The notes beneath the pieces are model-generated. The model was not told the origin of the DNA. It made no database searches and saw only the letters and a program-made list of their open reading frames with translations. The position numbers were made by a program, and so were the translations under genes. This document shows positions 1 through 64,000 of a stretch of DNA of 64,000 nt, in pieces (within the stretch, counting starts at the first letter, position 1; each line of letters starts with the position of its first letter). This DNA comes from Alphaproteobacteria bacterium (GTDB lineage Bacteria; Pseudomonadota; Alphaproteobacteria; Micavibrionales; Micavibrionaceae), in the NCBI GenBank assembly GCA_030424975.1, contig JAUHVY010000002.1:124001-188000 (forward strand), in the 5' to 3' direction.

Positions 1-932
1 CGCATACCACGGCGCATAATACGACGCAGAACATAGCCGCGCCCTTCGTTACTTGGCATCACACCATCCGCAAGCAAAAACGCCGCAGAGCGCAAGTGGT
101 CGGCGATGACCTTATGGCTGGCGGCCATATCACCATCAGGAGCCACGCCTGTTAAATCGGCGCTATGCTCGATCAAAGCGCGCATAATATCGATATCATA
201 GTTGTTATTTGATCCCATCAAAGTCGCGGCAATACGCTCCAGCCCCATTCCGGTATCAACACTTTGCGCAGGCAAATCAATACGCGTATCGGCATCAATT
301 TGTTCATATTGCATAAAGACGTTATTCCAGATTTCAATGAAACGGTCGCCGTCTTCCTCCGCAGAGCCGGGAGGGCCACCCCAAATGTGATCGCCATGAT
401 CATAGAAAATCTCGGTACACGGACCGCACGGCCCCGTATCACCCATGCGCCAGAAATTATCATCGCTATTGATGCGGATAATCTTATGATCGGGAAACCC
501 TGTGACCTTTTTCCAAATATCGGCGGCCTCTTCATCGGTTGTATGCACCGTCACGCAAAGCTTTTCCGCAGGTAAGCCAAAATTCTTTGTGACCAGTTCC
601 CACGCAAAAGCAATGGCATCATCCTTGAAATAATCACCGAAAGAGAAGTTACCAAGCATTTCAAAAAACGTATGGTGGCGCGCCGTATAGCCGACATTCT
701 CTAAGTCGTTGTGCTTTCCGCCTGCACGTACGCATTTTTGCGATGTTGTCGCGCGGGAATAATCGCGTTTTTCCTTGCCCGTGAAAACATCCTTGAATTG
801 CACCATACCAGAGTTAGTGAACATCAATGTCGGGTCATTTTGCGGCACCAGCGATGAGGACTGCACAATCGTGTGGCCGTTTTTTTCAAAAAACCCAAGG
901 AATTCTTTTCGTATGTCATTGACGGTCTTCAT
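1..932 (-). CDS. alaS: Alanyl-tRNA synthetase, N-terminal part (cut by window edge)
   Basis: Charges tRNA-Ala with alanine in the cytoplasm. Reading the minus strand from the ATG at 932 gives about 310 residues of the class II catalytic core. Visible signatures are [37 protein letters not shown] and [15 protein letters not shown], all characteristic of AlaS. The reading frame stays open to base 1, so the editing and C-Ala domains lie outside the window. It is divergent from hisN across a gap of only 42 bases, so the two promoters must overlap or lie close together. Identification is near certain; only the 3' end is missing. Confidence 0.97.
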
Positions 933-974
933 CGCTTCACTCTATTCTTTTCGTAATTATTCAAAGAGGTATTT

Positions 975-1748
975 ATGCAAGAAATTATAGCGTTTGCCAA
1001 TAGCCTGGCAGAAAAGAGCGGAGAAATAATTCAAAGATATTTCCGCACCGACTTCGAGGTAGAGAGCAAATCAGACCTGAGCCCCGTTACGATTGCGGAC
1101 AAGGAAGTTGAAAAAACTTTGCGTGAAATGATCGAGAGCGCATACCCGCAAGACGGAATCTTGGGCGAAGAATATGCCCGCAAGGAAAGCCAAAGCGGAC
1201 GCACATGGGTTGTTGACCCGATTGACGGCACAAAAAGTTTTATGATCGGCCGCCCGACATTTGGGACGCTGATCGCGCTTTGCGAAGATGATAAGCCGGT
1301 TATGGGCGTTATCGATCAACCCATCCTAAAGGAGCGATGGGTCGGCACATTGGAACAAACCACAATGAACGGTAAGCCCGTGAAAACGCGCAAATGCCCC
1401 TCCCTGCATGATGCACGTGTGTGCTCAACAACGCCGATGATGTTTGACAACCTCAGCGATTACGGCCGCGCCTACCACCTGTTTGAAAAACCACCGCGCA
1501 TGGCATGGGGTGGTGATTGTTATATGTATGGCCTGATTGCCAGCGGGTGGATGGATATTGCGTTTGAACAAAACCTATCCGCGCATGATTTTGCGGCGCT
1601 CGTACCTGTTATAAAAGGAGCAGGCGGCCACATCTCTGATTGGCGCGGTGATGAGCTTACACTTAATTCTGCCGGTAAAGTCATTGCCGTTGGTGATCCG
1701 GAATTATGGCCGGAAGTCGAATTTATGATTAGGAAATCACCGTTTTAA
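975..1748 (+). CDS. hisN: Histidinol-phosphatase, inositol monophosphatase family
   Basis: A 257-residue Mg-dependent phosphatase of the IMPase fold. The metal-binding motifs are visible: GEE near residue 60, DPIDGTKSF near residue 85 and a later GDCYMYGLIASGWMD segment containing the third acidic region. The DPIDGTKSF variant and overall length match the HisN-type histidinol-phosphate phosphatases used by alphaproteobacteria and actinobacteria for the penultimate step of histidine synthesis. Inositol-1-phosphatase or another sugar-phosphate phosphatase cannot be excluded from sequence alone. AGAGGT sits about 7 bases before the ATG and supports this start. No other his genes are nearby. Confidence 0.85.
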   Translation: MQEIIAFANSLAEKSGEIIQRYFRTDFEVESKSDLSPVTIADKEVEKTLREMIESAYPQDGILGEEYARKESQSGRTWVVDPIDGTKSFMIGRPTFGTLIALCEDDKPVMGVIDQPILKERWVGTLEQTTMNGKPVKTRKCPSLHDARVCSTTPMMFDNLSDYGRAYHLFEKPPRMAWGGDCYMYGLIASGWMDIAFEQNLSAHDFAALVPVIKGAGGHISDWRGDELTLNSAGKVIAVGDPELWPEVEFMIRKSPF

Positions 1749-1759
1749 GAAAACTGAGC

Positions 1760-3739
1760 TTAGTTAGCGGCAACCTTATACGGATATTCATCCTGCATAA
1801 CATGTGCATATTTCGGCATCTTGCCATTTGAGATCGCAGCCAAAGACGGTAACTCTAATCCTGCGCGCAAGCGATAGATCCAGTAATTGGAAAGCACGCG
1901 CTCGACATAATCTCTGGTCTCTTTGACAGGCATCATTTCAACGAACAGCAAGAGATCATCGTTATTGCCCATGCGTTTGCGCCATTTCAACAAATTCCCC
2001 GGCCCCGCGTTATATGCCACCAAAAGAGAGATCACATCGCCCTTCACATATGGCCCTTGCAATAAGTATTCCAGATAATCTTGTCCGATTTTCATGTTCA
2101 CTTCGGGCATCTTCAAACGAGATGCTGACAAGCTGTCGGCATAATCACGTTTCTGCGCAATATAGTTTGCGGTTTTTGGCATGACCTGCATCAACCCCAG
2201 CGCGCCACTATAACTTTTTGCCTGCAGATTAAAGCGTGATTCCTGACGAATAACGGCATGCACCAAGGCAGGGTCTAAACGATAGCCATCTTCGGGTGCC
2301 CACGGGCTGACGGGGTATAGGGCCGCATCATAATATCCGCCCGCACCGCGCTTAACCATATTCCCCAAACGCAAGGCCACGCCAGGCAAGCCGACATGTG
2401 ATGCATATGCCAAGACAGCATGTTGTAATGCATTATCCCCTTTATAACGAAGACGCATCAGCTCTTCTTCCGCCAAATCATATTGACCGGCCGCAACCAA
2501 TGTCACAGCGCGCTGCCCTGCGGCGTGAGAGAGCAAAATTTCTTCTTGGCTATCGCTATATTTCGGCACATCCCATTTAAAATCATAAGCTGAACCGAGC
2601 AAATTCGCCGCCATCAAACCGTAAAATGTTCTGGAGTGTTTTGCCGCCTTCTTTAAAGACGCCAACTGCGCGCCCTTATTCCCTAGCTTTTCATAGCTAC
2701 GTGCCGCCCAAAACGACCCGGCAGAAGCCAACCAACCCGATGTATATGCGGAATCAGAAACCTTGTTAAAATAATGTGCTGCCGTTGCAAAATCACCTTT
2801 TTGCCATGATGCCAAACCGACAACCCAGCTTGCCTTTGGTACATATTTACCTGAACGGTCTGCACTTTGCTTTGAAAGCTTCAGAGCAGAATCAAAGCGC
2901 TGTCTGTATAATAATTTTTCTGCGATATCGGCTTGTAAGGCATCACGTTCAACACTGTCCATAAGCTGCCTTTGCGGGGAATCGCGATATGTTTTTAACG
3001 CATCAAGTGTATCGCCCGAACGCAAAAGCTTATGCACTTTCTTTTCAAAGTCACGCACCTGCTGTGATTGCGCATGAGAACGCGCTGCATTTGACGCGTA
3101 GATCTTAGGATATTGCATTGTCGGTTCTTTAACCTGCGACAAAATACGTCCAATTTGAGGCTTCTTTAATGTTGCAGAAGCATTGCCTTTTTTGGCCAAA
3201 GCTAATTTATAGATACGATCCGCATCAGGATGATCTGCATAACGCTCCATCCAATCAGATAATTCTTCATATCTGCTTGTATAATCGGCATGCAAATAAC
3301 GCTGCGCCAAGACATGCCCCATTAAACGGTTATCTTTGACACGCGCAAACAGCTTATCCGCATCATCCATTTTACCTTCTGCCTGCAAAGCAAAAATATC
3401 GCCATATATTTTTGATTGCTCACCCGACAGAGGGTTAAACCCATGCGGATATGTTTTTTTAACGCTTGATGTAACTGTGAACAAATCTTGTAAATTAAAA
3501 GACTTAGGCGCCAAAGAAGCAACATGAATATCTGTATGCCCTGCGGCAGGCTCAATATCATATGGGAGGTCAGGTTTTTCCATCGGTAGCGGAACCGGAG
3601 ATCCTGCAATCAGGATCGGCTTAGCCGCCGGTACAGGTACACGCTCTGGTGCCGCATGAACGGGAACAAAGAGTATGCTGTATATCGCGGTATACACGCA
3701 AAGGCGTGAACCAATTTTTAAAATACCTGTCTTTTTCAT
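1760..3739 (-). CDS. Soluble lytic murein transglycosylase (Slt70-like)
   Basis: Periplasmic enzyme cleaving the MurNAc-GlcNAc bond of peptidoglycan to give 1,6-anhydro ends. From the ATG at 3739, preceded by AAAGGCGG, it has 659 residues. An N-terminal signal segment is followed by a long helical region with TPR-like superhelical repeats, as in Slt70. A C-terminal SLT domain holds the catalytic Glu in HAVIRQESRF (about residue 500), then SGALGLMQVMPKTA and VAYNAGPGN. A longer frame reaches 3781, but the signal peptide and ribosome-binding site favour 3739. It follows the uracil-DNA glycosylase gene on the same strand, so the two are probably co-transcribed. Confidence 0.9.
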   Translation of the reverse strand: MKKTGILKIGSRLCVYTAIYSILFVPVHAAPERVPVPAAKPILIAGSPVPLPMEKPDLPYDIEPAAGHTDIHVASLAPKSFNLQDLFTVTSSVKKTYPHGFNPLSGEQSKIYGDIFALQAEGKMDDADKLFARVKDNRLMGHVLAQRYLHADYTSRYEELSDWMERYADHPDADRIYKLALAKKGNASATLKKPQIGRILSQVKEPTMQYPKIYASNAARSHAQSQQVRDFEKKVHKLLRSGDTLDALKTYRDSPQRQLMDSVERDALQADIAEKLLYRQRFDSALKLSKQSADRSGKYVPKASWVVGLASWQKGDFATAAHYFNKVSDSAYTSGWLASAGSFWAARSYEKLGNKGAQLASLKKAAKHSRTFYGLMAANLLGSAYDFKWDVPKYSDSQEEILLSHAAGQRAVTLVAAGQYDLAEEELMRLRYKGDNALQHAVLAYASHVGLPGVALRLGNMVKRGAGGYYDAALYPVSPWAPEDGYRLDPALVHAVIRQESRFNLQAKSYSGALGLMQVMPKTANYIAQKRDYADSLSASRLKMPEVNMKIGQDYLEYLLQGPYVKGDVISLLVAYNAGPGNLLKWRKRMGNNDDLLLFVEMMPVKETRDYVERVLSNYWIYRLRAGLELPSLAAISNGKMPKYAHVMQDEYPYKVAAN

Positions 3740-3803
3740 GGTGCCGCCTTTCATACATAAAAACGGCCCACCTGTCCACACATATTTTGATTATGTAAAT
3801 ATT

Positions 3804-4688
3804 TTACATTAATTTTATCTTCTTTTGCAACTCTAACATATCCGCCCATACGGATTTTTTATGTATCGGCGTGCTCAGAAGATCTGACGGAAGATATGTC
3901 GCAATAGCCGAAATCTCATTGCCCTGCTCCGCTATCTCTTGCGTTACAGTCGTATATCCGTGCCATGTTTTGCGCAAACGTGAGATACTCTTATCAGAAT
4001 TTAAAAGTGATTTACCCGCTACACCGCCGCATAAGATCAATATTTTGGGCTTAACAATCTGGATATGACGTTCCAAAAACGGCAAACTTACCGCAATTTC
4101 CGCTTCGTTGGGGCTACGGTTACCGGGCGGACGCCAATTGAGAACATTGGTCAAATAAACCGCCTTGCTTGCATCCTCATGATGACGCGCCAAATCAATA
4201 CAACTTAATATCTTATCCAGTAATTGACCGTTTGAACCCGCAAAAGGCTTTCCTGCGCGATCCTCATCGGCGCCCGGCGCTTCACCGATCAACATAATAT
4301 CGGCATTCGGATGACCATCGCCAAAAACCATATTTGTTGCCGTCTTTTTAATGGCAATGCCCTCAAATTCCGCAATGGCCTTTTTTAATTCCTCTAATGT
4401 ATTAGCTGCCTTCGCCAGCTTCACAGCTTCACTACGCGCCTCACTCATCCCTAAAAAGGCAGGCGGTGCAGATAAATTCTGCTGCATTGACTGCGGCGGC
4501 GGCGGCGCACCACGTGCGGGGTTTTGTGCAGACGGGGCCACACCGGCCTCCGCCAGCATTGCTGAGACTGATATTTCTTCAGCCTTTGTGCGGTCAATAA
4601 CCTCGTCTTGCAGAATATCCTCAACGCCATTATCCGCATACCATTGCAAAGCGCATATCATTTCTTCATGCAACATATGGGCGGTCAA
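3804..4688 (-). CDS. Uracil-DNA glycosylase, family 4-like, without Fe-S cysteines
   Basis: Removes uracil from DNA in base excision repair. A variable N-terminal ~90 residues precedes a UDG-superfamily core with GEAPGADEDRAGKPFAG (motif 1), TNVLNWRPPGNRSP and a HGY segment near the C-terminus. Family 4 enzymes normally carry four Cys ligands for a 4Fe-4S cluster. Here the expected positions read EFEGIAIK, NWRPPG and VSLPF, so all four are replaced. The start is TTG at 4688: AGGAGG lies 8 bases upstream, whereas the next in-frame ATG is 12 bases too far. Divergent from ETF-QO, upstream of the transglycosylase gene. Family assignment is solid; substrate range is not deducible. Confidence 0.88.
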   Translation of the reverse strand: MTAHMLHEEMICALQWYADNGVEDILQDEVIDRTKAEEISVSAMLAEAGVAPSAQNPARGAPPPPQSMQQNLSAPPAFLGMSEARSEAVKLAKAANTLEELKKAIAEFEGIAIKKTATNMVFGDGHPNADIMLIGEAPGADEDRAGKPFAGSNGQLLDKILSCIDLARHHEDASKAVYLTNVLNWRPPGNRSPNEAEIAVSLPFLERHIQIVKPKILILCGGVAGKSLLNSDKSISRLRKTWHGYTTVTQEIAEQGNEISAIATYLPSDLLSTPIHKKSVWADMLELQKKIKLM

Positions 4689-4787
4689 AGCGTTATCCTC
4701 CTGTAAAAAGAGTTTTTGTTAAGAGATTTTAGAATAAAAATAGGGTAAAGTAGTAAGCCGTAAAAAGAAAGAGGAGAATCCCCCAAT

Positions 4788-6434
4788 ATGCCTGAATCCG
4801 TAAGAGCTGACAGAGAAAACATGGAATATGATGTTGTCATCATCGGGGCGGGCCCGTCCGGCCTTTCTTGTGCGATACGGCTGAAACAACTGGCGGAAGA
4901 ATACGGCAAAGACATAAATGTCTGTATTTTGGAAAAGGGGTCCGAGGTTGGTGCGCATATTTTATCAGGTGCGGTATTCGAACCGCGCGCATTGAACGAG
5001 CTTATTCCTGATTGGAAAGATAAAGGGGCACCGCTCACCTGCCCTGCAACAAAGGACAAATTCGTTTTTTTAACGCAAAAAGGCGCCTTTCCGATGATCA
5101 CCCCGCCGCAAATGCACAATAAGGGCAACTACATTATATCCCTTGGAAATTTGTGCCGCTGGCTTGCGGAACAGGCCGAAGGGTTGGGCATTGAGATATT
5201 CCCAGGATTTGCAGCAGCAGAAATTCTTTATAATGCCGATAACCAAGTCATCGGCGTTGCCACCGGCGATATGGGCGTCAACGCAGAAGGCGAAAAGGCA
5301 GACCAATTCGAACCGGGCATGGAGCTTCATGCGCGTCAGGTTGTTTTTGCCGAAGGGTGTCACGGTTCGCTGACGAAACAGCTCATTAAACATTATGATT
5401 TACGCAAAGACAGCGATCCGCAAACCTATGGCCTTGGCGTTAAGGAAATCTGGGAAATTGACCCGTCAAAACACCAACAGGGTTTTTGCCAGCACTCAAT
5501 CGGCTGGCCGATGGACAGCCAAACCTATGGCGGATCGTGGATATACCATATGGAAGACAATATGATTTCTATCGGCTTTGTTGTCGGCCTTGATTATAAA
5601 AATCCTTACCTCTCTCCGTTTGAGGAAATGCAACGTTTTAAAACACATCCAAAAATCAAACCTCTGCTGGAGGGTGGAAAACGCGTAGCCTATGGTGCGC
5701 GCGCGCTCGTTGAGGGTGGCTTTCAATCTTTACCGAAACTGACCTTTCCGGGCGGCGTTTTGATCGGTGATACAGCCGGATTTTTAAATGTCCCCAAAAT
5801 CAAGGGTAATCATACCGCTATGAAATCAGGCATGATTGCCGCTGAAAGCATTTTTAATCATCTGCAAGACAACGAATCCTTTGGCACCGAAGCAATCAGT
5901 TACGCAGAAAACATCAAAAATTCATGGGTCTATGATGAGCTATATGCCGTGCGTAATATTCGCCCGGGCTTCCACAAGGGGTTATGGGCGGGCCTGATAA
6001 ATGCCGCAATACAAACTCTAACGGGTGGAAAGCTTGGCGGTACATTGAAAAACTATGCCGACCACGCCCAAACCGGCAAGGCAAAGGATTACAGCCCGAT
6101 TGCCTATCCGAAGCCAGATGGCGTTATTACATTTGACCGCCTGACATCCGTTCAATTATCAAATACCAATCATGCAGAAGATCAGCCATGCCACTTACGT
6201 CTGAAAGATAAATCAATACCGATTGATGTGAATCTGCCTGAATTTGCAGAGCCTGCACAACGTTATTGCCCGGCGGCCGTTTATGAAGTGATTGAGCAAA
6301 ACGGTGAAAAGAAATTCCAAATAAATTCCCAAAACTGCGTTCATTGTAAAACCTGTGACATCAAAGATCCGTCGCAAAATATAAATTGGACTGTACCGCA
6401 TGGCGGTGATGGGCCGAATTATCCGAATATGTAA
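4788..6434 (+). CDS. etfD: Electron transfer flavoprotein-ubiquinone oxidoreductase
   Basis: Inner-membrane-associated flavoprotein that takes electrons from reduced ETF (fed by acyl-CoA dehydrogenases) and reduces ubiquinone. The 548 residues show an N-terminal FAD-binding GAGPSG motif near residue 22, the ETF-QO central region, and a C-terminal 4Fe-4S ferredoxin-like motif (CPAAVYE, then CVHCKTCDIKDP), ending in the family-typical PHGGDGPNYPNM. Length matches the bacterial family. AGAGGAGA precedes the ATG by about 9 bases. It links functionally to the acyl-CoA dehydrogenase and beta-oxidation genes at 55.7-63.0 kb. No etfAB genes are visible in the window. Confidence 0.96.
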   Translation: MPESVRADRENMEYDVVIIGAGPSGLSCAIRLKQLAEEYGKDINVCILEKGSEVGAHILSGAVFEPRALNELIPDWKDKGAPLTCPATKDKFVFLTQKGAFPMITPPQMHNKGNYIISLGNLCRWLAEQAEGLGIEIFPGFAAAEILYNADNQVIGVATGDMGVNAEGEKADQFEPGMELHARQVVFAEGCHGSLTKQLIKHYDLRKDSDPQTYGLGVKEIWEIDPSKHQQGFCQHSIGWPMDSQTYGGSWIYHMEDNMISIGFVVGLDYKNPYLSPFEEMQRFKTHPKIKPLLEGGKRVAYGARALVEGGFQSLPKLTFPGGVLIGDTAGFLNVPKIKGNHTAMKSGMIAAESIFNHLQDNESFGTEAISYAENIKNSWVYDELYAVRNIRPGFHKGLWAGLINAAIQTLTGGKLGGTLKNYADHAQTGKAKDYSPIAYPKPDGVITFDRLTSVQLSNTNHAEDQPCHLRLKDKSIPIDVNLPEFAEPAQRYCPAAVYEVIEQNGEKKFQINSQNCVHCKTCDIKDPSQNINWTVPHGGDGPNYPNM

Positions 6435-6491
6435 CTTTAAAAACACAAAACGTTTATTGCTGTGACTGATTTTAAGGACTATAAAAAAACA

Positions 6492-8243
6492 ATGAAGGTT
6501 ATCTCTTTACTCCTCGCCACCTGCGCGGTCGGCCTGTGCGCTGTTCAAAACAGCGAAAACACAAACTTAACCGTTGCAAACCAAATGCATTCTGCCGACG
6601 AAGCCGCCGCAGAAGCGCAAAAGCCGTTGCTTAATCGTGGTGAAATTACCGAGGTCATGGCGGGGCAATATCTCGCCAGTCGTTTTGCACAAACCAATCA
6701 CGATTGGAAAACCGCAAATAAGTATCTTGGCGAAGTCATGCAAGAAACCGGCATTGCGCAAACGGATATGTTACAACGTGCGATGATACTGGCCATGGGC
6801 GCAGGGGACGTTGAGCGCGCGATTAAAATTGCGGAACAATCAAAAAAACTATCGCCGCAGCTACAAAATTCAATCGCCGATGTTTTTGTCATTACAAAAT
6901 TAATCAAAGAGAATAAGTACAAAGACGCCTTAAATATGTTTAATGCCCTGCCGCAAGACGGTACGGTAAAATTCATCGGCCCATTTATGGATGGATGGAT
7001 TAACGCGGGAACAGGTACACTTAAGATTGATAACTTACGGGCAAACACCGTCCAACTATACCACAGCATCTTAATATCCGATTTCCTGAATGATCACTCC
7101 GTCATCGAAAAAATGATTGATAATTCACTGAAGGTTGAAAACATCAATTACAACGAAATGGAACGCATTGCTGATCTTTATGCGCATGTCGGGCAAATGA
7201 ACAAAGCGACGGATCTCTATCAAAAAATCCTTAAGGCGATGCCGGAGAGCCCGCATATCCGCGATAAAATTAAAGCGATTGAAAACAACGAAAACAAAAA
7301 TGATCTCTTCAAAAAAATAGAAACTGCGCAACAAGGTATGGCACAAGCCTTCTTTGATATTGCCAATATATTATATAATGAGGCCAATGACGAAAGCGCA
7401 CGGGTTTTTGCGCATATGGCGCTTTATTTAGATAACAATCAAAACGAAGCGCGTTTCTTACTAGGTGAAATCAGCACCAAGCATAAACAATTCAAGACGG
7501 CCGTTTCATTTTATAACGCAGTTCCTAAAGACGATGAGGCCTATCTTCGTGCGCAACACGACATCGTCGATGTGTATGAAGAAGCAGAAGATTTTGATAT
7601 GGCCCTTTCTGTTCTCGAAGGCTTACAAAGCCAGGATAAAAGTGTTGATACCTTAATCAAGATCGGCGATCTGCACCGTCATCAGGAAGATTATAAAAAC
7701 GCCTTAAAATACTATGATATGGCCACCACAGAAATGGGCGGTGAAATTACCGAAGAATTTTGGTATCTGCATTACTTGCGCGGGATTGCATTAGAACAAT
7801 TAGACCGATGGAACGAATCAGAGAACGAGCTGAAGACCGCTCTTTCCTACCGTCCTGACGAACCGTATGTCCTGAACTATCTTGGGTATGCCTGGGCAGA
7901 TAAGGGGATTAATCTGGAGCAAGCGCAAGATATGATACAACGCGCCGTGGATGCGCGCCCTAATGACGGCTATATCCGCGATTCTTTGGGATGGGTTTAT
8001 TTCCGCACGCAAAATTTTGATCAAGCCGCAGCCACATTAGAAAAAGCCGTGGAGCTATTGCCCTATGATCCGACCGTAAACGACCATCTTGGTGATGCCT
8101 ATTGGCGTGTAGGGCGTAAGCTTGAAGCGCGGTTTCAATGGGAACGTGCCAGAAACTACGCCGAAGAGGACGAGATTAAAAAAACAATTTCGGAAAAACT
8201 TGAAAAAGGCATGCCACCGATTGATGCCAAGAATATGAAGTAA
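6492..8243 (+). CDS. Secreted/periplasmic TPR-repeat protein
   Basis: A 583-residue protein built almost entirely of tetratricopeptide repeats. An N-terminal hydrophobic signal (MKVISLLLATCAVGLC) is followed by TPR units to the end, for example around YVLNYLGYAWADKG and YIRDSLGWVYFRTQNFDQA. The last repeats resemble those of alphaproteobacterial TPR proteins usually found next to ispE, which follows here after 19 bases. TPRs mediate protein-protein contacts, probably in an envelope complex; no catalytic domain is seen. A GTG 30 bases upstream (6462) is in frame, but the ATG at 6492 gives the better signal peptide and has AAGGA 13 bases ahead. Confidence 0.85.
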   Translation: MKVISLLLATCAVGLCAVQNSENTNLTVANQMHSADEAAAEAQKPLLNRGEITEVMAGQYLASRFAQTNHDWKTANKYLGEVMQETGIAQTDMLQRAMILAMGAGDVERAIKIAEQSKKLSPQLQNSIADVFVITKLIKENKYKDALNMFNALPQDGTVKFIGPFMDGWINAGTGTLKIDNLRANTVQLYHSILISDFLNDHSVIEKMIDNSLKVENINYNEMERIADLYAHVGQMNKATDLYQKILKAMPESPHIRDKIKAIENNENKNDLFKKIETAQQGMAQAFFDIANILYNEANDESARVFAHMALYLDNNQNEARFLLGEISTKHKQFKTAVSFYNAVPKDDEAYLRAQHDIVDVYEEAEDFDMALSVLEGLQSQDKSVDTLIKIGDLHRHQEDYKNALKYYDMATTEMGGEITEEFWYLHYLRGIALEQLDRWNESENELKTALSYRPDEPYVLNYLGYAWADKGINLEQAQDMIQRAVDARPNDGYIRDSLGWVYFRTQNFDQAAATLEKAVELLPYDPTVNDHLGDAYWRVGRKLEARFQWERARNYAEEDEIKKTISEKLEKGMPPIDAKNMK

Positions 8244-8262
8244 TCACAGAATTCAAATCCAC

Positions 8263-9159
8263 ATGCCACAAACAGTTTCCGTTTTCGCACCTGCCAAGAT
8301 TAACCTTTATCTGCATTTGATAAAACGTAAGCGCGATGGATATCACAAACTAGATTCGCTCGTGGCTTTTGCAGATATCGGTGACGAAATAACAATCAAG
8401 CCCGCAGACCAATTTTCCTTTGAAATTGACGGTCCTTTTGCCGCAAAACTGACGGACACAGATAAAAAAGCATATATCGACAGCAATAATTTAGTTGTGA
8501 AAGCAGCGCGTGCCATATCACAAATTAATGATAAATCACTCAATGTAGAAATAACACTGACCAAAAACCTTCCGGTAGCCGCAGGGCTTGGCGGCGGATC
8601 ATCTGATGCAGCGGCCACAATTTGGGGACTCCAACAATATTGGAAAATGCCTAATAACGCTAGCTACCTCTTACCGCTCATGACAAATTTAGGGGCCGAC
8701 GTTCCCGTTTGCCACGAATGCCGCCCTGCTATAATGCGCGGGATCGGGGATGAGATCACATTTTTCGGTGATCTTCCTGAAATTCCGATAGTATTAATTA
8801 ACCCGATGATTGCCTGCCCAACCAAAGACGTTTTCATACATCATAAGAAACCGTTTAAAGACGAAATTGAAATCCCCGAAATTTTCTCAGATGCCTCTGC
8901 CTTAATTTCATTTCTGTCACGCACAGACAATGATCTGTATGAATCGGCAATATCCATTGTGCCCGATATTCAAAATATATTGGCAACACTTGATCAACAT
9001 CCATCATGTGTTTTTCACCGTATGAGCGGATCGGGTGCATCATGCTTTGGGTTGTTCAGCAGTTTTGAGGCCGCACAAGAAGCAAAAAAATCGATAAAAC
9101 AAGAAAATCCCGATTGGTGGGTTGCCGCCGGATGGCTCAACAGACCGGAACGTTACTAA
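8263..9159 (+). CDS. ispE: 4-diphosphocytidyl-2-C-methyl-D-erythritol kinase
   Basis: GHMP-family kinase that phosphorylates CDP-methylerythritol in the MEP pathway to isopentenyl diphosphate. The 298-residue protein has PAKINLYLHL near the N-terminus, the ATP-binding loop PVAAGLGGGSSDAAA near residue 105, and the C-terminal SGSGASCFGLF motif. Length and motif order match IspE. It follows the TPR protein gene by 19 bases in the same direction and is probably co-transcribed with it. It converges with rluA across a 7-base gap. Confidence 0.96.
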   Translation: MPQTVSVFAPAKINLYLHLIKRKRDGYHKLDSLVAFADIGDEITIKPADQFSFEIDGPFAAKLTDTDKKAYIDSNNLVVKAARAISQINDKSLNVEITLTKNLPVAAGLGGGSSDAAATIWGLQQYWKMPNNASYLLPLMTNLGADVPVCHECRPAIMRGIGDEITFFGDLPEIPIVLINPMIACPTKDVFIHHKKPFKDEIEIPEIFSDASALISFLSRTDNDLYESAISIVPDIQNILATLDQHPSCVFHRMSGSGASCFGLFSSFEAAQEAKKSIKQENPDWWVAAGWLNRPERY

Positions 9160-9166
9160 ACCTTTT

Positions 9167-9961
9167 TCAAAAAGGACACGGCGCCTCAAACCATATCTTT
9201 TCTCCGCCATTGGGATGACATATCATCAGGCGATGCGCATGGAGTTGCAATCTGTCTGCGGTTTTAAACGCGGCCTCATGCGCATAAAAGTCATCTCCCA
9301 ATATCGGGTGCCCTATCTCCGCCATATGAACGCGTAATTGGTGCGTTCGTCCTGTCACAGGATAGAGTGCAATACGCGTCACCTTAGAGCCCTGATCAAT
9401 TTCTCGCTCCAAGACCTTCCACGATGTGACAGCTTGCTTGCCATGCGTTAAATCAACTTTTTGTATCGGTCTGTTCGGCCAATCGCAAATGAGAGGCAAA
9501 TCGATCTCTCCTGCATCATCTTCGACATGCCCCCAGACGCGGGCAATGTATATTTTTTCAGTTTTTCGGCGCTCGAACTGCAATCCGAATATGCGGTGAT
9601 AATCGGGGTTCAACGCCATAATCATTAAACCGGATGTATCCATATCAAGGCGGTGGACTATTCGCGCATCAGGCCATTTTGCCTTAACACGAAGCTCTAA
9701 TGAATCCTGATGCTCAGGCAAACGTCCCGGCACGCTCAGCAATCCGCTCGGCTTTGATAAAATTAAAAAACCATCATCCTCATGTAAAACATCCACCTCA
9801 TCTTGAGGCGGCGCGTAAACAAATGGCGGGGGTGGGCGGCGCGGAAATCTCACTCTTTTGTCAAAATTCTGTTTTTTTTCTGGATCATTGGCACCATAAT
9901 TGACTAAAATCTTTTTATCAAACTGTTTTAAGAAGTTGAAACCATTACAACATAATGGCAC
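9167..9961 (-). CDS. rluA: Pseudouridine synthase, RluA type
   Basis: Converts uridine to pseudouridine in 23S rRNA and some tRNAs (dual specificity in E. coli RluA). The catalytic motif HRLDMDTSGLMIMAL is present, with the Asp nucleophile. LICDWPNRPIQKV is a segment particularly like RluA rather than RluC/RluD, and no N-terminal S4 domain is present. The C-terminal GRTHQLRVHMAEIGHPILGD motif is also intact. The start is uncertain: the frame opens with a GTG at 9961 with no clear ribosome-binding site, and the conserved core begins only about residue 55. The start lies 9 bases from that of a divergent secreted orphan. Confidence 0.88.
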   Translation of the reverse strand: MPLCCNGFNFLKQFDKKILVNYGANDPEKKQNFDKRVRFPRRPPPPFVYAPPQDEVDVLHEDDGFLILSKPSGLLSVPGRLPEHQDSLELRVKAKWPDARIVHRLDMDTSGLMIMALNPDYHRIFGLQFERRKTEKIYIARVWGHVEDDAGEIDLPLICDWPNRPIQKVDLTHGKQAVTSWKVLEREIDQGSKVTRIALYPVTGRTHQLRVHMAEIGHPILGDDFYAHEAAFKTADRLQLHAHRLMICHPNGGEKIWFEAPCPF

Positions 9962-9970
9962 AATGGCGGC

Positions 9971-10708
9971 ATGAGTAAAGTTATTCGAATCCTTTCTGTA
10001 GTAAGTCTTTCATTGTGCATCGGCGCTGCTGCACCTGCTTATGCACAACATGGTACATATAATCCGCAAACCACAGAAGAAGCGGATAAAACCGCGAAGC
10101 CTATTCCCAAGGTTTTTTCATCACAAGTTGGTAGTGCTGCACAAGCCAAAAAACTGGACGAAGTTTATAACGCCTTATTTCTCTCGCTATGGAACAAAGC
10201 CATTGTGGATATGACGTATCAATCAAAACTATACAGCTTGATGGAGCCTTCTCGCTTTCAATACACACGTTACGCCAAAGAATTTGACGGTGATATGGAT
10301 AAGGCGATGACAAGCTTAAAAGAAAATTACAAAGGCATGATGCAGGACATTGAGAGCGCCAACAAATACTATGAAGAAACGCGTGAAAATATTCGCGGAG
10401 AAGATTTAGAAAAACTTGATGCCTTATGGGATCAAAAAATCAAAGAATTTAAAACAACTGCAAATAATTACTTTTCTATGCAGAACAAATTTTTAAACAC
10501 CTATAAAGAGCTCGTCACCTTTGTCATTAAGCAAGGCGGTAGCTACTTTTACAGAGCCGGAGATGACCGTGTTCATTTCTATAAGTTCGGTGGTTATAAA
10601 TATTACGGCAAAAGCATCGATGCCTTAAACAAAACAAGCTTCGATCAAAGACAACTCTTGCGCAAAAATGCACCACCGAATGTTGAAATCCCGACATTAG
10701 GCAAGTAA
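9971..10708 (+). CDS. Secreted hypothetical protein (paralogue of the next gene)
   Basis: Unrecognised family, 245 residues. A classical signal peptide (hydrophobic LSVVSLSLCIGAAAPAYA, cleavage after AYA near residue 25) indicates export to the periplasm. The rest is predicted helical, rich in Lys, Tyr and Asn, with no cysteine after the signal. Residues ~165-225 (NYFSMQNKFLNTYKEL, then an aromatic-rich YFYRAGDDRVHFYKF segment) align by eye with SYFSNEQDLLIAYEEL and VYTVNFEENTFEFKR of the following gene, suggesting tandem duplication. The two genes are 5 bases apart and probably form an operon. Confidence 0.8.
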   Translation: MSKVIRILSVVSLSLCIGAAAPAYAQHGTYNPQTTEEADKTAKPIPKVFSSQVGSAAQAKKLDEVYNALFLSLWNKAIVDMTYQSKLYSLMEPSRFQYTRYAKEFDGDMDKAMTSLKENYKGMMQDIESANKYYEETRENIRGEDLEKLDALWDQKIKEFKTTANNYFSMQNKFLNTYKELVTFVIKQGGSYFYRAGDDRVHFYKFGGYKYYGKSIDALNKTSFDQRQLLRKNAPPNVEIPTLGK

Positions 10709-10713
10709 AGATC

Positions 10714-11496
10714 ATGTCTGATCATAAAAGCGCCGTCGCACTTATCACTGTTTTATGCATTGCCCTGTTCATCGGTTTTGGTGCGGGTGGCTATTCCTAT
10801 TACAAACAAATAGAAGCAAAACGCATCGCAGAAGAACGGATCGCAGCCGAAGAAGCCGCGAAGCGCGAAGCAGAACAAAAAGAGCTTAACGCCCTTTACG
10901 ATAAATATATTAACGAGTTCAAAGAAGATATTCGTCAAAAAGTCGCCGAATACAATACGGAAAAAAAACTGATAGCCCAAATTACCAGTCCGTATAATTA
11001 CGAAACCCCCGAATTCGCAAAAGAAAACTTAAAAATCTATCAAGACCAGCTTTCCCCATCTTTGCGCGGAAAAATCGAAAATATCATTGCTGTTTTCGGG
11101 GAATACCAGAGCAAACTTGAAAACGATACAAGCAAAAACAACACTGAGCTTCAAGCATTCCTCTTAAAGCGCTGGAAAAAAATGAGCGATGAGATGCTCG
11201 ACTTATATGTTTCTTACTTCTCAAACGAACAAGATTTGCTGATTGCATATGAAGAATTGATGAAATTTTATTACACAAGATCGACTGTCTATACCGTAAA
11301 CTTCGAAGAAAACACGTTCGAATTCAAACGCGAAGAAGACCGCGCAGAACAGGAAAAGCTATCAGGCATGATTGAAGCTATAGAACAGAACGGCAAAAAT
11401 ATCTTGTCACAAAGTAAAAAAGACGCAGCAGAAAAAAGTGATAAAAAGCAGGAGCAAACATCTCAGGCCGAAGCACAATCTTCTGCTGCTAAATAA
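10714..11496 (+). CDS. Membrane-anchored coiled-coil hypothetical protein
   Basis: Unrecognised, 260 residues. One N-terminal transmembrane helix (ALITVLCIALFIGFGAGGYSYY, about residues 8-29) is followed by a charged coiled-coil region (EAKRIAEERIAAEEAAKRE). A helical domain follows, then a low-complexity Lys/Glu/Gln/Ala tail ending SSAAK. The topology suggests a cytoplasmic N-terminus with the bulk in the periplasm. The helical domain resembles the preceding secreted protein, so this may be an anchored and a soluble version of one domain. It converges with the GIY-YIG gene across 4 bases. Confidence 0.8.
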   Translation: MSDHKSAVALITVLCIALFIGFGAGGYSYYKQIEAKRIAEERIAAEEAAKREAEQKELNALYDKYINEFKEDIRQKVAEYNTEKKLIAQITSPYNYETPEFAKENLKIYQDQLSPSLRGKIENIIAVFGEYQSKLENDTSKNNTELQAFLLKRWKKMSDEMLDLYVSYFSNEQDLLIAYEELMKFYYTRSTVYTVNFEENTFEFKREEDRAEQEKLSGMIEAIEQNGKNILSQSKKDAAEKSDKKQEQTSQAEAQSSAAK

Positions 11497-11500
11497 TCAT

Positions 11501-11749
11501 CTACTCACATCCATCAATAAGAGCCTTTTTTTGAACACGTGATAAACGCTTAATTGCGATTTCACGCTTGGAGGCTTCTGATCGATCATTGCATTCTTCT
11601 TGATAAACAATCCGCACAGGCACGCGACATGATGTGTATTTTGCGCCTTTTCCCGCATTATGCTGCTCTACCCTACGGGCAATGTCATTGGTGATTCCTG
11701 TATACAGGGTATCATCAGAGCATCGCAGAATATAAACACACCATGACAT
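11501..11749 (-). CDS. GIY-YIG domain protein, YhbQ/UPF0213-like
   Basis: An 82-residue stand-alone GIY-YIG domain. The signature appears as WCVYILRCSDDTLYTGITND with the conserved Arg in ARRVEQHNAGKGAKYT and the catalytic-type Glu in REIAIKRLSR. Members of this small family are putative DNA-repair or structure-specific nucleases; E. coli YhbQ has been reported to have nuclease activity. It lies 8 bases downstream of the PBP1A gene's end in the reverse direction of transcription (PBP1A is read first further right), so it is not clearly in that operon's leader. Function beyond the fold is inference. Confidence 0.87.
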   Translation of the reverse strand: MSWCVYILRCSDDTLYTGITNDIARRVEQHNAGKGAKYTSCRVPVRIVYQEECNDRSEASKREIAIKRLSRVQKKALIDGCE

Positions 11750-11757
11750 TTTATTTT

Positions 11758-14298
11758 TTAATACAACCCGCCCGTGCCGGTTGTTGCCGAAGTCGGAGGC
11801 TGTTGGACCAATTCAGGCGGCAAACTCTCAAGCCCACCTGCGCTAGGCATATAGTATTGATCATAATTATATTCATCGAAACCATATGATGGCATTAGAG
11901 AAATTCCATCCTCTCCGAGAATATACATTTCGTCAGTCGGCTCATTCCCGACAATAAACGATTCCCAAATCACCTTTTTATCACCCGGACGGGCACGCAC
12001 ACCGGTTTCCGCATTAATACGTACATTACGAATCCCCGACGGACGACGGAACGGCGATACGGGAACACCGTCAAGCGCCTCCTCCATGAAGGCTCCGAAA
12101 ATAGGAACGGCAGCGGACGAACCGCTTTCACGACGCCCCAGAGAACGCGGACGGTCAAAGCCGACATAAACACCAACAACAAGATCAGGCGTAAACCCCA
12201 TAAACCATGCATCGCGTGAATCATTAGTCGTTCCGGTTTTACCTGCAAGCGGGCGATTTAAATAGCGCAATCTTGCACCGGTTCCACGATCAATAACCCC
12301 CTGCATGATAGAAACAATTTGATAGACTGCACGCTCATCCGCGATTGATTCCCTATTATCCTCTATAACAGGTACGCCTTGATCTTCCCATTTTATCTTA
12401 TCACCACATCGACTGCATGCACGATCATCATGCTTAAATATTGTATTTCCGTAACGATCTTGAATACGGTCAACAAATGTTGGATTTAAACGCTTCCCGC
12501 CATTTACGAGCATACCGTAGGCCGCAGTCATACGAAGCAGTGTTGTCTCTGCAGACCCCAAGGAGTTTGCAAGAAGTGGCGGCATATTATCAGTAATACC
12601 GAAACGATCGGAATACTGCGCGATTTTTTCCATACCGATATAATCAGCCAAACGCACAGTCATGAGGTTTCTTGACTTCTCGATCCCGACACGGAGCGTC
12701 GTTGGGCCGTAAAACTCCTTTGAATAATTTTTCGGCTTCCACGTACCTGCAACGTCATCTTCCAAAACAAACGGCGCATCAAGAACCAATGTAGCTGGCG
12801 TAAACCCCGCCTCTAAGGCTGCCAAGTATACAAAGGGTTTAAACGAAGATCCGGGCTGACGCTGCGCTTGCGTTGCACGGTTAAACTCACTATGGCCGTA
12901 ACGATAATTCCACCCGCCCTGCATCGCCAAAACACGCCCTGTATGCGGGTTTAAGGCCATCAACGCGCCCTGTACAATAGGCACTTGTTGAATTTCATAT
13001 TCTTGTTTGGCCTCTGCATTATCATTCGCGTTTCCTTCGGCCTTTACCGGTTCCACAATAATAATGTCACCAACCTTCAGCACTTGATCCAATGACTTAA
13101 TCGCAGGCCCCAAAGCATAACCGTCATTTTTATACTCACGCGCCCATTTAGAGGTCGCAAGCTTTACTTCCCCCTGATCATGTTCAACAAACCCGATCTT
13201 TGCGGATCCCGCACTCACTTCCAAAACAGCCGCGAGTGACCATTCACGCAACATCCCCTCGGGAGCAGGAACATCCGCCAGATTCTTTCGCCAATCTGAC
13301 AGTGTTTCAAATGTTGTCAACGCCCCGCGATAGCCATGGCGTTTATCATATTCCATCAACCCTTTGCGTAATGAACGCTCTGCAATATCCTGTAGCTTTG
13401 GATCAACAGATGTTTTAACAGCCAAACCACCTTGATATAAAATATCTTCACCATAGCGTTCAGACAGCTCACGACGAACCTCTTCGGCAAAATACGGCGC
13501 ATCAACCTCTTCACTACTGTCATGCTTCATCTCAAGTGGTATAGCCTGCGCCATTTCGGCTTGCGCATCTGTGATATACCCTTCTATTGCCATACGGCTA
13601 ATCACCCAATTACGACGTGCCAAGGCTTCATCATGGTTCTTTACGGGGTGATAATTATTCGGTGCCTTTGGCAAAGCGGCAAGATATGCGACCTCTGCGA
13701 TATTTAATTCTTCCAGTGATTTATCGAAATAATAAAGCGCAGCAGCAGCAACACCATGCGCACCACCGCCCAAATAGATCTGGTTCAAATACAGCTCGAG
13801 GATATGGTCGCGCCCCAAAGTATTACTCATACGATAAGCTAAGATCGCCTCTTTGATCTTACGTACATAGGATACTTCGTTTGAGAAGAAAAAGTTCTTC
13901 GCAACTTGCTGCGTTATGGTTGAAGCACCTTCGGGACGCCTCCCCGTACCGATATTTTTAACATTTTTAACAATCGCGCGGGCGACAGCCTTCATATCAA
14001 CCCCATTATGGCGATAGAAGTTTTGATCCTCTGCAGCAATAAATGCATTTTTTACACGATCAGGAATAAATTCTATGGGTACGAAAACACGTTTTTCTTC
14101 TGCAAATTCCGCGAGTAAACGACCGTCACCGGCATAAAGACGCGTTACAATCGGCGGTTCATAATTACGCAATTGATCATAGGCCGGTAAATCCTGGCTA
14201 TAATAATGCAAAACATAAATAAACCCACATACAGCAACCACCGCCCCGACAAAACCGAGGGATAGCAACCATAAACAACATCTCCAAAAATATTTCAT
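11758..14298 (-). CDS. mrcA: Penicillin-binding protein 1A, bifunctional
   Basis: Inner-membrane peptidoglycan synthase of 846 residues with glycosyltransferase and transpeptidase activities. An N-terminal transmembrane helix (residues ~8-30) precedes the GT51 domain (EDQNFYRHNGVDMKAVARA, catalytic Glu; EGASTITQQVAKNFF; ILELYLNQIYLGGGAHGVAAAA). The class A transpeptidase carries SSFK in RQPGSSFKPF, SRN in EKSRNLMTVRLAD and KTGT in AGKTGTTNDSRDAWF. An OB-like ODA insertion typical of PBP1A lies between the two domains. The C-terminal tail is Pro/Gly-rich. The gene stands alone, 138 bases after mlaF on the same strand. Confidence 0.95.
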   Translation of the reverse strand: MKYFWRCCLWLLSLGFVGAVVAVCGFIYVLHYYSQDLPAYDQLRNYEPPIVTRLYAGDGRLLAEFAEEKRVFVPIEFIPDRVKNAFIAAEDQNFYRHNGVDMKAVARAIVKNVKNIGTGRRPEGASTITQQVAKNFFFSNEVSYVRKIKEAILAYRMSNTLGRDHILELYLNQIYLGGGAHGVAAAALYYFDKSLEELNIAEVAYLAALPKAPNNYHPVKNHDEALARRNWVISRMAIEGYITDAQAEMAQAIPLEMKHDSSEEVDAPYFAEEVRRELSERYGEDILYQGGLAVKTSVDPKLQDIAERSLRKGLMEYDKRHGYRGALTTFETLSDWRKNLADVPAPEGMLREWSLAAVLEVSAGSAKIGFVEHDQGEVKLATSKWAREYKNDGYALGPAIKSLDQVLKVGDIIIVEPVKAEGNANDNAEAKQEYEIQQVPIVQGALMALNPHTGRVLAMQGGWNYRYGHSEFNRATQAQRQPGSSFKPFVYLAALEAGFTPATLVLDAPFVLEDDVAGTWKPKNYSKEFYGPTTLRVGIEKSRNLMTVRLADYIGMEKIAQYSDRFGITDNMPPLLANSLGSAETTLLRMTAAYGMLVNGGKRLNPTFVDRIQDRYGNTIFKHDDRACSRCGDKIKWEDQGVPVIEDNRESIADERAVYQIVSIMQGVIDRGTGARLRYLNRPLAGKTGTTNDSRDAWFMGFTPDLVVGVYVGFDRPRSLGRRESGSSAAVPIFGAFMEEALDGVPVSPFRRPSGIRNVRINAETGVRARPGDKKVIWESFIVGNEPTDEMYILGEDGISLMPSYGFDEYNYDQYYMPSAGGLESLPPELVQQPPTSATTGTGGLY

Positions 14299-14436
14299 CG
14301 CGTCTTTTTATACTATTACAGTGCTTAGATTGAATTTCCGCGTGGCGGCAAAGCCTCGCCAAAAGCGTTTAACATAAACAAATTACTTACACAAGAAAAC
14401 TCTAGTAAGCGCCCTAGCTAAAGCGCCCGGTCACGC

Positions 14437-15216
14437 CTACACCACGCGGCGTGTAATCGGCCCGTCTGCGCGGCCATGAATAAATTGATCAACATATTCA
14501 TTGCCCGAATGATCCAAATCGGAAACGGGGCCGGTCCAAATAATGCGCCCCTCATAAATCATGGCAACATAATCCGCAATCTTACGTGCGCTCGCCATAT
14601 CATGTGTAATCGAAAGCGCCGTCGCACCAAGCCCTTTTACCTGTTCAACGATCAAATCATTGATCACGTCCGCCATAATAGGATCAAGACCTGTTGTCGG
14701 CTCATCAAAGAAAATAATTTCAGGCTTCGTTGCAACTGCACGTGCCAAACCAACACGTTTTTGCATGCCGCCTGACAACTCAGCGGGATATAGCTCCGCG
14801 ACTTGAGGCTTCAGGCCAACCGCGATGATCTTTTCAATCGCAATCTCTTTTGCCTCTTTTTTAGCCATCCCCTGCCCGTGAACAAGACCGAAAGAGACAT
14901 TCTCCCAGATCTTAAGGGAGTCAAATAACGCACCGCCCTGAAAAAGCATACCGAACTTTTTCATCATTTCACCGCGTGTTTTGGCATCTGCGCCAATGCC
15001 ATCCTGCCCGTCAATCAGGATTGATCCCTGATCGGGCTGAAGCAATCCAAGCACGCATTTTAACATCACGGACTTCCCCGTACCGGAACCGCCGATAACA
15101 ACCATGGACTTCCCCTTGGGCACACTCAGATGAAGGTCATTTAAGACCTTATTACTGCCGAATGCTTTTGAAACCCCTTTCAGGTCTAGCATGATGTCTG
15201 TGTCTTGCGCGCTCAT
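14437..15216 (-). CDS. mlaF: ABC transporter ATP-binding protein, MlaF type
   Basis: ATPase of the Mla-type system that moves phospholipids between the inner and outer membranes. The 259 residues show Walker A (GGSGTGKSVMLKC), the signature LSGGMQKRVGLARA, Walker B with FFDEPTTGLDP, and a switch His in SITHDM. The GMQKRV signature and IMADVINDLI region match the MlaF/Ttg2A clade. The start overlaps the 3' end of mlaE by 4 bases (translational coupling). The usual mlaD (MCE-domain) partner is not adjacent; it must be elsewhere or absent. Confidence 0.92.
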   Translation of the reverse strand: MSAQDTDIMLDLKGVSKAFGSNKVLNDLHLSVPKGKSMVVIGGSGTGKSVMLKCVLGLLQPDQGSILIDGQDGIGADAKTRGEMMKKFGMLFQGGALFDSLKIWENVSFGLVHGQGMAKKEAKEIAIEKIIAVGLKPQVAELYPAELSGGMQKRVGLARAVATKPEIIFFDEPTTGLDPIMADVINDLIVEQVKGLGATALSITHDMASARKIADYVAMIYEGRIIWTGPVSDLDHSGNEYVDQFIHGRADGPITRRVV

Positions 15217-16046
15217 GAGAAGAATATCTGTGTAATTAAGTAGTTAAAGATCAGGATCAAAATCGAAGACGACACAACCGCATTGGTTGTTGCCGCGCCA
15301 ACACCTTGCGCACCACGCGCAGAGTTAAAGCCGTGATAACATCCCATTATCGATACAATAAAACCAAATGCTCCCGCCTTCCACAAACCGGAAACAACAT
15401 CAATTTGCGTGACCGTATCCCATGTTTGTGAGAGATAGCCGGCGGGGCTGAAACCCAATGAATAGATTGACACAATATATCCGCCGTAAACACCGATAAT
15501 ATCACCGATCAAAACAAGGATCGGCAATGTAAGCGTGGCGGCGATGACACGCGGCGCAATAAGATATTTAAACGGATTAACGGATAGAGTGCGCAACGCA
15601 TCAATTTGTTCGGTCACGCGCATTGTTCCGATCTCCGCCGCAATCGCCGCACCAACACGCCCGGCAACCATCAACCCCGCCAAAACAGGGGACAACTCAC
15701 GCGTGATTGATAAAACGACAACCCCTGCAATAGCGCCCTCAGCATTGAAGCGCGTAAAACCTGTATAGCTCTGCAACGCCAAAACCATCCCCGTAAACAA
15801 GGCCGTCATCCCGACAACAGGCAAAGAATAATACCCGATATCAATCAACTGGCGCGCTAATTGTGAGGGAAAGAACGGCGGCGTAAAGCAATGCATCACT
15901 GCACGCGAAATGAAGCCGCATAATCTGCCGATCGCCGCGAGCATATTAAGAATAGATGCACCAACGGCACCAAAAATATCCAACACCGCAGTAACGGGAT
16001 TACAACATTTACGCGGTTTTTCTTGTTCTATGGCTTGACCTGTCAT
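15213..16046 (-). CDS. mlaE: ABC transporter permease, MlaE type
   Basis: Inner-membrane permease partner of MlaF, 277 residues with about five to six hydrophobic segments. The conserved MlaE features are visible: GYYSLPVVGMTALFTGMVLA, ELSPVLAGLMVAGRVGAA, EIGTMRVTEQIDAL and the C-terminal GAQGVGAATTNAVV. The first ~35 residues, including a CC pair, form a hydrophilic extension ahead of the usual start. It is the first gene of the mlaEF pair; downstream on the same strand is PBP1A. Confidence 0.93.
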   Translation of the reverse strand: MTGQAIEQEKPRKCCNPVTAVLDIFGAVGASILNMLAAIGRLCGFISRAVMHCFTPPFFPSQLARQLIDIGYYSLPVVGMTALFTGMVLALQSYTGFTRFNAEGAIAGVVVLSITRELSPVLAGLMVAGRVGAAIAAEIGTMRVTEQIDALRTLSVNPFKYLIAPRVIAATLTLPILVLIGDIIGVYGGYIVSIYSLGFSPAGYLSQTWDTVTQIDVVSGLWKAGAFGFIVSIMGCYHGFNSARGAQGVGAATTNAVVSSSILILIFNYLITQIFFS

Positions 16047-16169
16047 ACCATTCTTAACGTTAATTGTTTAAATTCCTGAACGCTAAAGACACTAAAGGAA
16101 ATAGACAGGGGCGTCCATACCTAAAAGGCGGCAATTTCATACCATCCACTGCATGAGCACATCACCACT

Positions 16170-16850
16170 ATGAACAAGGCAATATTAACAATATCACCTG
16201 ATGATTTGGTCTGCATGAATGATCATGCCACCGCGCATTACTACCGCATTGATTTGGCCTATGCCCGTGATGACAACCTGCTATTTGGCGAGCGTATATA
16301 TCGTCCCGATGCCAAGCTCTGGCTCTACAAAGATTTAGCCGACATCACAATGACAGCCGCACTTTATTGTTACGAAACATACGGCCTGCATTTTATCCTT
16401 TATGACGGTCTGCGCACCATTGAGGCGCAAGAGGCCATGACAAAAACGGCGCGCGTGAGAGAAAACCCGCATTGGCTTGAACCGCCGCGCCTCCTCTCCC
16501 CACCGGGTTCCGGCGGCCACCCGCGCGGTATGGCCATAGATATCGGACTAGAGGATAAGGACGGGACCTTGATTGATATGGGGTGCGCATTTGATTACTT
16601 GGCAGAAAATTCGAATCCTGAACACAACCCTGCACATCGCGAATATAAACACGCAAAACACATCCAAAATAACCGCTCGAAATTAGATAAAAGCATGATA
16701 TACGGCGCGACAAAACATCAAACAGCGCTTACCCCCCTCACAGAAGAGTGGTGGGATTACAGGCTTCCTTCAAAATTCTACAACAGATTCAAGCCTCTTA
16801 GTGAGGCAGACATCTTACCTCAACAAAAAGTGATGAAAAAAGGCACTTGA
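16170..16850 (+). CDS. D-alanyl-D-alanine dipeptidase, VanX/DdpX family (M15D)
   Basis: A 226-residue zinc peptidase predicted to cleave free D-Ala-D-Ala. Visible VanX-family features are GDGLR-like FILYDGLRTIEAQ near residue 80, the zinc motif GGHPRGMAIDIGL with H117 and D124 (VanX H116 and D123, identical spacing), and EEWWDYR with E193. In VanX the third zinc ligand is His three residues after that Glu; here that position is Asp (D196). No signal peptide is apparent, so a cytoplasmic role in D-Ala salvage or peptidoglycan recycling fits. It is not next to van regulators, so resistance is unlikely. It is followed by a large orphan gene. Confidence 0.82.
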   Translation: MNKAILTISPDDLVCMNDHATAHYYRIDLAYARDDNLLFGERIYRPDAKLWLYKDLADITMTAALYCYETYGLHFILYDGLRTIEAQEAMTKTARVRENPHWLEPPRLLSPPGSGGHPRGMAIDIGLEDKDGTLIDMGCAFDYLAENSNPEHNPAHREYKHAKHIQNNRSKLDKSMIYGATKHQTALTPLTEEWWDYRLPSKFYNRFKPLSEADILPQQKVMKKGT

Positions 16851-16964
16851 AATTTGCTTTTTTATTTTTTCTTATTTATATTGTAAGTAATTATTAAAAG
16901 TATAAAGAAGTTTTCAAATAATAAGAAAACACTAATATTGATATAAAAAGCTATAGAGGGTGAC

Positions 16965-18806
16965 ATGGCTGAACTTCAAACGAATAATGACGTGCTTGGA
17001 ATGCAAGAGGTTCTTATAGAGAATCTTGAAAAAATTGGTTTTCGTAACATCACAGCACAATCAATAGGTAATCATACAACCGGCGCAGCTGACGGCAAGC
17101 TAGGCGACGGATCTGCGACGGCCTTAAGCACGCTTTTGCTTATGGCACAGATTGCAGAAGGCAAAGACCCAAGTGATATCACCAGCAGTTACAACAGCGA
17201 CAGCATCGCAAGCGTTGAAAAATACCTTACCGAACGCGGCGTAGATGCCGAGAGCGTAAGCAAGTTCGTTGAAGGCGCAAAGACGGTATTCCCGGGCGGC
17301 GAAAGCAACGAAGCGTATGACGAAGCCAATATCAACATGGACAATATGAGTGCCGAGCTCAATATTGCGGAATTACACTTCCTTGGCGAAGGCGCTGTCG
17401 AAATCGTTGAAAACGACCCCGCAGAATCAACCAATACATTTGTTTCCGGCTTTACCAGAGGAAACGGCGATGTGGCTGCAATGCAGGAATTACTCATTAA
17501 CAATCTTGATAAAATCGGCGGCCTGCCAACAGCAGAGCAAATCGGCGGCAAAGACGGCCAACCGGATGACTTGCTAGGGCATTATACTGCTACTGCATTG
17601 CAAACTGTTGTTTTGAGCGCACAAGTTTCTTCAGGGGTCGAAAACCCTACGCTTGAGCTGAACGATACGACAAAGCCTATGGTTGAAGCATATTTATTAA
17701 ACAAAGGCATTACAGAAGAAGAAGTGACCAGCTTCATGCGCCATGCTGAAAGCCTATCAGGTAACTTGAACAACGCATATACGACACTTGCGAGCGTTGA
17801 TCACACGACATTACAATCATCAGATAACAGTGTCGCACAAAATATTGATGTTATGGACGAAGCCCCTGAGATGGGTGCGAATGACATCAGCGAAGATGAA
17901 AGCCCTGAAATTGCGCAAAATGGCTTTGATCACCATGGCGGCATCACCGGTGAATTTAGTGCCGCTGCTGAAAACTCATTAGAAGCAGAAGGCATGGTTA
18001 CACCAACAGCTCCTTTGACATTGGCTGAGTATGAAAAACTATCAAACGAAGATGTCCTGACATTAGAAGAGCAATATATGGTCGAAAGCTTCCCTGAAGC
18101 GCGCGAACAAGCTCTGAAGGAAGCAGGTTTTGATGACGCACGCGCCCAATATGAGGAAGCACAGAGATATCTGAACGAGGATGTTCCAAAACTTATCACA
18201 GAAACACGCGAGCAATTAGCCGATGCACAATCTATTTTGGAGCAGACACGTGCAAGCTTCGCGGATGAGAAAATAACATACGGCGTTACAAATGGTACTG
18301 AAACGTTCGAAACGCGCATGAGCTTGAATGAAATCGAAGAAAAAGACGGTGAAGGTTTCTTATTCTTTGGTGACGGCGATACCGATCGAGAACAAGCCGC
18401 CTACGACGCCGGTCGCGCCGCATTTGAGCAGCAGTTACAGAACCAAACGGTAAACTTTAACGGCGAAGAAATGACGTATGCTGAGCTTACAGCCGTCGCA
18501 AGAGACTTAGACGAAAAACTGCCGCACCCGAACAAGCGCCACACAGGTGAAATAGCAGGATCACTTGAAAAAGATGCGCAAAACGCCGTTTATCTGGCAC
18601 AAAGAGAAATGGCAAATATCGAAAACTCTGTTAACGAATCCGGAATTATGGTCGCGACAGGCGAGCCTGAGCCGGTTGTTCCATCAGTCGCAGAAGAGCT
18701 TATTGCCGATACAGACAACCAAACACCGGATCAAACTCTGGAAGACGGCCAAGACCTCTCGTCTCTATCGACAACAAATAATGCGATGGCCGGTATGCGC
18801 GCATAA
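16965..18806 (+). CDS. Large acidic hypothetical protein with two internal repeats
   Basis: Unrecognised, 613 residues, very acidic, with no signal peptide or transmembrane segment. Two copies of a ~105-residue unit lie at residues ~7-113 and ~167-270, sharing the MQE(V/L)LI.NL.KIG start, a DG..(G/D) turn and an ATAL..(L/V)(L/V) helix. That pattern is reminiscent of peptidoglycan-binding_1 domains, but this is only a resemblance. The middle is low-complexity acidic; residues ~345-430 form a coiled coil (EEAQRYLNEDVPKLITETR). GAGGGTG sits 5 bases before the ATG. The upstream 114 bases are strongly AT-rich. A terminator follows directly. Confidence 0.8.
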   Translation: MAELQTNNDVLGMQEVLIENLEKIGFRNITAQSIGNHTTGAADGKLGDGSATALSTLLLMAQIAEGKDPSDITSSYNSDSIASVEKYLTERGVDAESVSKFVEGAKTVFPGGESNEAYDEANINMDNMSAELNIAELHFLGEGAVEIVENDPAESTNTFVSGFTRGNGDVAAMQELLINNLDKIGGLPTAEQIGGKDGQPDDLLGHYTATALQTVVLSAQVSSGVENPTLELNDTTKPMVEAYLLNKGITEEEVTSFMRHAESLSGNLNNAYTTLASVDHTTLQSSDNSVAQNIDVMDEAPEMGANDISEDESPEIAQNGFDHHGGITGEFSAAAENSLEAEGMVTPTAPLTLAEYEKLSNEDVLTLEEQYMVESFPEAREQALKEAGFDDARAQYEEAQRYLNEDVPKLITETREQLADAQSILEQTRASFADEKITYGVTNGTETFETRMSLNEIEEKDGEGFLFFGDGDTDREQAAYDAGRAAFEQQLQNQTVNFNGEEMTYAELTAVARDLDEKLPHPNKRHTGEIAGSLEKDAQNAVYLAQREMANIENSVNESGIMVATGEPEPVVPSVAEELIADTDNQTPDQTLEDGQDLSSLSTTNNAMAGMRA

Positions 18807-18830
18807 CCATATAAATGAATTGATAAGAAT

Positions 18831-18854
18831 CGCGCCAAACGGCGCGGTTTTTTT
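18831..18854 (+). terminator. Rho-independent terminator
   Basis: Perfect 6-bp GC stem CGCGCC / GGCGCG with an AAAC loop, followed by a run of seven or more T. It ends transcription of the large acidic protein gene and its T-run overlaps the stop codon of alr on the opposite strand. Confidence 0.85.
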
Positions 18855-19947
18855 ATGCGTATTCCCGTATATATCGCCGCCCAAGCGCCGTAATAACTTC
18901 ATAGGAAATCGTTCCCGCATCGCGCGCTATATCATCAATCGTTTGATGATTACCAATAAATTCTGCGACATCGCCATGCGCAGGATATTGATTTTGCGGC
19001 ACATCACACAAATCACAAATTATTAAATCCATTGATACACGGCCGCGAAACGGCATACGCACACCATTCCAATATAGCGCCCCGTTATTGCTGAGCGATC
19101 TGAAAACGCCATCCGCATATCCCAAGGACACAACCGCAACATACGAATCGCGTTCAAATTTATATGTCGCATTATACCCTGCGGTTTCACCTGCTTTTAC
19201 GCTATGCACCTGAAGTACGGGAACATCCAAACGCAAAACCAATTCCATAGGGTTTTCTTCGCCTGTGATTGGCGCGCCACCATAAAGGGCGATACCGGGA
19301 CGCACCAAATCAAAATGATAATCAGATGATTGAAACACCCCGCCTGAATTACACAAGCTGTATTTAGCCTGCGGGAAATGTTTTGTAATGCCTCGAAAAC
19401 GTTCATTTTGCTGCGCATTTTGCGCCGCACTGCGATCATCAGAAGACGAAAAATGGCTCATCACATATTGTACATTTATCGCATCCAAACGCGATAGATC
19501 ATCACATAAAATTTGCGCTTCACCCTGCGGCAGACCAAGCCTGTTCATCGCCGTATCAAAATGCAGCAATGCGGGTAAATCCCTGCCGTTTTCTTTGCTA
19601 AACGCGTTATAACGCTCTATATCATCCAATGCATTTAAAACCGGCGTTAACTGATATGCGAGAAAATCTTGCTGCAGGTCAGGCCAAAACCCGTTGAGAA
19701 TATATATATTGGCACCATCACCCAGGATCTTACGCGCGCGCATCCCTTCCTCTATGGTGGCGACAAAAAAATCACGACACCCCTGATCAAACAGCGCAGG
19801 CAAAACACCTTCCGCCCCAAGGCCATAACAATCGGCCTTCACTGATGCCCCCGTCACACAAGATTGCCCGACCACTCTATCGATCAACGCATAATTGCGT
19901 TTGATCGCTTGTGTATCAATACGCAACCTGCCAGACATAGAGCTCAT
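18853..19947 (-). CDS. alr: Alanine racemase
   Basis: PLP-dependent enzyme making D-alanine for peptidoglycan. The 364-residue protein has the PLP lysine in SVKADCYGLGA (K37), the catalytic Tyr region AGYNATYKFE, and the C-terminal GRVSMDLIICDL and GTISYEVITALGRRY motifs. The length is normal. It lies 9 bases downstream of dnaB on the same strand, a common dnaB-alr arrangement, and is probably co-transcribed with it. D-Ala supply links functionally to PBP1A and the VanX-like dipeptidase in the window. Confidence 0.96.
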   Translation of the reverse strand: MSSMSGRLRIDTQAIKRNYALIDRVVGQSCVTGASVKADCYGLGAEGVLPALFDQGCRDFFVATIEEGMRARKILGDGANIYILNGFWPDLQQDFLAYQLTPVLNALDDIERYNAFSKENGRDLPALLHFDTAMNRLGLPQGEAQILCDDLSRLDAINVQYVMSHFSSSDDRSAAQNAQQNERFRGITKHFPQAKYSLCNSGGVFQSSDYHFDLVRPGIALYGGAPITGEENPMELVLRLDVPVLQVHSVKAGETAGYNATYKFERDSYVAVVSLGYADGVFRSLSNNGALYWNGVRMPFRGRVSMDLIICDLCDVPQNQYPAHGDVAEFIGNHQTIDDIARDAGTISYEVITALGRRYIREYA

Positions 19948-19956
19948 ACGGATACC

Positions 19957-21453
19957 TTAAAAACTATGGCTATCGTGGATTTCATCAAGATCACTAAAGC
20001 GTGTAACATGCCCATTAAAGTGCATGCGCACCGTGCCGATCGGGCCGTGACGCGCCTTTGCGATGATACATTCACCGACATTCAATGCACGCTCGCATCG
20101 CTCTTGCCATTGCATATACTTATCGGTTCCAACCTCGGGCTCAGCACGGTGAAGGTAATACTCCTCACGGTAAACGAACATCACAACGTCCGCATCCTGC
20201 TCAATCGATCCTGATTCACGAAGATCAGAAAGCATCGGGCGCTTGTCTTCACGTTGTTCAACCATACGAGAGAGCTGCGAAAGCGCCAAAACAGGTATAT
20301 TCAATTCCTTCGCAATAGCCTTAAGCCCTCTTGTAATTTCAGAAACCTCTTGCACACGATTTGATTCCGATTGGCGCGACCCCGAACCGCGTAAAAGCTG
20401 CAAGTAGTCAATCACAAGAAAATCAAGGCCATGCTGGCGCTTCAAACGACGCGCACGCGTACGCACCGCACCAATCGAAAGCGCAGGGGTATCATCAATA
20501 TGCAACGGCACTTGTGATAAAGTTTGGCTCGCCTTTACGAAATTCTGGAAATCTTCCTGCTTAATATCCCCTTGCTTGATCGCATGACCTGAAATATTGG
20601 CAACATCAGCAAGAATACGTGTTGCGAGCTGGTCCGATGACATCTCAAGCGAGAAAAACCCGACGCGCGCGCCTTCTTTACCGCCTGTTTCCGCATAACG
20701 TCGCGCGGTATTATATGCAATATTCGTCGCAAGTGCCGTTTTACCCATCGATGGACGACCCGCAAGAATGATCAAGTCAGAAGGGTGCAAACCACCGGTT
20801 TGTTTATCAAGATCACGAAGACCTGTCGTCGCCCCCGTCACATGCCCCTTTGTCTTGAACGCCTTTTCTGCAATTTCAATAGATACCAACACAGAATCAC
20901 GAAGAGAAACGAAACCGCCGGACTTCTCACCATTTTCCGCCAAAGAGAACAAATTGCTTTCCGCTTTTTCAATGGTGTTCACAGCCGAAGAATCAAGCGT
21001 ATGCTCATAGGCCTCATTGACGATCTCTTCACCCAGATCAATCAACTGACGGCGCATAAATAATTCATGAATTGTCTGCGCATAGTCATGTACGTTAATC
21101 ACGCTGACAATGCTTCCCGCAAGCTCAGCAAGGTAACGCCCGCCGCCAAGCTCAGTCAAATCGGCATCCTGATCAAAATACCCCTTCAGGGTAACAGGTG
21201 ACGCGGTTTGCCCACGCTCAACAAATTGATTAATGGCGGTAAAAATGCGCTGATGCACCGGCAAAAAGAAATGCTCTGACCGAAGTAAATCGCCGATTTT
21301 TTCAAATGCGCCGTTATTAACTAGCAAAGCACCAAGCAAGCCTTGCTCTGCCTCCATGTTATGCGGCAACACCCGATAATGCGGGTCGTCGGATTGCTCA
21401 TGCGCGATGTGTTGCGCGCCCGTGATATTTTCAAATAATGCGTCTGTACTCAT
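19957..21453 (-). CDS. dnaB: Replicative DNA helicase
   Basis: Hexameric helicase that unwinds DNA at the replication fork. The 498-residue protein has an N-terminal primase-interacting domain beginning around LPHNMEAEQGLLGALL, a linker, and a RecA-like motor with Walker A AGRPSMGKTALATNIA, the DFLVIDYLQLL Walker B region, and the ALSQLSRMVEQREDKRP and SGSIEQDADVVMFVYR motifs. No intein is present. The ATG is preceded by a T-rich stretch without a clear ribosome-binding site. A near-perfect hairpin lies between rplI and this gene, so read-through from the ribosomal operon may be limited. Confidence 0.97.
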   Translation of the reverse strand: MSTDALFENITGAQHIAHEQSDDPHYRVLPHNMEAEQGLLGALLVNNGAFEKIGDLLRSEHFFLPVHQRIFTAINQFVERGQTASPVTLKGYFDQDADLTELGGGRYLAELAGSIVSVINVHDYAQTIHELFMRRQLIDLGEEIVNEAYEHTLDSSAVNTIEKAESNLFSLAENGEKSGGFVSLRDSVLVSIEIAEKAFKTKGHVTGATTGLRDLDKQTGGLHPSDLIILAGRPSMGKTALATNIAYNTARRYAETGGKEGARVGFFSLEMSSDQLATRILADVANISGHAIKQGDIKQEDFQNFVKASQTLSQVPLHIDDTPALSIGAVRTRARRLKRQHGLDFLVIDYLQLLRGSGSRQSESNRVQEVSEITRGLKAIAKELNIPVLALSQLSRMVEQREDKRPMLSDLRESGSIEQDADVVMFVYREEYYLHRAEPEVGTDKYMQWQERCERALNVGECIIAKARHGPIGTVRMHFNGHVTRFSDLDEIHDSHSF

Positions 21454-21462
21454 AAAAAGAAA

Positions 21463-21489
21463 CTAGCAAATGCATCACACATTCGCTAG
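21463..21489 (-). terminator. Hairpin between rplI and dnaB, probable terminator/attenuator
   Basis: Arms CTAGCAAATG and CATTCGCTAG pair over 10 bp with a single mismatch around a 7-base loop. Read on the minus strand the stem is followed by TTTCTTTTT just before the dnaB ATG. This fits a weak rho-independent terminator or attenuator at the end of rpsF-rpsR-rplI. Confidence 0.55.
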
Positions 21490-21537
21490 CTCTTAAATTT
21501 TTATCACTGTGAATATCGGGGATATATCCCGTTCACA

Positions 21538-22143
21538 TTAAGCGGCGTCTTCGCCCTGCTCTTCAGCAGCATCATCAGCTTGCGCTTCAACTTCTTCTGC
21601 CTGCTCTTCTGCTACTTCTTCTTCGTAGTAATCATCAGAAGCATCAGCAATCAACGCACGACCTGTTTCAGCCTGAATCTGAGCTTCTTCAGATGAACGT
21701 GCAATGTTTACTGTGATCGCAACTTTTACTTCCGGGTGAAGAACAACATCAACATCGATAAGACCGATTGTTTTGATGTTTTGGTTCAAATCAACCTGGC
21801 TACGTGCGATTTGCTCTTTTGTTGCTTCAGCCAAAGCCACAGCAATATCACGAGAGTTCACAGAACCAAATAATTGACCGGCTTCAGATGCCTGACGAAT
21901 AACAGGAACCTTAACACCTTCAATTTTCTTAGCCAATTTCTCAGCTTCTTTTTTCGCTTTTTCATTCTCAGCTTCAAGAACTTTCTTCTGAGCTTCAAAA
22001 TATGCAAGGTTTTCCTTACTTGCGCGCAAAGCTTTCTTCTGCGGCAATAGGTAGTTACGTGCATAGCCGGGCTTAACGCTTACGATTTCGCCCATGTTGC
22101 CGAGCTTTTCAACGCGCTCTAGCAGAATGACTTGTGTCGACAT
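21538..22143 (-). CDS. rplI: 50S ribosomal protein L9
   Basis: Large-subunit ribosomal protein binding 23S rRNA near the L1 stalk. The N-terminal globular domain (VILLERVEKLGNMGEIVSVKPGYARNYLLP) is followed by the long connecting helix rich in Lys/Glu/Ala and the C-terminal domain (LFGSVNSRDIAVAL). The protein has 201 residues rather than the usual ~150, because of a ~45-residue Glu/Ala/Asp-rich tail. Such tails are common in alphaproteobacterial L9. It is the third gene of rpsF-rpsR-rplI. Confidence 0.97.
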   Translation of the reverse strand: MSTQVILLERVEKLGNMGEIVSVKPGYARNYLLPQKKALRASKENLAYFEAQKKVLEAENEKAKKEAEKLAKKIEGVKVPVIRQASEAGQLFGSVNSRDIAVALAEATKEQIARSQVDLNQNIKTIGLIDVDVVLHPEVKVAITVNIARSSEEAQIQAETGRALIADASDDYYEEEVAEEQAEEVEAQADDAAEEQGEDAA

Positions 22144-22164
22144 AATTTCTCTCCAAATCTGATC

Positions 22165-22443
22165 TTAACGACGGCCTTGTGGGCGCTGGTCGGTTTCATG
22201 TTGAACATACGGCAATAGACCCATGTAGCGAGCGCGTTTGATTGCTTTTGCAAGTTCGCGTTGCTTCTTTTGGGATACCGCTGTGATACGGCTAGGGATA
22301 ATTTTCCCACGCTCTGAGATATAACGGCTCAATAGCTTTGTGTTCTTCCAGTCGATCTCAGGTGCATTAGGACCTGTGAACGGACATGTCTTTTTACGAC
22401 GGAAAAACGGACGTTTTACTGTTGGGGCATCTGCAGCTGACAT
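22165..22443 (-). CDS. rpsR: 30S ribosomal protein S18
   Basis: Small-subunit protein that forms a heterodimer with S6 on the 16S platform. The 92-residue sequence includes [29 protein letters not shown] and the highly conserved [24 protein letters not shown]. The start overlaps the last base of rpsF, so the two are translationally coupled; rplI follows after 21 bases. Confidence 0.97.
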
Positions 22444-22817
22444 TATGCGGCCTCCTTCTTATCTTTGTAGTTTCTGTCACTCTTTTCATCACGACCGCCT
22501 TTGTCCATCATTACGGACGGGCCATCTGTTAGCTCTTCCAAACGAAGTGATTGGTAGCGCACAACGTCTTCATGCAAACGCATTTGACGTTCCATTTCGT
22601 GCAATGCATCAGCTTCTGTTTCAAGCTCAAGCAAAACATAGTGACCTTTACGGGCTTTGTTGATTTTATATGCAAAGTTTCTCAAACCCCAAAATTCTGT
22701 TTTGTGGATTTTGCCGCTTGCATCTTTAATGATTTTTTCAAAAGACGCTGTGATATCTTTCACCTGCGCTTCTGTAAGGTCTTGCCGTGCGATAAACACG
22801 GTTTCATAATAAGGCAT
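22443..22817 (-). CDS. rpsF: 30S ribosomal protein S6
   Basis: Small-subunit protein partner of S18. The 124 residues begin [19 protein letters not shown] and include the conserved [20 protein letters not shown] segment, followed by a charged Asp/Lys tail beyond the ferredoxin-like domain. AGGAGG lies 5 bases before the ATG. First gene of the rpsF-rpsR-rplI operon. The operon's upstream region is shared with the divergent fabD; I could not establish an S6:S18 autoregulatory RNA motif by eye. Confidence 0.97.
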
Positions 22818-23025
22818 TTCATTTCCTCCTGAGTTAGCGCAAAGCCCTTCTTACACCTTGTAATCCGTAGTCTTTGCATAGTTGACGAGCCTTTTCGCCA
22901 ACGAGGTTTCTTTCAAAGTGTGTGGAATATAGCGAAACCCACAGATTTCGCAAGTTTTTTCTTCAAAAACTGTATCACGCGCTACCTTACACGGATATGG
23001 TCATGCGGTTTAGGGTATATACATA

Positions 23026-23053
23026 TTGACAAACGTTCCCGATCACATATTGT
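23026..23053 (+). promoter_or_regulatory. Candidate sigma-70 promoter for fabD
   Basis: A perfect TTGACA (23026-23031) is followed after 16 bases by TATTGT (23048-23053, 4 of 6 matches to the -10 consensus), 37 bases before the fabD ATG. Seen only by pattern, and the -10 is weak. Confidence 0.45.
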
Positions 23054-23090
23054 TTGCACCGCAAATTGAAATCAGAATTAAGAGGTTATC

Positions 23091-24032
23091 ATGACACGCG
23101 CATTCGTATTCCCCGGTCAGGGTTCACAGTTTATCGGCATGGGCAAAGAGCTTGCCGAGAGTTTCGAAGAAGCGCGCCTGACGTTCCAGGAAGTCGATGA
23201 CGCCTTGTCCCAAAACCTGAGTAAAATGATGTTCGAAGGCGAAGAAGCTGACCTGAACATGACAGAAAACACACAGCCTGCCCTGATGGCAATGTCAATG
23301 GCTGTTGTTAACGTCCTCAGAACGCAAGGAAAACTTGAACTTGCCGATCATGCATCCTATGTCGCGGGTCACTCTTTGGGTGAATACTCCGCTCTTACGG
23401 CTGCGGGTACAATCTCCCTTGCAGATACGGCGCGCCTTTTGAAATTGCGCGGCACCTCCATGCAAAAAGCCGTCCCTGTCGGTGTAGGCTCTATGGCCGC
23501 GATTCTCGGCCTTGATTACGATGTCGTCGAAGAAATTGCAAAAGAAGCAGCCAAAGATCAGGTCTGCGCCGCGGCGAATGATAACTCTGACGGACAGGTT
23601 GTGGTCAGCGGCCATAAAGAAGCCGTCGAACGCGCCGTTGCTTTGGCGACAGAAAAAGGCGCCCGCAAAGCGGTTATCCTGCCGGTGAGCGCACCGTTCC
23701 ATTGTGCATTGATGGCACCCGCCGCAGAAGCCATGGCGCCCGCATTAAGTGAAACAACATTTAACGCACCATCCGTTCCCGTTGTTGCGAATGTTACAGC
23801 AAAAGCAGAAACGTCACCTGATGTCTTACGCAATCTGCTTGTTGAGCAAATTACAGGTTCCGTGCGCTGGCGCGAATCTGTTTTGTTTATGCGTGATCAA
23901 GGCGTAAACGAATTGGTTGAGCTTGGCGCAGGAAAAGTCCTTAGCGGCTTAACCCGCAGAATCGACCGCGCCGTTGGCGGCCAGAACATTGGTACACCCG
24001 CGGATATAGAATCATTTTTAGCTAAATTGTAG
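23091..24032 (+). CDS. fabD: Malonyl-CoA:ACP transacylase
   Basis: Transfers malonyl from CoA to acyl carrier protein for fatty acid synthesis. The 313-residue protein has the N-terminal FPGQGSQFIGMG oxyanion motif, the nucleophile Ser in VAGHSLGEYSAL near residue 92, and the catalytic His in VSAPFHCALM near residue 203. AAGAGG precedes the ATG by 6 bases. It is separated from fabG by a minus-strand orphan gene, so the usual fabD-fabG-acpP-fabF order is broken here. Confidence 0.96.
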   Translation: MTRAFVFPGQGSQFIGMGKELAESFEEARLTFQEVDDALSQNLSKMMFEGEEADLNMTENTQPALMAMSMAVVNVLRTQGKLELADHASYVAGHSLGEYSALTAAGTISLADTARLLKLRGTSMQKAVPVGVGSMAAILGLDYDVVEEIAKEAAKDQVCAAANDNSDGQVVVSGHKEAVERAVALATEKGARKAVILPVSAPFHCALMAPAAEAMAPALSETTFNAPSVPVVANVTAKAETSPDVLRNLLVEQITGSVRWRESVLFMRDQGVNELVELGAGKVLSGLTRRIDRAVGGQNIGTPADIESFLAKL

Positions 24033-24048
24033 ATAAAAAAAAACCGCT

Positions 24049-24627
24049 CTACGCGATCTCCTGTGTGGCATATATTTCGTCGTTTGATGCTTGCACATCA
24101 AGGGAATTGTCGAAATCGTTTCGTGCCTCCGGTAACCAACGACGTTCATGCGCTGCATCAATATTATCTGCAACCTTTTCCAAAGCATCCGCAATCTGAG
24201 GGGAATGCATATATTCGCGGAAAATCGTCGCATCACCGCGCATCACATCTGTTTTTTCAGGTAAAGCGAATAAATAATCGAAATCAACCTGAACATATCC
24301 GCCACGCGCCTTTGACGCAGCATCAACGAATCCCTGCAACGCGTTCAATAACTCGTTACGGTTTTCCTTTAATTCAGAATCTGATGTGGTGTGCTTTGTT
24401 TGTGCCTGCAAACACATTTCGCGAAGTTCACGTAATTGGTGATAAACCTGTGTTTCATAACGGCCGAATATCGCATCGTTATCCAAGTAATCACGCACAG
24501 GCTCCAGCATTTGCTCGAGCGTTTCCGTCTCGATATAAATGGCAGGTTTTTCCTGCAACAACGGGTCACTTTTGACCGCTTCTGCCGCTGCACGGAACTG
24601 ATTTTGAAACTCTACTGACAAGCTCAT
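24049..24627 (-). CDS. Hypothetical protein between fabD and fabG
   Basis: Unrecognised cytosolic protein of 192 residues from the ATG at 24627 (MSLSVEFQNQFRAAAEAV). It is mostly helical and acidic, with no signal, membrane segment or clear motif. A TTG 39 bases upstream (24666) extends the frame, but has no better ribosome-binding site. The gene converges with fabD. A weak GC hairpin followed by eight or nine T on the minus strand overlaps its stop codon and may terminate it. It interrupts what is normally a continuous fab cluster. Confidence 0.7.
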   Translation of the reverse strand: MSLSVEFQNQFRAAAEAVKSDPLLQEKPAIYIETETLEQMLEPVRDYLDNDAIFGRYETQVYHQLRELREMCLQAQTKHTTSDSELKENRNELLNALQGFVDAASKARGGYVQVDFDYLFALPEKTDVMRGDATIFREYMHSPQIADALEKVADNIDAAHERRWLPEARNDFDNSLDVQASNDEIYATQEIA

Positions 24628-24867
24628 AATTTGTTTTTTATCACATTTGTTTACAAAAATGCACAAAAAATTACAGAAAATCTATAATTTGTGGCGCTTA
24701 TACGCCCATGTTGTGCAAGCTGTCAACAAAATATGACAACCTTTCACTTTCGCTTGTTTAAACCATTCTCTTCCGAATCGCATATTACCCTTTTTGGGCA
24801 TCTTTACAAGCGCATTTCTAATGTTTAAACCATTAAGGCAATCATAGTGGAAAAAGGTTAACAAAAC

Positions 24868-25605
24868 ATGTTTGATTTTACAGAAAAATGCGCACTGGTA
24901 ACAGGCGCAACAGGCGGAATTGGTGGAGAAATTGCAAAAGCATTGCACGCACAAGGTGCTGTTGTCGGCATTTCAGGCCGTAACGAAGAGAAACTGAATG
25001 CACTGGCGGCCGAGCTTGGCGATCGCGTGCATGTCTTACCTGCGGATTTATCGGGCGATGACGCAATCAAGGATCTTGTGAAGCGCGCAGAAGACGCCAT
25101 GGGTAAAATCGATATCTTGGTGAATAACGCAGGCTTAACACGTGACGGCCTTTCCATGCGCATGAGTGACGCCGATTGGCAAGACGTTCTGGATGTAAAC
25201 CTTACCGCGCCGTTTAAATTGGCGCAGGCCGTACAACGCGGCATGATGAAGCGCCGCACCGGGCGAATCGTTAATATTTCATCCGTTGTCGGTGTGACAG
25301 GTAATCCGGGTCAATGTAACTATGTGGCGTCCAAGGCAGGCATGATCGGTTGGAGCAAAGCTATGGCCGCAGAAGTGGCAAGCCGCGGCATTACTGTAAA
25401 CTGTATCGCACCGGGCTTTATTGCCACTGCGATGACAGATGCATTGAATGATGACCAAAAGGCAAAAATCAATTCAACAATTCCTGCGGGCAAAATGGGC
25501 GCCAGCGAGGATATAGCGGCGGCGGCCGTCTTCCTTGCCAGTGATGAAGCAGGATATGTTACCGGCCAAACCATTCATGTGAATGGCGGCATGGCGATGA
25601 TTTAA
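24868..25605 (+). CDS. fabG: 3-oxoacyl-[ACP] reductase
   Basis: NADPH-dependent reductase of the fatty acid elongation cycle, short-chain dehydrogenase fold, 245 residues. The cofactor motif TGATGGIGGEIA, the NNAGLTRDGLSMRM segment, catalytic Ser in NISSVVGVTGNPGQ, and Y-x-x-x-K in NYVASKAGMIG are all present, and the C-terminal GYVTGQTIHVNGGMAMI closes the domain. The family features point to FabG rather than PhaB or another SDR. It is followed 10 bases later by a HAD phosphatase instead of acpP. Confidence 0.94.
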   Translation: MFDFTEKCALVTGATGGIGGEIAKALHAQGAVVGISGRNEEKLNALAAELGDRVHVLPADLSGDDAIKDLVKRAEDAMGKIDILVNNAGLTRDGLSMRMSDADWQDVLDVNLTAPFKLAQAVQRGMMKRRTGRIVNISSVVGVTGNPGQCNYVASKAGMIGWSKAMAAEVASRGITVNCIAPGFIATAMTDALNDDQKAKINSTIPAGKMGASEDIAAAAVFLASDEAGYVTGQTIHVNGGMAMI

Positions 25606-25615
25606 AGATCGCGCC

Positions 25616-26296
25616 GTGGCCTACTCCCTCATCATATTCGATTGTGACGGCACATTGGTCGATAGCGAGTATTTAAACAATCTTGCTATCGTTTCCATGC
25701 TGCATGAATTCGGCTTAAACGATTACACAATGGATCATGCGCTGGAGGAATTTGTCGGCCTGCGTTTCAGTACAATTATCGGCAACATCGCCGCGCAAAC
25801 AGGGCATGTTTTCCCAAATGATGCGGCGAAACGATATTTAGCCCGTGTCAGAGAGCTGGCCCCCGTTCACATGAAGGCCATAGAAGGTACGGAATATGTG
25901 ATCGAAGCCGCACAAAAGACAGCAGAAACCTTCGTTGTTTCAAACGGTGAGCGTAACAACGTCTTTGCCGCATTAGACTTTACTAACCTACGGCGTTTTT
26001 TCATAGATGAACGCGTTATCACCGGGTTAATGGCCCCTAATCCCAAACCTGCGCCCGATCTGTTTTTACTTGCAGCAAACACGGTAAATATACAACCTCA
26101 AGAATCGCTAGTCATAGAAGACAGCACAACAGGCGTGCGCGCCGCCGTCGCCGCCAATATGGATGTATGGGGTTTTGTCGGCACGCACCACGATCAGGAC
26201 GCGCAAACAAAACGGTTGCTCGATTTAGGGGCAAAAGCCTGTTTTTCGAATATGAATGATGTGCTGAGCGCGTTAAATGAAGTCCAAAGCGCATAA
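25616..26296 (+). CDS. HAD-superfamily phosphatase
   Basis: A 226-residue haloacid dehalogenase-like hydrolase starting at GTG. Motif I is FDCDGTLVDSE, motif II a VVSNG segment, motif III a Lys in NPKPAPDLFL, and motif IV VIEDSTTGVRAAVAANM. The helical cap between motifs I and II and the overall pattern resemble beta-phosphoglucomutase or 6-phosphogluconate phosphatase (YieH) relatives. The substrate is not deducible. It is probably co-transcribed with fabG (10-base gap) and overlaps the 3' end of the next, convergent gene by 24 bases. Confidence 0.85.
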   Translation: MAYSLIIFDCDGTLVDSEYLNNLAIVSMLHEFGLNDYTMDHALEEFVGLRFSTIIGNIAAQTGHVFPNDAAKRYLARVRELAPVHMKAIEGTEYVIEAAQKTAETFVVSNGERNNVFAALDFTNLRRFFIDERVITGLMAPNPKPAPDLFLLAANTVNIQPQESLVIEDSTTGVRAAVAANMDVWGFVGTHHDQDAQTKRLLDLGAKACFSNMNDVLSALNEVQSA

Positions 26297-26854
26297 ATGA
26301 TCATAAAACGCCTGCTGGTTATGGGCCACTTCTCTCGGGTATTGTTTTTTCAGCAAACCATACGCATTTATCAATTTACGATGCGCACTTTGCACACGTT
26401 GATTGGCTCCCGGATTTTTGGATAGAGCATTATAATATTTAACATCGCGCGTCGCATGCCACTCATAGAAGAATGCACGCTGCTCTTTAATCGCGTTTTT
26501 CACTTCATCCTCAACCAAGGCCAGCGTTTTATTTGGGGCTTTTATCATGTCAAAGCTCCCTAATAAGGCGGAAATTTGCTCGTTATATTTTTCAATATAT
26601 TTATCGGCCTTGTGCGCGCGAAAATATGCGAGCATCGTCATGCGCTCGCGAAACGCCATATCCGTCACAAAAAACAAATGATCCAGATATTTTGCATCCT
26701 CTTCACTCAAGGTAGAAACGCTTTTATCAAATGTCGTTTGCTGGTGTTTTTGTAATTTATAGGCTTGCTCTACGGTCATGCCTGCCGCGAATGTCGGAAC
26801 GGCAGCAAAAACAGCCATATTCATAACGGCCATATATATAAGAATTTTACGCAT
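26273..26854 (-). CDS. Secreted hypothetical protein
   Basis: Unrecognised, 193 residues from the ATG at 26854, which has GAGGGAGG just upstream; another ATG 12 bases earlier is in frame. A signal peptide (MRKILIYMAVMNMAVFAAVPTFAAG) predicts export. The mature protein is helical, with many Tyr, Phe, Lys and His residues, and one Cys near the C-terminus. Its helical, Lys/Tyr-rich make-up recalls the secreted orphan at 9.97 kb, but I cannot show homology. The 3' end overlaps the HAD gene. Confidence 0.72.
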   Translation of the reverse strand: MRKILIYMAVMNMAVFAAVPTFAAGMTVEQAYKLQKHQQTTFDKSVSTLSEEDAKYLDHLFFVTDMAFRERMTMLAYFRAHKADKYIEKYNEQISALLGSFDMIKAPNKTLALVEDEVKNAIKEQRAFFYEWHATRDVKYYNALSKNPGANQRVQSAHRKLINAYGLLKKQYPREVAHNQQAFYDHLCALDFI

Positions 26855-26901
26855 TTCCTCCCTCATGTTTAGCGCCCGTTTATCGCATTATATACCAATT
26901 T

Positions 26902-27408
26902 TCATAAATCGACAAAACGGCCGATCTTAACATCTTTCGTCACGGTGCTTGGTAAAAACAGGCTTGCGTTCATCGCGAGATATATTCCAGGCGCGCTCAT
27001 TTGCGCAGCAGCCAGCGCATACCCCAAATTAAAACCGCCGTCACTCATTGCAAATTCCTTCAACGGTATCATCGCCCCTGTCAAAACAACGGTCTTATCT
27101 GATGCGTTTAAATGTTCATCCATATAATCAAGCGTATCGGCCATAGTCGACGTCCCATGCACAATAACAATGTGCTTTGCCGTCGCCCTTTCAACCGCAG
27201 CGACAATTTTTGCACGCACATCATCGGTCATATCCGCGCTATCGATCTGGCACAGCGTTTCAAAGCTCACTGCGCTTTGCGTTTTAATAATATCGGCAAA
27301 ATAGGCAGGCAAAATCGATTCGTATAAAAACTCAGGCTTTTCCGCGCTCGGATCATATGCCTTTTCAATCGTGCCGCCCGTCAAAATAAAATGCACCGCT
27401 TTGCGCAT
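26902..27408 (-). CDS. Short asparaginase-domain protein
   Basis: A 168-residue protein corresponding to only the N-terminal domain of type I/II asparaginases. The two active-site Thr motifs are visible: TGGTIEK at the start and VHGTSTMADTLDY near residue 90, with Lys in LTGAMIPLKEF. Full-length asparaginases have about 330 residues with a second domain; stand-alone N-terminal forms are known as a separate family, so this is probably intact rather than truncated. Substrate uncertain. It lies 26 bases downstream of pyk on the same strand and is probably co-transcribed. Confidence 0.82.
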   Translation of the reverse strand: MRKAVHFILTGGTIEKAYDPSAEKPEFLYESILPAYFADIIKTQSAVSFETLCQIDSADMTDDVRAKIVAAVERATAKHIVIVHGTSTMADTLDYMDEHLNASDKTVVLTGAMIPLKEFAMSDGGFNLGYALAAAQMSAPGIYLAMNASLFLPSTVTKDVKIGRFVDL

Positions 27409-27434
27409 CCATCACTCCCTTTTTACTTTTAATC

Positions 27435-28865
27435 TTATTGCACCTTTGCGATACGCAAAATATTGGTCGACCCTGCAACACCGAAAGGCATACCCGCTGT
27501 CATAATGAAACGATCGCCTGTTTGTACAAACCCCTTCTTTACTGCGATATCCGCAGCATGACGTGCCGGACCGGTAAAATCCTCAATGCCCTTTTCATCA
27601 TGCACGGCATGAACACCATATGATAAAGCCAAACGACGTGCCACACGCAGATCAGGCGTTAAACACAGGATAGGAACCTCAGGCCGTTGGCGCGCCGTCC
27701 GCAAAGCGGTAGAGCCCGACATCGTATAATTCACAATGAGCTTCGCATCCACATCCTGCGCCACATAATACGCCGCCGTCGTAATCGCATCAGATGAGGT
27801 ATTATGCGAATCGGGACGCGCATTTTCCATCATATCCAAATAGGTTTCGTCCTCTTCTGTTTTGCGGGCGATACGATCCATCATTTCAACGGCTCGCACA
27901 GGATATTCACCCGTTGCCGTTTCCGCAGACAACATCACACAATCCGCACCATCATAAACCGCCGTCGCAACATCAGAAGCCTCCGCGCGGGTCGGGCGGG
28001 CATTATGGATCATTGATTCCAACATCTGCGTTGCAACAACGACAGGCTTGCCTGCATCACGAACACGGCGCACAACATCCTTTTGCACCGCAGGAACATT
28101 TTCAGGCGGGATCTCAACCCCCAGATCACCACGCGCCAGCATGACACCATCTGCATGCGCAATAATGTCATCAAGCTGCACCAAGGCCGACGGCTTTTCA
28201 ATTTTTGCCATGAGCGCTGCGCGCCCTTGAATAAGCTCCTTCGCTTCCAATACATCTTCGGGCTTTTGTACGAAACTTTGCGCAATCCAATCCACATCCA
28301 TATCAAGCGCAGCCTTCAGATCAACGCGGTCCTTTTCCGTCAATGCCGGAATCGGCAAAATAACGCCCGGGATATTAAACCCCTTATTATTGCTAAGATA
28401 TGATCCCGATTGCACCACCCCTTTCAGATACCCCTCACCTTTTTCAGTAATTTCAATGCGCACCTTTCCGTCATCCAAAAAAATGCGGCTTCCGATTTCC
28501 ATCGCATCCAATACTTCAGGATGAGGCAAATTCACACGCGTTTTATCGCCAAGCGCAGGATTAGAATCGAATCGGAAATCCTGCCCACGCGTCAATTCAA
28601 TAGAATCGGTAAGAAATTTACCGATTCTCAATTTTGGCCCCTGCAGGTCTGCCACAATGCCGATCGGATGGTTAAAACGCGCTTCCACCTTGCGAATCCG
28701 CTCTAAAACCTCGCGGTGACCCTCATGGGTACCATGGGAAAAGTTTAAACGGAACAAGTCCACACCCGCATTAAACAACTCCTCGATTCTTTCCTCGGCA
28801 CTAGATGCAGGGCCTATGGTGGCTAAAATCTTTGTTTGGCGAGTCGTTTCTCTGTCATTAGGCAT
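27435..28865 (-). CDS. pyk: Pyruvate kinase
   Basis: Final step of glycolysis: phosphoenolpyruvate plus ADP to pyruvate plus ATP. The 476 residues contain TKILATIGPASS and LFRLNFSHGTHEGH near the N-terminus, the catalytic Lys region ALMAKIEKPSALVQLDDI, MLARGDLGVEIP, and VATQMLESMIHNARPTRAEASDVATAVYDG. The C-terminal effector domain is present. Length and motifs are normal. The start is 387 bases from the divergent nrdA. Confidence 0.97.
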   Translation of the reverse strand: MPNDRETTRQTKILATIGPASSAEERIEELFNAGVDLFRLNFSHGTHEGHREVLERIRKVEARFNHPIGIVADLQGPKLRIGKFLTDSIELTRGQDFRFDSNPALGDKTRVNLPHPEVLDAMEIGSRIFLDDGKVRIEITEKGEGYLKGVVQSGSYLSNNKGFNIPGVILPIPALTEKDRVDLKAALDMDVDWIAQSFVQKPEDVLEAKELIQGRAALMAKIEKPSALVQLDDIIAHADGVMLARGDLGVEIPPENVPAVQKDVVRRVRDAGKPVVVATQMLESMIHNARPTRAEASDVATAVYDGADCVMLSAETATGEYPVRAVEMMDRIARKTEEDETYLDMMENARPDSHNTSSDAITTAAYYVAQDVDAKLIVNYTMSGSTALRTARQRPEVPILCLTPDLRVARRLALSYGVHAVHDEKGIEDFTGPARHAADIAVKKGFVQTGDRFIMTAGMPFGVAGSTNILRIAKVQ

Positions 28866-29252
28866 GGGAGCATTCTCTTTTTGTTAGGGATTCCAATATC
28901 TTCATCCGCATAGAGTGTAGCAGACTTTGAAAAAAACACACGCAGATCTATATGATTATGCATGATTTACAGACACAAGATATAGGGGCAATTAGGGTAA
29001 TAATATTACAAATTCACTTTTTTTTACCCTTGGATAACACGTGGGATATGTCGATTTTTCTATGATGAATCAAGCCCTTCAATAGTATGCAACCAGCATT
29101 ATAGGAAAACATTCCAATTGGCACAACATACGAGATATAGTATGTTACCTATCAGTTAATCACAAGAGATTGTGGTTTTCACCCATCAAAGCATTCCTTG
29201 AATACACTTCATAAGAATGATTAAAATATAACGATTAGAGGGAGCATAGCTC
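28866..29252. other. Long AT-rich regulatory gap between pyk and nrdA
   Basis: 387 bases without a credible gene. It separates the divergent pyk and nrdA genes and must contain both promoters. The nrdA-proximal part holds the paired NrdR-type boxes listed separately (29128-29175); the rest is AT-rich with no other structure that I could support. Confidence 0.7.
29128..29175 (+). promoter_or_regulatory. Tandem NrdR-type boxes upstream of nrdA
   Basis: Two 16-bp imperfect palindromes, ATACGAGATATAGTAT (29128-29143) and TCACAAGAGATTGTGG (29160-29175), match the NrdR-box consensus at about 12 and 13 of 16 positions. Their starts are 32 bp apart, three helical turns, as is typical of NrdR operators. 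They end 77 bases before the nrdA ATG. The same 32-bp spacing recurs before nrdB. Confidence 0.65.
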
Positions 29253-31091
29253 ATGTTTGACGTCGCGCAAATGGAGAGAGGTAATCGTGTGCAAATTGAC
29301 CGCGCACGTGACGAAAATCTCACAGAATTCGGTAAAGCCACATTAACAGACAGATATCTGATGCCGGAAGAGCAGTATCAGGATCTTTTCGCACGTGTTG
29401 CCATGTATTACGGTGACGACAGCGAACATTCACAGCGTCTTTATGACTATATCTCGAAATTGTGGTTCATGCCTTCAACGCCTGTTCTGTCGAACGGTGG
29501 TACAAGCCGCGGCCTTCCGATCTCATGTTTCTTGAACGAGACACAAGACTCCCTGGAAGACATTGTTTCCCTGTGGAATGAAAATGTATGGCTGGCCTCT
29601 CTTGGCGGTGGTATTGGCTCTTACTGGGGGAATGTACGCTCTATCGGTGAAAAAGTCGGCCGCAACGGTAAAACATCAGGTATCGTGCCATTCATCCGTG
29701 TGATGGACTCTTTAACATTGGCGATTTCTCAGGGCTCTTTGCGACGTGGCTCTGCGGCGATCTACCTTCCTGTATGGCACCCTGAAATCGAAGAATTTGC
29801 AGAAATTCGCCGTCCGACCGGCGGTGACCCAAACCGTAAGGCGCTAAACCTTCACCACGGTGTTCTTATTCCTAACCGCTTCATGGAAGCTGTTGAAAAT
29901 AACGAAGAATGGGCATTGAAATCACCAAAAGACAATTCAGTTGTCGACAAAGTGAACGCCCGTGACCTATGGATCCGTTTGTTAACCGCACGCGTGGAAA
30001 CAGGCGAACCGTACTTTATCTTTATTGACCACGTAAATGACGCCATTCCTGACCACCACAAAATGGCCGGCTTGAATGTTAAAATGTCAAACCTGTGTTC
30101 AGAAATTACATTGCCGACAGGTCGTGACCACCTAGGAAATGACAGAACTGCGGTTTGTTGTCTGTCCTCGTTGAACCTTGAGAAGTTTGACGAATGGCAA
30201 GACCACCCGACATTTATCGAAGACGTCATGCGGTTCCTCGATAATGTCCTCTCCGACTTTATTGAAAAGGCCCCCGATTCAATGAAGCGGGCAAAATACG
30301 CGGCAATGCGTGAACGCTCTGTTGGTTTGGGCGTGATGGGCTTCCACTCTTTCCTTCAATCAAAGATGATCCCGATGGAAGGCGTTATGGCCAAAGTATG
30401 GAACCGTCGTATGTTCCAACACATCAAACGTCAGGCCGATGATGCTTCTGTGAAATTGGCACATGAGCGCGGCGCATGTCCGGATGCGGCAGATTACGGC
30501 ATCATGGAGCGCTTCTCGAACAAGATGGCTATCGCGCCAACGGCCTCTATCTCCATTATTTGCGGTGGTGCTTCACCGGGTATCGAGCCGATCGCGGCCA
30601 ACGCCTACACGCATAAAACATTGTCAGGATCATTCCCTGTGCGTAACAAATATCTGAAAAAGATTTTGGAAGAACGCGGCATTGATAATGACGATACCTG
30701 GAGCTCGATCTTCACGAATGAAGGATCCGTACAACATATTGCGGAGCTGACACAGGAAGAAAAAGACGTCTTTAAAACCGCGTTCGAAATCGACCAACGC
30801 TGGATTATTGAACACTCCGCGGATCGTACACCGTTTGTATGTCAAGCGCAGAGCGTGAATGTCTTCTTACCTGCAAACGTGCATAAGGCCGATCTGCATG
30901 CCATACACTTCCAAGCATGGAAGAAAGGCTGTAAGTCACTTTATTACTGCCGCTCGAAATCAATCCAGCGTGCGGAAAGCGATGCATCATGGAAACGTTC
31001 TTTGGAAGACAAGCAGAGCGAAGATGAACAAGGCGCAATGGGCGACGGTACCGGCGGTTCAATGTATGAGGAATGCCTCGCCTGTCAGTAA
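29253..31091 (+). CDS. nrdA: Ribonucleoside-diphosphate reductase, alpha subunit (class I)
   Basis: Catalytic subunit reducing ribonucleotides to deoxyribonucleotides. The 612 residues contain the active-site cysteine segments PISCFLNE, NLCSEIT and AVCCLSSLN, the substrate/specificity regions ASLGGGIGSYWGNVR and SGSFPVRNKYL, and a C-terminal CLACQ redox tail. The N-terminus enters the catalytic core at once; no ATP-cone of ~90 residues is present, so overall-activity regulation by dATP must come from elsewhere or be absent. AGAGGGAG precedes the ATG. A terminator follows. The nrdB partner is 1.3 kb away on the opposite strand. Confidence 0.95.
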   Translation: MFDVAQMERGNRVQIDRARDENLTEFGKATLTDRYLMPEEQYQDLFARVAMYYGDDSEHSQRLYDYISKLWFMPSTPVLSNGGTSRGLPISCFLNETQDSLEDIVSLWNENVWLASLGGGIGSYWGNVRSIGEKVGRNGKTSGIVPFIRVMDSLTLAISQGSLRRGSAAIYLPVWHPEIEEFAEIRRPTGGDPNRKALNLHHGVLIPNRFMEAVENNEEWALKSPKDNSVVDKVNARDLWIRLLTARVETGEPYFIFIDHVNDAIPDHHKMAGLNVKMSNLCSEITLPTGRDHLGNDRTAVCCLSSLNLEKFDEWQDHPTFIEDVMRFLDNVLSDFIEKAPDSMKRAKYAAMRERSVGLGVMGFHSFLQSKMIPMEGVMAKVWNRRMFQHIKRQADDASVKLAHERGACPDAADYGIMERFSNKMAIAPTASISIICGGASPGIEPIAANAYTHKTLSGSFPVRNKYLKKILEERGIDNDDTWSSIFTNEGSVQHIAELTQEEKDVFKTAFEIDQRWIIEHSADRTPFVCQAQSVNVFLPANVHKADLHAIHFQAWKKGCKSLYYCRSKSIQRAESDASWKRSLEDKQSEDEQGAMGDGTGGSMYEECLACQ

Positions 31092-31110
31092 AGAATATAA
31101 AATCAATACG

Positions 31111-31134
31111 AAGCCCCCGCATGGGGGCTTTTTT
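31111..31134 (+). terminator. Rho-independent terminator of nrdA
   Basis: An 8-bp perfect stem AAGCCCCC / GGGGGCTT around GCAT, followed by TTTT, lies 20 bases after the nrdA stop codon. Confidence 0.9.
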
Positions 31135-31196
31135 GTAACCTTTTTCATATCGCTATCGAATGTTGCCATAAGACAGACATTGTAAGGAGAGCCTTT

Positions 31197-31781
31197 ATGA
31201 AAGGGATTACAGCAGCAGCATTGGTCGTTAGCCTGATTGGCGGGAGCGCAATTTTCATGCAATATCAGCATGTGAACGCAGAAAATAAAACCATGAGCGC
31301 AAAAACAGAAAAGGACAGCACAATGGAAAAGAAAGAACCGAAATTCAAAGATGTGCCTTTAAATGAAATGCAAAAATACGTCACACAACATGACGGCACA
31401 GAGCCACCGTTCAAAAATGCCTATTGGGACAATCACGAGCCGGGCATTTATGTTGATGTCGTATCGGGTGAGCCGTTGTTTTCCTCTACAGATAAATTTG
31501 ATTCCGGCACTGGCTGGCCAAGCTTTACGAAGCCGATTGCCGGCGGCGCCTTAACCGAAAAGACAGATCATAAACTCCTCCTCCCGCGCACAGAAGTACG
31601 ATCAAATGATGCAGACTCGCATTTAGGGCATGTTTTCACCGACGGCCCAAAAGATAAAGGGGGCCTGAGATATTGCATCAATTCGGCGGCGCTTCGTTTT
31701 GTTCACAAGGATGATTTGGAAAAAGAAGGCTACGGCGAATTCCTGCAATTATTTGAAGATGAAGCAGGCAAAGAAGAATAG
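31197..31781 (+). CDS. msrB: Exported peptide-methionine (R)-S-oxide reductase
   Basis: Repairs methionine-R-sulfoxide. An N-terminal signal or anchor ([16 protein letters not shown]) and a ~35-residue Lys/Glu linker precede the MsrB domain: [20 protein letters not shown], then [10 protein letters not shown] and the catalytic Cys in [11 protein letters not shown]. The CxxC zinc pairs of zinc-type MsrB are missing (VVSGEPLF where CICC would be), as is a Cys in SGTGW, so this is a zinc-free form relying on an external reductant. Location is periplasmic. zur follows after 32 bases in the same direction. Confidence 0.92.
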
Positions 31782-31813
31782 CTTTCCCATAGAATTGCCT
31801 TTATACTACGCGT

Positions 31814-32242
31814 ATGAGCAAAGCAGCCGTTAAAACTTTCGAAGAATACTGCAACACACATGATTTACGTGTCACGCAACCACGGCTGCTCGCCTTTAAA
31901 ATTGTCCATGCTGCAAAAAAACCGATTACCGCGTATGAAGTTTTAGAGAAAATGGGCAAGGACATTAAAAACCCGAAACCGCCGACGGCGTATCGGGCGC
32001 TCGACTTTCTGGCCGATCATGGCTTTGTACACCGCATTGAATCGCTTAATGCCTATGTGTCATGTGATGTAAATCACAAGCATGAGGGATCACAATTTAT
32101 GATTTGTGACGGATGCGGTGATGTCGAAGAAATTCATGTATGCCATCTTCCGAAGTCATTGGAAGATAAGGTGAAATCAGAAAAATTTACCCTGCATCAT
32201 TGGAATGTAGAAGTTCACGGCACCTGCGCCCGTTGCGCATAA
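31814..32242 (+). CDS. zur: Fur-family zinc-responsive repressor
   Basis: DNA-binding repressor, 142 residues, with the Fur winged helix (RVTQPRLLAFKIV) and dimerisation domain. KPPTAYRALDFLADHGFVHRIE is much closer to Zur than to Fur or PerR. FMICDGCGDVEEI and the C-terminal HGTCARCA supply the CxxC...CxxC structural zinc site, and HKHEG-type residues the sensing site. It presumably controls zinc uptake; none of those genes are in the window. It could be co-transcribed with msrB. Confidence 0.88.
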   Translation: MSKAAVKTFEEYCNTHDLRVTQPRLLAFKIVHAAKKPITAYEVLEKMGKDIKNPKPPTAYRALDFLADHGFVHRIESLNAYVSCDVNHKHEGSQFMICDGCGDVEEIHVCHLPKSLEDKVKSEKFTLHHWNVEVHGTCARCA

Positions 32243-32286
32243 AACCTGCCGAGAAACACCTCATCACAGTTTCATCAAAACATAAA

Positions 32287-32328
32287 AAACCACCCTGCAT
32301 TATGTGTTGATAAAGTGCAGGGCGGTTT
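32287..32328 (-). terminator. Rho-independent terminator of nrdB
   Basis: A long hairpin with arms CACCCTGCA / TGCAGGGCG flanked by complementary AAACC / GGTTT, loop ~16 bases. Read on the minus strand it runs into TTTTTT. It lies 34 bases after the nrdB stop codon and may also end zur transcription from the other side. Confidence 0.8.
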
Positions 32329-32361
32329 ATGGGGAGAAGAAAACCTGAAATTCAAGTTTAA

Positions 32362-33459
32362 TTATGCAGCATCCTCTTGGTCGCTGCCTTTGCTGGCGTT
32401 GCTCATGTTGTCAATGCCACCAATTTTACGGCCGTAATTACCTGTGAAAATATCTTCGGAGAAGACAGATTCCCATGTGCCTTGGGTCGACGCTTTTGCG
32501 TATTCTGTTGCGCGGTTTTCGAAGAAGTTCGTGTGTTCCGCACCGTTCAACATTTCATCCATCCACGGCAGAGGGTTTTTCTCTACGCCGTAAATCGGCT
32601 CAAGCTTAAGCTGTTGCAAACGACGGTCACCGATAAAACGGATATATTGCTTCACATCTTCGGGTGTCATGCCTTCGATTTCACCTTGCTCAAAACACAA
32701 ATCAATAAAGGCATCCTCATGTTCAACCGTAATACGGCAACAATCGGTGATTTCCTGCTTCAATTCATCATCCCAAATATCGCGGTTTTCATCGATAAAT
32801 GTGTTGAACAATTTAATCATCGACAAGCAGTGTAATGTTTCATCACGCACAGACCATGTCACGATCTGGCCCATCCCCTTCATCTTGTTAAAGCGCGGGA
32901 AGTTCATCAAAATCGCGAATGATGCAAACAACGCCAACCCTTCTGTAAAGGCACCGAACATCGCCATTGTCTTGGCCACATCACGACGGTTATTCATCGA
33001 AACATCTTGCATATAGTCGAATTTATCTTTCATTTCCTTGTACTTAAGGAATGCAGAATACTCGACCTCAGGCATACCAATTGTATCAAGAAGGTGAGAA
33101 TATGCCGCAATATGCACAGTTTCGATGTTAGAGAAAGCAGAAAGCATCATTTGCACTTCTACAGGGCCGAAAACCTGAGAGTAATGCTTCATATAGCAGT
33201 TATTCACCTCAACGTCGCTTTGTGTAAAGAAACGGAAAATCTGTGTCATCAGGTTCTTTTCAGATGGTGACAAGTTTTTCTTCCAGTCACGCACGTCTTC
33301 CGCCAAAGGAACTTCTTCAGGCAACCAGTGAATACGTTGCTGCGTTAACCATGCTTCATAACACCACGGGTACAAAAACGGTTTATAAACGTGACGTTCC
33401 ACCAAAAGCGGTGAGTTTGAATTGGCGACATCTTCCTTGAGGGACGTATTCTTAGCCAT
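32362..33459 (-). CDS. nrdB: Ribonucleoside-diphosphate reductase, beta subunit (class I)
   Basis: Ferritin-like radical-generating subunit, 365 residues. Metal ligands are visible as Asp in TQSDVEVNN, E and H in NIETVHIAAYSH, Glu in FTEGLALFASF, and E/H in SVRDETLHCLS and EHEDAF. The radical Tyr is in place (E-x2-H-x3-Y). The C-terminal tail beyond the core is Asp/Ser/Asn-rich. It is transcribed toward nrdA across zur and msrB, unusual in that nrdA and nrdB form no operon. Tandem NrdR-type boxes lie 142-189 bases upstream of the start codon. Confidence 0.95.
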   Translation of the reverse strand: MAKNTSLKEDVANSNSPLLVERHVYKPFLYPWCYEAWLTQQRIHWLPEEVPLAEDVRDWKKNLSPSEKNLMTQIFRFFTQSDVEVNNCYMKHYSQVFGPVEVQMMLSAFSNIETVHIAAYSHLLDTIGMPEVEYSAFLKYKEMKDKFDYMQDVSMNNRRDVAKTMAMFGAFTEGLALFASFAILMNFPRFNKMKGMGQIVTWSVRDETLHCLSMIKLFNTFIDENRDIWDDELKQEITDCCRITVEHEDAFIDLCFEQGEIEGMTPEDVKQYIRFIGDRRLQQLKLEPIYGVEKNPLPWMDEMLNGAEHTNFFENRATEYAKASTQGTWESVFSEDIFTGNYGRKIGGIDNMSNASKGSDQEDAA

Positions 33460-33600
33460 AGGTGCTACTCCTTAATATCAATCTTCTGTGTGTTGTGTAG
33501 GGTTAATGTAGAGCGCATTTCTCCCGAACAAGAGTCTTTTTAGAAAAACCGAATGTGAATAACGGGGATAGATGTGCAAGACATTATAAACACGCAATAT

Positions 33601-33648
33601 TTAGCATATATTGTGCTTACAGATAAGATCATACACAACATATTGTGT
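33601..33648 (-). promoter_or_regulatory. Tandem NrdR-type boxes upstream of nrdB
   Basis: ACACAACATATTGTGT (33633-33648) is a near-perfect 16-bp palindrome matching the NrdR consensus at about 15 of 16 positions. A weaker partner, TTAGCATATATTGTGC (33601-33616), starts exactly 32 bp away, the same spacing as before nrdA. The pair lies in the 262-base gap between the divergent nrdB and the phosphatase-like gene, so it could also affect the latter. Confidence 0.75.
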
Positions 33649-33721
33649 TTTGCAATATTTTTTATCCCCACAAAGAAATTAAATTTTGAATAAATTGTAA
33701 GGTGCTGATAAAACGAAATAT

Positions 33722-34543
33722 ATGGAGAAAGATAATACTGAGAATTACGAAATTTTGTGGATCCGCCACGGCGAATCGATGGGCAATGACGATCCGCTCA
33801 ATTACCAAATCGGCGACCCGAATGTCGAATTGACAGAGGAAGGATGGCGCCAAGCCGTTCGCGCGGGCCAATACTTACGCCAATATCTGGAAGAAACCGC
33901 ACAAGAAGATGAAGCTATGCCCGTGTTTTTGGTCGGCGAATTCATGCGCCATCGCCAAACATTTCGCGGCATATGGCATGGTATGGGTATGGAGGGCGAG
34001 CCGCCGAAACGCTTCGATTCTCGCCTGAATGAGCAAAGCTTTGGTGTTCTGCCGTTTATGATTGGCAAAGACGGCGAATTCGAAAGCCTGTCCAAGGAAT
34101 ATTCAAAAAAAGTGTATAAGGGCAATACCTTCTCCGCCAGCGCCACGCACGGAGAATCCGCACGCTTCACGCACTCTTTGGTCAAATCACTTATGGATGG
34201 CACATTGGAGCGCGACAAAGAAGAAGGCCAAAAGCGATTCGTTATGGTCACATCAGGGCGCGTCATACAAACCGCCGTTATGAACTGGTTCCACCTACCC
34301 AGCGATTCTATTGCAAACGGCGAAATGGAAAATCCGAATAACTGCGATATTATCTCTATTCACGGGCATGAAAAAAATTGGCAAGCCCATAAAATTTATG
34401 ACGGCCCCACAGCGCAAGGATGCAATGAAGATTATGTCGCTGATATTACGCCGCTCGACGTCCCCCCTGTTCCCGATTTCATTTTAGACGACCCTGAGCT
34501 ATCCCCCACGGATGAAGATAATGCACCGCAAATTGAACCATAA
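33722..34543 (+). CDS. Histidine phosphatase family protein (phosphoglycerate mutase-like)
   Basis: A 273-residue member of the histidine phosphatase superfamily. The phosphohistidine motif RHGES is at residues 15-19 and the second Arg is in FMRHRQTF. The C-terminal motif normally reads (S/T)HG; here VMVTSGRVIQ replaces the His. Relatives with TSGG/SSGG at that position are common in alphaproteobacteria, so catalysis may still occur. A Pro/Asp-rich C-terminal tail follows. The next gene overlaps its end by 32 bases. Divergent from nrdB. Substrate unknown. Confidence 0.82.
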   Translation: MEKDNTENYEILWIRHGESMGNDDPLNYQIGDPNVELTEEGWRQAVRAGQYLRQYLEETAQEDEAMPVFLVGEFMRHRQTFRGIWHGMGMEGEPPKRFDSRLNEQSFGVLPFMIGKDGEFESLSKEYSKKVYKGNTFSASATHGESARFTHSLVKSLMDGTLERDKEEGQKRFVMVTSGRVIQTAVMNWFHLPSDSIANGEMENPNNCDIISIHGHEKNWQAHKIYDGPTAQGCNEDYVADITPLDVPPVPDFILDDPELSPTDEDNAPQIEP

Positions 34544-34946
34544 ATTCTTACTCGCAAGCTTGTCATTTCTTTTAATGGTGATACCTACTCATGCGCGAGC
34601 AGATGAAAACGTATTTACCGTATTCCTTAATGACTACGCGCATTACCATAGCGAAAAAGTAAGGCCGTGCTTGCCGGTTATGGCGCATTTTTATCACCCG
34701 AACCCTGCTGTAACGCGCATACGTATGCGCTATCCACGCAATCACGCAATGCATATGTTTTTCGATATAAATGAGGAAGTGCATATAAAACTGCACGAAG
34801 ATTATATGCGTAAGTCCATGCTGAGCTATAGTGATTTTCTGGCCGAAGATGATGCGGGGAATGTGTACGGGCAAATGACCCTAACGTTTATTCCACTTCC
34901 CACTGACGCTCACGCACAAGCATGTGAAGGATTTGTAAATAGCTAA
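34512..34946 (+). CDS. Secreted hypothetical protein
   Basis: Unrecognised, 144 residues. The start overlaps the 3' end of the phosphatase-like gene by 32 bases, implying translational coupling; a second in-frame ATG lies 9 bases on. A signal peptide (FLLASLSFLLMVIPTHARA) precedes a His/Tyr-rich mature protein with one Cys near each end (RPCLPVMAHF and AQACEGF), which could form a disulfide in the periplasm. Confidence 0.72.
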   Translation: MKIMHRKLNHKFLLASLSFLLMVIPTHARADENVFTVFLNDYAHYHSEKVRPCLPVMAHFYHPNPAVTRIRMRYPRNHAMHMFFDINEEVHIKLHEDYMRKSMLSYSDFLAEDDAGNVYGQMTLTFIPLPTDAHAQACEGFVNS

Positions 34947-34950
34947 GAGC

Positions 34951-35328
34951 TTATTGTGGCTCATGGCAAACAAGCTCAGCCCCGTGGAAATGCGTTGCTC
35001 CGCCGCTTGCAACACAATCTTCAAACCCTGGATCGCCCTTAGTGAATGTATGGGTTTGTTCAACGGCTGCATGCTCAAACCCACCTGCACTTGTTACTGG
35101 ATCTGCAGATATACCACTCGTAAGATCAGAGCCTAACGCATCAAAGCTACCCAACGGGTCAACGGCTGCCGCCCCGTTAAAAAGATTTGATAACCCCGCA
35201 CCCAGTTGCCCTGATAATTCGAACAGCCCAAACGGATACATAAATATATGCCCAACAAAGCAACCCAATGTTGCCATTAATGCAAATTCAAATGGCTTTG
35301 CCAGACCTTCGAATGAATGTTCGCTCAC
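34951..35328 (-). CDS. Small membrane-associated hypothetical protein
   Basis: Unrecognised, 125 residues, starting at GTG with AAGGGG 5 bases upstream. Hydrophobic segments around residues 15-50 (ALMATLGCFVGHIFMYPFGLF) suggest membrane association. The C-terminal half is hydrophilic with two Cys and several His (GATHFHGAELVCHE), which might bind metal. A striking 38-bp palindrome ends 13 bases upstream of the start codon and is probably its operator. It lies downstream of the AhpD-like gene on the same strand. Confidence 0.68.
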   Translation of the reverse strand: MSEHSFEGLAKPFEFALMATLGCFVGHIFMYPFGLFELSGQLGAGLSNLFNGAAAVDPLGSFDALGSDLTSGISADPVTSAGGFEHAAVEQTHTFTKGDPGFEDCVASGGATHFHGAELVCHEPQ

Positions 35329-35340
35329 AAACAGCCCCTT

Positions 35341-35378
35341 ACATGTTATAAAGTAACAATTGTTATATTATAACATGT
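35341..35378 (-). promoter_or_regulatory. 38-bp nested palindrome, candidate operator/promoter
   Basis: Outer arms ACATGTTATAA (35341-35351) and TTATAACATGT (35368-35378) are perfect, and an inner 12-bp palindrome TAACAATTGTTA (35354-35365) has exactly the same centre, so 17 of 19 base pairs are symmetric. On the minus strand it contains TATAAT, a perfect -10 box, and ends 12 bases before the GTG of the small membrane protein gene. No T-run follows, so an operator is more likely than a terminator. Confidence 0.7.
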
Positions 35379-35410
35379 GTTGACGTGCAAGCTTTTTATA
35401 CATTCACACC

Positions 35411-35752
35411 TTATTCAGAGAATTGGTCATACGCACGCAAAGCATCAGCCGCATACATTAATACCGGCCCGCCGCCCATATATACGCACATTGCCAGAAC
35501 CTCGGCCACCTCCTCGCGCGAAGCACCAAGGCGTTTCAGAGCTTTCACGTGAAAACCTATGCACCCGTCACATCTTTGCGACACACCGATACCAAGCGCG
35601 ATATACTCCTTCGTTTTTTTATCTAATGCGCCATCATCCGTCGCCCCCTTTGCCAAAGCCGAAAAACCCGCCATCGCATCAGGTACAACTGCGCGCAGCT
35701 CCCCCATATACTCCGAAATATCCGCTGTTATTTGTTTGTAATCTTTGGTCAT
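35411..35752 (-). CDS. AhpD-like carboxymuconolactone decarboxylase family protein
   Basis: A 113-residue alkylhydroperoxidase D-like protein. The peroxidatic/resolving pair is visible in RCDGCIGFHVKALKRLGAS (C-x2-C with His), followed by EEVAEVLAMCVYMGGGP. These small helical proteins reduce peroxides or act as redox partners. The gene is divergent from the SqrR-like regulator across 68 AT-rich bases that probably hold a shared operator, so control by sulfur or redox state is likely (inference). Confidence 0.9.
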   Translation of the reverse strand: MTKDYKQITADISEYMGELRAVVPDAMAGFSALAKGATDDGALDKKTKEYIALGIGVSQRCDGCIGFHVKALKRLGASREEVAEVLAMCVYMGGGPVLMYAADALRAYDQFSE

Positions 35753-35770
35753 GATAAAAACCCTTTCTTT

Positions 35771-35806
35771 AATTTATATTTTTATGATATTATATATTTA
35801 TAAATT
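35771..35806. promoter_or_regulatory. Candidate regulator operator between ahpD-like and arsR-type genes
   Basis: Inverted arms AATTTATA (35771-35778) and TATAAATT (35799-35806) with a 20-base spacer lie in the 68-base divergent gap. The region is extremely AT-rich, so chance symmetry is likely. It is listed because autoregulation from this position is usual for ArsR-family genes. Confidence 0.35.
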
Positions 35807-35820
35807 GATAAAGAAAAAAA

Positions 35821-36111
35821 ATGGACGACATAAAAGACAAAGCAGAGCACGCAGCAAATTTTTTAAAAGGGATCGCCAATAAGGATCGCCTTCTGATTTT
35901 ATGTGAGTTGGCACAAGGTGAGCGCAGCGTTTCCACCCTGATTGAAGAAACAGGAATCGCACAAACATCAATGTCGCAACACTTAAACAAGCTCAAGAAT
36001 GAAGGGCTTGTAACCTATCGTCGCGATCACCGCGTTCTGTATTACCGCATTGACCACCCCGCCGTTGAAGGTGTGATGGCTATTTTATATGACACATTCT
36101 GTAAAGATTAA
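35821..36111 (+). CDS. ArsR-family regulator, SqrR/BigR-like persulfide sensor
   Basis: A 96-residue winged-helix repressor of the ArsR family (QTSMSQHLNKLKNEGLVTYRR is the recognition region). It has exactly two cysteines, C28 (LLILCEL) and C94 (TFCKD), 66 residues apart. That spacing equals that of the sulfane-sulfur-sensing pair in SqrR (C41/C107) and BigR (C42/C108), with the same surrounding helices. It is followed by a rhodanese gene and divergent from an AhpD-like gene, a context typical of persulfide detoxification. No arsenic-type CVC motif is present. Confidence 0.87.
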   Translation: MDDIKDKAEHAANFLKGIANKDRLLILCELAQGERSVSTLIEETGIAQTSMSQHLNKLKNEGLVTYRRDHRVLYYRIDHPAVEGVMAILYDTFCKD

Positions 36112-36127
36112 GACAAAGGAAAATGCA

Positions 36128-36694
36128 ATGACACATCAAACGATATCCCCTAAAGACGCATATGACCTGATCTCCAGCGGCAAGGCTGTCCTGATTGATG
36201 TGCGTGATCCGGATGAATTTTCGCAAAACCATATTCTATATGCGCAGTCCATCCCACTCTCGCATATTGATGACATCTTCGATCACCTGAGCCTGCCGTC
36301 CGATCGTAAAATCATTATGCAGTGCCTGTCGGGAAAACGCGGTGAGCAAGCATGCGCTATTATTGGCAATAAAGGCATTTCGCAAGAAATCTTCAATATC
36401 GAAGGCGGTATCTCCGCATGGCAGGCTGCTGGCCTCCCCATCATCGGCAAGCCACCACAAAAACTTTCCATTTTCCGTCAGGTGCAAATGATTGTGGGCG
36501 CATTGATCTTCACCCTTATTATGCTTGGCCTGTGGGGGATTGGCGCGGCGTTTATCATCGCTGGCATCTTCGCCGCCGCTCTGACATTTGCGGGTATTAC
36601 CGGCTGGTGCGGACTTGCCATGCTGCTCCAACATATGCCGTGGAATACTCCCAAAACGCATAAGGAGAAGAAAAGCTGCTGCGGTTGCGGATAA
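36128..36694 (+). CDS. Rhodanese-domain membrane protein
   Basis: A 188-residue sulfurtransferase with a membrane tail. The rhodanese domain has DVRDPDEFSQNHI and the active-site Cys in QCLSGKRGEQA, followed by GGISAWQAAG. Two transmembrane helices (about residues 120-175, including a GITGWCGLAMLLQHMPWN segment) resemble the DUF2892 unit often fused to rhodaneses, and the tail ends CCGCG. The start chosen is the ATG at 36128, preceded by AAAGGA; an upstream in-frame ATG at 36089 overlaps the regulator. It probably moves sulfane sulfur at the inner membrane. Confidence 0.9.
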   Translation: MTHQTISPKDAYDLISSGKAVLIDVRDPDEFSQNHILYAQSIPLSHIDDIFDHLSLPSDRKIIMQCLSGKRGEQACAIIGNKGISQEIFNIEGGISAWQAAGLPIIGKPPQKLSIFRQVQMIVGALIFTLIMLGLWGIGAAFIIAGIFAAALTFAGITGWCGLAMLLQHMPWNTPKTHKEKKSCCGCG

Positions 36695-36715
36695 GCAACT
36701 GAAAACAACAATTGA

Positions 36716-37456
36716 CTACTGCTCTCTCTTGAAAGAGCCATGTTTTATAAAATATATAATCTGTTCATGGACCGATGGCTTCCAGGAAATAAAACTATGC
36801 GTAGCCGATAAAGTCACATGATCTTTCATACCCACCAGCTTTGTTTTCTCAACGGCAACACGCCCATCGCTTCCCCCATGTATAATATGTGCCGCTATTA
36901 AGTATGGCCAATCCTTATTACCTGCAATAATGCCCAGATCATAATACACATCAGTTTTGATATTTTTTTGCTCCTCAGTAGCCAGTTCCTGCCCTGCCGG
37001 ACCAAAAATCCATAGATAGGGTGGAAAATTTTTCATCAAATCAGCAACTTCACTTCCACCATTTGGCGGAGCCAACATAACAACCCGCCCGAGCTGATCT
37101 TGGGGTATATCCTTCTTATGTGCTTCCAGATAGCCCCGAACTACAAGGCCACCCATCGAATGGCTTGTAAAATGCACTTGATGATATGCTCCACTCCACA
37201 CATCCTCTTTTTTTAATTCTTTCGCTAAGTAAGATGAAAGAGCTTCCAGATCATTTTTTAATGAAGGATACTCCATATTTAAGGTCTTATAGCCCGCGTT
37301 TTCTAAGGCCAACTGCACCGGGGTCATATTCACCCCCGATTGACCTATACCATGCAAAAGAACCACGAGCTCCCTGTTTTCATCCTTTGCTGCGACATGA
37401 GAGGCAGAGAACAAGAGAATAAGTAGACTAAAACAAAGCTTGGCTAACATACGCAT
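36716..37456 (-). CDS. Secreted alpha/beta-hydrolase, lipase-like
   Basis: A 246-residue exported hydrolase. A signal peptide (MRMLAKLCFSLLILLFSASHVAA) precedes an alpha/beta-hydrolase core: VVLLHGIGQSG (oxyanion region), nucleophile Ser in TSHSMGGLVVRGYL, an acidic residue in HGGSDGRVAVEKT, and a His in SATHSFISWK. This is the layout of the PGAP1/DUF676-type or triacylglycerol lipases. The ATG at 37456 has AAGGGCG upstream; a GTG at 37489 is a weaker option. Its location downstream of the cupin-DUF2867 gene on the same strand suggests a shared transcript. The substrate is probably a lipid ester, by inference. Confidence 0.85.
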   Translation of the reverse strand: MRMLAKLCFSLLILLFSASHVAAKDENRELVVLLHGIGQSGVNMTPVQLALENAGYKTLNMEYPSLKNDLEALSSYLAKELKKEDVWSGAYHQVHFTSHSMGGLVVRGYLEAHKKDIPQDQLGRVVMLAPPNGGSEVADLMKNFPPYLWIFGPAGQELATEEQKNIKTDVYYDLGIIAGNKDWPYLIAAHIIHGGSDGRVAVEKTKLVGMKDHVTLSATHSFISWKPSVHEQIIYFIKHGSFKREQ

Positions 37457-37542
37457 GAACTTCGCCCTTATGGTTTTGATAAATTCCACACCTATTCACG
37501 AGAAACGCATAACGCCCCGGTAAAAATCTGCATATCACCTTC

Positions 37543-38934
37543 CTAAACAATCTGTGATACCAGATAATCACCAGCACGTCGTAGCATCGTCGGTGCAATA
37601 TATTTTCTATGAGTAAACCCGATGATGCCCATGTAAAAACGCCCGAACGCATTTTTACAATGCACGCGATCTCCCAATGAAATCTTCACGCTACCACCGC
37701 TCAACTTCTCAACGCTAACACATGATCTGAATTGCAGGTGTTTATCATTCGCGCCCAGAATAACTTGCGCGATAGTATCATCATCATTCACATCCTGATC
37801 CAGCACGGGAAACTGCCCCGCAAATAAATTACTCATATCATCAGAAAGCAACGATGACACAGGACAACCGAGTGGCGACGTGCGAAGCCCCATTGGCTTA
37901 ACCAAAACATTACGAAGCATCATCAGTCGGGATACTCCGCGCGGCGCATTGATTAAAAACCCTTCGAGAACTAATGACAATATATGTGATGCAGTCATGC
38001 CCGATATATCAATGTCTTTTAAAAGAATAAAAAACGTATCTTCCTGGTTTAGCGGAACATCAGAAAGATGATTTTGAAGCAAAGAGCCTTCGGGTAATGT
38101 ATTTAATGTGATGACAGTTTTTGTTAAATCAGTTTGCGAAATATAACCGCCCGATCCGTACCACCGTCCCCACGCGCCGCGCACAATGCCCATGCTTCCG
38201 CGAAAACTATCACAAACTTTGCGCTGCGCCGTCCCTGCCGCTGCATCTAATGACAGGGTAGTCGTTGGCACAATTTCATTTCTGAAATCCGTAGAATGAA
38301 TCAAATCAGTCACCGCTTTTGGCAAAACTTCCGTCAATGTCGGGATATCTGCCTTGTTCGCCTTAATCTTCTCTTTTAATTCTTCTGATAAATTTCCGCC
38401 CAACTCATCTGTATGACAGGAAAGCGCAAAGAAAACAGGATGAAGGGAATTCTTGGACAAGGGCCAGAATTGATGCCACGTTTCACCGCCAAAACGGACG
38501 GTAAAAAGACAATCAGGCGGAATATTTATGAAATGTAAGGCATCAATAAATTTACGAGGATCGTCTTTTATATCCTTACTTGATGCGGTTGAAAAACGCA
38601 GCTGCGCCCCGCCGCTTCCTGAAACAGCGGTGAAGATACGATGACCCGCATGCTTATGAAACGGATGCCCCTTCGGCCCGACGACAAAAGAATATAACGA
38701 AGTCGTATCACCAAGCGCAAAATTAGTTCCCGCCAGTTTTGCTGATGGCTCGTCAAGCTCATCAATAAACGCGGTATGCCCTTGCTGCCTTGCGGAAACG
38801 TGCGAAAAAAGATGATTACCTGCCCCGTGACCAAGCTGCGCAATAAGAGAAACCTCAACAGGTAAACCGTTTTCGTTATTTGGAATAACGACTGTTGGAA
38901 AGGTTTCAACAATATTGGTTAAATGCAGCATCAA
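37543..38934 (-). CDS. Cupin-like plus DUF2867 fusion protein
   Basis: A 463-residue protein with two recognisable halves. Residues ~30-180 look like a cupin with metal-type histidines (GHPFHKHAGHR, H90/H93/H95/H98, then GGETWHQFW). From about residue 210 on (FRNEIVPTTTLS, SMGIVRGAWGRWYGSGG, DRVHCKNAFGRFYMGIIGF with RKYIAPTMLRRAGDYL) it follows the DUF2867 pattern, normally found alone or fused to NAD-binding domains. Function of both parts is unknown. No signal peptide. A short intergenic run separates it from the lipase gene downstream; ilvA-like lies upstream on the same strand. Confidence 0.75.
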   Translation of the reverse strand: MMLHLTNIVETFPTVVIPNNENGLPVEVSLIAQLGHGAGNHLFSHVSARQQGHTAFIDELDEPSAKLAGTNFALGDTTSLYSFVVGPKGHPFHKHAGHRIFTAVSGSGGAQLRFSTASSKDIKDDPRKFIDALHFINIPPDCLFTVRFGGETWHQFWPLSKNSLHPVFFALSCHTDELGGNLSEELKEKIKANKADIPTLTEVLPKAVTDLIHSTDFRNEIVPTTTLSLDAAAGTAQRKVCDSFRGSMGIVRGAWGRWYGSGGYISQTDLTKTVITLNTLPEGSLLQNHLSDVPLNQEDTFFILLKDIDISGMTASHILSLVLEGFLINAPRGVSRLMMLRNVLVKPMGLRTSPLGCPVSSLLSDDMSNLFAGQFPVLDQDVNDDDTIAQVILGANDKHLQFRSCVSVEKLSGGSVKISLGDRVHCKNAFGRFYMGIIGFTHRKYIAPTMLRRAGDYLVSQIV

Positions 38935-38998
38935 TCACCTCTCGCTGCATATTAAACAAACCAAAGGGATTTACAATAAAAACAGAATATAGCGTTAA

Positions 38999-40210
38999 TT
39001 AAACATCGCGGTCTGTTGAAACAGAGAAGCCCGCATCTTCGAGAGTTTTAATAATTTCCGCAACATGCAGTTTATCGCGTGCTTCGATAACAACATCCAG
39101 CTCCGCGCGTTTAAGCGAAACCGCCTGCATCATGCGTTGGTGAATAACCTCAATAACGTTAGCGCCCGCCTCTCCGATAATACGAGAGATATCTGAAAGC
39201 TGCCCGGGTGTATCATCAATTTCAAATGTCAGGCGTGTAATACGGCCGTCACGTACCAGACCACGCAAAATAAGGGTCGAAAGAGTACGCGAGTCGATAT
39301 TCCCGCCGCATAAAACCATGCCGACTTTTTTGCCTTTAAACTGATCGAGATTCTTTTTAATAACAGCAAGAGCCGCACCCGCTGCGCCTTCCGCCACAAG
39401 CTTTTCATCGCTTAGCAAATCAAAGATCGCTTCTTCGATTTCGGTTTCGCTGGCTGAATAAATCTCATCCACCAATTCATCGATAATTTTTATATCGTTT
39501 TCAGATGGGGCTTTAACGGCGATCCCCTCGGCGAGAGTCGCATTACCGCCCGTGAACGGACGGCCTTCGCGCTTTGCCAAGACCGCGTCAAAATTTTCCG
39601 CCTGCGCGCCGATGACCTTAATATTCGGATTAATGCCTTTTACGGCCGTCGCAACGCCTGCGATCAAACCGCCGCCACCGATCGGCACAACAACAACATC
39701 CAGATCAGGCACTTGCTCCATCATCTCAAGGCCAAGCGTTCCCTGTCCTGCGACGACATATTCATCATCGAACGGATGAATGAAGGTTAAATTCTCATCC
39801 TCTGCCATTTGCAAAGTAAAAGCCACAGAGTCATCAAAATTCTTTCCGTGGATGACAACTTCGCCGCCGAAATCTTCGGTACGTTTGATCTTATTAAACG
39901 GTGTGCCTTCGGGCATGACAATAACAGAACGAATACCAAGGCGCGTCGCATTATATGCGACTCCTTGCGCGTGATTTCCCGCGCTACAGGCAATCACACC
40001 GTTGCCGCGTTGCTTTTCGGTGAGCGCCAAAAGCTTATTCAATGCGCCGCGCGCCTTAAACGCACTGGTGTGCTGCAGATTTTCAAGCTTTAGGAAGAGC
40101 TTAATACCAAGATGAAGGGAAATACGCGTTGCCTTAATTGTCGGCGTACGAATTACTGCATCTTCGATATTTTCACGCGCTTTTTTTACGTCTTCTAATG
40201 TAACGGTCAT
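38999..40210 (-). CDS. ilvA: Threonine ammonia-lyase (dehydratase), ACT-domain form
   Basis: PLP-dependent deamination of threonine to 2-oxobutanoate for isoleucine synthesis or threonine catabolism. The 403-residue protein carries the PLP lysine in SAFKARGALNKL, a glycine loop in VVPIGGGGLIAG, and GNIDSRTL. The C-terminal ~75 residues form a single ACT domain (FEIDDTPGQLSDISRIIG). This matches the medium-length single-ACT class (TIGR01127-like), different from the long two-ACT E. coli IlvA. The gene name is therefore by role. No other ilv genes are adjacent. Confidence 0.9.
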   Translation of the reverse strand: MTVTLEDVKKARENIEDAVIRTPTIKATRISLHLGIKLFLKLENLQHTSAFKARGALNKLLALTEKQRGNGVIACSAGNHAQGVAYNATRLGIRSVIVMPEGTPFNKIKRTEDFGGEVVIHGKNFDDSVAFTLQMAEDENLTFIHPFDDEYVVAGQGTLGLEMMEQVPDLDVVVVPIGGGGLIAGVATAVKGINPNIKVIGAQAENFDAVLAKREGRPFTGGNATLAEGIAVKAPSENDIKIIDELVDEIYSASETEIEEAIFDLLSDEKLVAEGAAGAALAVIKKNLDQFKGKKVGMVLCGGNIDSRTLSTLILRGLVRDGRITRLTFEIDDTPGQLSDISRIIGEAGANVIEVIHQRMMQAVSLKRAELDVVIEARDKLHVAEIIKTLEDAGFSVSTDRDV

Positions 40211-40296
40211 AGCTCTTCTCTTGCTTTCTACCTTGTGAAAACAAGCACGCTACATATTTTTATGCGTTAACGCAATCATATTAAAAGGAAAATACC

Positions 40297-40620
40297 CTAA
40301 CTTGGCATTGAAACACGGCACCGATCATAAACCGGGCGCATGTCATTATATTCATCTGAATTAAAGAAATCGTTCACCTTTTGGCGTTCGCGCTGATTTT
40401 TGGTCATACCGCCAATCGTTCGCGTACTTTCCGCTTCCTTATCAAGCTTCTTCTGCTTATTTTTCATTTTCTTGATTTTACTATTAAAGGATCTAATGTT
40501 TTTCATGTCCTGATCGGTGCACTCATCGCCCTGCGCATATGCAGATGTCACAATAACATTCCCGTACATTGGTAAACTTAAAAAAGATAACGTTAAAAGA
40601 GTGACTGTAAATAATCTCAT
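40297..40620 (-). CDS. Small secreted Cys-pair protein, copy 1
   Basis: Unrecognised, 107 residues with a signal peptide (TLLTLSFLSLPMYGNVIVTSAYA). The mature part has two cysteines framing a Lys-rich helix: ECTDQDMKNIRSFNSKI at the start and MRPVYDRCRVSMP at the end, and a central FFNSDEY. The same layout and the FF(N/T)S(D/E)(E/R)Y..M(R/K)PV(Y/F).RC motif occur in the upstream neighbour, so the two are tandem paralogues. Disulfide formation in the periplasm is likely by inference. Confidence 0.78.
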   Translation of the reverse strand: MRLFTVTLLTLSFLSLPMYGNVIVTSAYAQGDECTDQDMKNIRSFNSKIKKMKNKQKKLDKEAESTRTIGGMTKNQRERQKVNDFFNSDEYNDMRPVYDRCRVSMPS

Positions 40621-40641
40621 AAAATATCCTTTTCGTTTTTA

Positions 40642-41034
40642 TTAAAGCATCCAAAAGGGCTTCATTGTTTGTTTCGTAGGCATCTTGCGATCGCATCGCG
40701 CAAAAACAGGCTTCATTTCTTGGTATCGCTCTGAGGTGAAAAAGCTTGATAATTTATTCATTTCCTCAATAAATTCTTCCCCTTTTTCTTTCGTATTGTA
40801 GCTTTTGTAATCCATCTCCAGTTCTCGAATTTTTTTATTCTTACTGTTTGCTTCTGTTTCAAACGCAACAATCTCTTTAATGTCTCTTTTTGTACATTGA
40901 GGCTCTTCTTTCGCGGTTTGCTCTTTCTTATTGCCGCTCTTGGTTGTGTATCTAACCGCATGCCCCTGCAGCGCAAAACCAAATAGGAATACGGACAGCA
41001 TAGCCAAAAACGAAAAAGATTTAAAAGTAGTCAT
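40642..41034 (-). CDS. Small secreted Cys-pair protein, copy 2
   Basis: Unrecognised, 130 residues with a signal peptide (FLAMLSVFLFGFALQGHA). QCTKRDIKEIVAFETEA near residue 47 and FFTSERYQEMKPVFARCD near the end mirror the downstream gene. An extra Lys/Glu-rich linker and a C-terminal KPFWML tail distinguish it. The stop is 21 bases before the next gene's ATG, so the pair is an operon and arose by duplication. Function unknown. Confidence 0.78.
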   Translation of the reverse strand: MTTFKSFSFLAMLSVFLFGFALQGHAVRYTTKSGNKKEQTAKEEPQCTKRDIKEIVAFETEANSKNKKIRELEMDYKSYNTKEKGEEFIEEMNKLSSFFTSERYQEMKPVFARCDRKMPTKQTMKPFWML

Positions 41035-41360
41035 AATGTATCAATCCTTGAGAAAGCATATACTCTCATATTACTCCACGCTTGACCAATATGCAAAAAA
41101 AGACGCACAGGAAAAAATACCTATACATGGAAATTTATGTCTTTTACCCCTGTTTTTTGATATATATGTATACGTGATGGTTTTAAATTCAACTAGCTTC
41201 GAATTTAATACCTTGCAATCTGAAAAGATTGGCGAGATTAACTTAAAACCCCCTACGCATTTAATACCTTTTTCTCACCCGTTTCGTCGCGCGGTGCTGT
41301 TTTTCTATGCCCTGTTCGCCGAGACATTAACCCACCTTGATCAAAGGAGGATCATGCACC
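41035..41360. other. 326-base gap between the secreted pair and phoH
   Basis: I see no convincing gene here. An open frame from 41036 runs into phoH but lacks a ribosome-binding site and a recognisable protein. The AT-rich stretch near 41110-41210 could hold the phoH promoter, and AAGGAGG at 41344-41350 is its ribosome-binding site. Confidence 0.6.
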
Positions 41361-42113
41361 ATGGCCAAAAAGTCCCGCAATGCCCGTAAAAAAGCTCATG
41401 AAACACGAGAGAATATAATTCACCCCTCTTCCTTTAAAAATGACGGTTGGCACCCGCTAGATTCAGAAATAGACAGTCAAAGAGATAAAAAATTCGTCAA
41501 AAACATTAAACCTCGCTCGGAAGGGCAAGATGTCTTAATGCAATCCATAAAAGATTACAGCCTGACCTTTGCCATCGGCCCCGCCGGTACGGGAAAGACT
41601 TATTTGGCGATAGCTGCCGCCGTTGAGGCCTATGAGAAGGGCGATATCGATCGTATCATCCTGTCGCGCCCGGCAATGGAGGCCGGCGAATCTCTCGGCT
41701 TCCTTCCCGGTGATATGCACGAGAAAATGGCACCTTACCTTCGCCCCCTTTATGACTGCCTTGGTGATCGTATGGGCGGCAAAAAGGTACGCCAGCTCTT
41801 AGAGGACGGCACAATCGAAATCGCGCCAATCGGTTTCATGCGTGGTCGCACCCTAAACAACGCCTTTGTCGTAATTGACGAAGCACAAAATTGCACCTAT
41901 GGCCAGCTCAAGATGATTCTCTCCCGTCTTGGCTGGCACTCCACTATGGTGATCACAGGCGACCCAGACCAATCCGACTTGCTGGAGGGTATGTCCGGCC
42001 TCGCCCAAATCAGTGACCGTCTGGATAAAGTCAAAAATATCGCGATATGCCGATTAGGACAAAAAGACATCGTTCGTCATCCGCTAGTCGCTGAAATGTT
42101 AGACGTTTTATAA
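41361..42113 (+). CDS. phoH: PhoH-family ATPase
   Basis: A 250-residue P-loop ATPase of the PhoH family, with possible RNA-related roles. Walker A is AIGPAGTGKTYLA, followed by SRPAMEAGESLGFLPGDM and Walker B VVIDEAQNCT, then GDPDQSDL. The start is the ATG at 41361, which has AAGGAGG 10 bases upstream. It is shorter than the ybeZ/PhoL type (~320-350 residues) and is not next to ybeY, so it belongs to the compact PhoH group. A terminator follows 32 bases after the stop. Confidence 0.92.
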   Translation: MAKKSRNARKKAHETRENIIHPSSFKNDGWHPLDSEIDSQRDKKFVKNIKPRSEGQDVLMQSIKDYSLTFAIGPAGTGKTYLAIAAAVEAYEKGDIDRIILSRPAMEAGESLGFLPGDMHEKMAPYLRPLYDCLGDRMGGKKVRQLLEDGTIEIAPIGFMRGRTLNNAFVVIDEAQNCTYGQLKMILSRLGWHSTMVITGDPDQSDLLEGMSGLAQISDRLDKVKNIAICRLGQKDIVRHPLVAEMLDVL

Positions 42114-42145
42114 GTTCTCCTTTTCCTTCCTTCACACTTTAACCA

Positions 42146-42173
42146 CCCCGCCCTCATCGGCGGGGATTTTTTT
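42146..42173 (+). terminator. Rho-independent terminator of phoH
   Basis: Stem CCCCGCC (42146-42152) / GGCGGGG (42159-42165) with a 6-base loop, followed by A then a run of seven T. Confidence 0.9.
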
Positions 42174-42252
42174 GTGCACGAAAAACTTGCATTATAGAAA
42201 ATATGGTGTTACAACGCCCGCCCAATAAGGAACGAGTTCGGGATTGAAAGAA

Positions 42253-42774
42253 ATGAACACGCCATTTAATGAAAACGCAGAAGAGATCGAAATCCCGACT
42301 GCACTAGATTTAACACCTGAAGTTATCAATGGCTTTACGCGCGATAATAAGGTTTTGGAATATATAACACACGGCGACCACAGTGTATGGCAAGAACAGG
42401 CAGATAATGCCATGCAAGCAATCGAAGAGATTAACGCTATAAACCCGGGAAAAGCCATGCAAATATTGGCTTCATCGCATGCGGTATTTCAACTCGCACG
42501 GAACGGACAAGAAGATCGCCTTATCGACCTCATTTCAGATCTAGAGCCTGCACAACAGGCAGACATTCTGGCTGCAGACGAAGCATTATTTGGTATTATC
42601 GAATATGCAGGCGCGCAAGCGGCACTTGACCTGTTCGAAGCACTTCCCGTCACAGAGCAAGATAAGGTTGAGTTTAATAAGCCCAGCGGACACATCATCG
42701 AAAAACGAAATTCACTCCTCCTGCGTCATGCACGTGCATTATCAAATGCATATAACGCACAACCGGAAGTATAA
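42253..42774 (+). CDS. Hypothetical acidic helical protein
   Basis: Unrecognised, 173 residues from the ATG at 42253; a TTG at 42244 is in frame with AAGGA 11 bases before it, so the start is not certain. The protein is acidic, predicted all-helical, with repeats of the AxxAxxAL type (DLISDLEPAQQADILAADEA), and has no signal or membrane segment. It is a monocistronic unit bounded by terminators on both sides. It may share style, though not proven homology, with the other orphans up to 45.3 kb. Confidence 0.72.
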   Translation: MNTPFNENAEEIEIPTALDLTPEVINGFTRDNKVLEYITHGDHSVWQEQADNAMQAIEEINAINPGKAMQILASSHAVFQLARNGQEDRLIDLISDLEPAQQADILAADEALFGIIEYAGAQAALDLFEALPVTEQDKVEFNKPSGHIIEKRNSLLLRHARALSNAYNAQPEV

Positions 42775-42800
42775 AATTTACCCCTTATGACTTAGATTAT

Positions 42801-42831
42801 GCCCTGCCCCAGATCGGCAGGGCTTTTTTTT
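42801..42831 (+). terminator. Rho-independent terminator
   Basis: Stem GCCCTGCC (42801-42808) / GGCAGGGC (42816-42823), 7-base loop, then a run of eight T, 26 bases after the stop of the acidic orphan. Confidence 0.9.
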
Positions 42832-42900
42832 CATATTTTTTTTGTGATTTTTATTCGATTTATCTAAAGTAACCTTGCTACGGAAAGAAGGTGAAAAAAC

Positions 42901-43605
42901 ATGATTTTTATATCGCAAGGATCGGGGCTGCAAATCCCACGCGGGCGCATGTCCGTTAATATGGCGCGTGATAATTGCCGCGTGTGGATTGACGGCTCCT
43001 TTTATAGTGGAGAAAACGCCAAAAGCGGATCAGCCGCAGTCGTCATGGCCCCAAAGGACAAGGAAGAACGCGTTGCCTTTATCCAAGCGTTTAATCTCAC
43101 GCGATTAAACTTACAAAAAAGCACAAATGCCGAGCTGTGGGGTGCGACACTGGCGCTCGAGCAAATGAAAAACTTCAACGTGACCGAGCTAATCACAGAT
43201 TGCGGCTACGTGCGTGATAAAGTTGAGCGCATTATGAATAACACGCTCGAGAACGAATATTATGAGGATGAGCTATTCACCAGATTGCGTGATGCCATTG
43301 CCAACCAAGACGATTTACACATTTCGCAAGTCAAAAGATCGCAACAAAAAATACCGCTGGCAGATAAATTTGCAAAAGCCGCCGCCAAAGAAAACTTCAA
43401 CAAAATATCAAAGCACCTTGCAAAAACAGATACACCATGCCTGTTTCATACAGTATCTGAAACAGGGCGAATAAAACGCACAACTTTAATTGAACACATA
43501 AATCACGCATCAATTGATGATTTGGACGATTTTTTGGATTCGGATATGTTTGAAGGGGACGATAACTTCGCCCCCCATCATAATGACACGCTTGATCCCG
43601 TATGA
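42901..43605 (+). CDS. RNase H-like domain protein
   Basis: A 234-residue protein whose first ~165 residues fit an RNase HI-like fold. Candidate catalytic acids are D31 (VWIDGSFYS), E78 (NAELWGATLAL), D100 (ITDCGYVRDKV) and D155 (LADKFAKAAAKE). The E-to-D spacing of 22 equals that of E. coli RNase HI (E48-D70). The KGHxGH handle region is replaced by KRSQQK. An acidic ~65-residue C-terminal extension follows. GAAGGTG lies 8 bases before the ATG. Assignment rests on pattern only; RNA or RNA-DNA hybrid cleavage is inferred. Confidence 0.68.
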   Translation: MIFISQGSGLQIPRGRMSVNMARDNCRVWIDGSFYSGENAKSGSAAVVMAPKDKEERVAFIQAFNLTRLNLQKSTNAELWGATLALEQMKNFNVTELITDCGYVRDKVERIMNNTLENEYYEDELFTRLRDAIANQDDLHISQVKRSQQKIPLADKFAKAAAKENFNKISKHLAKTDTPCLFHTVSETGRIKRTTLIEHINHASIDDLDDFLDSDMFEGDDNFAPHHNDTLDPV

Positions 43606-43611
43606 ATAAAA

Positions 43612-44427
43612 TCACATATCGTTGTGAGATACGGCCGGCTCATCCACGGGTTGGCCATGCGCATATTGCAAAACCCCGCCGAAACGCGGATCTTGACGCG
43701 TGAGCCACATATCCAGATCATCGCCGGCGATAACATCATCCATCACATCTGATCCTTGCAAAACCATATGCATGGCATCATCATCAACGCCATCAAATAC
43801 ATTTTCCATGAAATATGCGATGCTCGAGCCATCGGCATCACGCATCAATGTTTTGAGCACGCCCCCTTGCTCCAGCGCGGAAAAAAGCTTCAACCTATCT
43901 TCTGCAGGTGCTCTCGACGCCAGATCAGCCATCGCACTCAATGTATTACTCCTGAAACTTTGAACACTATCGAGCGAGGCCGTAAACACCTCATTATGGC
44001 TCACAAATTCCGCCAAAGGCAAGGCATCACTCTCGGGAATAATCGGCGCGATACGGCGAAAGGCCGTCAATACATAACCGGGATGATGCATTTTGCCCGC
44101 AGCAATGCGCGCATCAAACTTTTCAAAAACATCTTCAACGTCGGGATCAGTCAGCGCCGCACGATAATCATCCAGAATATAACCCGGCGTATTCGCGGCC
44201 TCATGTGCATCAAGATGGCTCTGATAACGCCCCTCACTTTCACCGTGATAATCATGTTCGAAATATCCGTCATCCATAGATTTTTGCACGCTCAGTGTGC
44301 GTTCGGACATAATTTCATATGTTTCTGACTTTTTGCGCAGCAATTCACGGCTATTGCGTATCGCTTCGCCATTTTGAATCATGCGCACGGCTTCGAACGC
44401 ATCTTTTACGCCTTGTTTGAGATCCAT
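43612..44427 (-). CDS. Hypothetical cytosolic protein
   Basis: Unrecognised, 271 residues from the ATG at 44427. It is acidic and helical; a short pattern PGY(I/V)L..(Y/F)R occurs twice (TPGYILDDYRAAL and HPGYVLTAFRRI). Otherwise no domain is recognisable. The start is preceded by a run of nine G (nine C on the plus strand) beginning 4 bases upstream, which forms its ribosome-binding region. The gene converges with the RNase H-like gene across 6 bases and is divergent from the next orphan. Confidence 0.72.
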   Translation of the reverse strand: MDLKQGVKDAFEAVRMIQNGEAIRNSRELLRKKSETYEIMSERTLSVQKSMDDGYFEHDYHGESEGRYQSHLDAHEAANTPGYILDDYRAALTDPDVEDVFEKFDARIAAGKMHHPGYVLTAFRRIAPIIPESDALPLAEFVSHNEVFTASLDSVQSFRSNTLSAMADLASRAPAEDRLKLFSALEQGGVLKTLMRDADGSSIAYFMENVFDGVDDDAMHMVLQGSDVMDDVIAGDDLDMWLTRQDPRFGGVLQYAHGQPVDEPAVSHNDM

Positions 44428-44430
44428 AAT

Positions 44431-44439
44431 CCCCCCCCC
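44431..44439 (-). repeat. Homopolymer tract of nine C/G in a ribosome-binding region
   Basis: Nine consecutive C on the plus strand (G on the coding strand) lie 4-12 bases before the ATG of the 271-residue orphan. Such tracts are prone to slipped-strand change, which here would alter the Shine-Dalgarno to ATG spacing. Confidence 0.7.
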
Positions 44440-44568
44440 TGATTTATTATTTTTTATTGTTTTTTTATTTATTATTTTTATGTCTATCAATACATATACA
44501 CAAAAACTTGATTAAAATAAGAAAAATCACATATAATCAAAGAAAAAAAATAAAACACGGGTAGCGGC

Positions 44569-45348
44569 ATGTCAGACAAGCCAGAGGTGACCATTACATT
44601 ACGCAGTTATGATATCGATAAATTCGGTGCGCATCATAATGCAGTATCCGTTTATTTCGGCGAGGAAGAAGCCTTCACAATTCATGGCATGGCGGTTAAT
44701 CGTGAAAAAGGCGGCGTAGAGGCCGTCGGTGATAATGATGACACGTTACGCGCTCTAATTATTCCGGGAAACCGCAATGACCTGTTTGATATGCCCATCA
44801 ACGGCGAGCATACAATTTTCGAAGGCACCGCCGAAGAAGCAGCGCCAATAATGCTCGCGGCTTTTGACGCAGTGAAATATATCAACGATCAAAATCTAAA
44901 TTACGATCCGTTCGAAGTGTTTGGCACATCACAAAATTCCAATTCGGTTGCACATACCATTGTTGAAGCGATGGAACAGAAATTTCCAGAGGAATCCGAA
45001 AAATATTGGGCGCCAGGCCATGACCGCATTTTATTGCCCGAAGATTGGAAATCGATTTATTTAATGGAAAGCACTTCCGATGAAATAAAGACGCAGGCAT
45101 TGCAACGCCCCGCCCTTGAAAAAATTGATCCGATCCATGTCTTGCAACAGGCGATGGATGACCCTATCCCGAACCGCCATAATATATTTTATGATCGGGA
45201 AGAGCCGTTTGCGCCCTATACGCCGTTTGGCCAAGATATGCCGTTTAACCCGAATGAGGTGGTGCAAGGTGCGCCCGATGCGCAAGCTCCCGATATCACC
45301 GAAACACCGGCTTCACACTCCCCCCTCAATAGCCACATGAAGATGTAG
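44569..45348 (+). CDS. Hypothetical protein with NSNS-type motif
   Basis: Unrecognised, 259 residues. The N-terminal half is beta-rich (VTITLRSYDIDKFGAHHNA, VYFGEEEAFTIHGMA). The middle has QNSNSVAHTIVEAMEQKFP followed by YWAPGHDRILLPEDW. An NSNS-xx-(H/N) segment followed by a PG-D motif recalls domains seen in secreted bacterial effectors with a papain-like arrangement, but I cannot name the family. The C-terminus is Pro/Asp-rich and disordered. No signal peptide. A 78-base, very AT-rich gap separates it from the divergent gene. GGGTAG is a weak ribosome-binding site. Confidence 0.7.
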   Translation: MSDKPEVTITLRSYDIDKFGAHHNAVSVYFGEEEAFTIHGMAVNREKGGVEAVGDNDDTLRALIIPGNRNDLFDMPINGEHTIFEGTAEEAAPIMLAAFDAVKYINDQNLNYDPFEVFGTSQNSNSVAHTIVEAMEQKFPEESEKYWAPGHDRILLPEDWKSIYLMESTSDEIKTQALQRPALEKIDPIHVLQQAMDDPIPNRHNIFYDREEPFAPYTPFGQDMPFNPNEVVQGAPDAQAPDITETPASHSPLNSHMKM

Positions 45349-45364
45349 TTAGTTATATACTCAA

Positions 45365-46348
45365 TTACCTAACACCAAGCTCAGAAATTTCTCTAGCGCC
45401 GCAATCATAGACATGCCCTCGCCTTATATCCAAATCTTGGCCAATGTAGTTAGTGGATAATATAACCCTATAAGTCATATGATTAAAAAGAGCAACTTGT
45501 CCCACTATTGAGTTCCCATCCCCCGATACATTAGTCGTTATTAAATGAGCCAGAACCCTTTGCCCCTCTATCGGTTCATCTTCAAGGATTGCTTCTTGTC
45601 GTGCCTCCACTAACCTATATTCTGTGCATTCACCGTAACGAACAAATTTCCTTATCGGATCAAATGCCTCATGATGTAAAAATTCTTGTTCATGAAAATA
45701 TGCAAGATAATTGAAAACTATCTTCGCAACAGCACGATATATTATTTCATCTACAATACCTGTAACCTCGCACAATACAGTATCAGAGCCACTCCGTGAA
45801 TTTCCGTCCCTTTGCAAGCGAAGATTCGGGATATCGATTTGTCTTTCTTCTAATTTTCTTCGAAAATCTTCAACTGAAGCGCCCAAAGCACTAATACAAT
45901 TTGGTAAACTAGAATCAAATCCATTATCTTCTAAATATTGCGCATCAGGAAGTTCTTCTAATAAAAAATACTCATAAGATCCATCAATTAGAAAACCAAC
46001 TTGTGCACATGGCATAATGATAACATCATCAACTACCGGAGAATATTCTGGATAAGCATACATACCCTTAAGAGGACCTTCCGTAATTTTTATATGTATG
46101 CGGCTTCGCCTCGGACTACGAAAATCTTCAGGACGAGAAATACCATATATAAAACGCGACCGCCCCTCAAAACTATCTCGTGCCAAATGAATATCAAGAT
46201 TATCACCAAAATACTGATTACACTCAGTGCAAACAATATTTATCAGAGTTAGATTATTATTAAACCGTCCAAAAGATTCAGGAAGAACATGTTCGCGATT
46301 AAACTCTTCATCCCCCTTTTCAATCTGACAATAAATACAACGTGGCAT
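45365..46348 (-). CDS. HNH-endonuclease domain protein, AT-rich
   Basis: A 327-residue protein. The N-terminus is an HNH-type zinc finger: CIYCQIEK, then FNREHVLPESFGRF (His-containing) and VCTECNQYFGDNLD, giving C-x2-C ... H ... C-x2-C. The remaining ~250 residues are unrecognised. Base composition is clearly more AT-rich than thiC next to it and many codons are AT-ending, suggesting acquisition. AAGGTGG in the 3' end of thiC and the 2-base gap imply translation coupled to thiC. Confidence 0.8.
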   Translation of the reverse strand: MPRCIYCQIEKGDEEFNREHVLPESFGRFNNNLTLINIVCTECNQYFGDNLDIHLARDSFEGRSRFIYGISRPEDFRSPRRSRIHIKITEGPLKGMYAYPEYSPVVDDVIIMPCAQVGFLIDGSYEYFLLEELPDAQYLEDNGFDSSLPNCISALGASVEDFRRKLEERQIDIPNLRLQRDGNSRSGSDTVLCEVTGIVDEIIYRAVAKIVFNYLAYFHEQEFLHHEAFDPIRKFVRYGECTEYRLVEARQEAILEDEPIEGQRVLAHLITTNVSGDGNSIVGQVALFNHMTYRVILSTNYIGQDLDIRRGHVYDCGAREISELGVR

Positions 46349-46350
46349 CC

Positions 46351-48246
<1,896 letters not shown>

Positions 48247-48591
48247 TTACATGTAATATGTATCTTTGACCATGTCGCGCACCTCTAGCGTGACCGAGCA
48301 ATGCTTCACCGATCCTTCGACCGATTTTTTCATCACCTCGACCAGAGCATCGCCATATTGACGTTTGGTTTCAACGTCCCGCCCCTCCAGCAGAAGCAAG
48401 GTCGCATGCAACATATGGCCGTGTGATCCGAAATCACCTACAGCAACATAATTACAACGCACAGCGCGTGTTTTGATGCGAGTTTTGTCAATGCCTTGAT
48501 CCGCCAAGGCATCGTGCATATCCAACACCAAATTCGATATCTCGATAATATCACCAAGGTTCTTGGAATATTCGACAATTATATGCGGCAT
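48247..48591 (-). CDS. 5-carboxymethyl-2-hydroxymuconate isomerase-like protein
   Basis: A 114-residue tautomerase-superfamily protein beginning MPHIIVEYSKN; Pro after the initiator Met is the catalytic base of this family. Segments HGHMLHATLLLLEGR and YGDALVEVMKKSV fit CHMI. The classical role is in homoprotocatechuate degradation, but here it sits 72 bases upstream of thiC and immediately after a TPP riboswitch. The ribosome-binding sequence AAAGGAT is part of the 3' strand of the riboswitch. A role in thiamine metabolism is possible by inference. Confidence 0.88.
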   Translation of the reverse strand: MPHIIVEYSKNLGDIIEISNLVLDMHDALADQGIDKTRIKTRAVRCNYVAVGDFGSHGHMLHATLLLLEGRDVETKRQYGDALVEVMKKSVEGSVKHCSVTLEVRDMVKDTYYM

Positions 48592-48601
48592 ATTATTGAT
48601 C

Positions 48602-48678
48602 CTTTCCCTACGTTGATCCTAATCAACAGGTTCTGCGGGTATGCTCTCAGCCCTTAACAAAAGGCACCCCGAAGGTTG
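48602..48678 (-). ncRNA. TPP riboswitch (THI element)
   Basis: Read on the minus strand: CTTCGGGGTGCC, GGGCTGAGAG, ACCCGCAGAACCTG, GATCAACGTAGGGAAAGG. These are the conserved blocks of the thiamine pyrophosphate aptamer in the right order (P1 entry, the CTGAGA and ACCTG TPP-binding regions, P4/P5, P1 exit). The final AAAGGAT also serves as the Shine-Dalgarno sequence of the CHMI-like gene, so ligand binding would hide it and repress translation. It controls the CHMI-like/thiC operon. Confidence 0.92.
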
Positions 48679-48716
48679 GTTTTACGAATGTCATCACTTT
48701 GCCCGAACGAAAAGAA

Positions 48717-48745
48717 TTGTCAAGACGTGTTCGGGGTTTTATAAC
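48717..48745 (+). promoter_or_regulatory. Sigma-70 promoter for the SCO1 gene
   Basis: TTGTCA (48717-48722), a 17-base spacer and TATAAC (48740-48745), 41 bases before the SCO1 ATG. The reverse strand of the -35 gives TTGACA, so a divergent promoter for the riboswitch operon probably overlaps. Confidence 0.6.
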
Positions 48746-48786
48746 ACAACACAAGAAAAGAATTTCGACTAAAAGGATTACTAATA

Positions 48787-49479
48787 ATGAAAAAGCGCTA
48801 CCTTCTTTGGATTGTTTATTTAGCAATTGGTGTCGGCATCGGCATGGCGCTTAAAAATTACGGTTTTCTTACAGACATCGGTGACGGTATTGGCAAAGAA
48901 ATTTCCGACGAGGAAGGCATCGCCAGTATAATCAAACCATCCCGTAGCTATGATAACGAAGACACGTCAAAAGAAGCAGGCGATAGCGTTAAATCCACGC
49001 TTGGTGGTGATTTCGCATTGATTGATCACAACGGAAACGAAGTCACACAAGATAATTACGCCGATACGTATAAGCTATATTTCTTCGGCTTTACATTTTG
49101 CCCTGCAGTTTGCCCAACAGAATTACAAAAGGTAGCCTTGGTTATGGAAGAGTTGGACGCGGAAACAGCCGCAAAAATCACACCGATTTTTGTAACTGTT
49201 GACCCTGAGCGCGACACGGCGGACGTCATGAAACAATATGTCGAACAGTTCCACCCAAAGCTTGTCGGCCTAACCGGATCACAAGAGCAGATCACAGATA
49301 TCAGCCAGAAATTCCGCATCTATGCAAAAAAGGTCGAAAACGAGATGATGGAAGGCTATATGATGGATCATTCATCATATTTATATCTGATGGACAAGGA
49401 TAACAACTTAGCCGCGATTTATCCTGCGACAGACACAGCAGAAGATATCGTCGCCGACCTACAGAAAAAATCATTCTAG
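48787..49479 (+). CDS. SCO1/SenC-family cytochrome oxidase copper protein
   Basis: A membrane-anchored thioredoxin-fold protein of 230 residues, delivering copper to or reducing the CuA site of cytochrome c oxidase. An N-terminal helix (LLWIVYLAIGVGIGMAL) anchors it. The copper motif C-x3-C is in FTFCPAVCPTEL and the distal His is in MDHSSYLYLMD. ATTAAAAGGATTACTA is a suitable ribosome-binding region. It is divergent from the riboswitch operon. A strong hairpin follows. Confidence 0.93.
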   Translation: MKKRYLLWIVYLAIGVGIGMALKNYGFLTDIGDGIGKEISDEEGIASIIKPSRSYDNEDTSKEAGDSVKSTLGGDFALIDHNGNEVTQDNYADTYKLYFFGFTFCPAVCPTELQKVALVMEELDAETAAKITPIFVTVDPERDTADVMKQYVEQFHPKLVGLTGSQEQITDISQKFRIYAKKVENEMMEGYMMDHSSYLYLMDKDNNLAAIYPATDTAEDIVADLQKKSF

Positions 49480-49503
49480 ATTTAGCTTCTTATTCAGTGA
49501 AGA

Positions 49504-49536
49504 CAGAGCAGCATATCACTGTATTATGCTGCTCTG
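49504..49536 (+). terminator. 12-bp perfect hairpin after the SCO1 gene
   Basis: Arms CAGAGCAGCATA / TATGCTGCTCTG with a 9-base loop, 24 bases after the stop codon. No T-run follows directly (a T5 occurs about 15 bases later), so it could be a processing/stability element rather than a standard terminator. Confidence 0.6.
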
Positions 49537-49716
49537 CAAAACGCTATGTGTTTTTAATACAATAAAAATTCTGATACACTGGCCTCTGGCAAGCACGCGC
49601 ACCCTGCCAACCCTTTGTTGTAGATGCGTGCTGTGCTTAATTCTGTGTAACCCAAATTCTTGGCAACATTTCCGCTCAAAAACGGAAACTTACCGGCAAA
49701 ACAAAACGAGGTATTC

Positions 49717-50964
49717 ATGCGACGACTAAAGTTACTATCCCTGACAAGCGCAACCGCCATTGCCGCAGCATCTTTTGCTGCAGGACATGCAAACGCAGCA
49801 GGCTTCTATCTTCAGGAACAATCAACATCAGGACAAGGTAACGCCTTTGCCGGACAGGTGGCCACACCACGTGATGCCAGTATCGTATATTTCAACCCTG
49901 CGGGGATGACCAAGTTAGAAGGTATTCAAATGAATGCTGGTGTTCACCTGATTATGCCGGATTCAGACATCACTGACACAGGTACAACCTCTAACATTAC
50001 CGCAGTTGGCAATGTTAACGGTGGTAACCCATACTCTTTATCGCCTGTTCCTAACTTTCATATTTCAAGTGAAATGGTGAAAGACAAATTCTGGCTCGGG
50101 CTTTCGCTATCTGCACCGTTCGGTTTGGGTAATGAGTATAATGACGGCTGGTTTGGTCGTTACGACTCTACGGAAACTACACTTCATACCTTTGATATCC
50201 AGCCAAGTTTCGCATACAAAGTGAATGACGCACTATCTATCGGTGGTGGTATCAGCATTCAATATGCGGATGCAAACCTCCAACGCTCTCGCGTTGTTGG
50301 CCTTAACACTGAAGCAACAAGCATTCTGGATGGTGACGACACAAGTCTTGGTTACAACTTTGGTATTCTTTATGAACCTATTGAGGGCACAACACTTGGT
50401 GCAAATTACCGATCCGGCGTTCACCATGATTTGAAAGGTCGTGCAGAAGTATCAGGCATTGCTTACGTTCCTGCAAGCGCCGAACTTGATCTTCCCGATA
50501 TCGCACAATTCGGTATCAACCATAAAATCAATGATAAATGGTCGGTACAGGCAGGTGCAACATGGTATGGATGGAACAGCTTTGATAACATCACAGTAGT
50601 TACAGGATCGACCACCTCTACAACCGTACAAAACTACCAAACAACCTGGGCCTATGGCGTTGGTGCAGAATATCACCACAGCGATAAATTGACATTGCGT
50701 GCAGGCTATCAGTTTGATGAAACACCAACCACGGATGAATACCGTACAACCCTTACACCTGATGGTGACCGTAATTGGTTCGCGGCGGGTGCAACATATA
50801 AATTTAATGACAAACTATCGGTTGATTTTGCTGCAACATATATTGATGTCGGTGAAGAAACGATTAACGTTACCCGCGATCCGGGTGCAACAGCAAGTAA
50901 CGTTGTAGGTGACACGGACGGACATGTGTCAATTGTTTCACTCGGCGTAAACTACAAATTCTAA
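49717..50964 (+). CDS. fadL: OmpP1/FadL-family outer-membrane transporter
   Basis: Outer-membrane beta-barrel for long-chain fatty acids or aromatic hydrocarbons, 415 residues from the ATG at 49717 with GAGGT upstream. A signal peptide ending in AGHANA is followed by FadL-typical AGFYLQEQSTSGQGNAFAGQ, which forms the plug region, and VYFNPAGMTKLEG. Repeated amphipathic strands end with LGVNYKF, a classical C-terminal Phe for BAM insertion. It overlaps the thioesterase gene's end by 4 bases on the opposite strand. It fits the fatty-acid oxidation genes at 55-63 kb. Confidence 0.9.
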   Translation: MRRLKLLSLTSATAIAAASFAAGHANAAGFYLQEQSTSGQGNAFAGQVATPRDASIVYFNPAGMTKLEGIQMNAGVHLIMPDSDITDTGTTSNITAVGNVNGGNPYSLSPVPNFHISSEMVKDKFWLGLSLSAPFGLGNEYNDGWFGRYDSTETTLHTFDIQPSFAYKVNDALSIGGGISIQYADANLQRSRVVGLNTEATSILDGDDTSLGYNFGILYEPIEGTTLGANYRSGVHHDLKGRAEVSGIAYVPASAELDLPDIAQFGINHKINDKWSVQAGATWYGWNSFDNITVVTGSTTSTTVQNYQTTWAYGVGAEYHHSDKLTLRAGYQFDETPTTDEYRTTLTPDGDRNWFAAGATYKFNDKLSVDFAATYIDVGEETINVTRDPGATASNVVGDTDGHVSIVSLGVNYKF

Positions 50965-51545
50965 TCGTCACTGTTTTTATCAGGGAATTGGGGCTGCCGA
51001 ACATAATCGCGCAGCCCTTTTTCTGCATCATGCCATTGCAATACATGATCAGGAAAAACAGGGCTTTGCTCATCCATTCCAACAGCCTGCAAAATTTCAG
51101 CCGTTGGAACGGTTTCACGATTTATGCGGCTATAAAACGCCCCTTTTAACAAAGCAATAGCAGCCACCTGCCCTGCTTTTTTACCGTCACGAACGATAAA
51201 TTTTTGCTCCATATAAACCCATTTTTCATCCCAGCACACCATTTGCGTTTCAAGCGTATAACGCTCCCAGAAATGCAGCGGAATACGGTAACGGATCTGC
51301 GCAGCGCTCAACACAGGAATCGCCTTCATTTTTATTGCTGCGCGAAGAACACCAGTACGAAGAATAAAATCAAGGCGCCCTAAATCCATAACGGTCAAAT
51401 AACGGCCGTTATTCATATGCATATTTGTATCAAGATCTGTTGGAAAGACACGTAGATTAAGGTGGTTCGGCGCGACAACATTTTCAATACGCGCTTTGAA
51501 AAAAGATGAAAGAATAACCCAAAGCAGCCGAAAATAAAGATTCAT
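50961..51545 (-). CDS. Hotdog-fold acyl-CoA thioesterase-like protein
   Basis: A 194-residue protein with the hotdog 4HBT-like pattern: TDLDTNMHMNNGRYLTVMDLGR, where the Asp/Asn-His-x-N signature resembles the YbgC/THEM6-type thioesterases. A hydrophobic N-terminus (FRLLWVILSSFF) suggests membrane contact. It probably hydrolyses acyl-CoA or acyl-ACP. An SCP2 gene is upstream of it on the other side of a short gap; they are on the same strand, so both may be translated from one message. Confidence 0.82.
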   Translation of the reverse strand: MNLYFRLLWVILSSFFKARIENVVAPNHLNLRVFPTDLDTNMHMNNGRYLTVMDLGRLDFILRTGVLRAAIKMKAIPVLSAAQIRYRIPLHFWERYTLETQMVCWDEKWVYMEQKFIVRDGKKAGQVAAIALLKGAFYSRINRETVPTAEILQAVGMDEQSPVFPDHVLQWHDAEKGLRDYVRQPQFPDKNSDD

Positions 51546-51562
51546 CTCGACCCCTTAAAGCT

Positions 51563-51865
51563 CTAACCCTCTAATAATGAACTAAGCTTTAGCGCGTACC
51601 CCATAGAGCCTTTAACCTTTAATTTTCCGGTCATAAAAGCCATCGTCGGATCTTGCGTGCCGTCAATCATTCCGTTTACAACATCAATAGTTGTTACAAA
51701 TGTTGTATCGGCATCTTCATCTTCATTCGATAAAATCGCAGGATTTTGGGTGCCATCAATAAAAATGACACCGTCATCACCAAAGTCAAACTTAAGCTTC
51801 GCACCCAGTTGCGGGGCGTATTGAAGCTTTTCGCGCATTGCATTTTCAATTTTTTCCAAACTCAT
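51563..51865 (-). CDS. SCP2 sterol-binding domain protein
   Basis: A stand-alone SCP2-like lipid-carrier domain of 100 residues from the ATG at 51865 (MSLEKIENAMREKL). GAKLKFDFGDDGVIFIDG, DTTFVTTIDVVNGMIDG, and DPTMAFMTGKLKVKGSM with LKLSSLL are typical of the family. A longer frame to 51946 has no better signals. It could bind fatty acyl or isoprenoid lipids. Upstream of the thioesterase gene on the same strand (17-base gap). Confidence 0.9.
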   Translation of the reverse strand: MSLEKIENAMREKLQYAPQLGAKLKFDFGDDGVIFIDGTQNPAILSNEDEDADTTFVTTIDVVNGMIDGTQDPTMAFMTGKLKVKGSMGYALKLSSLLEG

Positions 51866-52024
51866 ACAAATAGTATACACAGGTTTTCCCCAAAAATAAC
51901 CAGTAATTTTTGCTAATTTTCTTTTTAATAGTTGAAAAAACTGCAACTATAATTCTAACAAAACGAATCACTCATGCCTATCACTTCCGCATAGGCGTCT
52001 TTCATGTTTATCAGGGTAAATGAA

Positions 52025-53485
52025 ATGGTCTTGAAACCGTTCAAATCTTCTTTTTTGACACTATGCTTTGCGACATCATGCCTATATACAACAGGAGCGG
52101 GCGCGGCAGGTGAGCCTGACCTTTATTTTTATCCCAAAACAAAATGGACCGTTGAGCAGGTTGATGTAAAATCATCCCTGAAAACATGCACAATCAGCAA
52201 CCAACTGAATAACGGGTATATCGTTCAAATCGCCGGTACACAAAACGGCTTTACAAATTTGAATATCGATTTCCGTCAGGACATCTTTCAAAAGAACTTT
52301 AAATACGAAGTGCAGTACACGGTTCCCGGACAGAAGCCGAAAGTTATTCCGACCAAAGCGTTTAAACAAAGCTTGCTCGTGAGCGATTTGCGTACGCAAA
52401 AAGAATTTTCCGACGCCATGAGTAAATCAAGCGTTTTAGATGTCAGCATCCGCGACAACCAATTCCGTGTCTACCTTACAGGTTTAGAAGCAAAGATTGG
52501 TGATTTCAATGAATGTACCGGCGCGAATGCAGCTATGGCACAAGCAGAAGCCGATGCATTACAAGCAAAAGAAGATGCTGCGTTTGCCGCACAAAATGTT
52601 GAAGCGGACTTAAATAACGCCGCACCACCGCCACCGGTGATCGATATTGCGACCATGGAAGCGGAGAAAAAAGCTGCACAAAATCAGCCTGTCACAGACA
52701 AGGCGTCACTACGCCCGACCAAAGGCAATGCGCCGCGTTATACTGACCTAATGGCAGAACAATTGAAAGCAGAGAGCGAAAAATACAAGCCTGAAACAAA
52801 GAGCAACAGCGAAAATAAATTTGTTGAGCAAAGCGAGCCGGAAGCCCTTGCGAACCCGACAAAAGATAAAGAAATACAAACATCTCTGGCAGAACCATCT
52901 GTAACCGTCGAAAAATATCAATCTCCTAAAATGAAGGTGAACAAGACCGTACACGAACCGCTTACGGCCGATTTCACCGACACAAAGCAAAATAAAAGCA
53001 TTGTAGCGAGCAATGACGCTTCTGAGCTTGCAGAAATCGAGCCAACCAGCGGTACGCCCGACACATCCTTTGTTGACTTGCGCAATAAAATATCCGAGTT
53101 GGAAGAGCATATTGCGATGCTAAACGAGAAGAACCACCTGCTTGATAACGAGCTTAAGGAATCTTTGTCTGCATCTCGTCAGGAACAAATGAGCGTATCA
53201 TCAGATAATTGGAATCTGGAGCGCGCAACAATGAAATTTAACGAAGCCGAACGCCAGATCCAACGCCTTGGCCGTAAACTAGAAACACAGCGCAGCCAGT
53301 GCGACATGGAAAAAGCCGAACTGGAAAATATGTTGTTCGACCCGAAATTAACAGAACAGCAGCAACGCGCGAAATTATCTTCTCTGGAAGCCAATCTGGA
53401 AGAAGCAAAATCTGATTTAGCCCGCCAGCAACGTCAATACGAAGAACGTATCAGGTTGTTGGAGGCACAGCTCAGCAAACTTTAA
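52025..53485 (+). CDS. Secreted coiled-coil hypothetical protein
   Basis: Unrecognised, 486 residues, exported (signal around LTLCFATSCLYTTGAGAAG). Residues ~35-165 form a beta-rich domain with a pair of Cys (LKTCTISNQL, FNECTG). A disordered Glu/Lys/Pro-rich central region follows, and residues ~350-486 are a long coiled coil rich in Glu, Gln and Leu (FVDLRNKISELEEHIAMLNE). ATG at 52004 is another possible start; the one at 52025 has AGGG ahead of it. It may be a scaffold in the periplasm. A terminator and repeat region follow. Confidence 0.72.
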   Translation: MVLKPFKSSFLTLCFATSCLYTTGAGAAGEPDLYFYPKTKWTVEQVDVKSSLKTCTISNQLNNGYIVQIAGTQNGFTNLNIDFRQDIFQKNFKYEVQYTVPGQKPKVIPTKAFKQSLLVSDLRTQKEFSDAMSKSSVLDVSIRDNQFRVYLTGLEAKIGDFNECTGANAAMAQAEADALQAKEDAAFAAQNVEADLNNAAPPPPVIDIATMEAEKKAAQNQPVTDKASLRPTKGNAPRYTDLMAEQLKAESEKYKPETKSNSENKFVEQSEPEALANPTKDKEIQTSLAEPSVTVEKYQSPKMKVNKTVHEPLTADFTDTKQNKSIVASNDASELAEIEPTSGTPDTSFVDLRNKISELEEHIAMLNEKNHLLDNELKESLSASRQEQMSVSSDNWNLERATMKFNEAERQIQRLGRKLETQRSQCDMEKAELENMLFDPKLTEQQQRAKLSSLEANLEEAKSDLARQQRQYEERIRLLEAQLSKL

Positions 53486-53508
53486 TGCTTAGTTGATCTA
53501 CTGCTTTT

Positions 53509-53664
53509 ACTGCGTAACTATACTGCGTCACTTTTTGTTTAACTGTGTTACTGCGTACCTTTCTAAGAGTAAATTAGGCAAAGAAATTGCCGAAAGACTG
53601 TGTATTTCTGCGTAACTAATGAGAGTTCACTGCGTAAAAACTTATCTACTTTTGCTGCGTAAAT
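53509..53664 (+). repeat. Cluster of six CTGCGT(A/C)A repeats
   Basis: The hexamer CTGCGT recurs at 53510, 53523, 53551, 53609, 53630 and 53655, mostly as (T/A)CTGCGTAAC or close variants, with one degenerate ACTGTGTTA between. Spacing is irregular (13, 28, 58, 21 and 25 bases). It occupies the 210-base gap between two convergent genes, where no promoter is needed. Confidence 0.65.
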
Positions 53665-53690
53665 AAAGGTCGGTTCTTCCGGCCTTTTTT
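53665..53690 (+). terminator. Rho-independent terminator
   Basis: Stem AAAGGTCGG / CCGGCCTTT with one wobble pair, loop TTCTT, then T-run. It ends transcription of the coiled-coil protein gene after the repeat cluster. Confidence 0.85.
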
Positions 53691-53696
53691 CTTACG

Positions 53697-55574
53697 TCAT
53701 TTCAGGCGGACAATCTTCCCGTCACCTTTCGGTATAATCTTTCCAGGGATATCTTCCTCGCGAATAGTAATAAGCTGTGTTTTATGCGTAATGTCGCCCT
53801 CTATTATGCGGCGCGCCTGATTGCGTAACGATTCTTCAAACATCTTACGAACACCGCGCGCATTGCCGAACGTATCTTTCTTTTTACCTTCTAGGCCGCA
53901 AATAACATGCGCCACCTTTTCCTTTGCAGCCTTATTTATTTTGAAACCGATTTCTTCGACATATGTTTCAAAAATATTTGTCATTTCATCGTCCGTGTAA
54001 TCAGGAAAATCAATAACCACACCAATTCGCGAACGCAAACCGGGATTTGAGTCCAGCATCCAGTTCATCTCCTGTGGGTATCCGGCCATAATCACAACCA
54101 TATTATTCCGGAAATCCTCCATTTCCTTCACAAGCAACGACAGAGCATCTTGGCCGAAATCATTAGGCGAATACCCTTTTTCCAAGCCGTGCGCCTCATC
54201 GATGAATAAAACGCCGCCTATCGCCTTGTTCACGACCTCTTTCGTAATCGTTTCCGTTTGCCCGATATACTGCCCGATCAGGGTCGAGCGATCGACCTCA
54301 ACAACATGTCCTTTTTTGAGAATACGCAGCTCCTTGAATACATCACCAAGCAGGCGTGCAACCATCGTTTTCCCTGTTCCCGGGTTCCCCGTAAAGACCA
54401 TATGCAACGATTGCTTTGTGGTTAGATGCACACCCTTACTGCGGCGCAATTCATTCGCCATGACCGTATAAAACATCATGCGAATTTGTTCTTTTATACC
54501 ATCAAGTCCGATTAATTTATCAAAGGGTTTGAGAACACGATCCAGATCTTCGCGTGTAATAGGGCTCTGGTCCTCCTCCTTTTTTTTGAACGGCAGAAAC
54601 CCCAGAGGCGCTTTTAATTCTGTTTTTAAATCTTCCGGGCAATCATCATTATAAGATGTCAAATCATCCTCATACGGCTCTTCCTCATCCTGCTCAAAAA
54701 CATTATCGCCAAGCTCTTTGTAATATTCATCCGCAGAATAGCTGATATCACCATGATCGCTAAAATCGCGCGGTTCTACTGACAACCCCTTATTTTTTAA
54801 CCAAAAATAAGCATCTCCATACTCTCGTAACGTTGCACTTTTGCGCATGTAATTCACGGCGCGATCTACGTTTTGGTCACATCCGACACCTTCGTAATAG
54901 CAAAGGGCAATATAATAATAAATTTCACTGGCGTAGAATTCCTCCTGCGACAGGCCACGCGTATCAATACATGACAAAGCCCGCAGCAACACCTCAAACC
55001 CGCCTTGCTCATTACCATGATGCGGCCCTTCTTCCTCCCAGAAAAAGCGCAGATAATAGGTGTAGAACGCGCCCAGATACCCCTCATTCATCAAATCAGT
55101 CAAAAGCTTTTCCGATTTCTTACGATTTGTAGAATCACCGCTTTCCCGCAAGGCACAGGCAAGATTATACCGACCATCCTGATTACCCACCTTTGCCGCG
55201 CGCTCAAACAAATCAATGGCGTCAGCCTTACGCACCTGACGCGCAGACATCGGGCGTCCCCACCCATGATAATAACGGGCAAGCAAGCACATAGACGGCA
55301 CATGCTCTTTTTCTATCGCTGTTTTGAGGTATTCTTCGAACTGTTCGGTTGATATACCGGTTTCGCAACCGCCATATAAATATTTGTCACATATCCAATA
55401 TATGGCATCAACATTATCGGCCTGACGGGCCAAATAATGCGCACAGGTCACCAAATCACGCTCAATATTGCTGATTTTATCATACGTGGCCCCGCTTTTA
55501 TTCATGGAACCGCGTAAGGTTTCGTACTCTTCCTTCAGAACAATGAAGCGCTCGATATTAAGATCTTCTGCCAT
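53697..55574 (-). CDS. Sel1-repeat plus CbbX-like AAA+ ATPase
   Basis: A 625-residue fusion. Residues ~90-290 contain Sel1-like repeats (NLACALRESGDSTNRKKSEK, ALCYYEGVGCDQNVDRAVNYM). After an acidic linker (~residues 290-340) comes one AAA+ module: Walker A VFTGNPGTGKTMVARLLG, pore-like GQYIGQTE, Walker B VLFIDEAHGLEKG, sensor AGYPQEMNWML and Arg finger-type RSRIGVVIDFPDY. The module is closest to CbbX/SpoVK/EccA ATPases. Substrate unknown; no rubisco is present. Last gene of the minus-strand cluster starting with thiolase. Confidence 0.88.
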   Translation of the reverse strand: MAEDLNIERFIVLKEEYETLRGSMNKSGATYDKISNIERDLVTCAHYLARQADNVDAIYWICDKYLYGGCETGISTEQFEEYLKTAIEKEHVPSMCLLARYYHGWGRPMSARQVRKADAIDLFERAAKVGNQDGRYNLACALRESGDSTNRKKSEKLLTDLMNEGYLGAFYTYYLRFFWEEEGPHHGNEQGGFEVLLRALSCIDTRGLSQEEFYASEIYYYIALCYYEGVGCDQNVDRAVNYMRKSATLREYGDAYFWLKNKGLSVEPRDFSDHGDISYSADEYYKELGDNVFEQDEEEPYEDDLTSYNDDCPEDLKTELKAPLGFLPFKKKEEDQSPITREDLDRVLKPFDKLIGLDGIKEQIRMMFYTVMANELRRSKGVHLTTKQSLHMVFTGNPGTGKTMVARLLGDVFKELRILKKGHVVEVDRSTLIGQYIGQTETITKEVVNKAIGGVLFIDEAHGLEKGYSPNDFGQDALSLLVKEMEDFRNNMVVIMAGYPQEMNWMLDSNPGLRSRIGVVIDFPDYTDDEMTNIFETYVEEIGFKINKAAKEKVAHVICGLEGKKKDTFGNARGVRKMFEESLRNQARRIIEGDITHKTQLITIREEDIPGKIIPKGDGKIVRLK

Positions 55575-55668
55575 ACCTTGCCGCCCTTAAATGTAATGTG
55601 TGATACATATTGTGGCAAAGGATACGTGAAATTACAAATATTATCGATAAGAAGGGCGGCAAATCAGA

Positions 55669-57459
55669 TTAAAAAGCCTCGGCTTTCATACTCATCAATG
55701 TATCACCACCTGCCATAACCATTTTGAAACGAGCATCCGTTTCCGGCAAGACACGCGCCATAAAGAATTGCGCCGTTTTAATTTTTGTTTCCAAGAATTC
55801 TTTATCACCTTCACCGGCTTCTAATTTCGTTTGCGCAACGAGAACCATTCGGCACCACATATATGCCAAGGCCACAAGCGCAAATTGGCGCAAATAATCA
55901 CTGGACGCTGCGCCCGCTTCATCGGGGTTTTTCAACCCCTTTTGCGCGATCATTGCAGTTGCCTGCTGCAATTTCATAAACGCCTTTGCCATTGGGAAGA
56001 CAAAATCCTGCATCTGCTCATTGCCTTGATGCTCATTGATGAATTCCTGCACCGGATGGAAGAAACGGCGAAGTAAACGCCCGAAATCTTTCGGCATTTT
56101 GCGGCCGACTAAATCCAGCGCCTGAATACCGTTTGTGCCCTCATAAATTTGGGCGATACGCGCATCACGCACAAATTGCTCCATACCCCATTCTGCGATA
56201 TAACCATGACCGCCATAAACCTGCAGGCATTCATTGGCAACCTCCGTCCCCATATCTGTCAGATACGCTTTTACAATTGGCGTCAGCAATGCCACCAAAT
56301 CATCTGCGGCCTGCTTTTCCTTTTCATCGATTGAACGCTCTGCATAGTCAAGCTGTACACCGGTCCAATACGCAAGCGCACGCCCGCCCTCGGTGATTGA
56401 TTTTGCACGCAACAGCATACGGCGCACATCAGGGTGCACAATAATCGGATCCGCGGGCTTTTCAGGTGCCTTCACCCCTGTTAAAGAACGCATTTGCAAA
56501 CGGTCTTTGGCATAGGCCAGCGCGTTTTGATATGCAACCTCACAAATACCAAGCCCCTGCATGCCAACACCAAGGCGCGCAGCATTCATCATCACGAACA
56601 TGGCTTTTAAGCCTTTATGCGGTTCACCAACCAGCCAACCCTTGGCGTCATCAAAATTCATCACGCATGTTGAATTGGCATGAATACCCATTTTATGTTC
56701 GATAGACCCGCATGCCGCACCATTGCGCGCACCGATAGACCCGTCATCATTAATCAGGAATTTAGGTACAACAAAGAGAGAAATTCCCTTTACCCCATCC
56801 GGTGCATCAGGCAATTTCGCCAACACCAAATGCACAATATTTTCGGTCAGATCATGTTCACCTGCCGAGATAAAAATCTTTGTACCTGTGATGTTAAATG
56901 ACCCGTCATCATTCGGCACAGCCTTGGTTTTTATCAAACCCAGATCCGTTCCGCAATGCGGCTCCGTCAGGTTCATGGTTCCTGACCACACACCCTCAAT
57001 CAATTTCGGTAAATAGGTTTGCTTTTGCTCATCCGTTCCAAAATAGTGCAATGCCTCATACGCGCCTTGCGACAGGCCCGGATACATGCCGAAAGACATG
57101 TTTGATGAACAAATCATTTCCTGCATCGCTGTATTCAGAATCACAGGCATGCCCATACCGCCATATTCAGGATCACCGCTTAGACCGCACCAACCGCCTT
57201 CGGCAAATGTGTCATAGGCTTCTTTAAATCCCTTTGGGGTGTAGACCACGCCATTTTCAAAACGGCACCCTTCCTGATCGCCACTCAGATTTAACGGGAA
57301 TAAAACCTGCTCACAAATCTTACCGCCTTCTTCCAAAATCTGATCCCCAAGATCAGCAGAAAAATCTTCATACCCCTCCAATGAGGAAAGCGCATCAACG
57401 TTTAAAACATCATGCAAAACAAAACGAATATCATCAAGAGGCGGATTATAGACTGGCAT
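55669..57459 (-). CDS. Acyl-CoA dehydrogenase
   Basis: FAD enzyme oxidising acyl-CoA to trans-2-enoyl-CoA, electrons going to ETF. The 596-residue length with an extra C-terminal helical region matches the DmdC/FadE5-type large acyl-CoA dehydrogenases. Visible are the N-terminal FVLHDVLN, MNLTEPHCGTDLGLIKTKA, TGTKIFISAGEHDLTEN, and the flavin-region VYGGHGYIAEWGMEQFVRDARIAQIYEGTNGIQALDL. The catalytic Glu lies in EGTNGIQ. It works with the ETF-QO at 4.8 kb and the FadN/FadA pair upstream in the cluster. Confidence 0.94.
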   Translation of the reverse strand: MPVYNPPLDDIRFVLHDVLNVDALSSLEGYEDFSADLGDQILEEGGKICEQVLFPLNLSGDQEGCRFENGVVYTPKGFKEAYDTFAEGGWCGLSGDPEYGGMGMPVILNTAMQEMICSSNMSFGMYPGLSQGAYEALHYFGTDEQKQTYLPKLIEGVWSGTMNLTEPHCGTDLGLIKTKAVPNDDGSFNITGTKIFISAGEHDLTENIVHLVLAKLPDAPDGVKGISLFVVPKFLINDDGSIGARNGAACGSIEHKMGIHANSTCVMNFDDAKGWLVGEPHKGLKAMFVMMNAARLGVGMQGLGICEVAYQNALAYAKDRLQMRSLTGVKAPEKPADPIIVHPDVRRMLLRAKSITEGGRALAYWTGVQLDYAERSIDEKEKQAADDLVALLTPIVKAYLTDMGTEVANECLQVYGGHGYIAEWGMEQFVRDARIAQIYEGTNGIQALDLVGRKMPKDFGRLLRRFFHPVQEFINEHQGNEQMQDFVFPMAKAFMKLQQATAMIAQKGLKNPDEAGAASSDYLRQFALVALAYMWCRMVLVAQTKLEAGEGDKEFLETKIKTAQFFMARVLPETDARFKMVMAGGDTLMSMKAEAF

Positions 57460-57558
57460 GGTTTCTCCTTGTTTGTCTTTGAGAGAATATTATATCACAG
57501 CACGTACAAAGAATCCGCACTTTTTAAGGTATAAAAGATCAAGAATAACGACGTATGA

Positions 57559-58203
57559 TTATTCGTTATCGATTGCAGAATTTTGCGAAATATCGAATGT
57601 GCTCTCTTCTTGTAATGCCTCATCAAAGAAATAAGTTTCCTTTGCATCCATTATAAAACGCTTATAGGCATTATTATCATCATGACGCGGATCAGCATGA
57701 ATAGTCACAATACGCGGACTGTCGGGGCGGCGATCAAAAAGCTCTTCCTTTTCTATTTCGATAATAAAATCAAAATCCTGATCCTTATCGGCAATCGCAT
57801 TCTCCGAAAGATCAAGCCCCCCTTGATGTCGATCCCAAAAGTTTGACTGATCATATGCCTTAAGTCGAAATTCTTGACGTAAAACCGCGTCATAATGACG
57901 CACAAAACCGACATCATCGTATTTACGCAAAGTTTGAACATGCCGCGCAGATTCATCCATCTTTTCAATTGTATCACCATGCTCACCCAACGCCTGATGA
58001 ATACCTGTAATAAATGTCGATTTACCGACCTTATGATTAGCATGAAATCCCACGCGCAACACCCCTGAAGGAGAACATCGCTCTTCTTGCGTTTCACGCA
58101 ACATTTGGGTAAAGCGCTGCATCAAATCATGACTTTCAGCAATAGAGGTCACAAAAAAGCACTCTCCTTTTTGATCTATTGCTCTGGTATCGTTTGGCTT
58201 CAT
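57559..58203 (-). CDS. Divergent TsaE-like P-loop protein A
   Basis: A 214-residue P-loop protein with TsaE-like order. SIAESHDLMQRFTQMLR matches the TsaE N-terminal helix; VGFHANHKVGKSTFITGI is the Walker A region (A55-x4-GKS at 60-62). VRHYDAVLR resembles the HFDLYRL motif, DFIIEIEKE the LVEWPE region, and IVTIHAD the terminal strand. TsaE helps make t6A in tRNA; this copy differs from true TsaE by insertions, so another role is possible. It is the downstream member of a tandem pair (21-base gap) inside the fatty-acid oxidation cluster. Confidence 0.72.
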   Translation of the reverse strand: MKPNDTRAIDQKGECFFVTSIAESHDLMQRFTQMLRETQEERCSPSGVLRVGFHANHKVGKSTFITGIHQALGEHGDTIEKMDESARHVQTLRKYDDVGFVRHYDAVLRQEFRLKAYDQSNFWDRHQGGLDLSENAIADKDQDFDFIIEIEKEELFDRRPDSPRIVTIHADPRHDDNNAYKRFIMDAKETYFFDEALQEESTFDISQNSAIDNE

Positions 58204-58223
58204 TTTTTGACTTATATAAAAAA

Positions 58224-58802
58224 TTAATTCGGATCATACGTCAAAGGCAACATAGATTGCCTATAAGCATCATCACCCGCAATTTCAGCAGATGTTTCAA
58301 TCTCAAGGAAACGGCGGCCCGTATCATCATATTCAAAACGCATCATCATATCGCAGTTTTCACGCATATCTGCACCATGCTCATAAAAAGTCACACCGGA
58401 TGCCACGCGCTCCGGCGGGCGCATATTCGGCATATGGCTCAAACTTGCGCTTGCAAACAAATCATGTGTTTGAATTTGATGTGCGCCGTCATCTGTCGCC
58501 CATTGTTTCCAAACCTGCACCAACCGCGCCTCATCGTGACTGGGGTGTAACTTTTCCTGCACATCATGTTTTTGCGGATAGGCCGTTTCAACAGCGGTAT
58601 TGATAAAGGTGCTTTTACCGCTGCCTGCCTTACCGACCACACCAACCTGCCCTGGGTGGTATAACATCTCTCCGCCATATTCCACACCATAACCTTGCGC
58701 CTCAATCACAGGTAAAACCTTTGCAAAAGCATGCGCCAAACCTTCAAAGGCCTCATCCGATGTCACATCAAATCTGTGTGTGATGCTATGATCTTTTTCC
58801 AT
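58224..58802 (-). CDS. Divergent TsaE-like P-loop protein B
   Basis: A 192-residue paralogue-like P-loop protein. DVTSDEAFEGLAHAFAKVLP corresponds to the TsaE N-terminal helix; VGVVGKAGSGKSTFINTA has a canonical Walker A (G57-x4-GKS at 62-64); HQIQTHDLF corresponds to the HFDLYR region and MMMRFEYDDTGRRFLEIET to the C-terminal strands. It shares GKSTFI with copy A. The gene is 11 bases after the ceramidase gene and 20 before copy A. ATP binding is likely; the partner or target is unknown. Confidence 0.72.
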   Translation of the reverse strand: MEKDHSITHRFDVTSDEAFEGLAHAFAKVLPVIEAQGYGVEYGGEMLYHPGQVGVVGKAGSGKSTFINTAVETAYPQKHDVQEKLHPSHDEARLVQVWKQWATDDGAHQIQTHDLFASASLSHMPNMRPPERVASGVTFYEHGADMRENCDMMMRFEYDDTGRRFLEIETSAEIAGDDAYRQSMLPLTYDPN

Positions 58803-58813
58803 TCAATTTACGC

Positions 58814-59464
58814 TTATTCTGTTATTTCGTTCCTAATATTCAAAATATATGCGCGTGTTGTCAAATATAAGACACAGCCGTTCAAAAGATGCCACATAAA
58901 ATGCGTTCCAAACGGGACAGAATCACAAACCGCCATATCAATGGATCGAAGCGTGAGAGAAAGCGCAAAGACAAATGCAGCGCCTAATAAAACAAGAGGC
59001 TCTCTCATCTTATTCTTCACATGCCAAAACCCGAAGCCGCATAAGAATATAATTGCCGGCGCATACCCTAATGACCCGTTTAATATATGGCGCGGCGCAA
59101 ATTCCGAAGCCACGGTCATCGCGATAAACACACATAATAATCCGGCATATCGCATCGCAGACAAACACATGACATGACGGGTGTATAAAATGATGAATGT
59201 GATCTGATAAAATAAAATCGGCAGAACATCACTCATCATGGTCAGATGAGTTGCAAATGTATGAAAAAGTGTACTGCCCGTTCCAATTGCCAGCAAAAGC
59301 GCAATCAGTATAAGCGCGCCGCCATCCCGTTGGTTTTGCCGTGCGTGCAATAGAAATGCAAAAAACGCCGCCACAAAAAAAGATGCATTTGTTACGGCGT
59401 TTAAAGGCTCTGCCCATAAACCGGGATTTAATCGCTCACAGTACAGGTCAATATAATCACCCAT
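58814..59464 (-). CDS. Alkaline ceramidase-family membrane hydrolase
   Basis: A 216-residue integral membrane protein of the ceramidase/CREST family, hydrolysing ceramide to sphingoid base and fatty acid. It has about seven hydrophobic segments. The family start (YCERLNPGLWAEPLNAVTN) is present. The metal site is intact: S64 and H68 in STLFHTFAT, D79 in MSDVLP, and H188/H192 in GTHFMWHLLN, with spacings equal to human ACER3 (S77, H81, D92, H217, H221). The ATG directly follows the stop codon of the HAD-ECH gene with no gap, so it is part of that operon. Confidence 0.9.
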   Translation of the reverse strand: MGDYIDLYCERLNPGLWAEPLNAVTNASFFVAAFFAFLLHARQNQRDGGALILIALLLAIGTGSTLFHTFATHLTMMSDVLPILFYQITFIILYTRHVMCLSAMRYAGLLCVFIAMTVASEFAPRHILNGSLGYAPAIIFLCGFGFWHVKNKMREPLVLLGAAFVFALSLTLRSIDMAVCDSVPFGTHFMWHLLNGCVLYLTTRAYILNIRNEITE

Positions 59465-61891
59465 TTAATTTCTAAGCGGCTTCCCCGTACTTAGCATATG
59501 CTCGATACGATCAAGTGTGCCATCATGACGTAAGAGATGCATAAATTCTGACAGCTCAAGCTTTAACAGCTCATCCTCGGTCAATGTTTCGGTGTAGTCT
59601 TTTTTACCACCCGATAAAACATTCGCAAGGTGTCCGGACACGACAACATCATACGGTGTTGCAACGCCGCTTTTGCGCATATCGCCAACCGCCATCTCCA
59701 ACGCAAGCTTTGCCCCTGCACCGCCAAGACGAATATTATCAACCTTTTCAGGCGCTTCATATCCATCGGCCATCTTCAAGGCGCGTTGCTTCGCATCATA
59801 GAGCAACCGATCACGATTCATCGTGACGCCGTCCGTATGTCTGAAATACCCGATATCAATCGCATCAAATGCCGACTTGGCAACCGTTGCCATACCGATT
59901 GTTTCAAAGGCCTTACGCACCGCACCGACAGGTGTTGTGTCAGGTGAGAACCATAATGATTCCTTATCAATTTTACCTAAATCCTTGGCAAACTTTTCTT
60001 TTTCACGCTCTTGAAACCTTAGGATCATTTCCTTACATCCACCCCAACCGGGAATCAGACCAACGCCGACCTCTACCAAACCCGTATAGGTTTCAGCATG
60101 AGCCTGCACCGCATCCGCAGCCAGAAGAATTTCACATCCACCGCCCAATGCCATACCGCTTGGCGCGCTGATCATCGGGAAAGGCGCATATTTTAGATCC
60201 ATAAAGACCTTCTGCCCGCGCGCAACAAATCCTTCGACCTGCGGCCACATCGCGATATTGATCATAAAGATCGCCAAGCCCAAATTCGCACCGGCAGAGA
60301 AATGTGACGCCTCGTTATAAATAACCAGTGCCTTATACTCGTCCGATTTCTGAATAAGTTTGTTCGTTTGCTCCAACAGATTGAAAATGTCCTCATCAAA
60401 AGTGTTCATTTTTGATGTTTTTTCAAAACATAGTACACCGTCGCCGACATCCCATACCTTCGCCGATCCGTTCTTCAAAACAGGTTCAGACGTTAGCTTA
60501 ATATCACTAAGGAGCAACACACCATCAGGGCGCACAACATCATGATATTCACCGTCCGTACCGAAATATTGCTGCCTACCGTTTTCAATGCGATAGAAGG
60601 TCGCACCGCTTTCTGCCACTTGGTCAAGAATATCAGGAACACCGATATCATCATCCAACAACTTATCGGCAAACCATTTCGCACCAAGGGCATCGATCAT
60701 TTCGAACGGGCCCATTTTCCAATTATAGCCCAGCTTCATGCCTTCATCGATATCATGAACCGTATCGGCAATTTCACCGACAAGTTCGGCCGCATAATAA
60801 AGCGTATGCTTTAAGACTTCCCATGCATACTTGCCGCCCGCATCATCGGTTTCGACCACGGCGCGCAAACCCTTACGGCCCGCATCGACACTGTCCAATT
60901 TCGGTTTATCGGCCTTTGCGTATTGGCTCTCATCAAATTTATCTTTATTGATGGCTAAGGCCTGCTTTTCCTTTTTGCCTTTTTTCGCATCAGGATCAAG
61001 GCGATAAAACCCGCCCTTGCCTTTACGACCGGTATATCCGCCCTCAATCATGCCATGGATGAACTTATAGTCCTCATACGCGCCGCGATAGGCATCATCC
61101 TTGGGCAAAGTAGAGAGCAAACTCTCCGAAAGCTTGGGCATCAAATCAATACCAACCAAATCAATCAAACCAAAGACCCCTGTTTTTGGGATACCAACGG
61201 GCTTGCTCATCACCGCATCAGCGACTTCGATCGGTACATTTTGTTTGATGGCTTCGTTCACGCCAACCGTCAACCAGAACACACCTAATCGGTTTGCAAT
61301 AAAGCCCGGCGTGTCATGACATTGGACAACACCTTTACCCAATCGCACGTCACAGAATTCACGCACCGTTTCAACGGCGTCCTTGCGTGTTTCCTTGCCA
61401 ACGATCAGTTCCAACAAGCGCATATAACGCGGCGGATTAAAAAAGTGCGTGATCATGAAATCTTTTTTGAATTCCGCGCTCTGCCCTTCCGCCAATTTAT
61501 GCAACGGAATGGTTGAGGTATTCGATGAAATTATCGACCCTTTTTTGCGATGTTTTTCAAGCAAAGCATAAGTCTTGTGTTTGATCTCAAGATTTTCAAC
61601 GACAACCTCGATAATCCAATCAACATCCGCAAGCTTGTCCAGATCATCTTCCAGATTGCCTGTTTCAATCATCTTTGCGTTGCTTTTGCGCATGAACGGT
61701 GCGGGATCGGCCTTCAACATCTTTGCCACCGCACCTTCGGCGAATGCATTACGGTTACCGCCGAAGTCTTCTAACTTAGGCGGAACAATATCCAGCAAAA
61801 CAACCGGAAGCCCTGCATTTGTGACTTGCGCGGCAATTCCGCTTCCCATCACGCCTGCGCCGATTACGGCGACTTTCTTAATCTCTGTCAT
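59465..61891 (-). CDS. fadN: 3-hydroxyacyl-CoA dehydrogenase / enoyl-CoA hydratase (FadN-type)
   Basis: A bifunctional beta-oxidation enzyme of 808 residues. The dehydrogenase comes first (NAD motif VAVIGAGVMGSGIAAQ at the N-terminus; NTSTIPLHKLAEG, HFFNPPRYMRLLELI, DTPGFIANRLGVF), the hydratase-type domain last (FSAGANLGLAIF; APSGMALGGGCEILLAADAV; VEVGVGLIPGWGG). This HAD-then-ECH order is opposite to E. coli FadB and matches Bacillus FadN. The ATG at 61891 overlaps the thiolase stop codon (TAATG), giving translational coupling; the frame extends upstream to 61939 but within thiolase. Confidence 0.94.
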   Translation of the reverse strand: MTEIKKVAVIGAGVMGSGIAAQVTNAGLPVVLLDIVPPKLEDFGGNRNAFAEGAVAKMLKADPAPFMRKSNAKMIETGNLEDDLDKLADVDWIIEVVVENLEIKHKTYALLEKHRKKGSIISSNTSTIPLHKLAEGQSAEFKKDFMITHFFNPPRYMRLLELIVGKETRKDAVETVREFCDVRLGKGVVQCHDTPGFIANRLGVFWLTVGVNEAIKQNVPIEVADAVMSKPVGIPKTGVFGLIDLVGIDLMPKLSESLLSTLPKDDAYRGAYEDYKFIHGMIEGGYTGRKGKGGFYRLDPDAKKGKKEKQALAINKDKFDESQYAKADKPKLDSVDAGRKGLRAVVETDDAGGKYAWEVLKHTLYYAAELVGEIADTVHDIDEGMKLGYNWKMGPFEMIDALGAKWFADKLLDDDIGVPDILDQVAESGATFYRIENGRQQYFGTDGEYHDVVRPDGVLLLSDIKLTSEPVLKNGSAKVWDVGDGVLCFEKTSKMNTFDEDIFNLLEQTNKLIQKSDEYKALVIYNEASHFSAGANLGLAIFMINIAMWPQVEGFVARGQKVFMDLKYAPFPMISAPSGMALGGGCEILLAADAVQAHAETYTGLVEVGVGLIPGWGGCKEMILRFQEREKEKFAKDLGKIDKESLWFSPDTTPVGAVRKAFETIGMATVAKSAFDAIDIGYFRHTDGVTMNRDRLLYDAKQRALKMADGYEAPEKVDNIRLGGAGAKLALEMAVGDMRKSGVATPYDVVVSGHLANVLSGGKKDYTETLTEDELLKLELSEFMHLLRHDGTLDRIEHMLSTGKPLRN

Positions 61892-63018
61892 TAGATCGCC
61901 TCCAGAACCGTAGCCACACCCTGTCCGCCGCCGATACACATTGTTGCAAGGGCATATTTCCCACCCTCACGCTTAAGCAAGGTTGCGGCCTTACCCGTGA
62001 TACGCGCACCCGATGTACCAAGCGGGTGACCAAGAGCGATTGCGCCACCGTCAATATTGACCTTATTGATATCAATCCCCAAATCCTTGATCACGGACAG
62101 ACCTTGCGCGGCAAATGCCTCGTTCAATTCAATGATATCAATATCATTGATCGTCAAACCTGCGCGCTTTAATGCCTTTTTGGTTGCCGGTACGGGGCCT
62201 ATACCCATAATTTCTGCTGCACAACCTGCAACGGCAATACTTTTGATCCTTGCGATTTTTTCCAGACCATGCTGATCGGCATAAGCTTCGCTCGCAACCA
62301 AAACCGCGGCGCTTCCGTCCGTTAACGGTGATGATGTCGCCGCCGTGACTGTTCCGTCAGACAGAAATGCGGGCTTCAATGTTGCCAACTTCTCGGTTGT
62401 TGAATCACCGCGAATTGTGCCGTCTTCCGCGACGTCACCAATCGGCACGATTTCATCATTAAATTTCCCTGCTTTTGCTGCAGCCGCAGCCTTATGATGA
62501 GAGGCAACGGCAAACTCTTCTTGTTCAGCGCGGCTAATCTCATATTTTTTTGCCAGGTTTTCCGCCGTTTCACCCATACTGATATAGGCTTGCGGGTATT
62601 CTTTATAAATGGCTGGGTTCGGCATCGGGTTAAAACCACCCATCGGAATGCGGCTCATGCTCTCAACACCTGCTGCAATAAAAACTTCACCTGCATCCAT
62701 TTGGATCATGCCTGCGGCTGTATGGATTGTTGTCATGGATGAGCCACAAAAACGGTTAATTGTTGCGCCTGCAACGCTTTGCGGTAAACCTGCATGTCCG
62801 GCAACCAAACGTGCAATATTGAACCCCTGCTCGGCCTCAGGAAACGCACAGCCCATAAGCAGGTCTTCGATATCATCGGCCTTTACGCCTGTGCTTTCAA
62901 CCAACGCTTTGATAACGGTTGCGGCCATATCATCCGGACGAACCTTCGCCAGAGCCCCCTTCATCGCGAAATGCATCGGAGATCGTTTAAAGCCACATAT
63001 GACAACTGATTTTTGCAT
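61891..63018 (-). CDS. fadA: Acetyl-CoA acyltransferase (3-ketoacyl-CoA thiolase)
   Basis: Cleaves 3-ketoacyl-CoA to acetyl-CoA and a shortened acyl-CoA. The 375-residue protein has the nucleophile Cys in NRFCGSSMTTIH near residue 91, NEAFAAQGLSV, the GGAIALGHPLGTSGAR His region, and the second catalytic Cys in TMCIGGGQGVATVLE. First gene of the long minus-strand cluster. GGGAACAATC is a weak ribosome-binding region before the ATG. Confidence 0.95.
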   Translation of the reverse strand: MQKSVVICGFKRSPMHFAMKGALAKVRPDDMAATVIKALVESTGVKADDIEDLLMGCAFPEAEQGFNIARLVAGHAGLPQSVAGATINRFCGSSMTTIHTAAGMIQMDAGEVFIAAGVESMSRIPMGGFNPMPNPAIYKEYPQAYISMGETAENLAKKYEISRAEQEEFAVASHHKAAAAAKAGKFNDEIVPIGDVAEDGTIRGDSTTEKLATLKPAFLSDGTVTAATSSPLTDGSAAVLVASEAYADQHGLEKIARIKSIAVAGCAAEIMGIGPVPATKKALKRAGLTINDIDIIELNEAFAAQGLSVIKDLGIDINKVNIDGGAIALGHPLGTSGARITGKAATLLKREGGKYALATMCIGGGQGVATVLEAI

Positions 63019-63263
63019 GATTGTTCCCTTTTAATTTTGATGTCGAAAGACCCACATCTGACATCGTACTATGATTGATCGCGACGGTCTATATTCTTTG
63101 CGAAATGAATATTATAATGGTAATGTCTTACCATCTTATTGACGCAACGATTTTCATGCGCATTTATAATTGACAGCGCGCCGAAAATATTGCACTTCAA
63201 ACGTTCGTGGAAAATAATTTATCCCTTATTTTTTTAAATAAGGAATTTAGGAGAAAAATAAAA

Positions 63264-63686
63264 GTGAGCACAGCACTAGCCGAAAGCCCGATGGGCATGA
63301 AAAGAATTTGCACAAGTTGCGGCACGCGTTTTTATGATATGAATAAACGCCCGATTGTATGCCCGTCTTGTGACACGGAATTTACCGGTGAAATCAAGGT
63401 AAAAAGCCGTCGTGGACGCGTTGCGGCCGAAGATAAAAAAGAAGACAAGGTTATCGACAAATCAGCCGATACTGATGAAGAAGAAAATGACCTTCTCGAA
63501 GAAGATGATGATGGTGTAGAGGTTGTTAGCCTGGATGATATGGATGATTCAGATGACGACGACGATGACATTAAAACATCAGACGACGATGATGATGATG
63601 ATCTGATCGATATTCCTGATCTTGATGATGACATTGATGACATGGATGATGGTGATGATGCCATTTTAGAAGATGATGAAGATTAA
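63264..63686 (+). CDS. TIGR02300-family zinc-ribbon protein with acidic tail
   Basis: A 140-residue protein starting at GTG 63264, with AGGAGA 10 bases ahead; a longer frame to 63207 lacks such a site. A zinc ribbon CTSCG ... CPSCD with FYDMNKRPIVCP is the hallmark of this alphaproteobacterial family. It is followed by a Lys-rich bridge and an extremely acidic, mostly Asp, tail of ~75 residues encoded by GAT/GAC-rich DNA. Function is unknown; the ribbon suggests nucleic-acid or protein binding. A terminator follows. Confidence 0.9.
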   Translation: MSTALAESPMGMKRICTSCGTRFYDMNKRPIVCPSCDTEFTGEIKVKSRRGRVAAEDKKEDKVIDKSADTDEEENDLLEEDDDGVEVVSLDDMDDSDDDDDDIKTSDDDDDDDLIDIPDLDDDIDDMDDGDDAILEDDED

Positions 63687-63702
63687 AATCATATAATCCG
63701 AT

Positions 63703-63731
63703 AAAGGGGCGGCTTTGCCCCTTTTCTTTTG
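63703..63731 (+). terminator. Rho-independent terminator
   Basis: Stem AAAGGGGC (63703-63710) / GCCCCTTT (63717-63724), loop GGCTTT, then TTCTTTT, 17 bases after the TIGR02300 stop codon. Confidence 0.9.
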
Positions 63732-63741
63732 CAAAAATTAT

Positions 63742-64000
63742 TTGAGTGAAAAATACGTGCATACCGTTAAATACGCCATACATAAAGATTTACCCGATAC
63801 AACCGCGCATACTTTGGCCGAGGCCCTGATTGATGTTGCGCTGTCTTGCTCTGCTGTGCGCGAAGACCGCAAACACACACGCCCGTGGATTTTAGAATGG
63901 ATCATGGAAGATGAACCACAGGCCGCAGATATCCTCTCGCGCCTCTCCTTGCAAAAGGCTGCACATGATTTTGATGACATTGAAATCGATGCACAAAACC
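63742..64000 (+). CDS. Ribosomal protein L11 methyltransferase-like, 5' part (cut by window edge)
   Basis: An open frame runs from a TTG at 63742 to the window end (about 86 residues). EALIDVALSCSAVREDR and RPWILEWIMEDEPQAADIL resemble the N-terminal substrate-recognition domain of PrmA, which trimethylates ribosomal protein L11; the methyltransferase motifs would lie beyond the window. The start is uncertain: neither this TTG nor an in-frame GTG at 63757 has a clear ribosome-binding site. Identification is tentative. Confidence 0.5.
   Translation, partial: MSEKYVHTVKYAIHKDLPDTTAHTLAEALIDVALSCSAVREDRKHTRPWILEWIMEDEPQAADILSRLSLQKAAHDFDDIEIDAQN

Follow-up and report, generated by a model that had tools for sequence, protein, structure and literature searches.

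A ceramidase-like hydrolase and two TsaE-derived NTPases in an accessory-gene slot of a Micavibrionaceae fatty-acid oxidation operon

Organisation of the locus

The window analysed here is a stretch of 64,000 nucleotides (contig JAUHVY010000002.1, positions 124,001 to 188,000, assembly GCA_030424975.1) from an alphaproteobacterium of the family Micavibrionaceae, order Micavibrionales. Seven open reading frames lie on its minus strand with the order, domains and spacings described in an initial annotation of this DNA (Table 1). From the thiolase to the Sel1-AAA+ gene the spacings are a 1-bp overlap (thiolase/HAD-ECH), 0, 11, 20, 99 and 94 bp, the start codon of the ceramidase-like gene following the HAD stop directly, and the first five genes thus have the tight spacing of an operon, as that annotation had proposed. 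The HAD-ECH gene was started at the ATG at 61891; the mechanical ORF start is a GTG at 61939. A sequence scan found no minus-strand terminator-like site in either of the gaps that flank the ACAD gene (99 and 94 bp), so all seven genes could share one transcript, although the scan as a whole is weak evidence (10 promoter-like sites versus a shuffle mean of 18.4, and 13 terminator-like sites versus 9.9). As a check for foreign composition, GC3 was taken; it is 0.34 in TsaE-like A and 0.44 in TsaE-like B, compared with 0.455 (sd 0.061) for 53 ORFs of the window.

Table 1. Genes of the locus, with positions in the window
Gene product	Position	Strand	Evidence
Thiolase (FadA-type acetyl-CoA C-acyltransferase), operon core	61891..63018	-	PF00108 1.1e-66, PF02803 1.3e-49
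3-hydroxyacyl-CoA dehydrogenase / enoyl-CoA hydratase (HAD-ECH), operon core	59465..61891	-	PF02737 2.2e-45, PF00725 4.4e-21, PF00378 3.4e-11
CREST-superfamily (alkaline-ceramidase-like) membrane hydrolase	58814..59464	-	PF05875 1.7e-9
TsaE-like B: TsaE-derived P-loop NTPase, subfamily B, 192 aa	58224..58802	-	AlphaFold and PDB fold matches
TsaE-like A: TsaE-derived P-loop NTPase, subfamily A, 214 aa	57559..58203	-	AlphaFold and PDB fold matches
Acyl-CoA dehydrogenase (ACAD) with C-terminal extension, FadE-type, operon core	55669..57459	-	PF12806 1.9e-36, PF00441 2.2e-23
Sel1-repeat and CbbX/SpoVK-type AAA+ ATPase	53697..55574	-	PF00004 1.4e-16, AAA_lid_6 1.5e-13, Sel1 7.7e-8

The thiolase, HAD-ECH and ACAD genes, together on one strand, form an ordinary FadA-FadN-FadE beta-oxidation operon. 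The thiolase scores 433 bits against NCBIfam TIGR01930 (cut-off 240.6), and in the HAD-ECH protein the HAD domain comes first, which is FadN-like. Genes, gene order and strand are those of the FadA-FadN/B-FadE operons of Alpha- and Gammaproteobacteria; the Micavibrionales differ, however, in that the junction between HAD and ACAD has been opened for accessory genes. At 46 loci from outside the order (what remained of the best 80 among 506 matches once two had been assigned to the order itself) the thiolase is upstream of HAD in 44, a ceramidase is found at none, and HAD and ACAD are separated by 200 bp or less in 42 of the 43 that bear an ACAD. Within the order, HAD-ECH relatives occur in 123 of 142 genomes (E<=1e-150), and HAD loci were taken from 105 genomes, 52 with HAD and ACAD on one contig and one strand and another 52 with no called ACAD. 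The gap in the first 52 has a median of 2.8 kb; it spans 0.3-6.9 kb in 49 and is 150 bp or less in just three. The operon is also often apart in this order, HAD being followed by at least 5 kb without an ACAD in 34 of the 105 genomes. In Micavibrio and the rest of its order, the HAD-ECH/ACAD junction has become an accessory-gene slot.

The Sel1-AAA+ protein is a SpoVK/CbbX-type ATPase, unrelated to the TsaE-like pair. It shares the AAA core and an AAA_lid_6 match with the CbbX, SpoVK and EccA ATPases but differs from them in its N-terminal Sel1 repeat, and it falls below the cut-offs of all three models (225.7, 287.6 and 199.1 bits versus 459, 423 and 467; the 287.6 bits are to TIGR02881). Such a gene also lies downstream of ACAD in G003, G016 (two copies), G024, G073 and G074, and it is loosely associated with the slot genes, co-occurring with them only partly. 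The annotation had seen three ATPases in one unit; one of them, however, is of another family, 94 bp beyond ACAD and only in part a companion of the slot, and half of the TsaE-like genes found are away from fad.

The CREST hydrolase and its linkage to fad genes

The ceramidase-like protein matches PF05875 with 37.9 bits (cut-off 32.5), and its profile has human ACER3 as the sole match in the PDB at E<=1 (E 0.0028). Its zinc-site residues S64, H68, D79, H188 and H192 are invariant in all ten aligned sequences, and their spacing (S+4 H, +11 D, H+4 H) is that of S77, H81, D92, H217 and H221 of ACER3, which are reported to be required for activity (PMC9436119). Unlike ACER3, the window protein belongs to a bacterial branch. 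The ceramidase label itself spans a wider CREST hydrolase superfamily whose members are described as acting on several lipids, and the same account gives the bacterial ceramidase-like groups no known function and obtained no functional lead from their gene neighbourhoods (PMC3146951).

A ceramidase was found in 35 genomes, in 28 of which it is close to that of the window (at least 38% identity; six at 24-29% identity and the partial gene of G080 were dropped). It lies in the fad slot or adjoins HAD or ACAD in 18 of the 28, so its linkage to fad is recurrent. Five of these 18 (G073, G077, G092, G094 and G128) are outside the 52 genomes of the gap count; in G094 the ceramidase adjoins ACAD with HAD elsewhere, and in G077 its neighbour is HAD, an ACAD not having been seen. 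The other ten carry it elsewhere. G031 was counted with these ten; an ACAD-like piece over two frames (52-58% identity) lies about 1.1 kb downstream of its ceramidase, at a contig end. With TsaE-like genes in the slot of ten genomes as well, relatives do not show the separation of ceramidase and ATPases from fad that the annotation had named as the sign of an accidental linkage.

TsaE ancestry of the two small ATPases

Window proteins A and B are truly TsaE-derived, as profile, fold and nucleotide-site residues agree, and the name "TsaE-like", at first a guess, has been borne out. Single sequences show little of this. TsaE models match neither A nor B in Pfam (E<=1) or NCBIfam (E<=0.1); among seven relatives scanned, PF02367 finds G022 only (E 0.0014, 19 bits versus a cut-off of 26.6), and single TsaE-like sequences align weakly to a TsaE profile (6-97%). 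A profile of 24 members, however, aligned by hhalign with 29 alphaproteobacterial TsaE at 98.2% (E 5.3e-14) over 116 of 118 columns, whereas seven control P-loop sets (EngB, LolD, two ABC sets, an EngA-like GTPase, SelAAA and RecA, of 2-9 sequences each versus 29) reached at most 95.3% over 17-66 columns. It is the aligned extent rather than the probability that carries this comparison, because genuine TsaE, too, aligns with the LolD (ABC) control at 96.4%, over 35 columns. The controls align over the P-loop region only, and a P-loop artefact was rejected.

Predicted models of A (pLDDT 68.7, pTM 0.70) and B (pLDDT 90.4, pTM 0.87) both take the TsaE fold: at E<=1e-3 each has nine PDB matches, every one a TsaE chain, with Z of 15.9 (A) and 11.7 (B) to 1htw versus 6.0 for the best non-TsaE structure of either, and no other fold stands out in the VIA-align lists. 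A sequence search of the PDB by the TsaE-like profile was judged uninformative, the matches listed (60 of 237) being P-loop neighbours such as ABC and EngA proteins without any TsaE, and a scan of the genome's contigs with TsaE-like B alone as query found nothing. When a 23-member profile was run against 385 alphaproteobacterial genomes (E<=1e-7, up to 8 candidates scored per genome) it recovered the known members and 20 further proteins, all of them TsaE by score and EW motif.

TsaE (YjeE, YdiB, HI0065; PF02367) and the TsaE-like family share, besides the fold, the Walker A GK[ST] (24 of 24 members), the switch-II Asp (24 of 24) and the Mg-binding Glu (23 of 24); A and B have all three. (The fragmentary member G085 was excluded from one alignment, which holds 23 of the 24.) The family differs in what surrounds this site. 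The residue after the Glu is Trp in all 29 TsaE but His in 18, Asn in three and Trp in three TsaE-like proteins, so that Glu-Trp has become Glu-His or Glu-Asn in 21 of 24, and the switch Tyr is kept in 27 of 29 TsaE but in only three of 24 TsaE-like proteins. In the window, the place of Trp109 is taken by Asn in A and His in B, and that of Tyr82 by Phe in B. E. coli TsaE is reported to lose nucleotide binding in T43A and E108A, whereas W109A and Y82A spare binding and lower the ATPase (PMC4330362). On these alignments, the residues that would couple the TsaE ATPase to its partners have mostly gone from the family.

At least 24 members occur in the window's family of bacteria, 12 in the fad slot and 12 away from fad. 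This count is a minimum, for which 20 regions were followed and P-loop-only matches left out; it leaves aside longer matches in G017, G069, G075 and G138, which by length look like TsaE, and a borderline 238-aa protein of G064, outside the 1e-5 limit. Slot genes were found in ten genomes, and an eleventh (G073) has a 59-aa contig-end fragment, too short for the limit of 60 aa and left out of the count of 24. The family also differs from TsaE in numbering up to three copies per genome, at varied places and with fast divergence.

Proposed role and competing explanations

The reading that we prefer, with a probability of about one half, is that the slot combines a CREST hydrolase that feeds beta-oxidation with TsaE-derived NTPases that serve as nucleotide switches of another partner. 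The hydrolase most likely cleaves an acyl bond in a lipid that is scavenged or belongs to a membrane, and the fatty acid so freed would be degraded by the flanking Fad enzymes. A and B should bind and switch on ATP, because the Walker A Lys-Ser, switch-II Asp and Mg-binding Glu are kept, and they are most likely nucleotide-dependent on/off regulators of that other partner, because the Trp and Tyr are gone, two residues without which E. coli TsaE has a lower ATPase; their mode would be that of TsaE, which binds, hydrolyses and leaves. A joint pathway of hydrolase and TsaE-like proteins is not required, since 12 of the 24 lie off fad and three slot genomes (G003, G022 and G076) have no ceramidase. 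To our knowledge, TsaE has a single job, t6A synthesis. A TsaE-derived family that keeps the nucleotide site and drops the coupling residues would show a second use of the fold, and provides natural variants that separate the TsaE residues for binding from those for coupling; the slot, in turn, gives the bacterial ceramidase-like CREST proteins a recurrent metabolic neighbour, fatty-acid oxidation.

It is very improbable that A and B are extra copies still serving t6A synthesis, the job described for TsaE (PMC4330362, PMC11648230). Their predicted fold and nucleotide site are those of TsaE, and in vitro t6A synthesis is reported to be unaffected in E. coli W109A (PMC4330362), but the same genome has a separate canonical TsaE elsewhere with SPTF, DLYR and EW, the equivalents of Y82 and W109 are gone from most members, and up to three copies per genome with fast turnover misfit a housekeeping role. 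In a midpoint-rooted tree with a long-branch warning, moreover, the ten TsaE rows included (of 29) are split from all other sequences by a branch with support 100/99. Scarcely more probable is the ceramide catabolism that the annotation had suggested, in which the ceramidase, assisted by the ATPases, would free fatty acid from ceramide of prey or of the cell itself. The PF05875 match, the complete CREST site and the operon coupling to beta-oxidation are in its favour, but CREST members act on several lipids, and by NCBIfam cut-offs none of the seven PF00155 proteins encoded in the genome, which is reported as 100% complete, is a serine palmitoyltransferase; two of them, a 5-aminolevulinate synthase and a BioF-like protein, touch such models far below the cut-offs. 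Ceramide made by the host itself is therefore unlikely, and ceramide, if used, could come from prey or environment. Ceramide catabolism was rejected on this search, run without a known sphingolipid maker as positive control.

A stronger contender, if still a doubtful one, is hitchhiking cargo: a hypervariable slot that profits from fad transcription, with the TsaE-like proteins and the BIG proteins (1000-aa slot proteins of other genomes) serving, for example, conflict with prey, phage or rivals rather than lipids. Slot cargo differs between congeners, as a neutral insertion site would predict. Of four same-genus pairs of slot TsaE-like proteins, two are 27% identical and one 35%, against 83-90% for HAD (90% in the fastest case, at 27%); four of eight BIG pairs are 22-24% identical, with HAD at 80-85%. 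On the tree, genes must have entered or left the slot at least twice, and the third paralog of the window's genome adjoins DotM-like and T4CP-like genes and is sister to a slot gene of G076 (99/93). Among the BIG pairs, however, the other four are 69-97% identical; the ceramidase, with 53-95% identity within genera, is better conserved and is linked to fad in two families (f1 and f7); TsaE-like genes and ceramidase co-occur (6 of 13 versus 3 of 39 genomes, p 0.005, uncorrected for kinship); and the only PADLOC matches of the seven proteins scanned are generic AAA or P-loop ones, on which a defence system was rejected. More tentatively still, the Glu-His proteins may be a lineage-specific TsaE superfamily of exchangeable switches that move between loci (fad slot, Dot/Icm-like locus, single sites), with divergence or replacement at the pace of conflict genes, and each control a local partner; in the fad slot, the CREST hydrolase or a slot protein controlling the use of prey lipids would be that partner. 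Against mere hitchhiking stands also the fourth TsaE-like pair, G016/G074, which is 72% identical with a dN/dS of 0.14; with frames open as well, pseudogenes were rejected, and in this one close pair the TsaE-like genes are under purifying selection.

Organization of the fad operon and its HAD-ACAD junction

The window comes from a two-contig host genome of 2.43 Mb, in which it covers positions 124001-188000 of contig 2. Among named sequences, those closest to its HAD-ECH (FadN-like; HAD) protein are from uncultured Alphaproteobacteria and 'Micavibrio sp.' A check of ORFs, domains and coordinates agreed with the initial annotation on the seven minus-strand genes, their strand and their spacing. 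Successive gaps from thiolase through HAD, the ceramidase-like CREST-superfamily gene and two small ATPases (B, then A) are -1, 0, 11 and 20 bp. Longer gaps precede the acyl-CoA dehydrogenase gene (FadE-type; ACAD), at 99 bp, and then the Sel1-AAA+ gene, at 94 bp; a terminator scan of these last two gaps found no terminator-like site on the operon strand. Beyond the operon are genes for FadL-type, thioesterase, SCP2-domain and coiled-coil proteins (Table), whose positions past ACAD are kept in several relatives, so that conservation of the neighbourhood extends past the seven-gene cluster.

The fad core is ordinary, but the HAD-ACAD junction (the slot) is not. Outside the order, the 46 nearest loci (from the best 80 of 506; according to their titles chiefly alpha- and gammaproteobacterial) have thiolase upstream of HAD in 44 cases. 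Of the 43 that contain ACAD, 42 have it no more than 200 bp from HAD, and ceramidase is present in none of the 46. Inside the order Micavibrionales, HAD loci were compared in 105 genomes, 52 of which carry HAD and ACAD on one contig and strand; the gap is 150 bp or less in only three of these and 0.29-6.9 kb in the rest. Slot contents in the 52 intact loci vary, with a lysine-rich protein in 37, ceramidase in 13, large proteins in 12 and TsaE-like proteins in 9. Another 34 of the 105 genomes have at least 5 kb downstream of HAD without ACAD; the junction is therefore also a breakpoint of the operon.

The large proteins (two scanned) gave no confident Pfam match, and their identity in eight same-genus pairs was 22-24% in four and 69-97% in the other four. 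The lysine-rich protein, which is missing from the window's own slot, had no Pfam match (one scanned), nor did the protein that often occupies another slot, at the thiolase-HAD junction (one scanned), for which within-genus identity ranges from 21 to 87% (15 pairs).

Coordinates of slot genes, TsaE-like genes and neighbouring features (L, loci from genomes of the order; C2, contig 2 of the host genome)
Feature	Coordinates	Position or occurrence
FadL-type, thioesterase, SCP2-domain, coiled-coil proteins	window:49660-53485	beyond operon
Large slot proteins, 970-1173 aa	L036:5220-8504, L043:10131-13559, L153:2260-5772, L044:8220-11273, others	12/52 genomes
Lysine-rich protein, mostly 80-115 aa	L036:4912-5172 and relatives	before ACAD, 37/52 genomes
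Thiolase-HAD slot protein, ~380-430 aa	L036:11064-12272, L044:4428-5594 and relatives	second slot
Region of third TsaE-like paralog of host (231 aa) with its neighbours	L152:1532-8627	contig 2, ~587.5-594.6 kb, outside window
Tandem TsaE-like pair	L149:6738-7726	genome G019, away from fad
Canonical TsaE of host	C2:746260-746649	one copy

TsaE ancestry of the small ATPases

No family model in Pfam or NCBIfam scans names the small ATPases; profile comparisons and predicted structures indicate that they descend from TsaE. In a nine-row alignment built from relatives, F31, G60 K61 S62, D105, G129, E134 and D145 are invariant. The TsaE-like set comprises at least 24 members, all from genomes of the window's own family. 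In a profile-profile alignment the 24-member profile scored 98.2% (E 5.3e-14) against 29 alphaproteobacterial TsaE, with 116 of 118 columns aligned, as against 17-66 columns and at most 95.3% for seven control P-loop sets. TsaE itself, when paired with the LolD control, reached 96.4% across 35 columns, and it is aligned extent, not probability alone, that separates the TsaE match from P-loop controls. AlphaFold models were good for B (pLDDT 90.4) and fair for A (68.7), and with these predicted models every PDB structure match at E≤1e-3 was TsaE (9/9 for each protein), with Z scores of 15.9 (A) and 11.7 (B) compared with 6.0 for the next fold. A 23-row profile, applied to 385 alphaproteobacterial genomes at E≤1e-7 with the best eight or fewer candidates scored per genome, recovered known members and 20 other proteins, all 20 being TsaE by score and EW motif.

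In a joint alignment the family shares with TsaE the Walker A GK[ST] (24/24), the switch Asp (24/24) and the Mg-binding Glu (23/24). The next position, however, is Trp in 29/29 TsaE but in 3 of the 24 TsaE-like proteins, of which 18 have His and 3 have Asn there (Asn in A, His in B), and the switch Tyr, a column that depends on the alignment, is found in 27/29 TsaE but 3/24 TsaE-like proteins, B having Phe at this place. Mutants T43A and E108A of E. coli TsaE no longer bind nucleotide, whereas Y82A and W109A keep nucleotide and TsaD-TsaB binding with reduced ATPase activity (PMC4330362). In vitro t6A synthesis survives W109A (PMC4330362), so that loss of the Trp alone is no proof of function loss. 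Within the TsaE fold the small ATPases form a new branch, outside TsaE as curated, whose cut-off and switch residues they do not match, and judged by their residues A, B and their relatives do not resemble a working TsaE; the host keeps a canonical TsaE (Table). No description of a TsaE-like/TsaE paralog family was found in the open-licence PMC literature (titles among the matches listed), where a mycobacteriophage annotation paper was the one match for TsaE-like proteins, nor any paper there on TsaE together with Micavibrio.

The predicted ceramidase-like hydrolase and its possible substrates

A ceramidase match (E≤1e-5) occurs in 35 of 142 genomes of the order and is close (at least 38% identity) in 28; in 18 of these 28, from two families, the gene sits in the slot or, where the contig is broken or the operon split, adjoins HAD or ACAD. 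The only PDB match to the profile at E≤1 was ACER3 (E 0.0028). Ser64, His68, Asp79, His188 and His192, invariant in 10/10 aligned proteins, have the spacing of ACER3 Ser77, His81, Asp92, His217 and His221; alanine mutants of the four His and Asp residues lose activity, and S77A lowers it ~600-fold (PMC9436119), and thus the protein should be a zinc lipid hydrolase, as predicted from these residues. The CREST survey places bacterial ceramidase-like proteins among groups without assigned function, one mainly alphaproteobacterial, and reports no telling gene neighbours (PMC3146951). No ceramidase plus beta-oxidation operon in Alphaproteobacteria, and no paper on Micavibrio with ceramidase, was found in the open-licence PMC literature; the main text of the M. 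aeruginosavorus ARL-13 genome paper is without 'ceramid', 'fatty acid' and 'beta-oxidation' (PMC3189940).

Endogenous ceramide is an unlikely substrate, since none of the seven PF00155 proteins of the host reaches the cut-offs of serine palmitoyltransferase models (500-670 bits): 5-aminolevulinate synthase and a BioF-like protein score 169-270 bits, and for the other five no such model is among the matches listed. Ceramide from prey or the environment, or another acyl lipid, may be the substrate.

Proposed working and turnover of slot genes

Most likely, judging by family and neighbourhood, the ceramidase-like hydrolase would free a fatty acid at the membrane for degradation by the Fad enzymes. 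The kept nucleotide ligands suggest that the TsaE-derived proteins most likely work as TsaE does on TsaD-TsaB, binding ATP, docking on a partner and letting go once the ATP is hydrolysed. In the strongest competing explanation the slot is simply a home for fast-changing genes with another job. The 24 TsaE-like genes are evenly split: 12 are slot genes, from 10 genomes, and 12 lie elsewhere, while one further genome carries a fragment at a contig end. Congeners G018 and G093 share 90% identity in HAD and 77% in ceramidase but 27% in the slot TsaE-like protein; the corresponding HAD and TsaE-like values are 85% (over 88 residues) and 27% for G022 and G076, which are without ceramidase, and 83% and 35% for G000 and G003. 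Some slot copies therefore seem to have been replaced by distant paralogs. Close orthologs are under purifying selection: G016 and G074 share 89% (HAD), 67% (ceramidase) and 72% (TsaE-like, dN/dS 0.14). TsaE-like genes are present in 6/13 intact loci with ceramidase versus 3/39 without (p 0.005, a value that ignores kinship).

In a midpoint-rooted tree with ten of the 29 TsaE rows, one branch (100/99) separates these ten from all other sequences, and five slot genes, B among them, group as a clade (100/99); at least two gains or losses are needed to explain which genes are in the slot. The host's third paralog, sister to the fad-slot gene of G076 (99/93), is flanked by a DotM_C protein (PF23127, 2.2e-48) on one side and a protein with a sub-cut-off PFIN match on the other, near a T4CP-like protein of 1040 aa. 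The G019 tandem genes overlap by four bases and are tree sisters (100/98), and so the family also duplicates locally.
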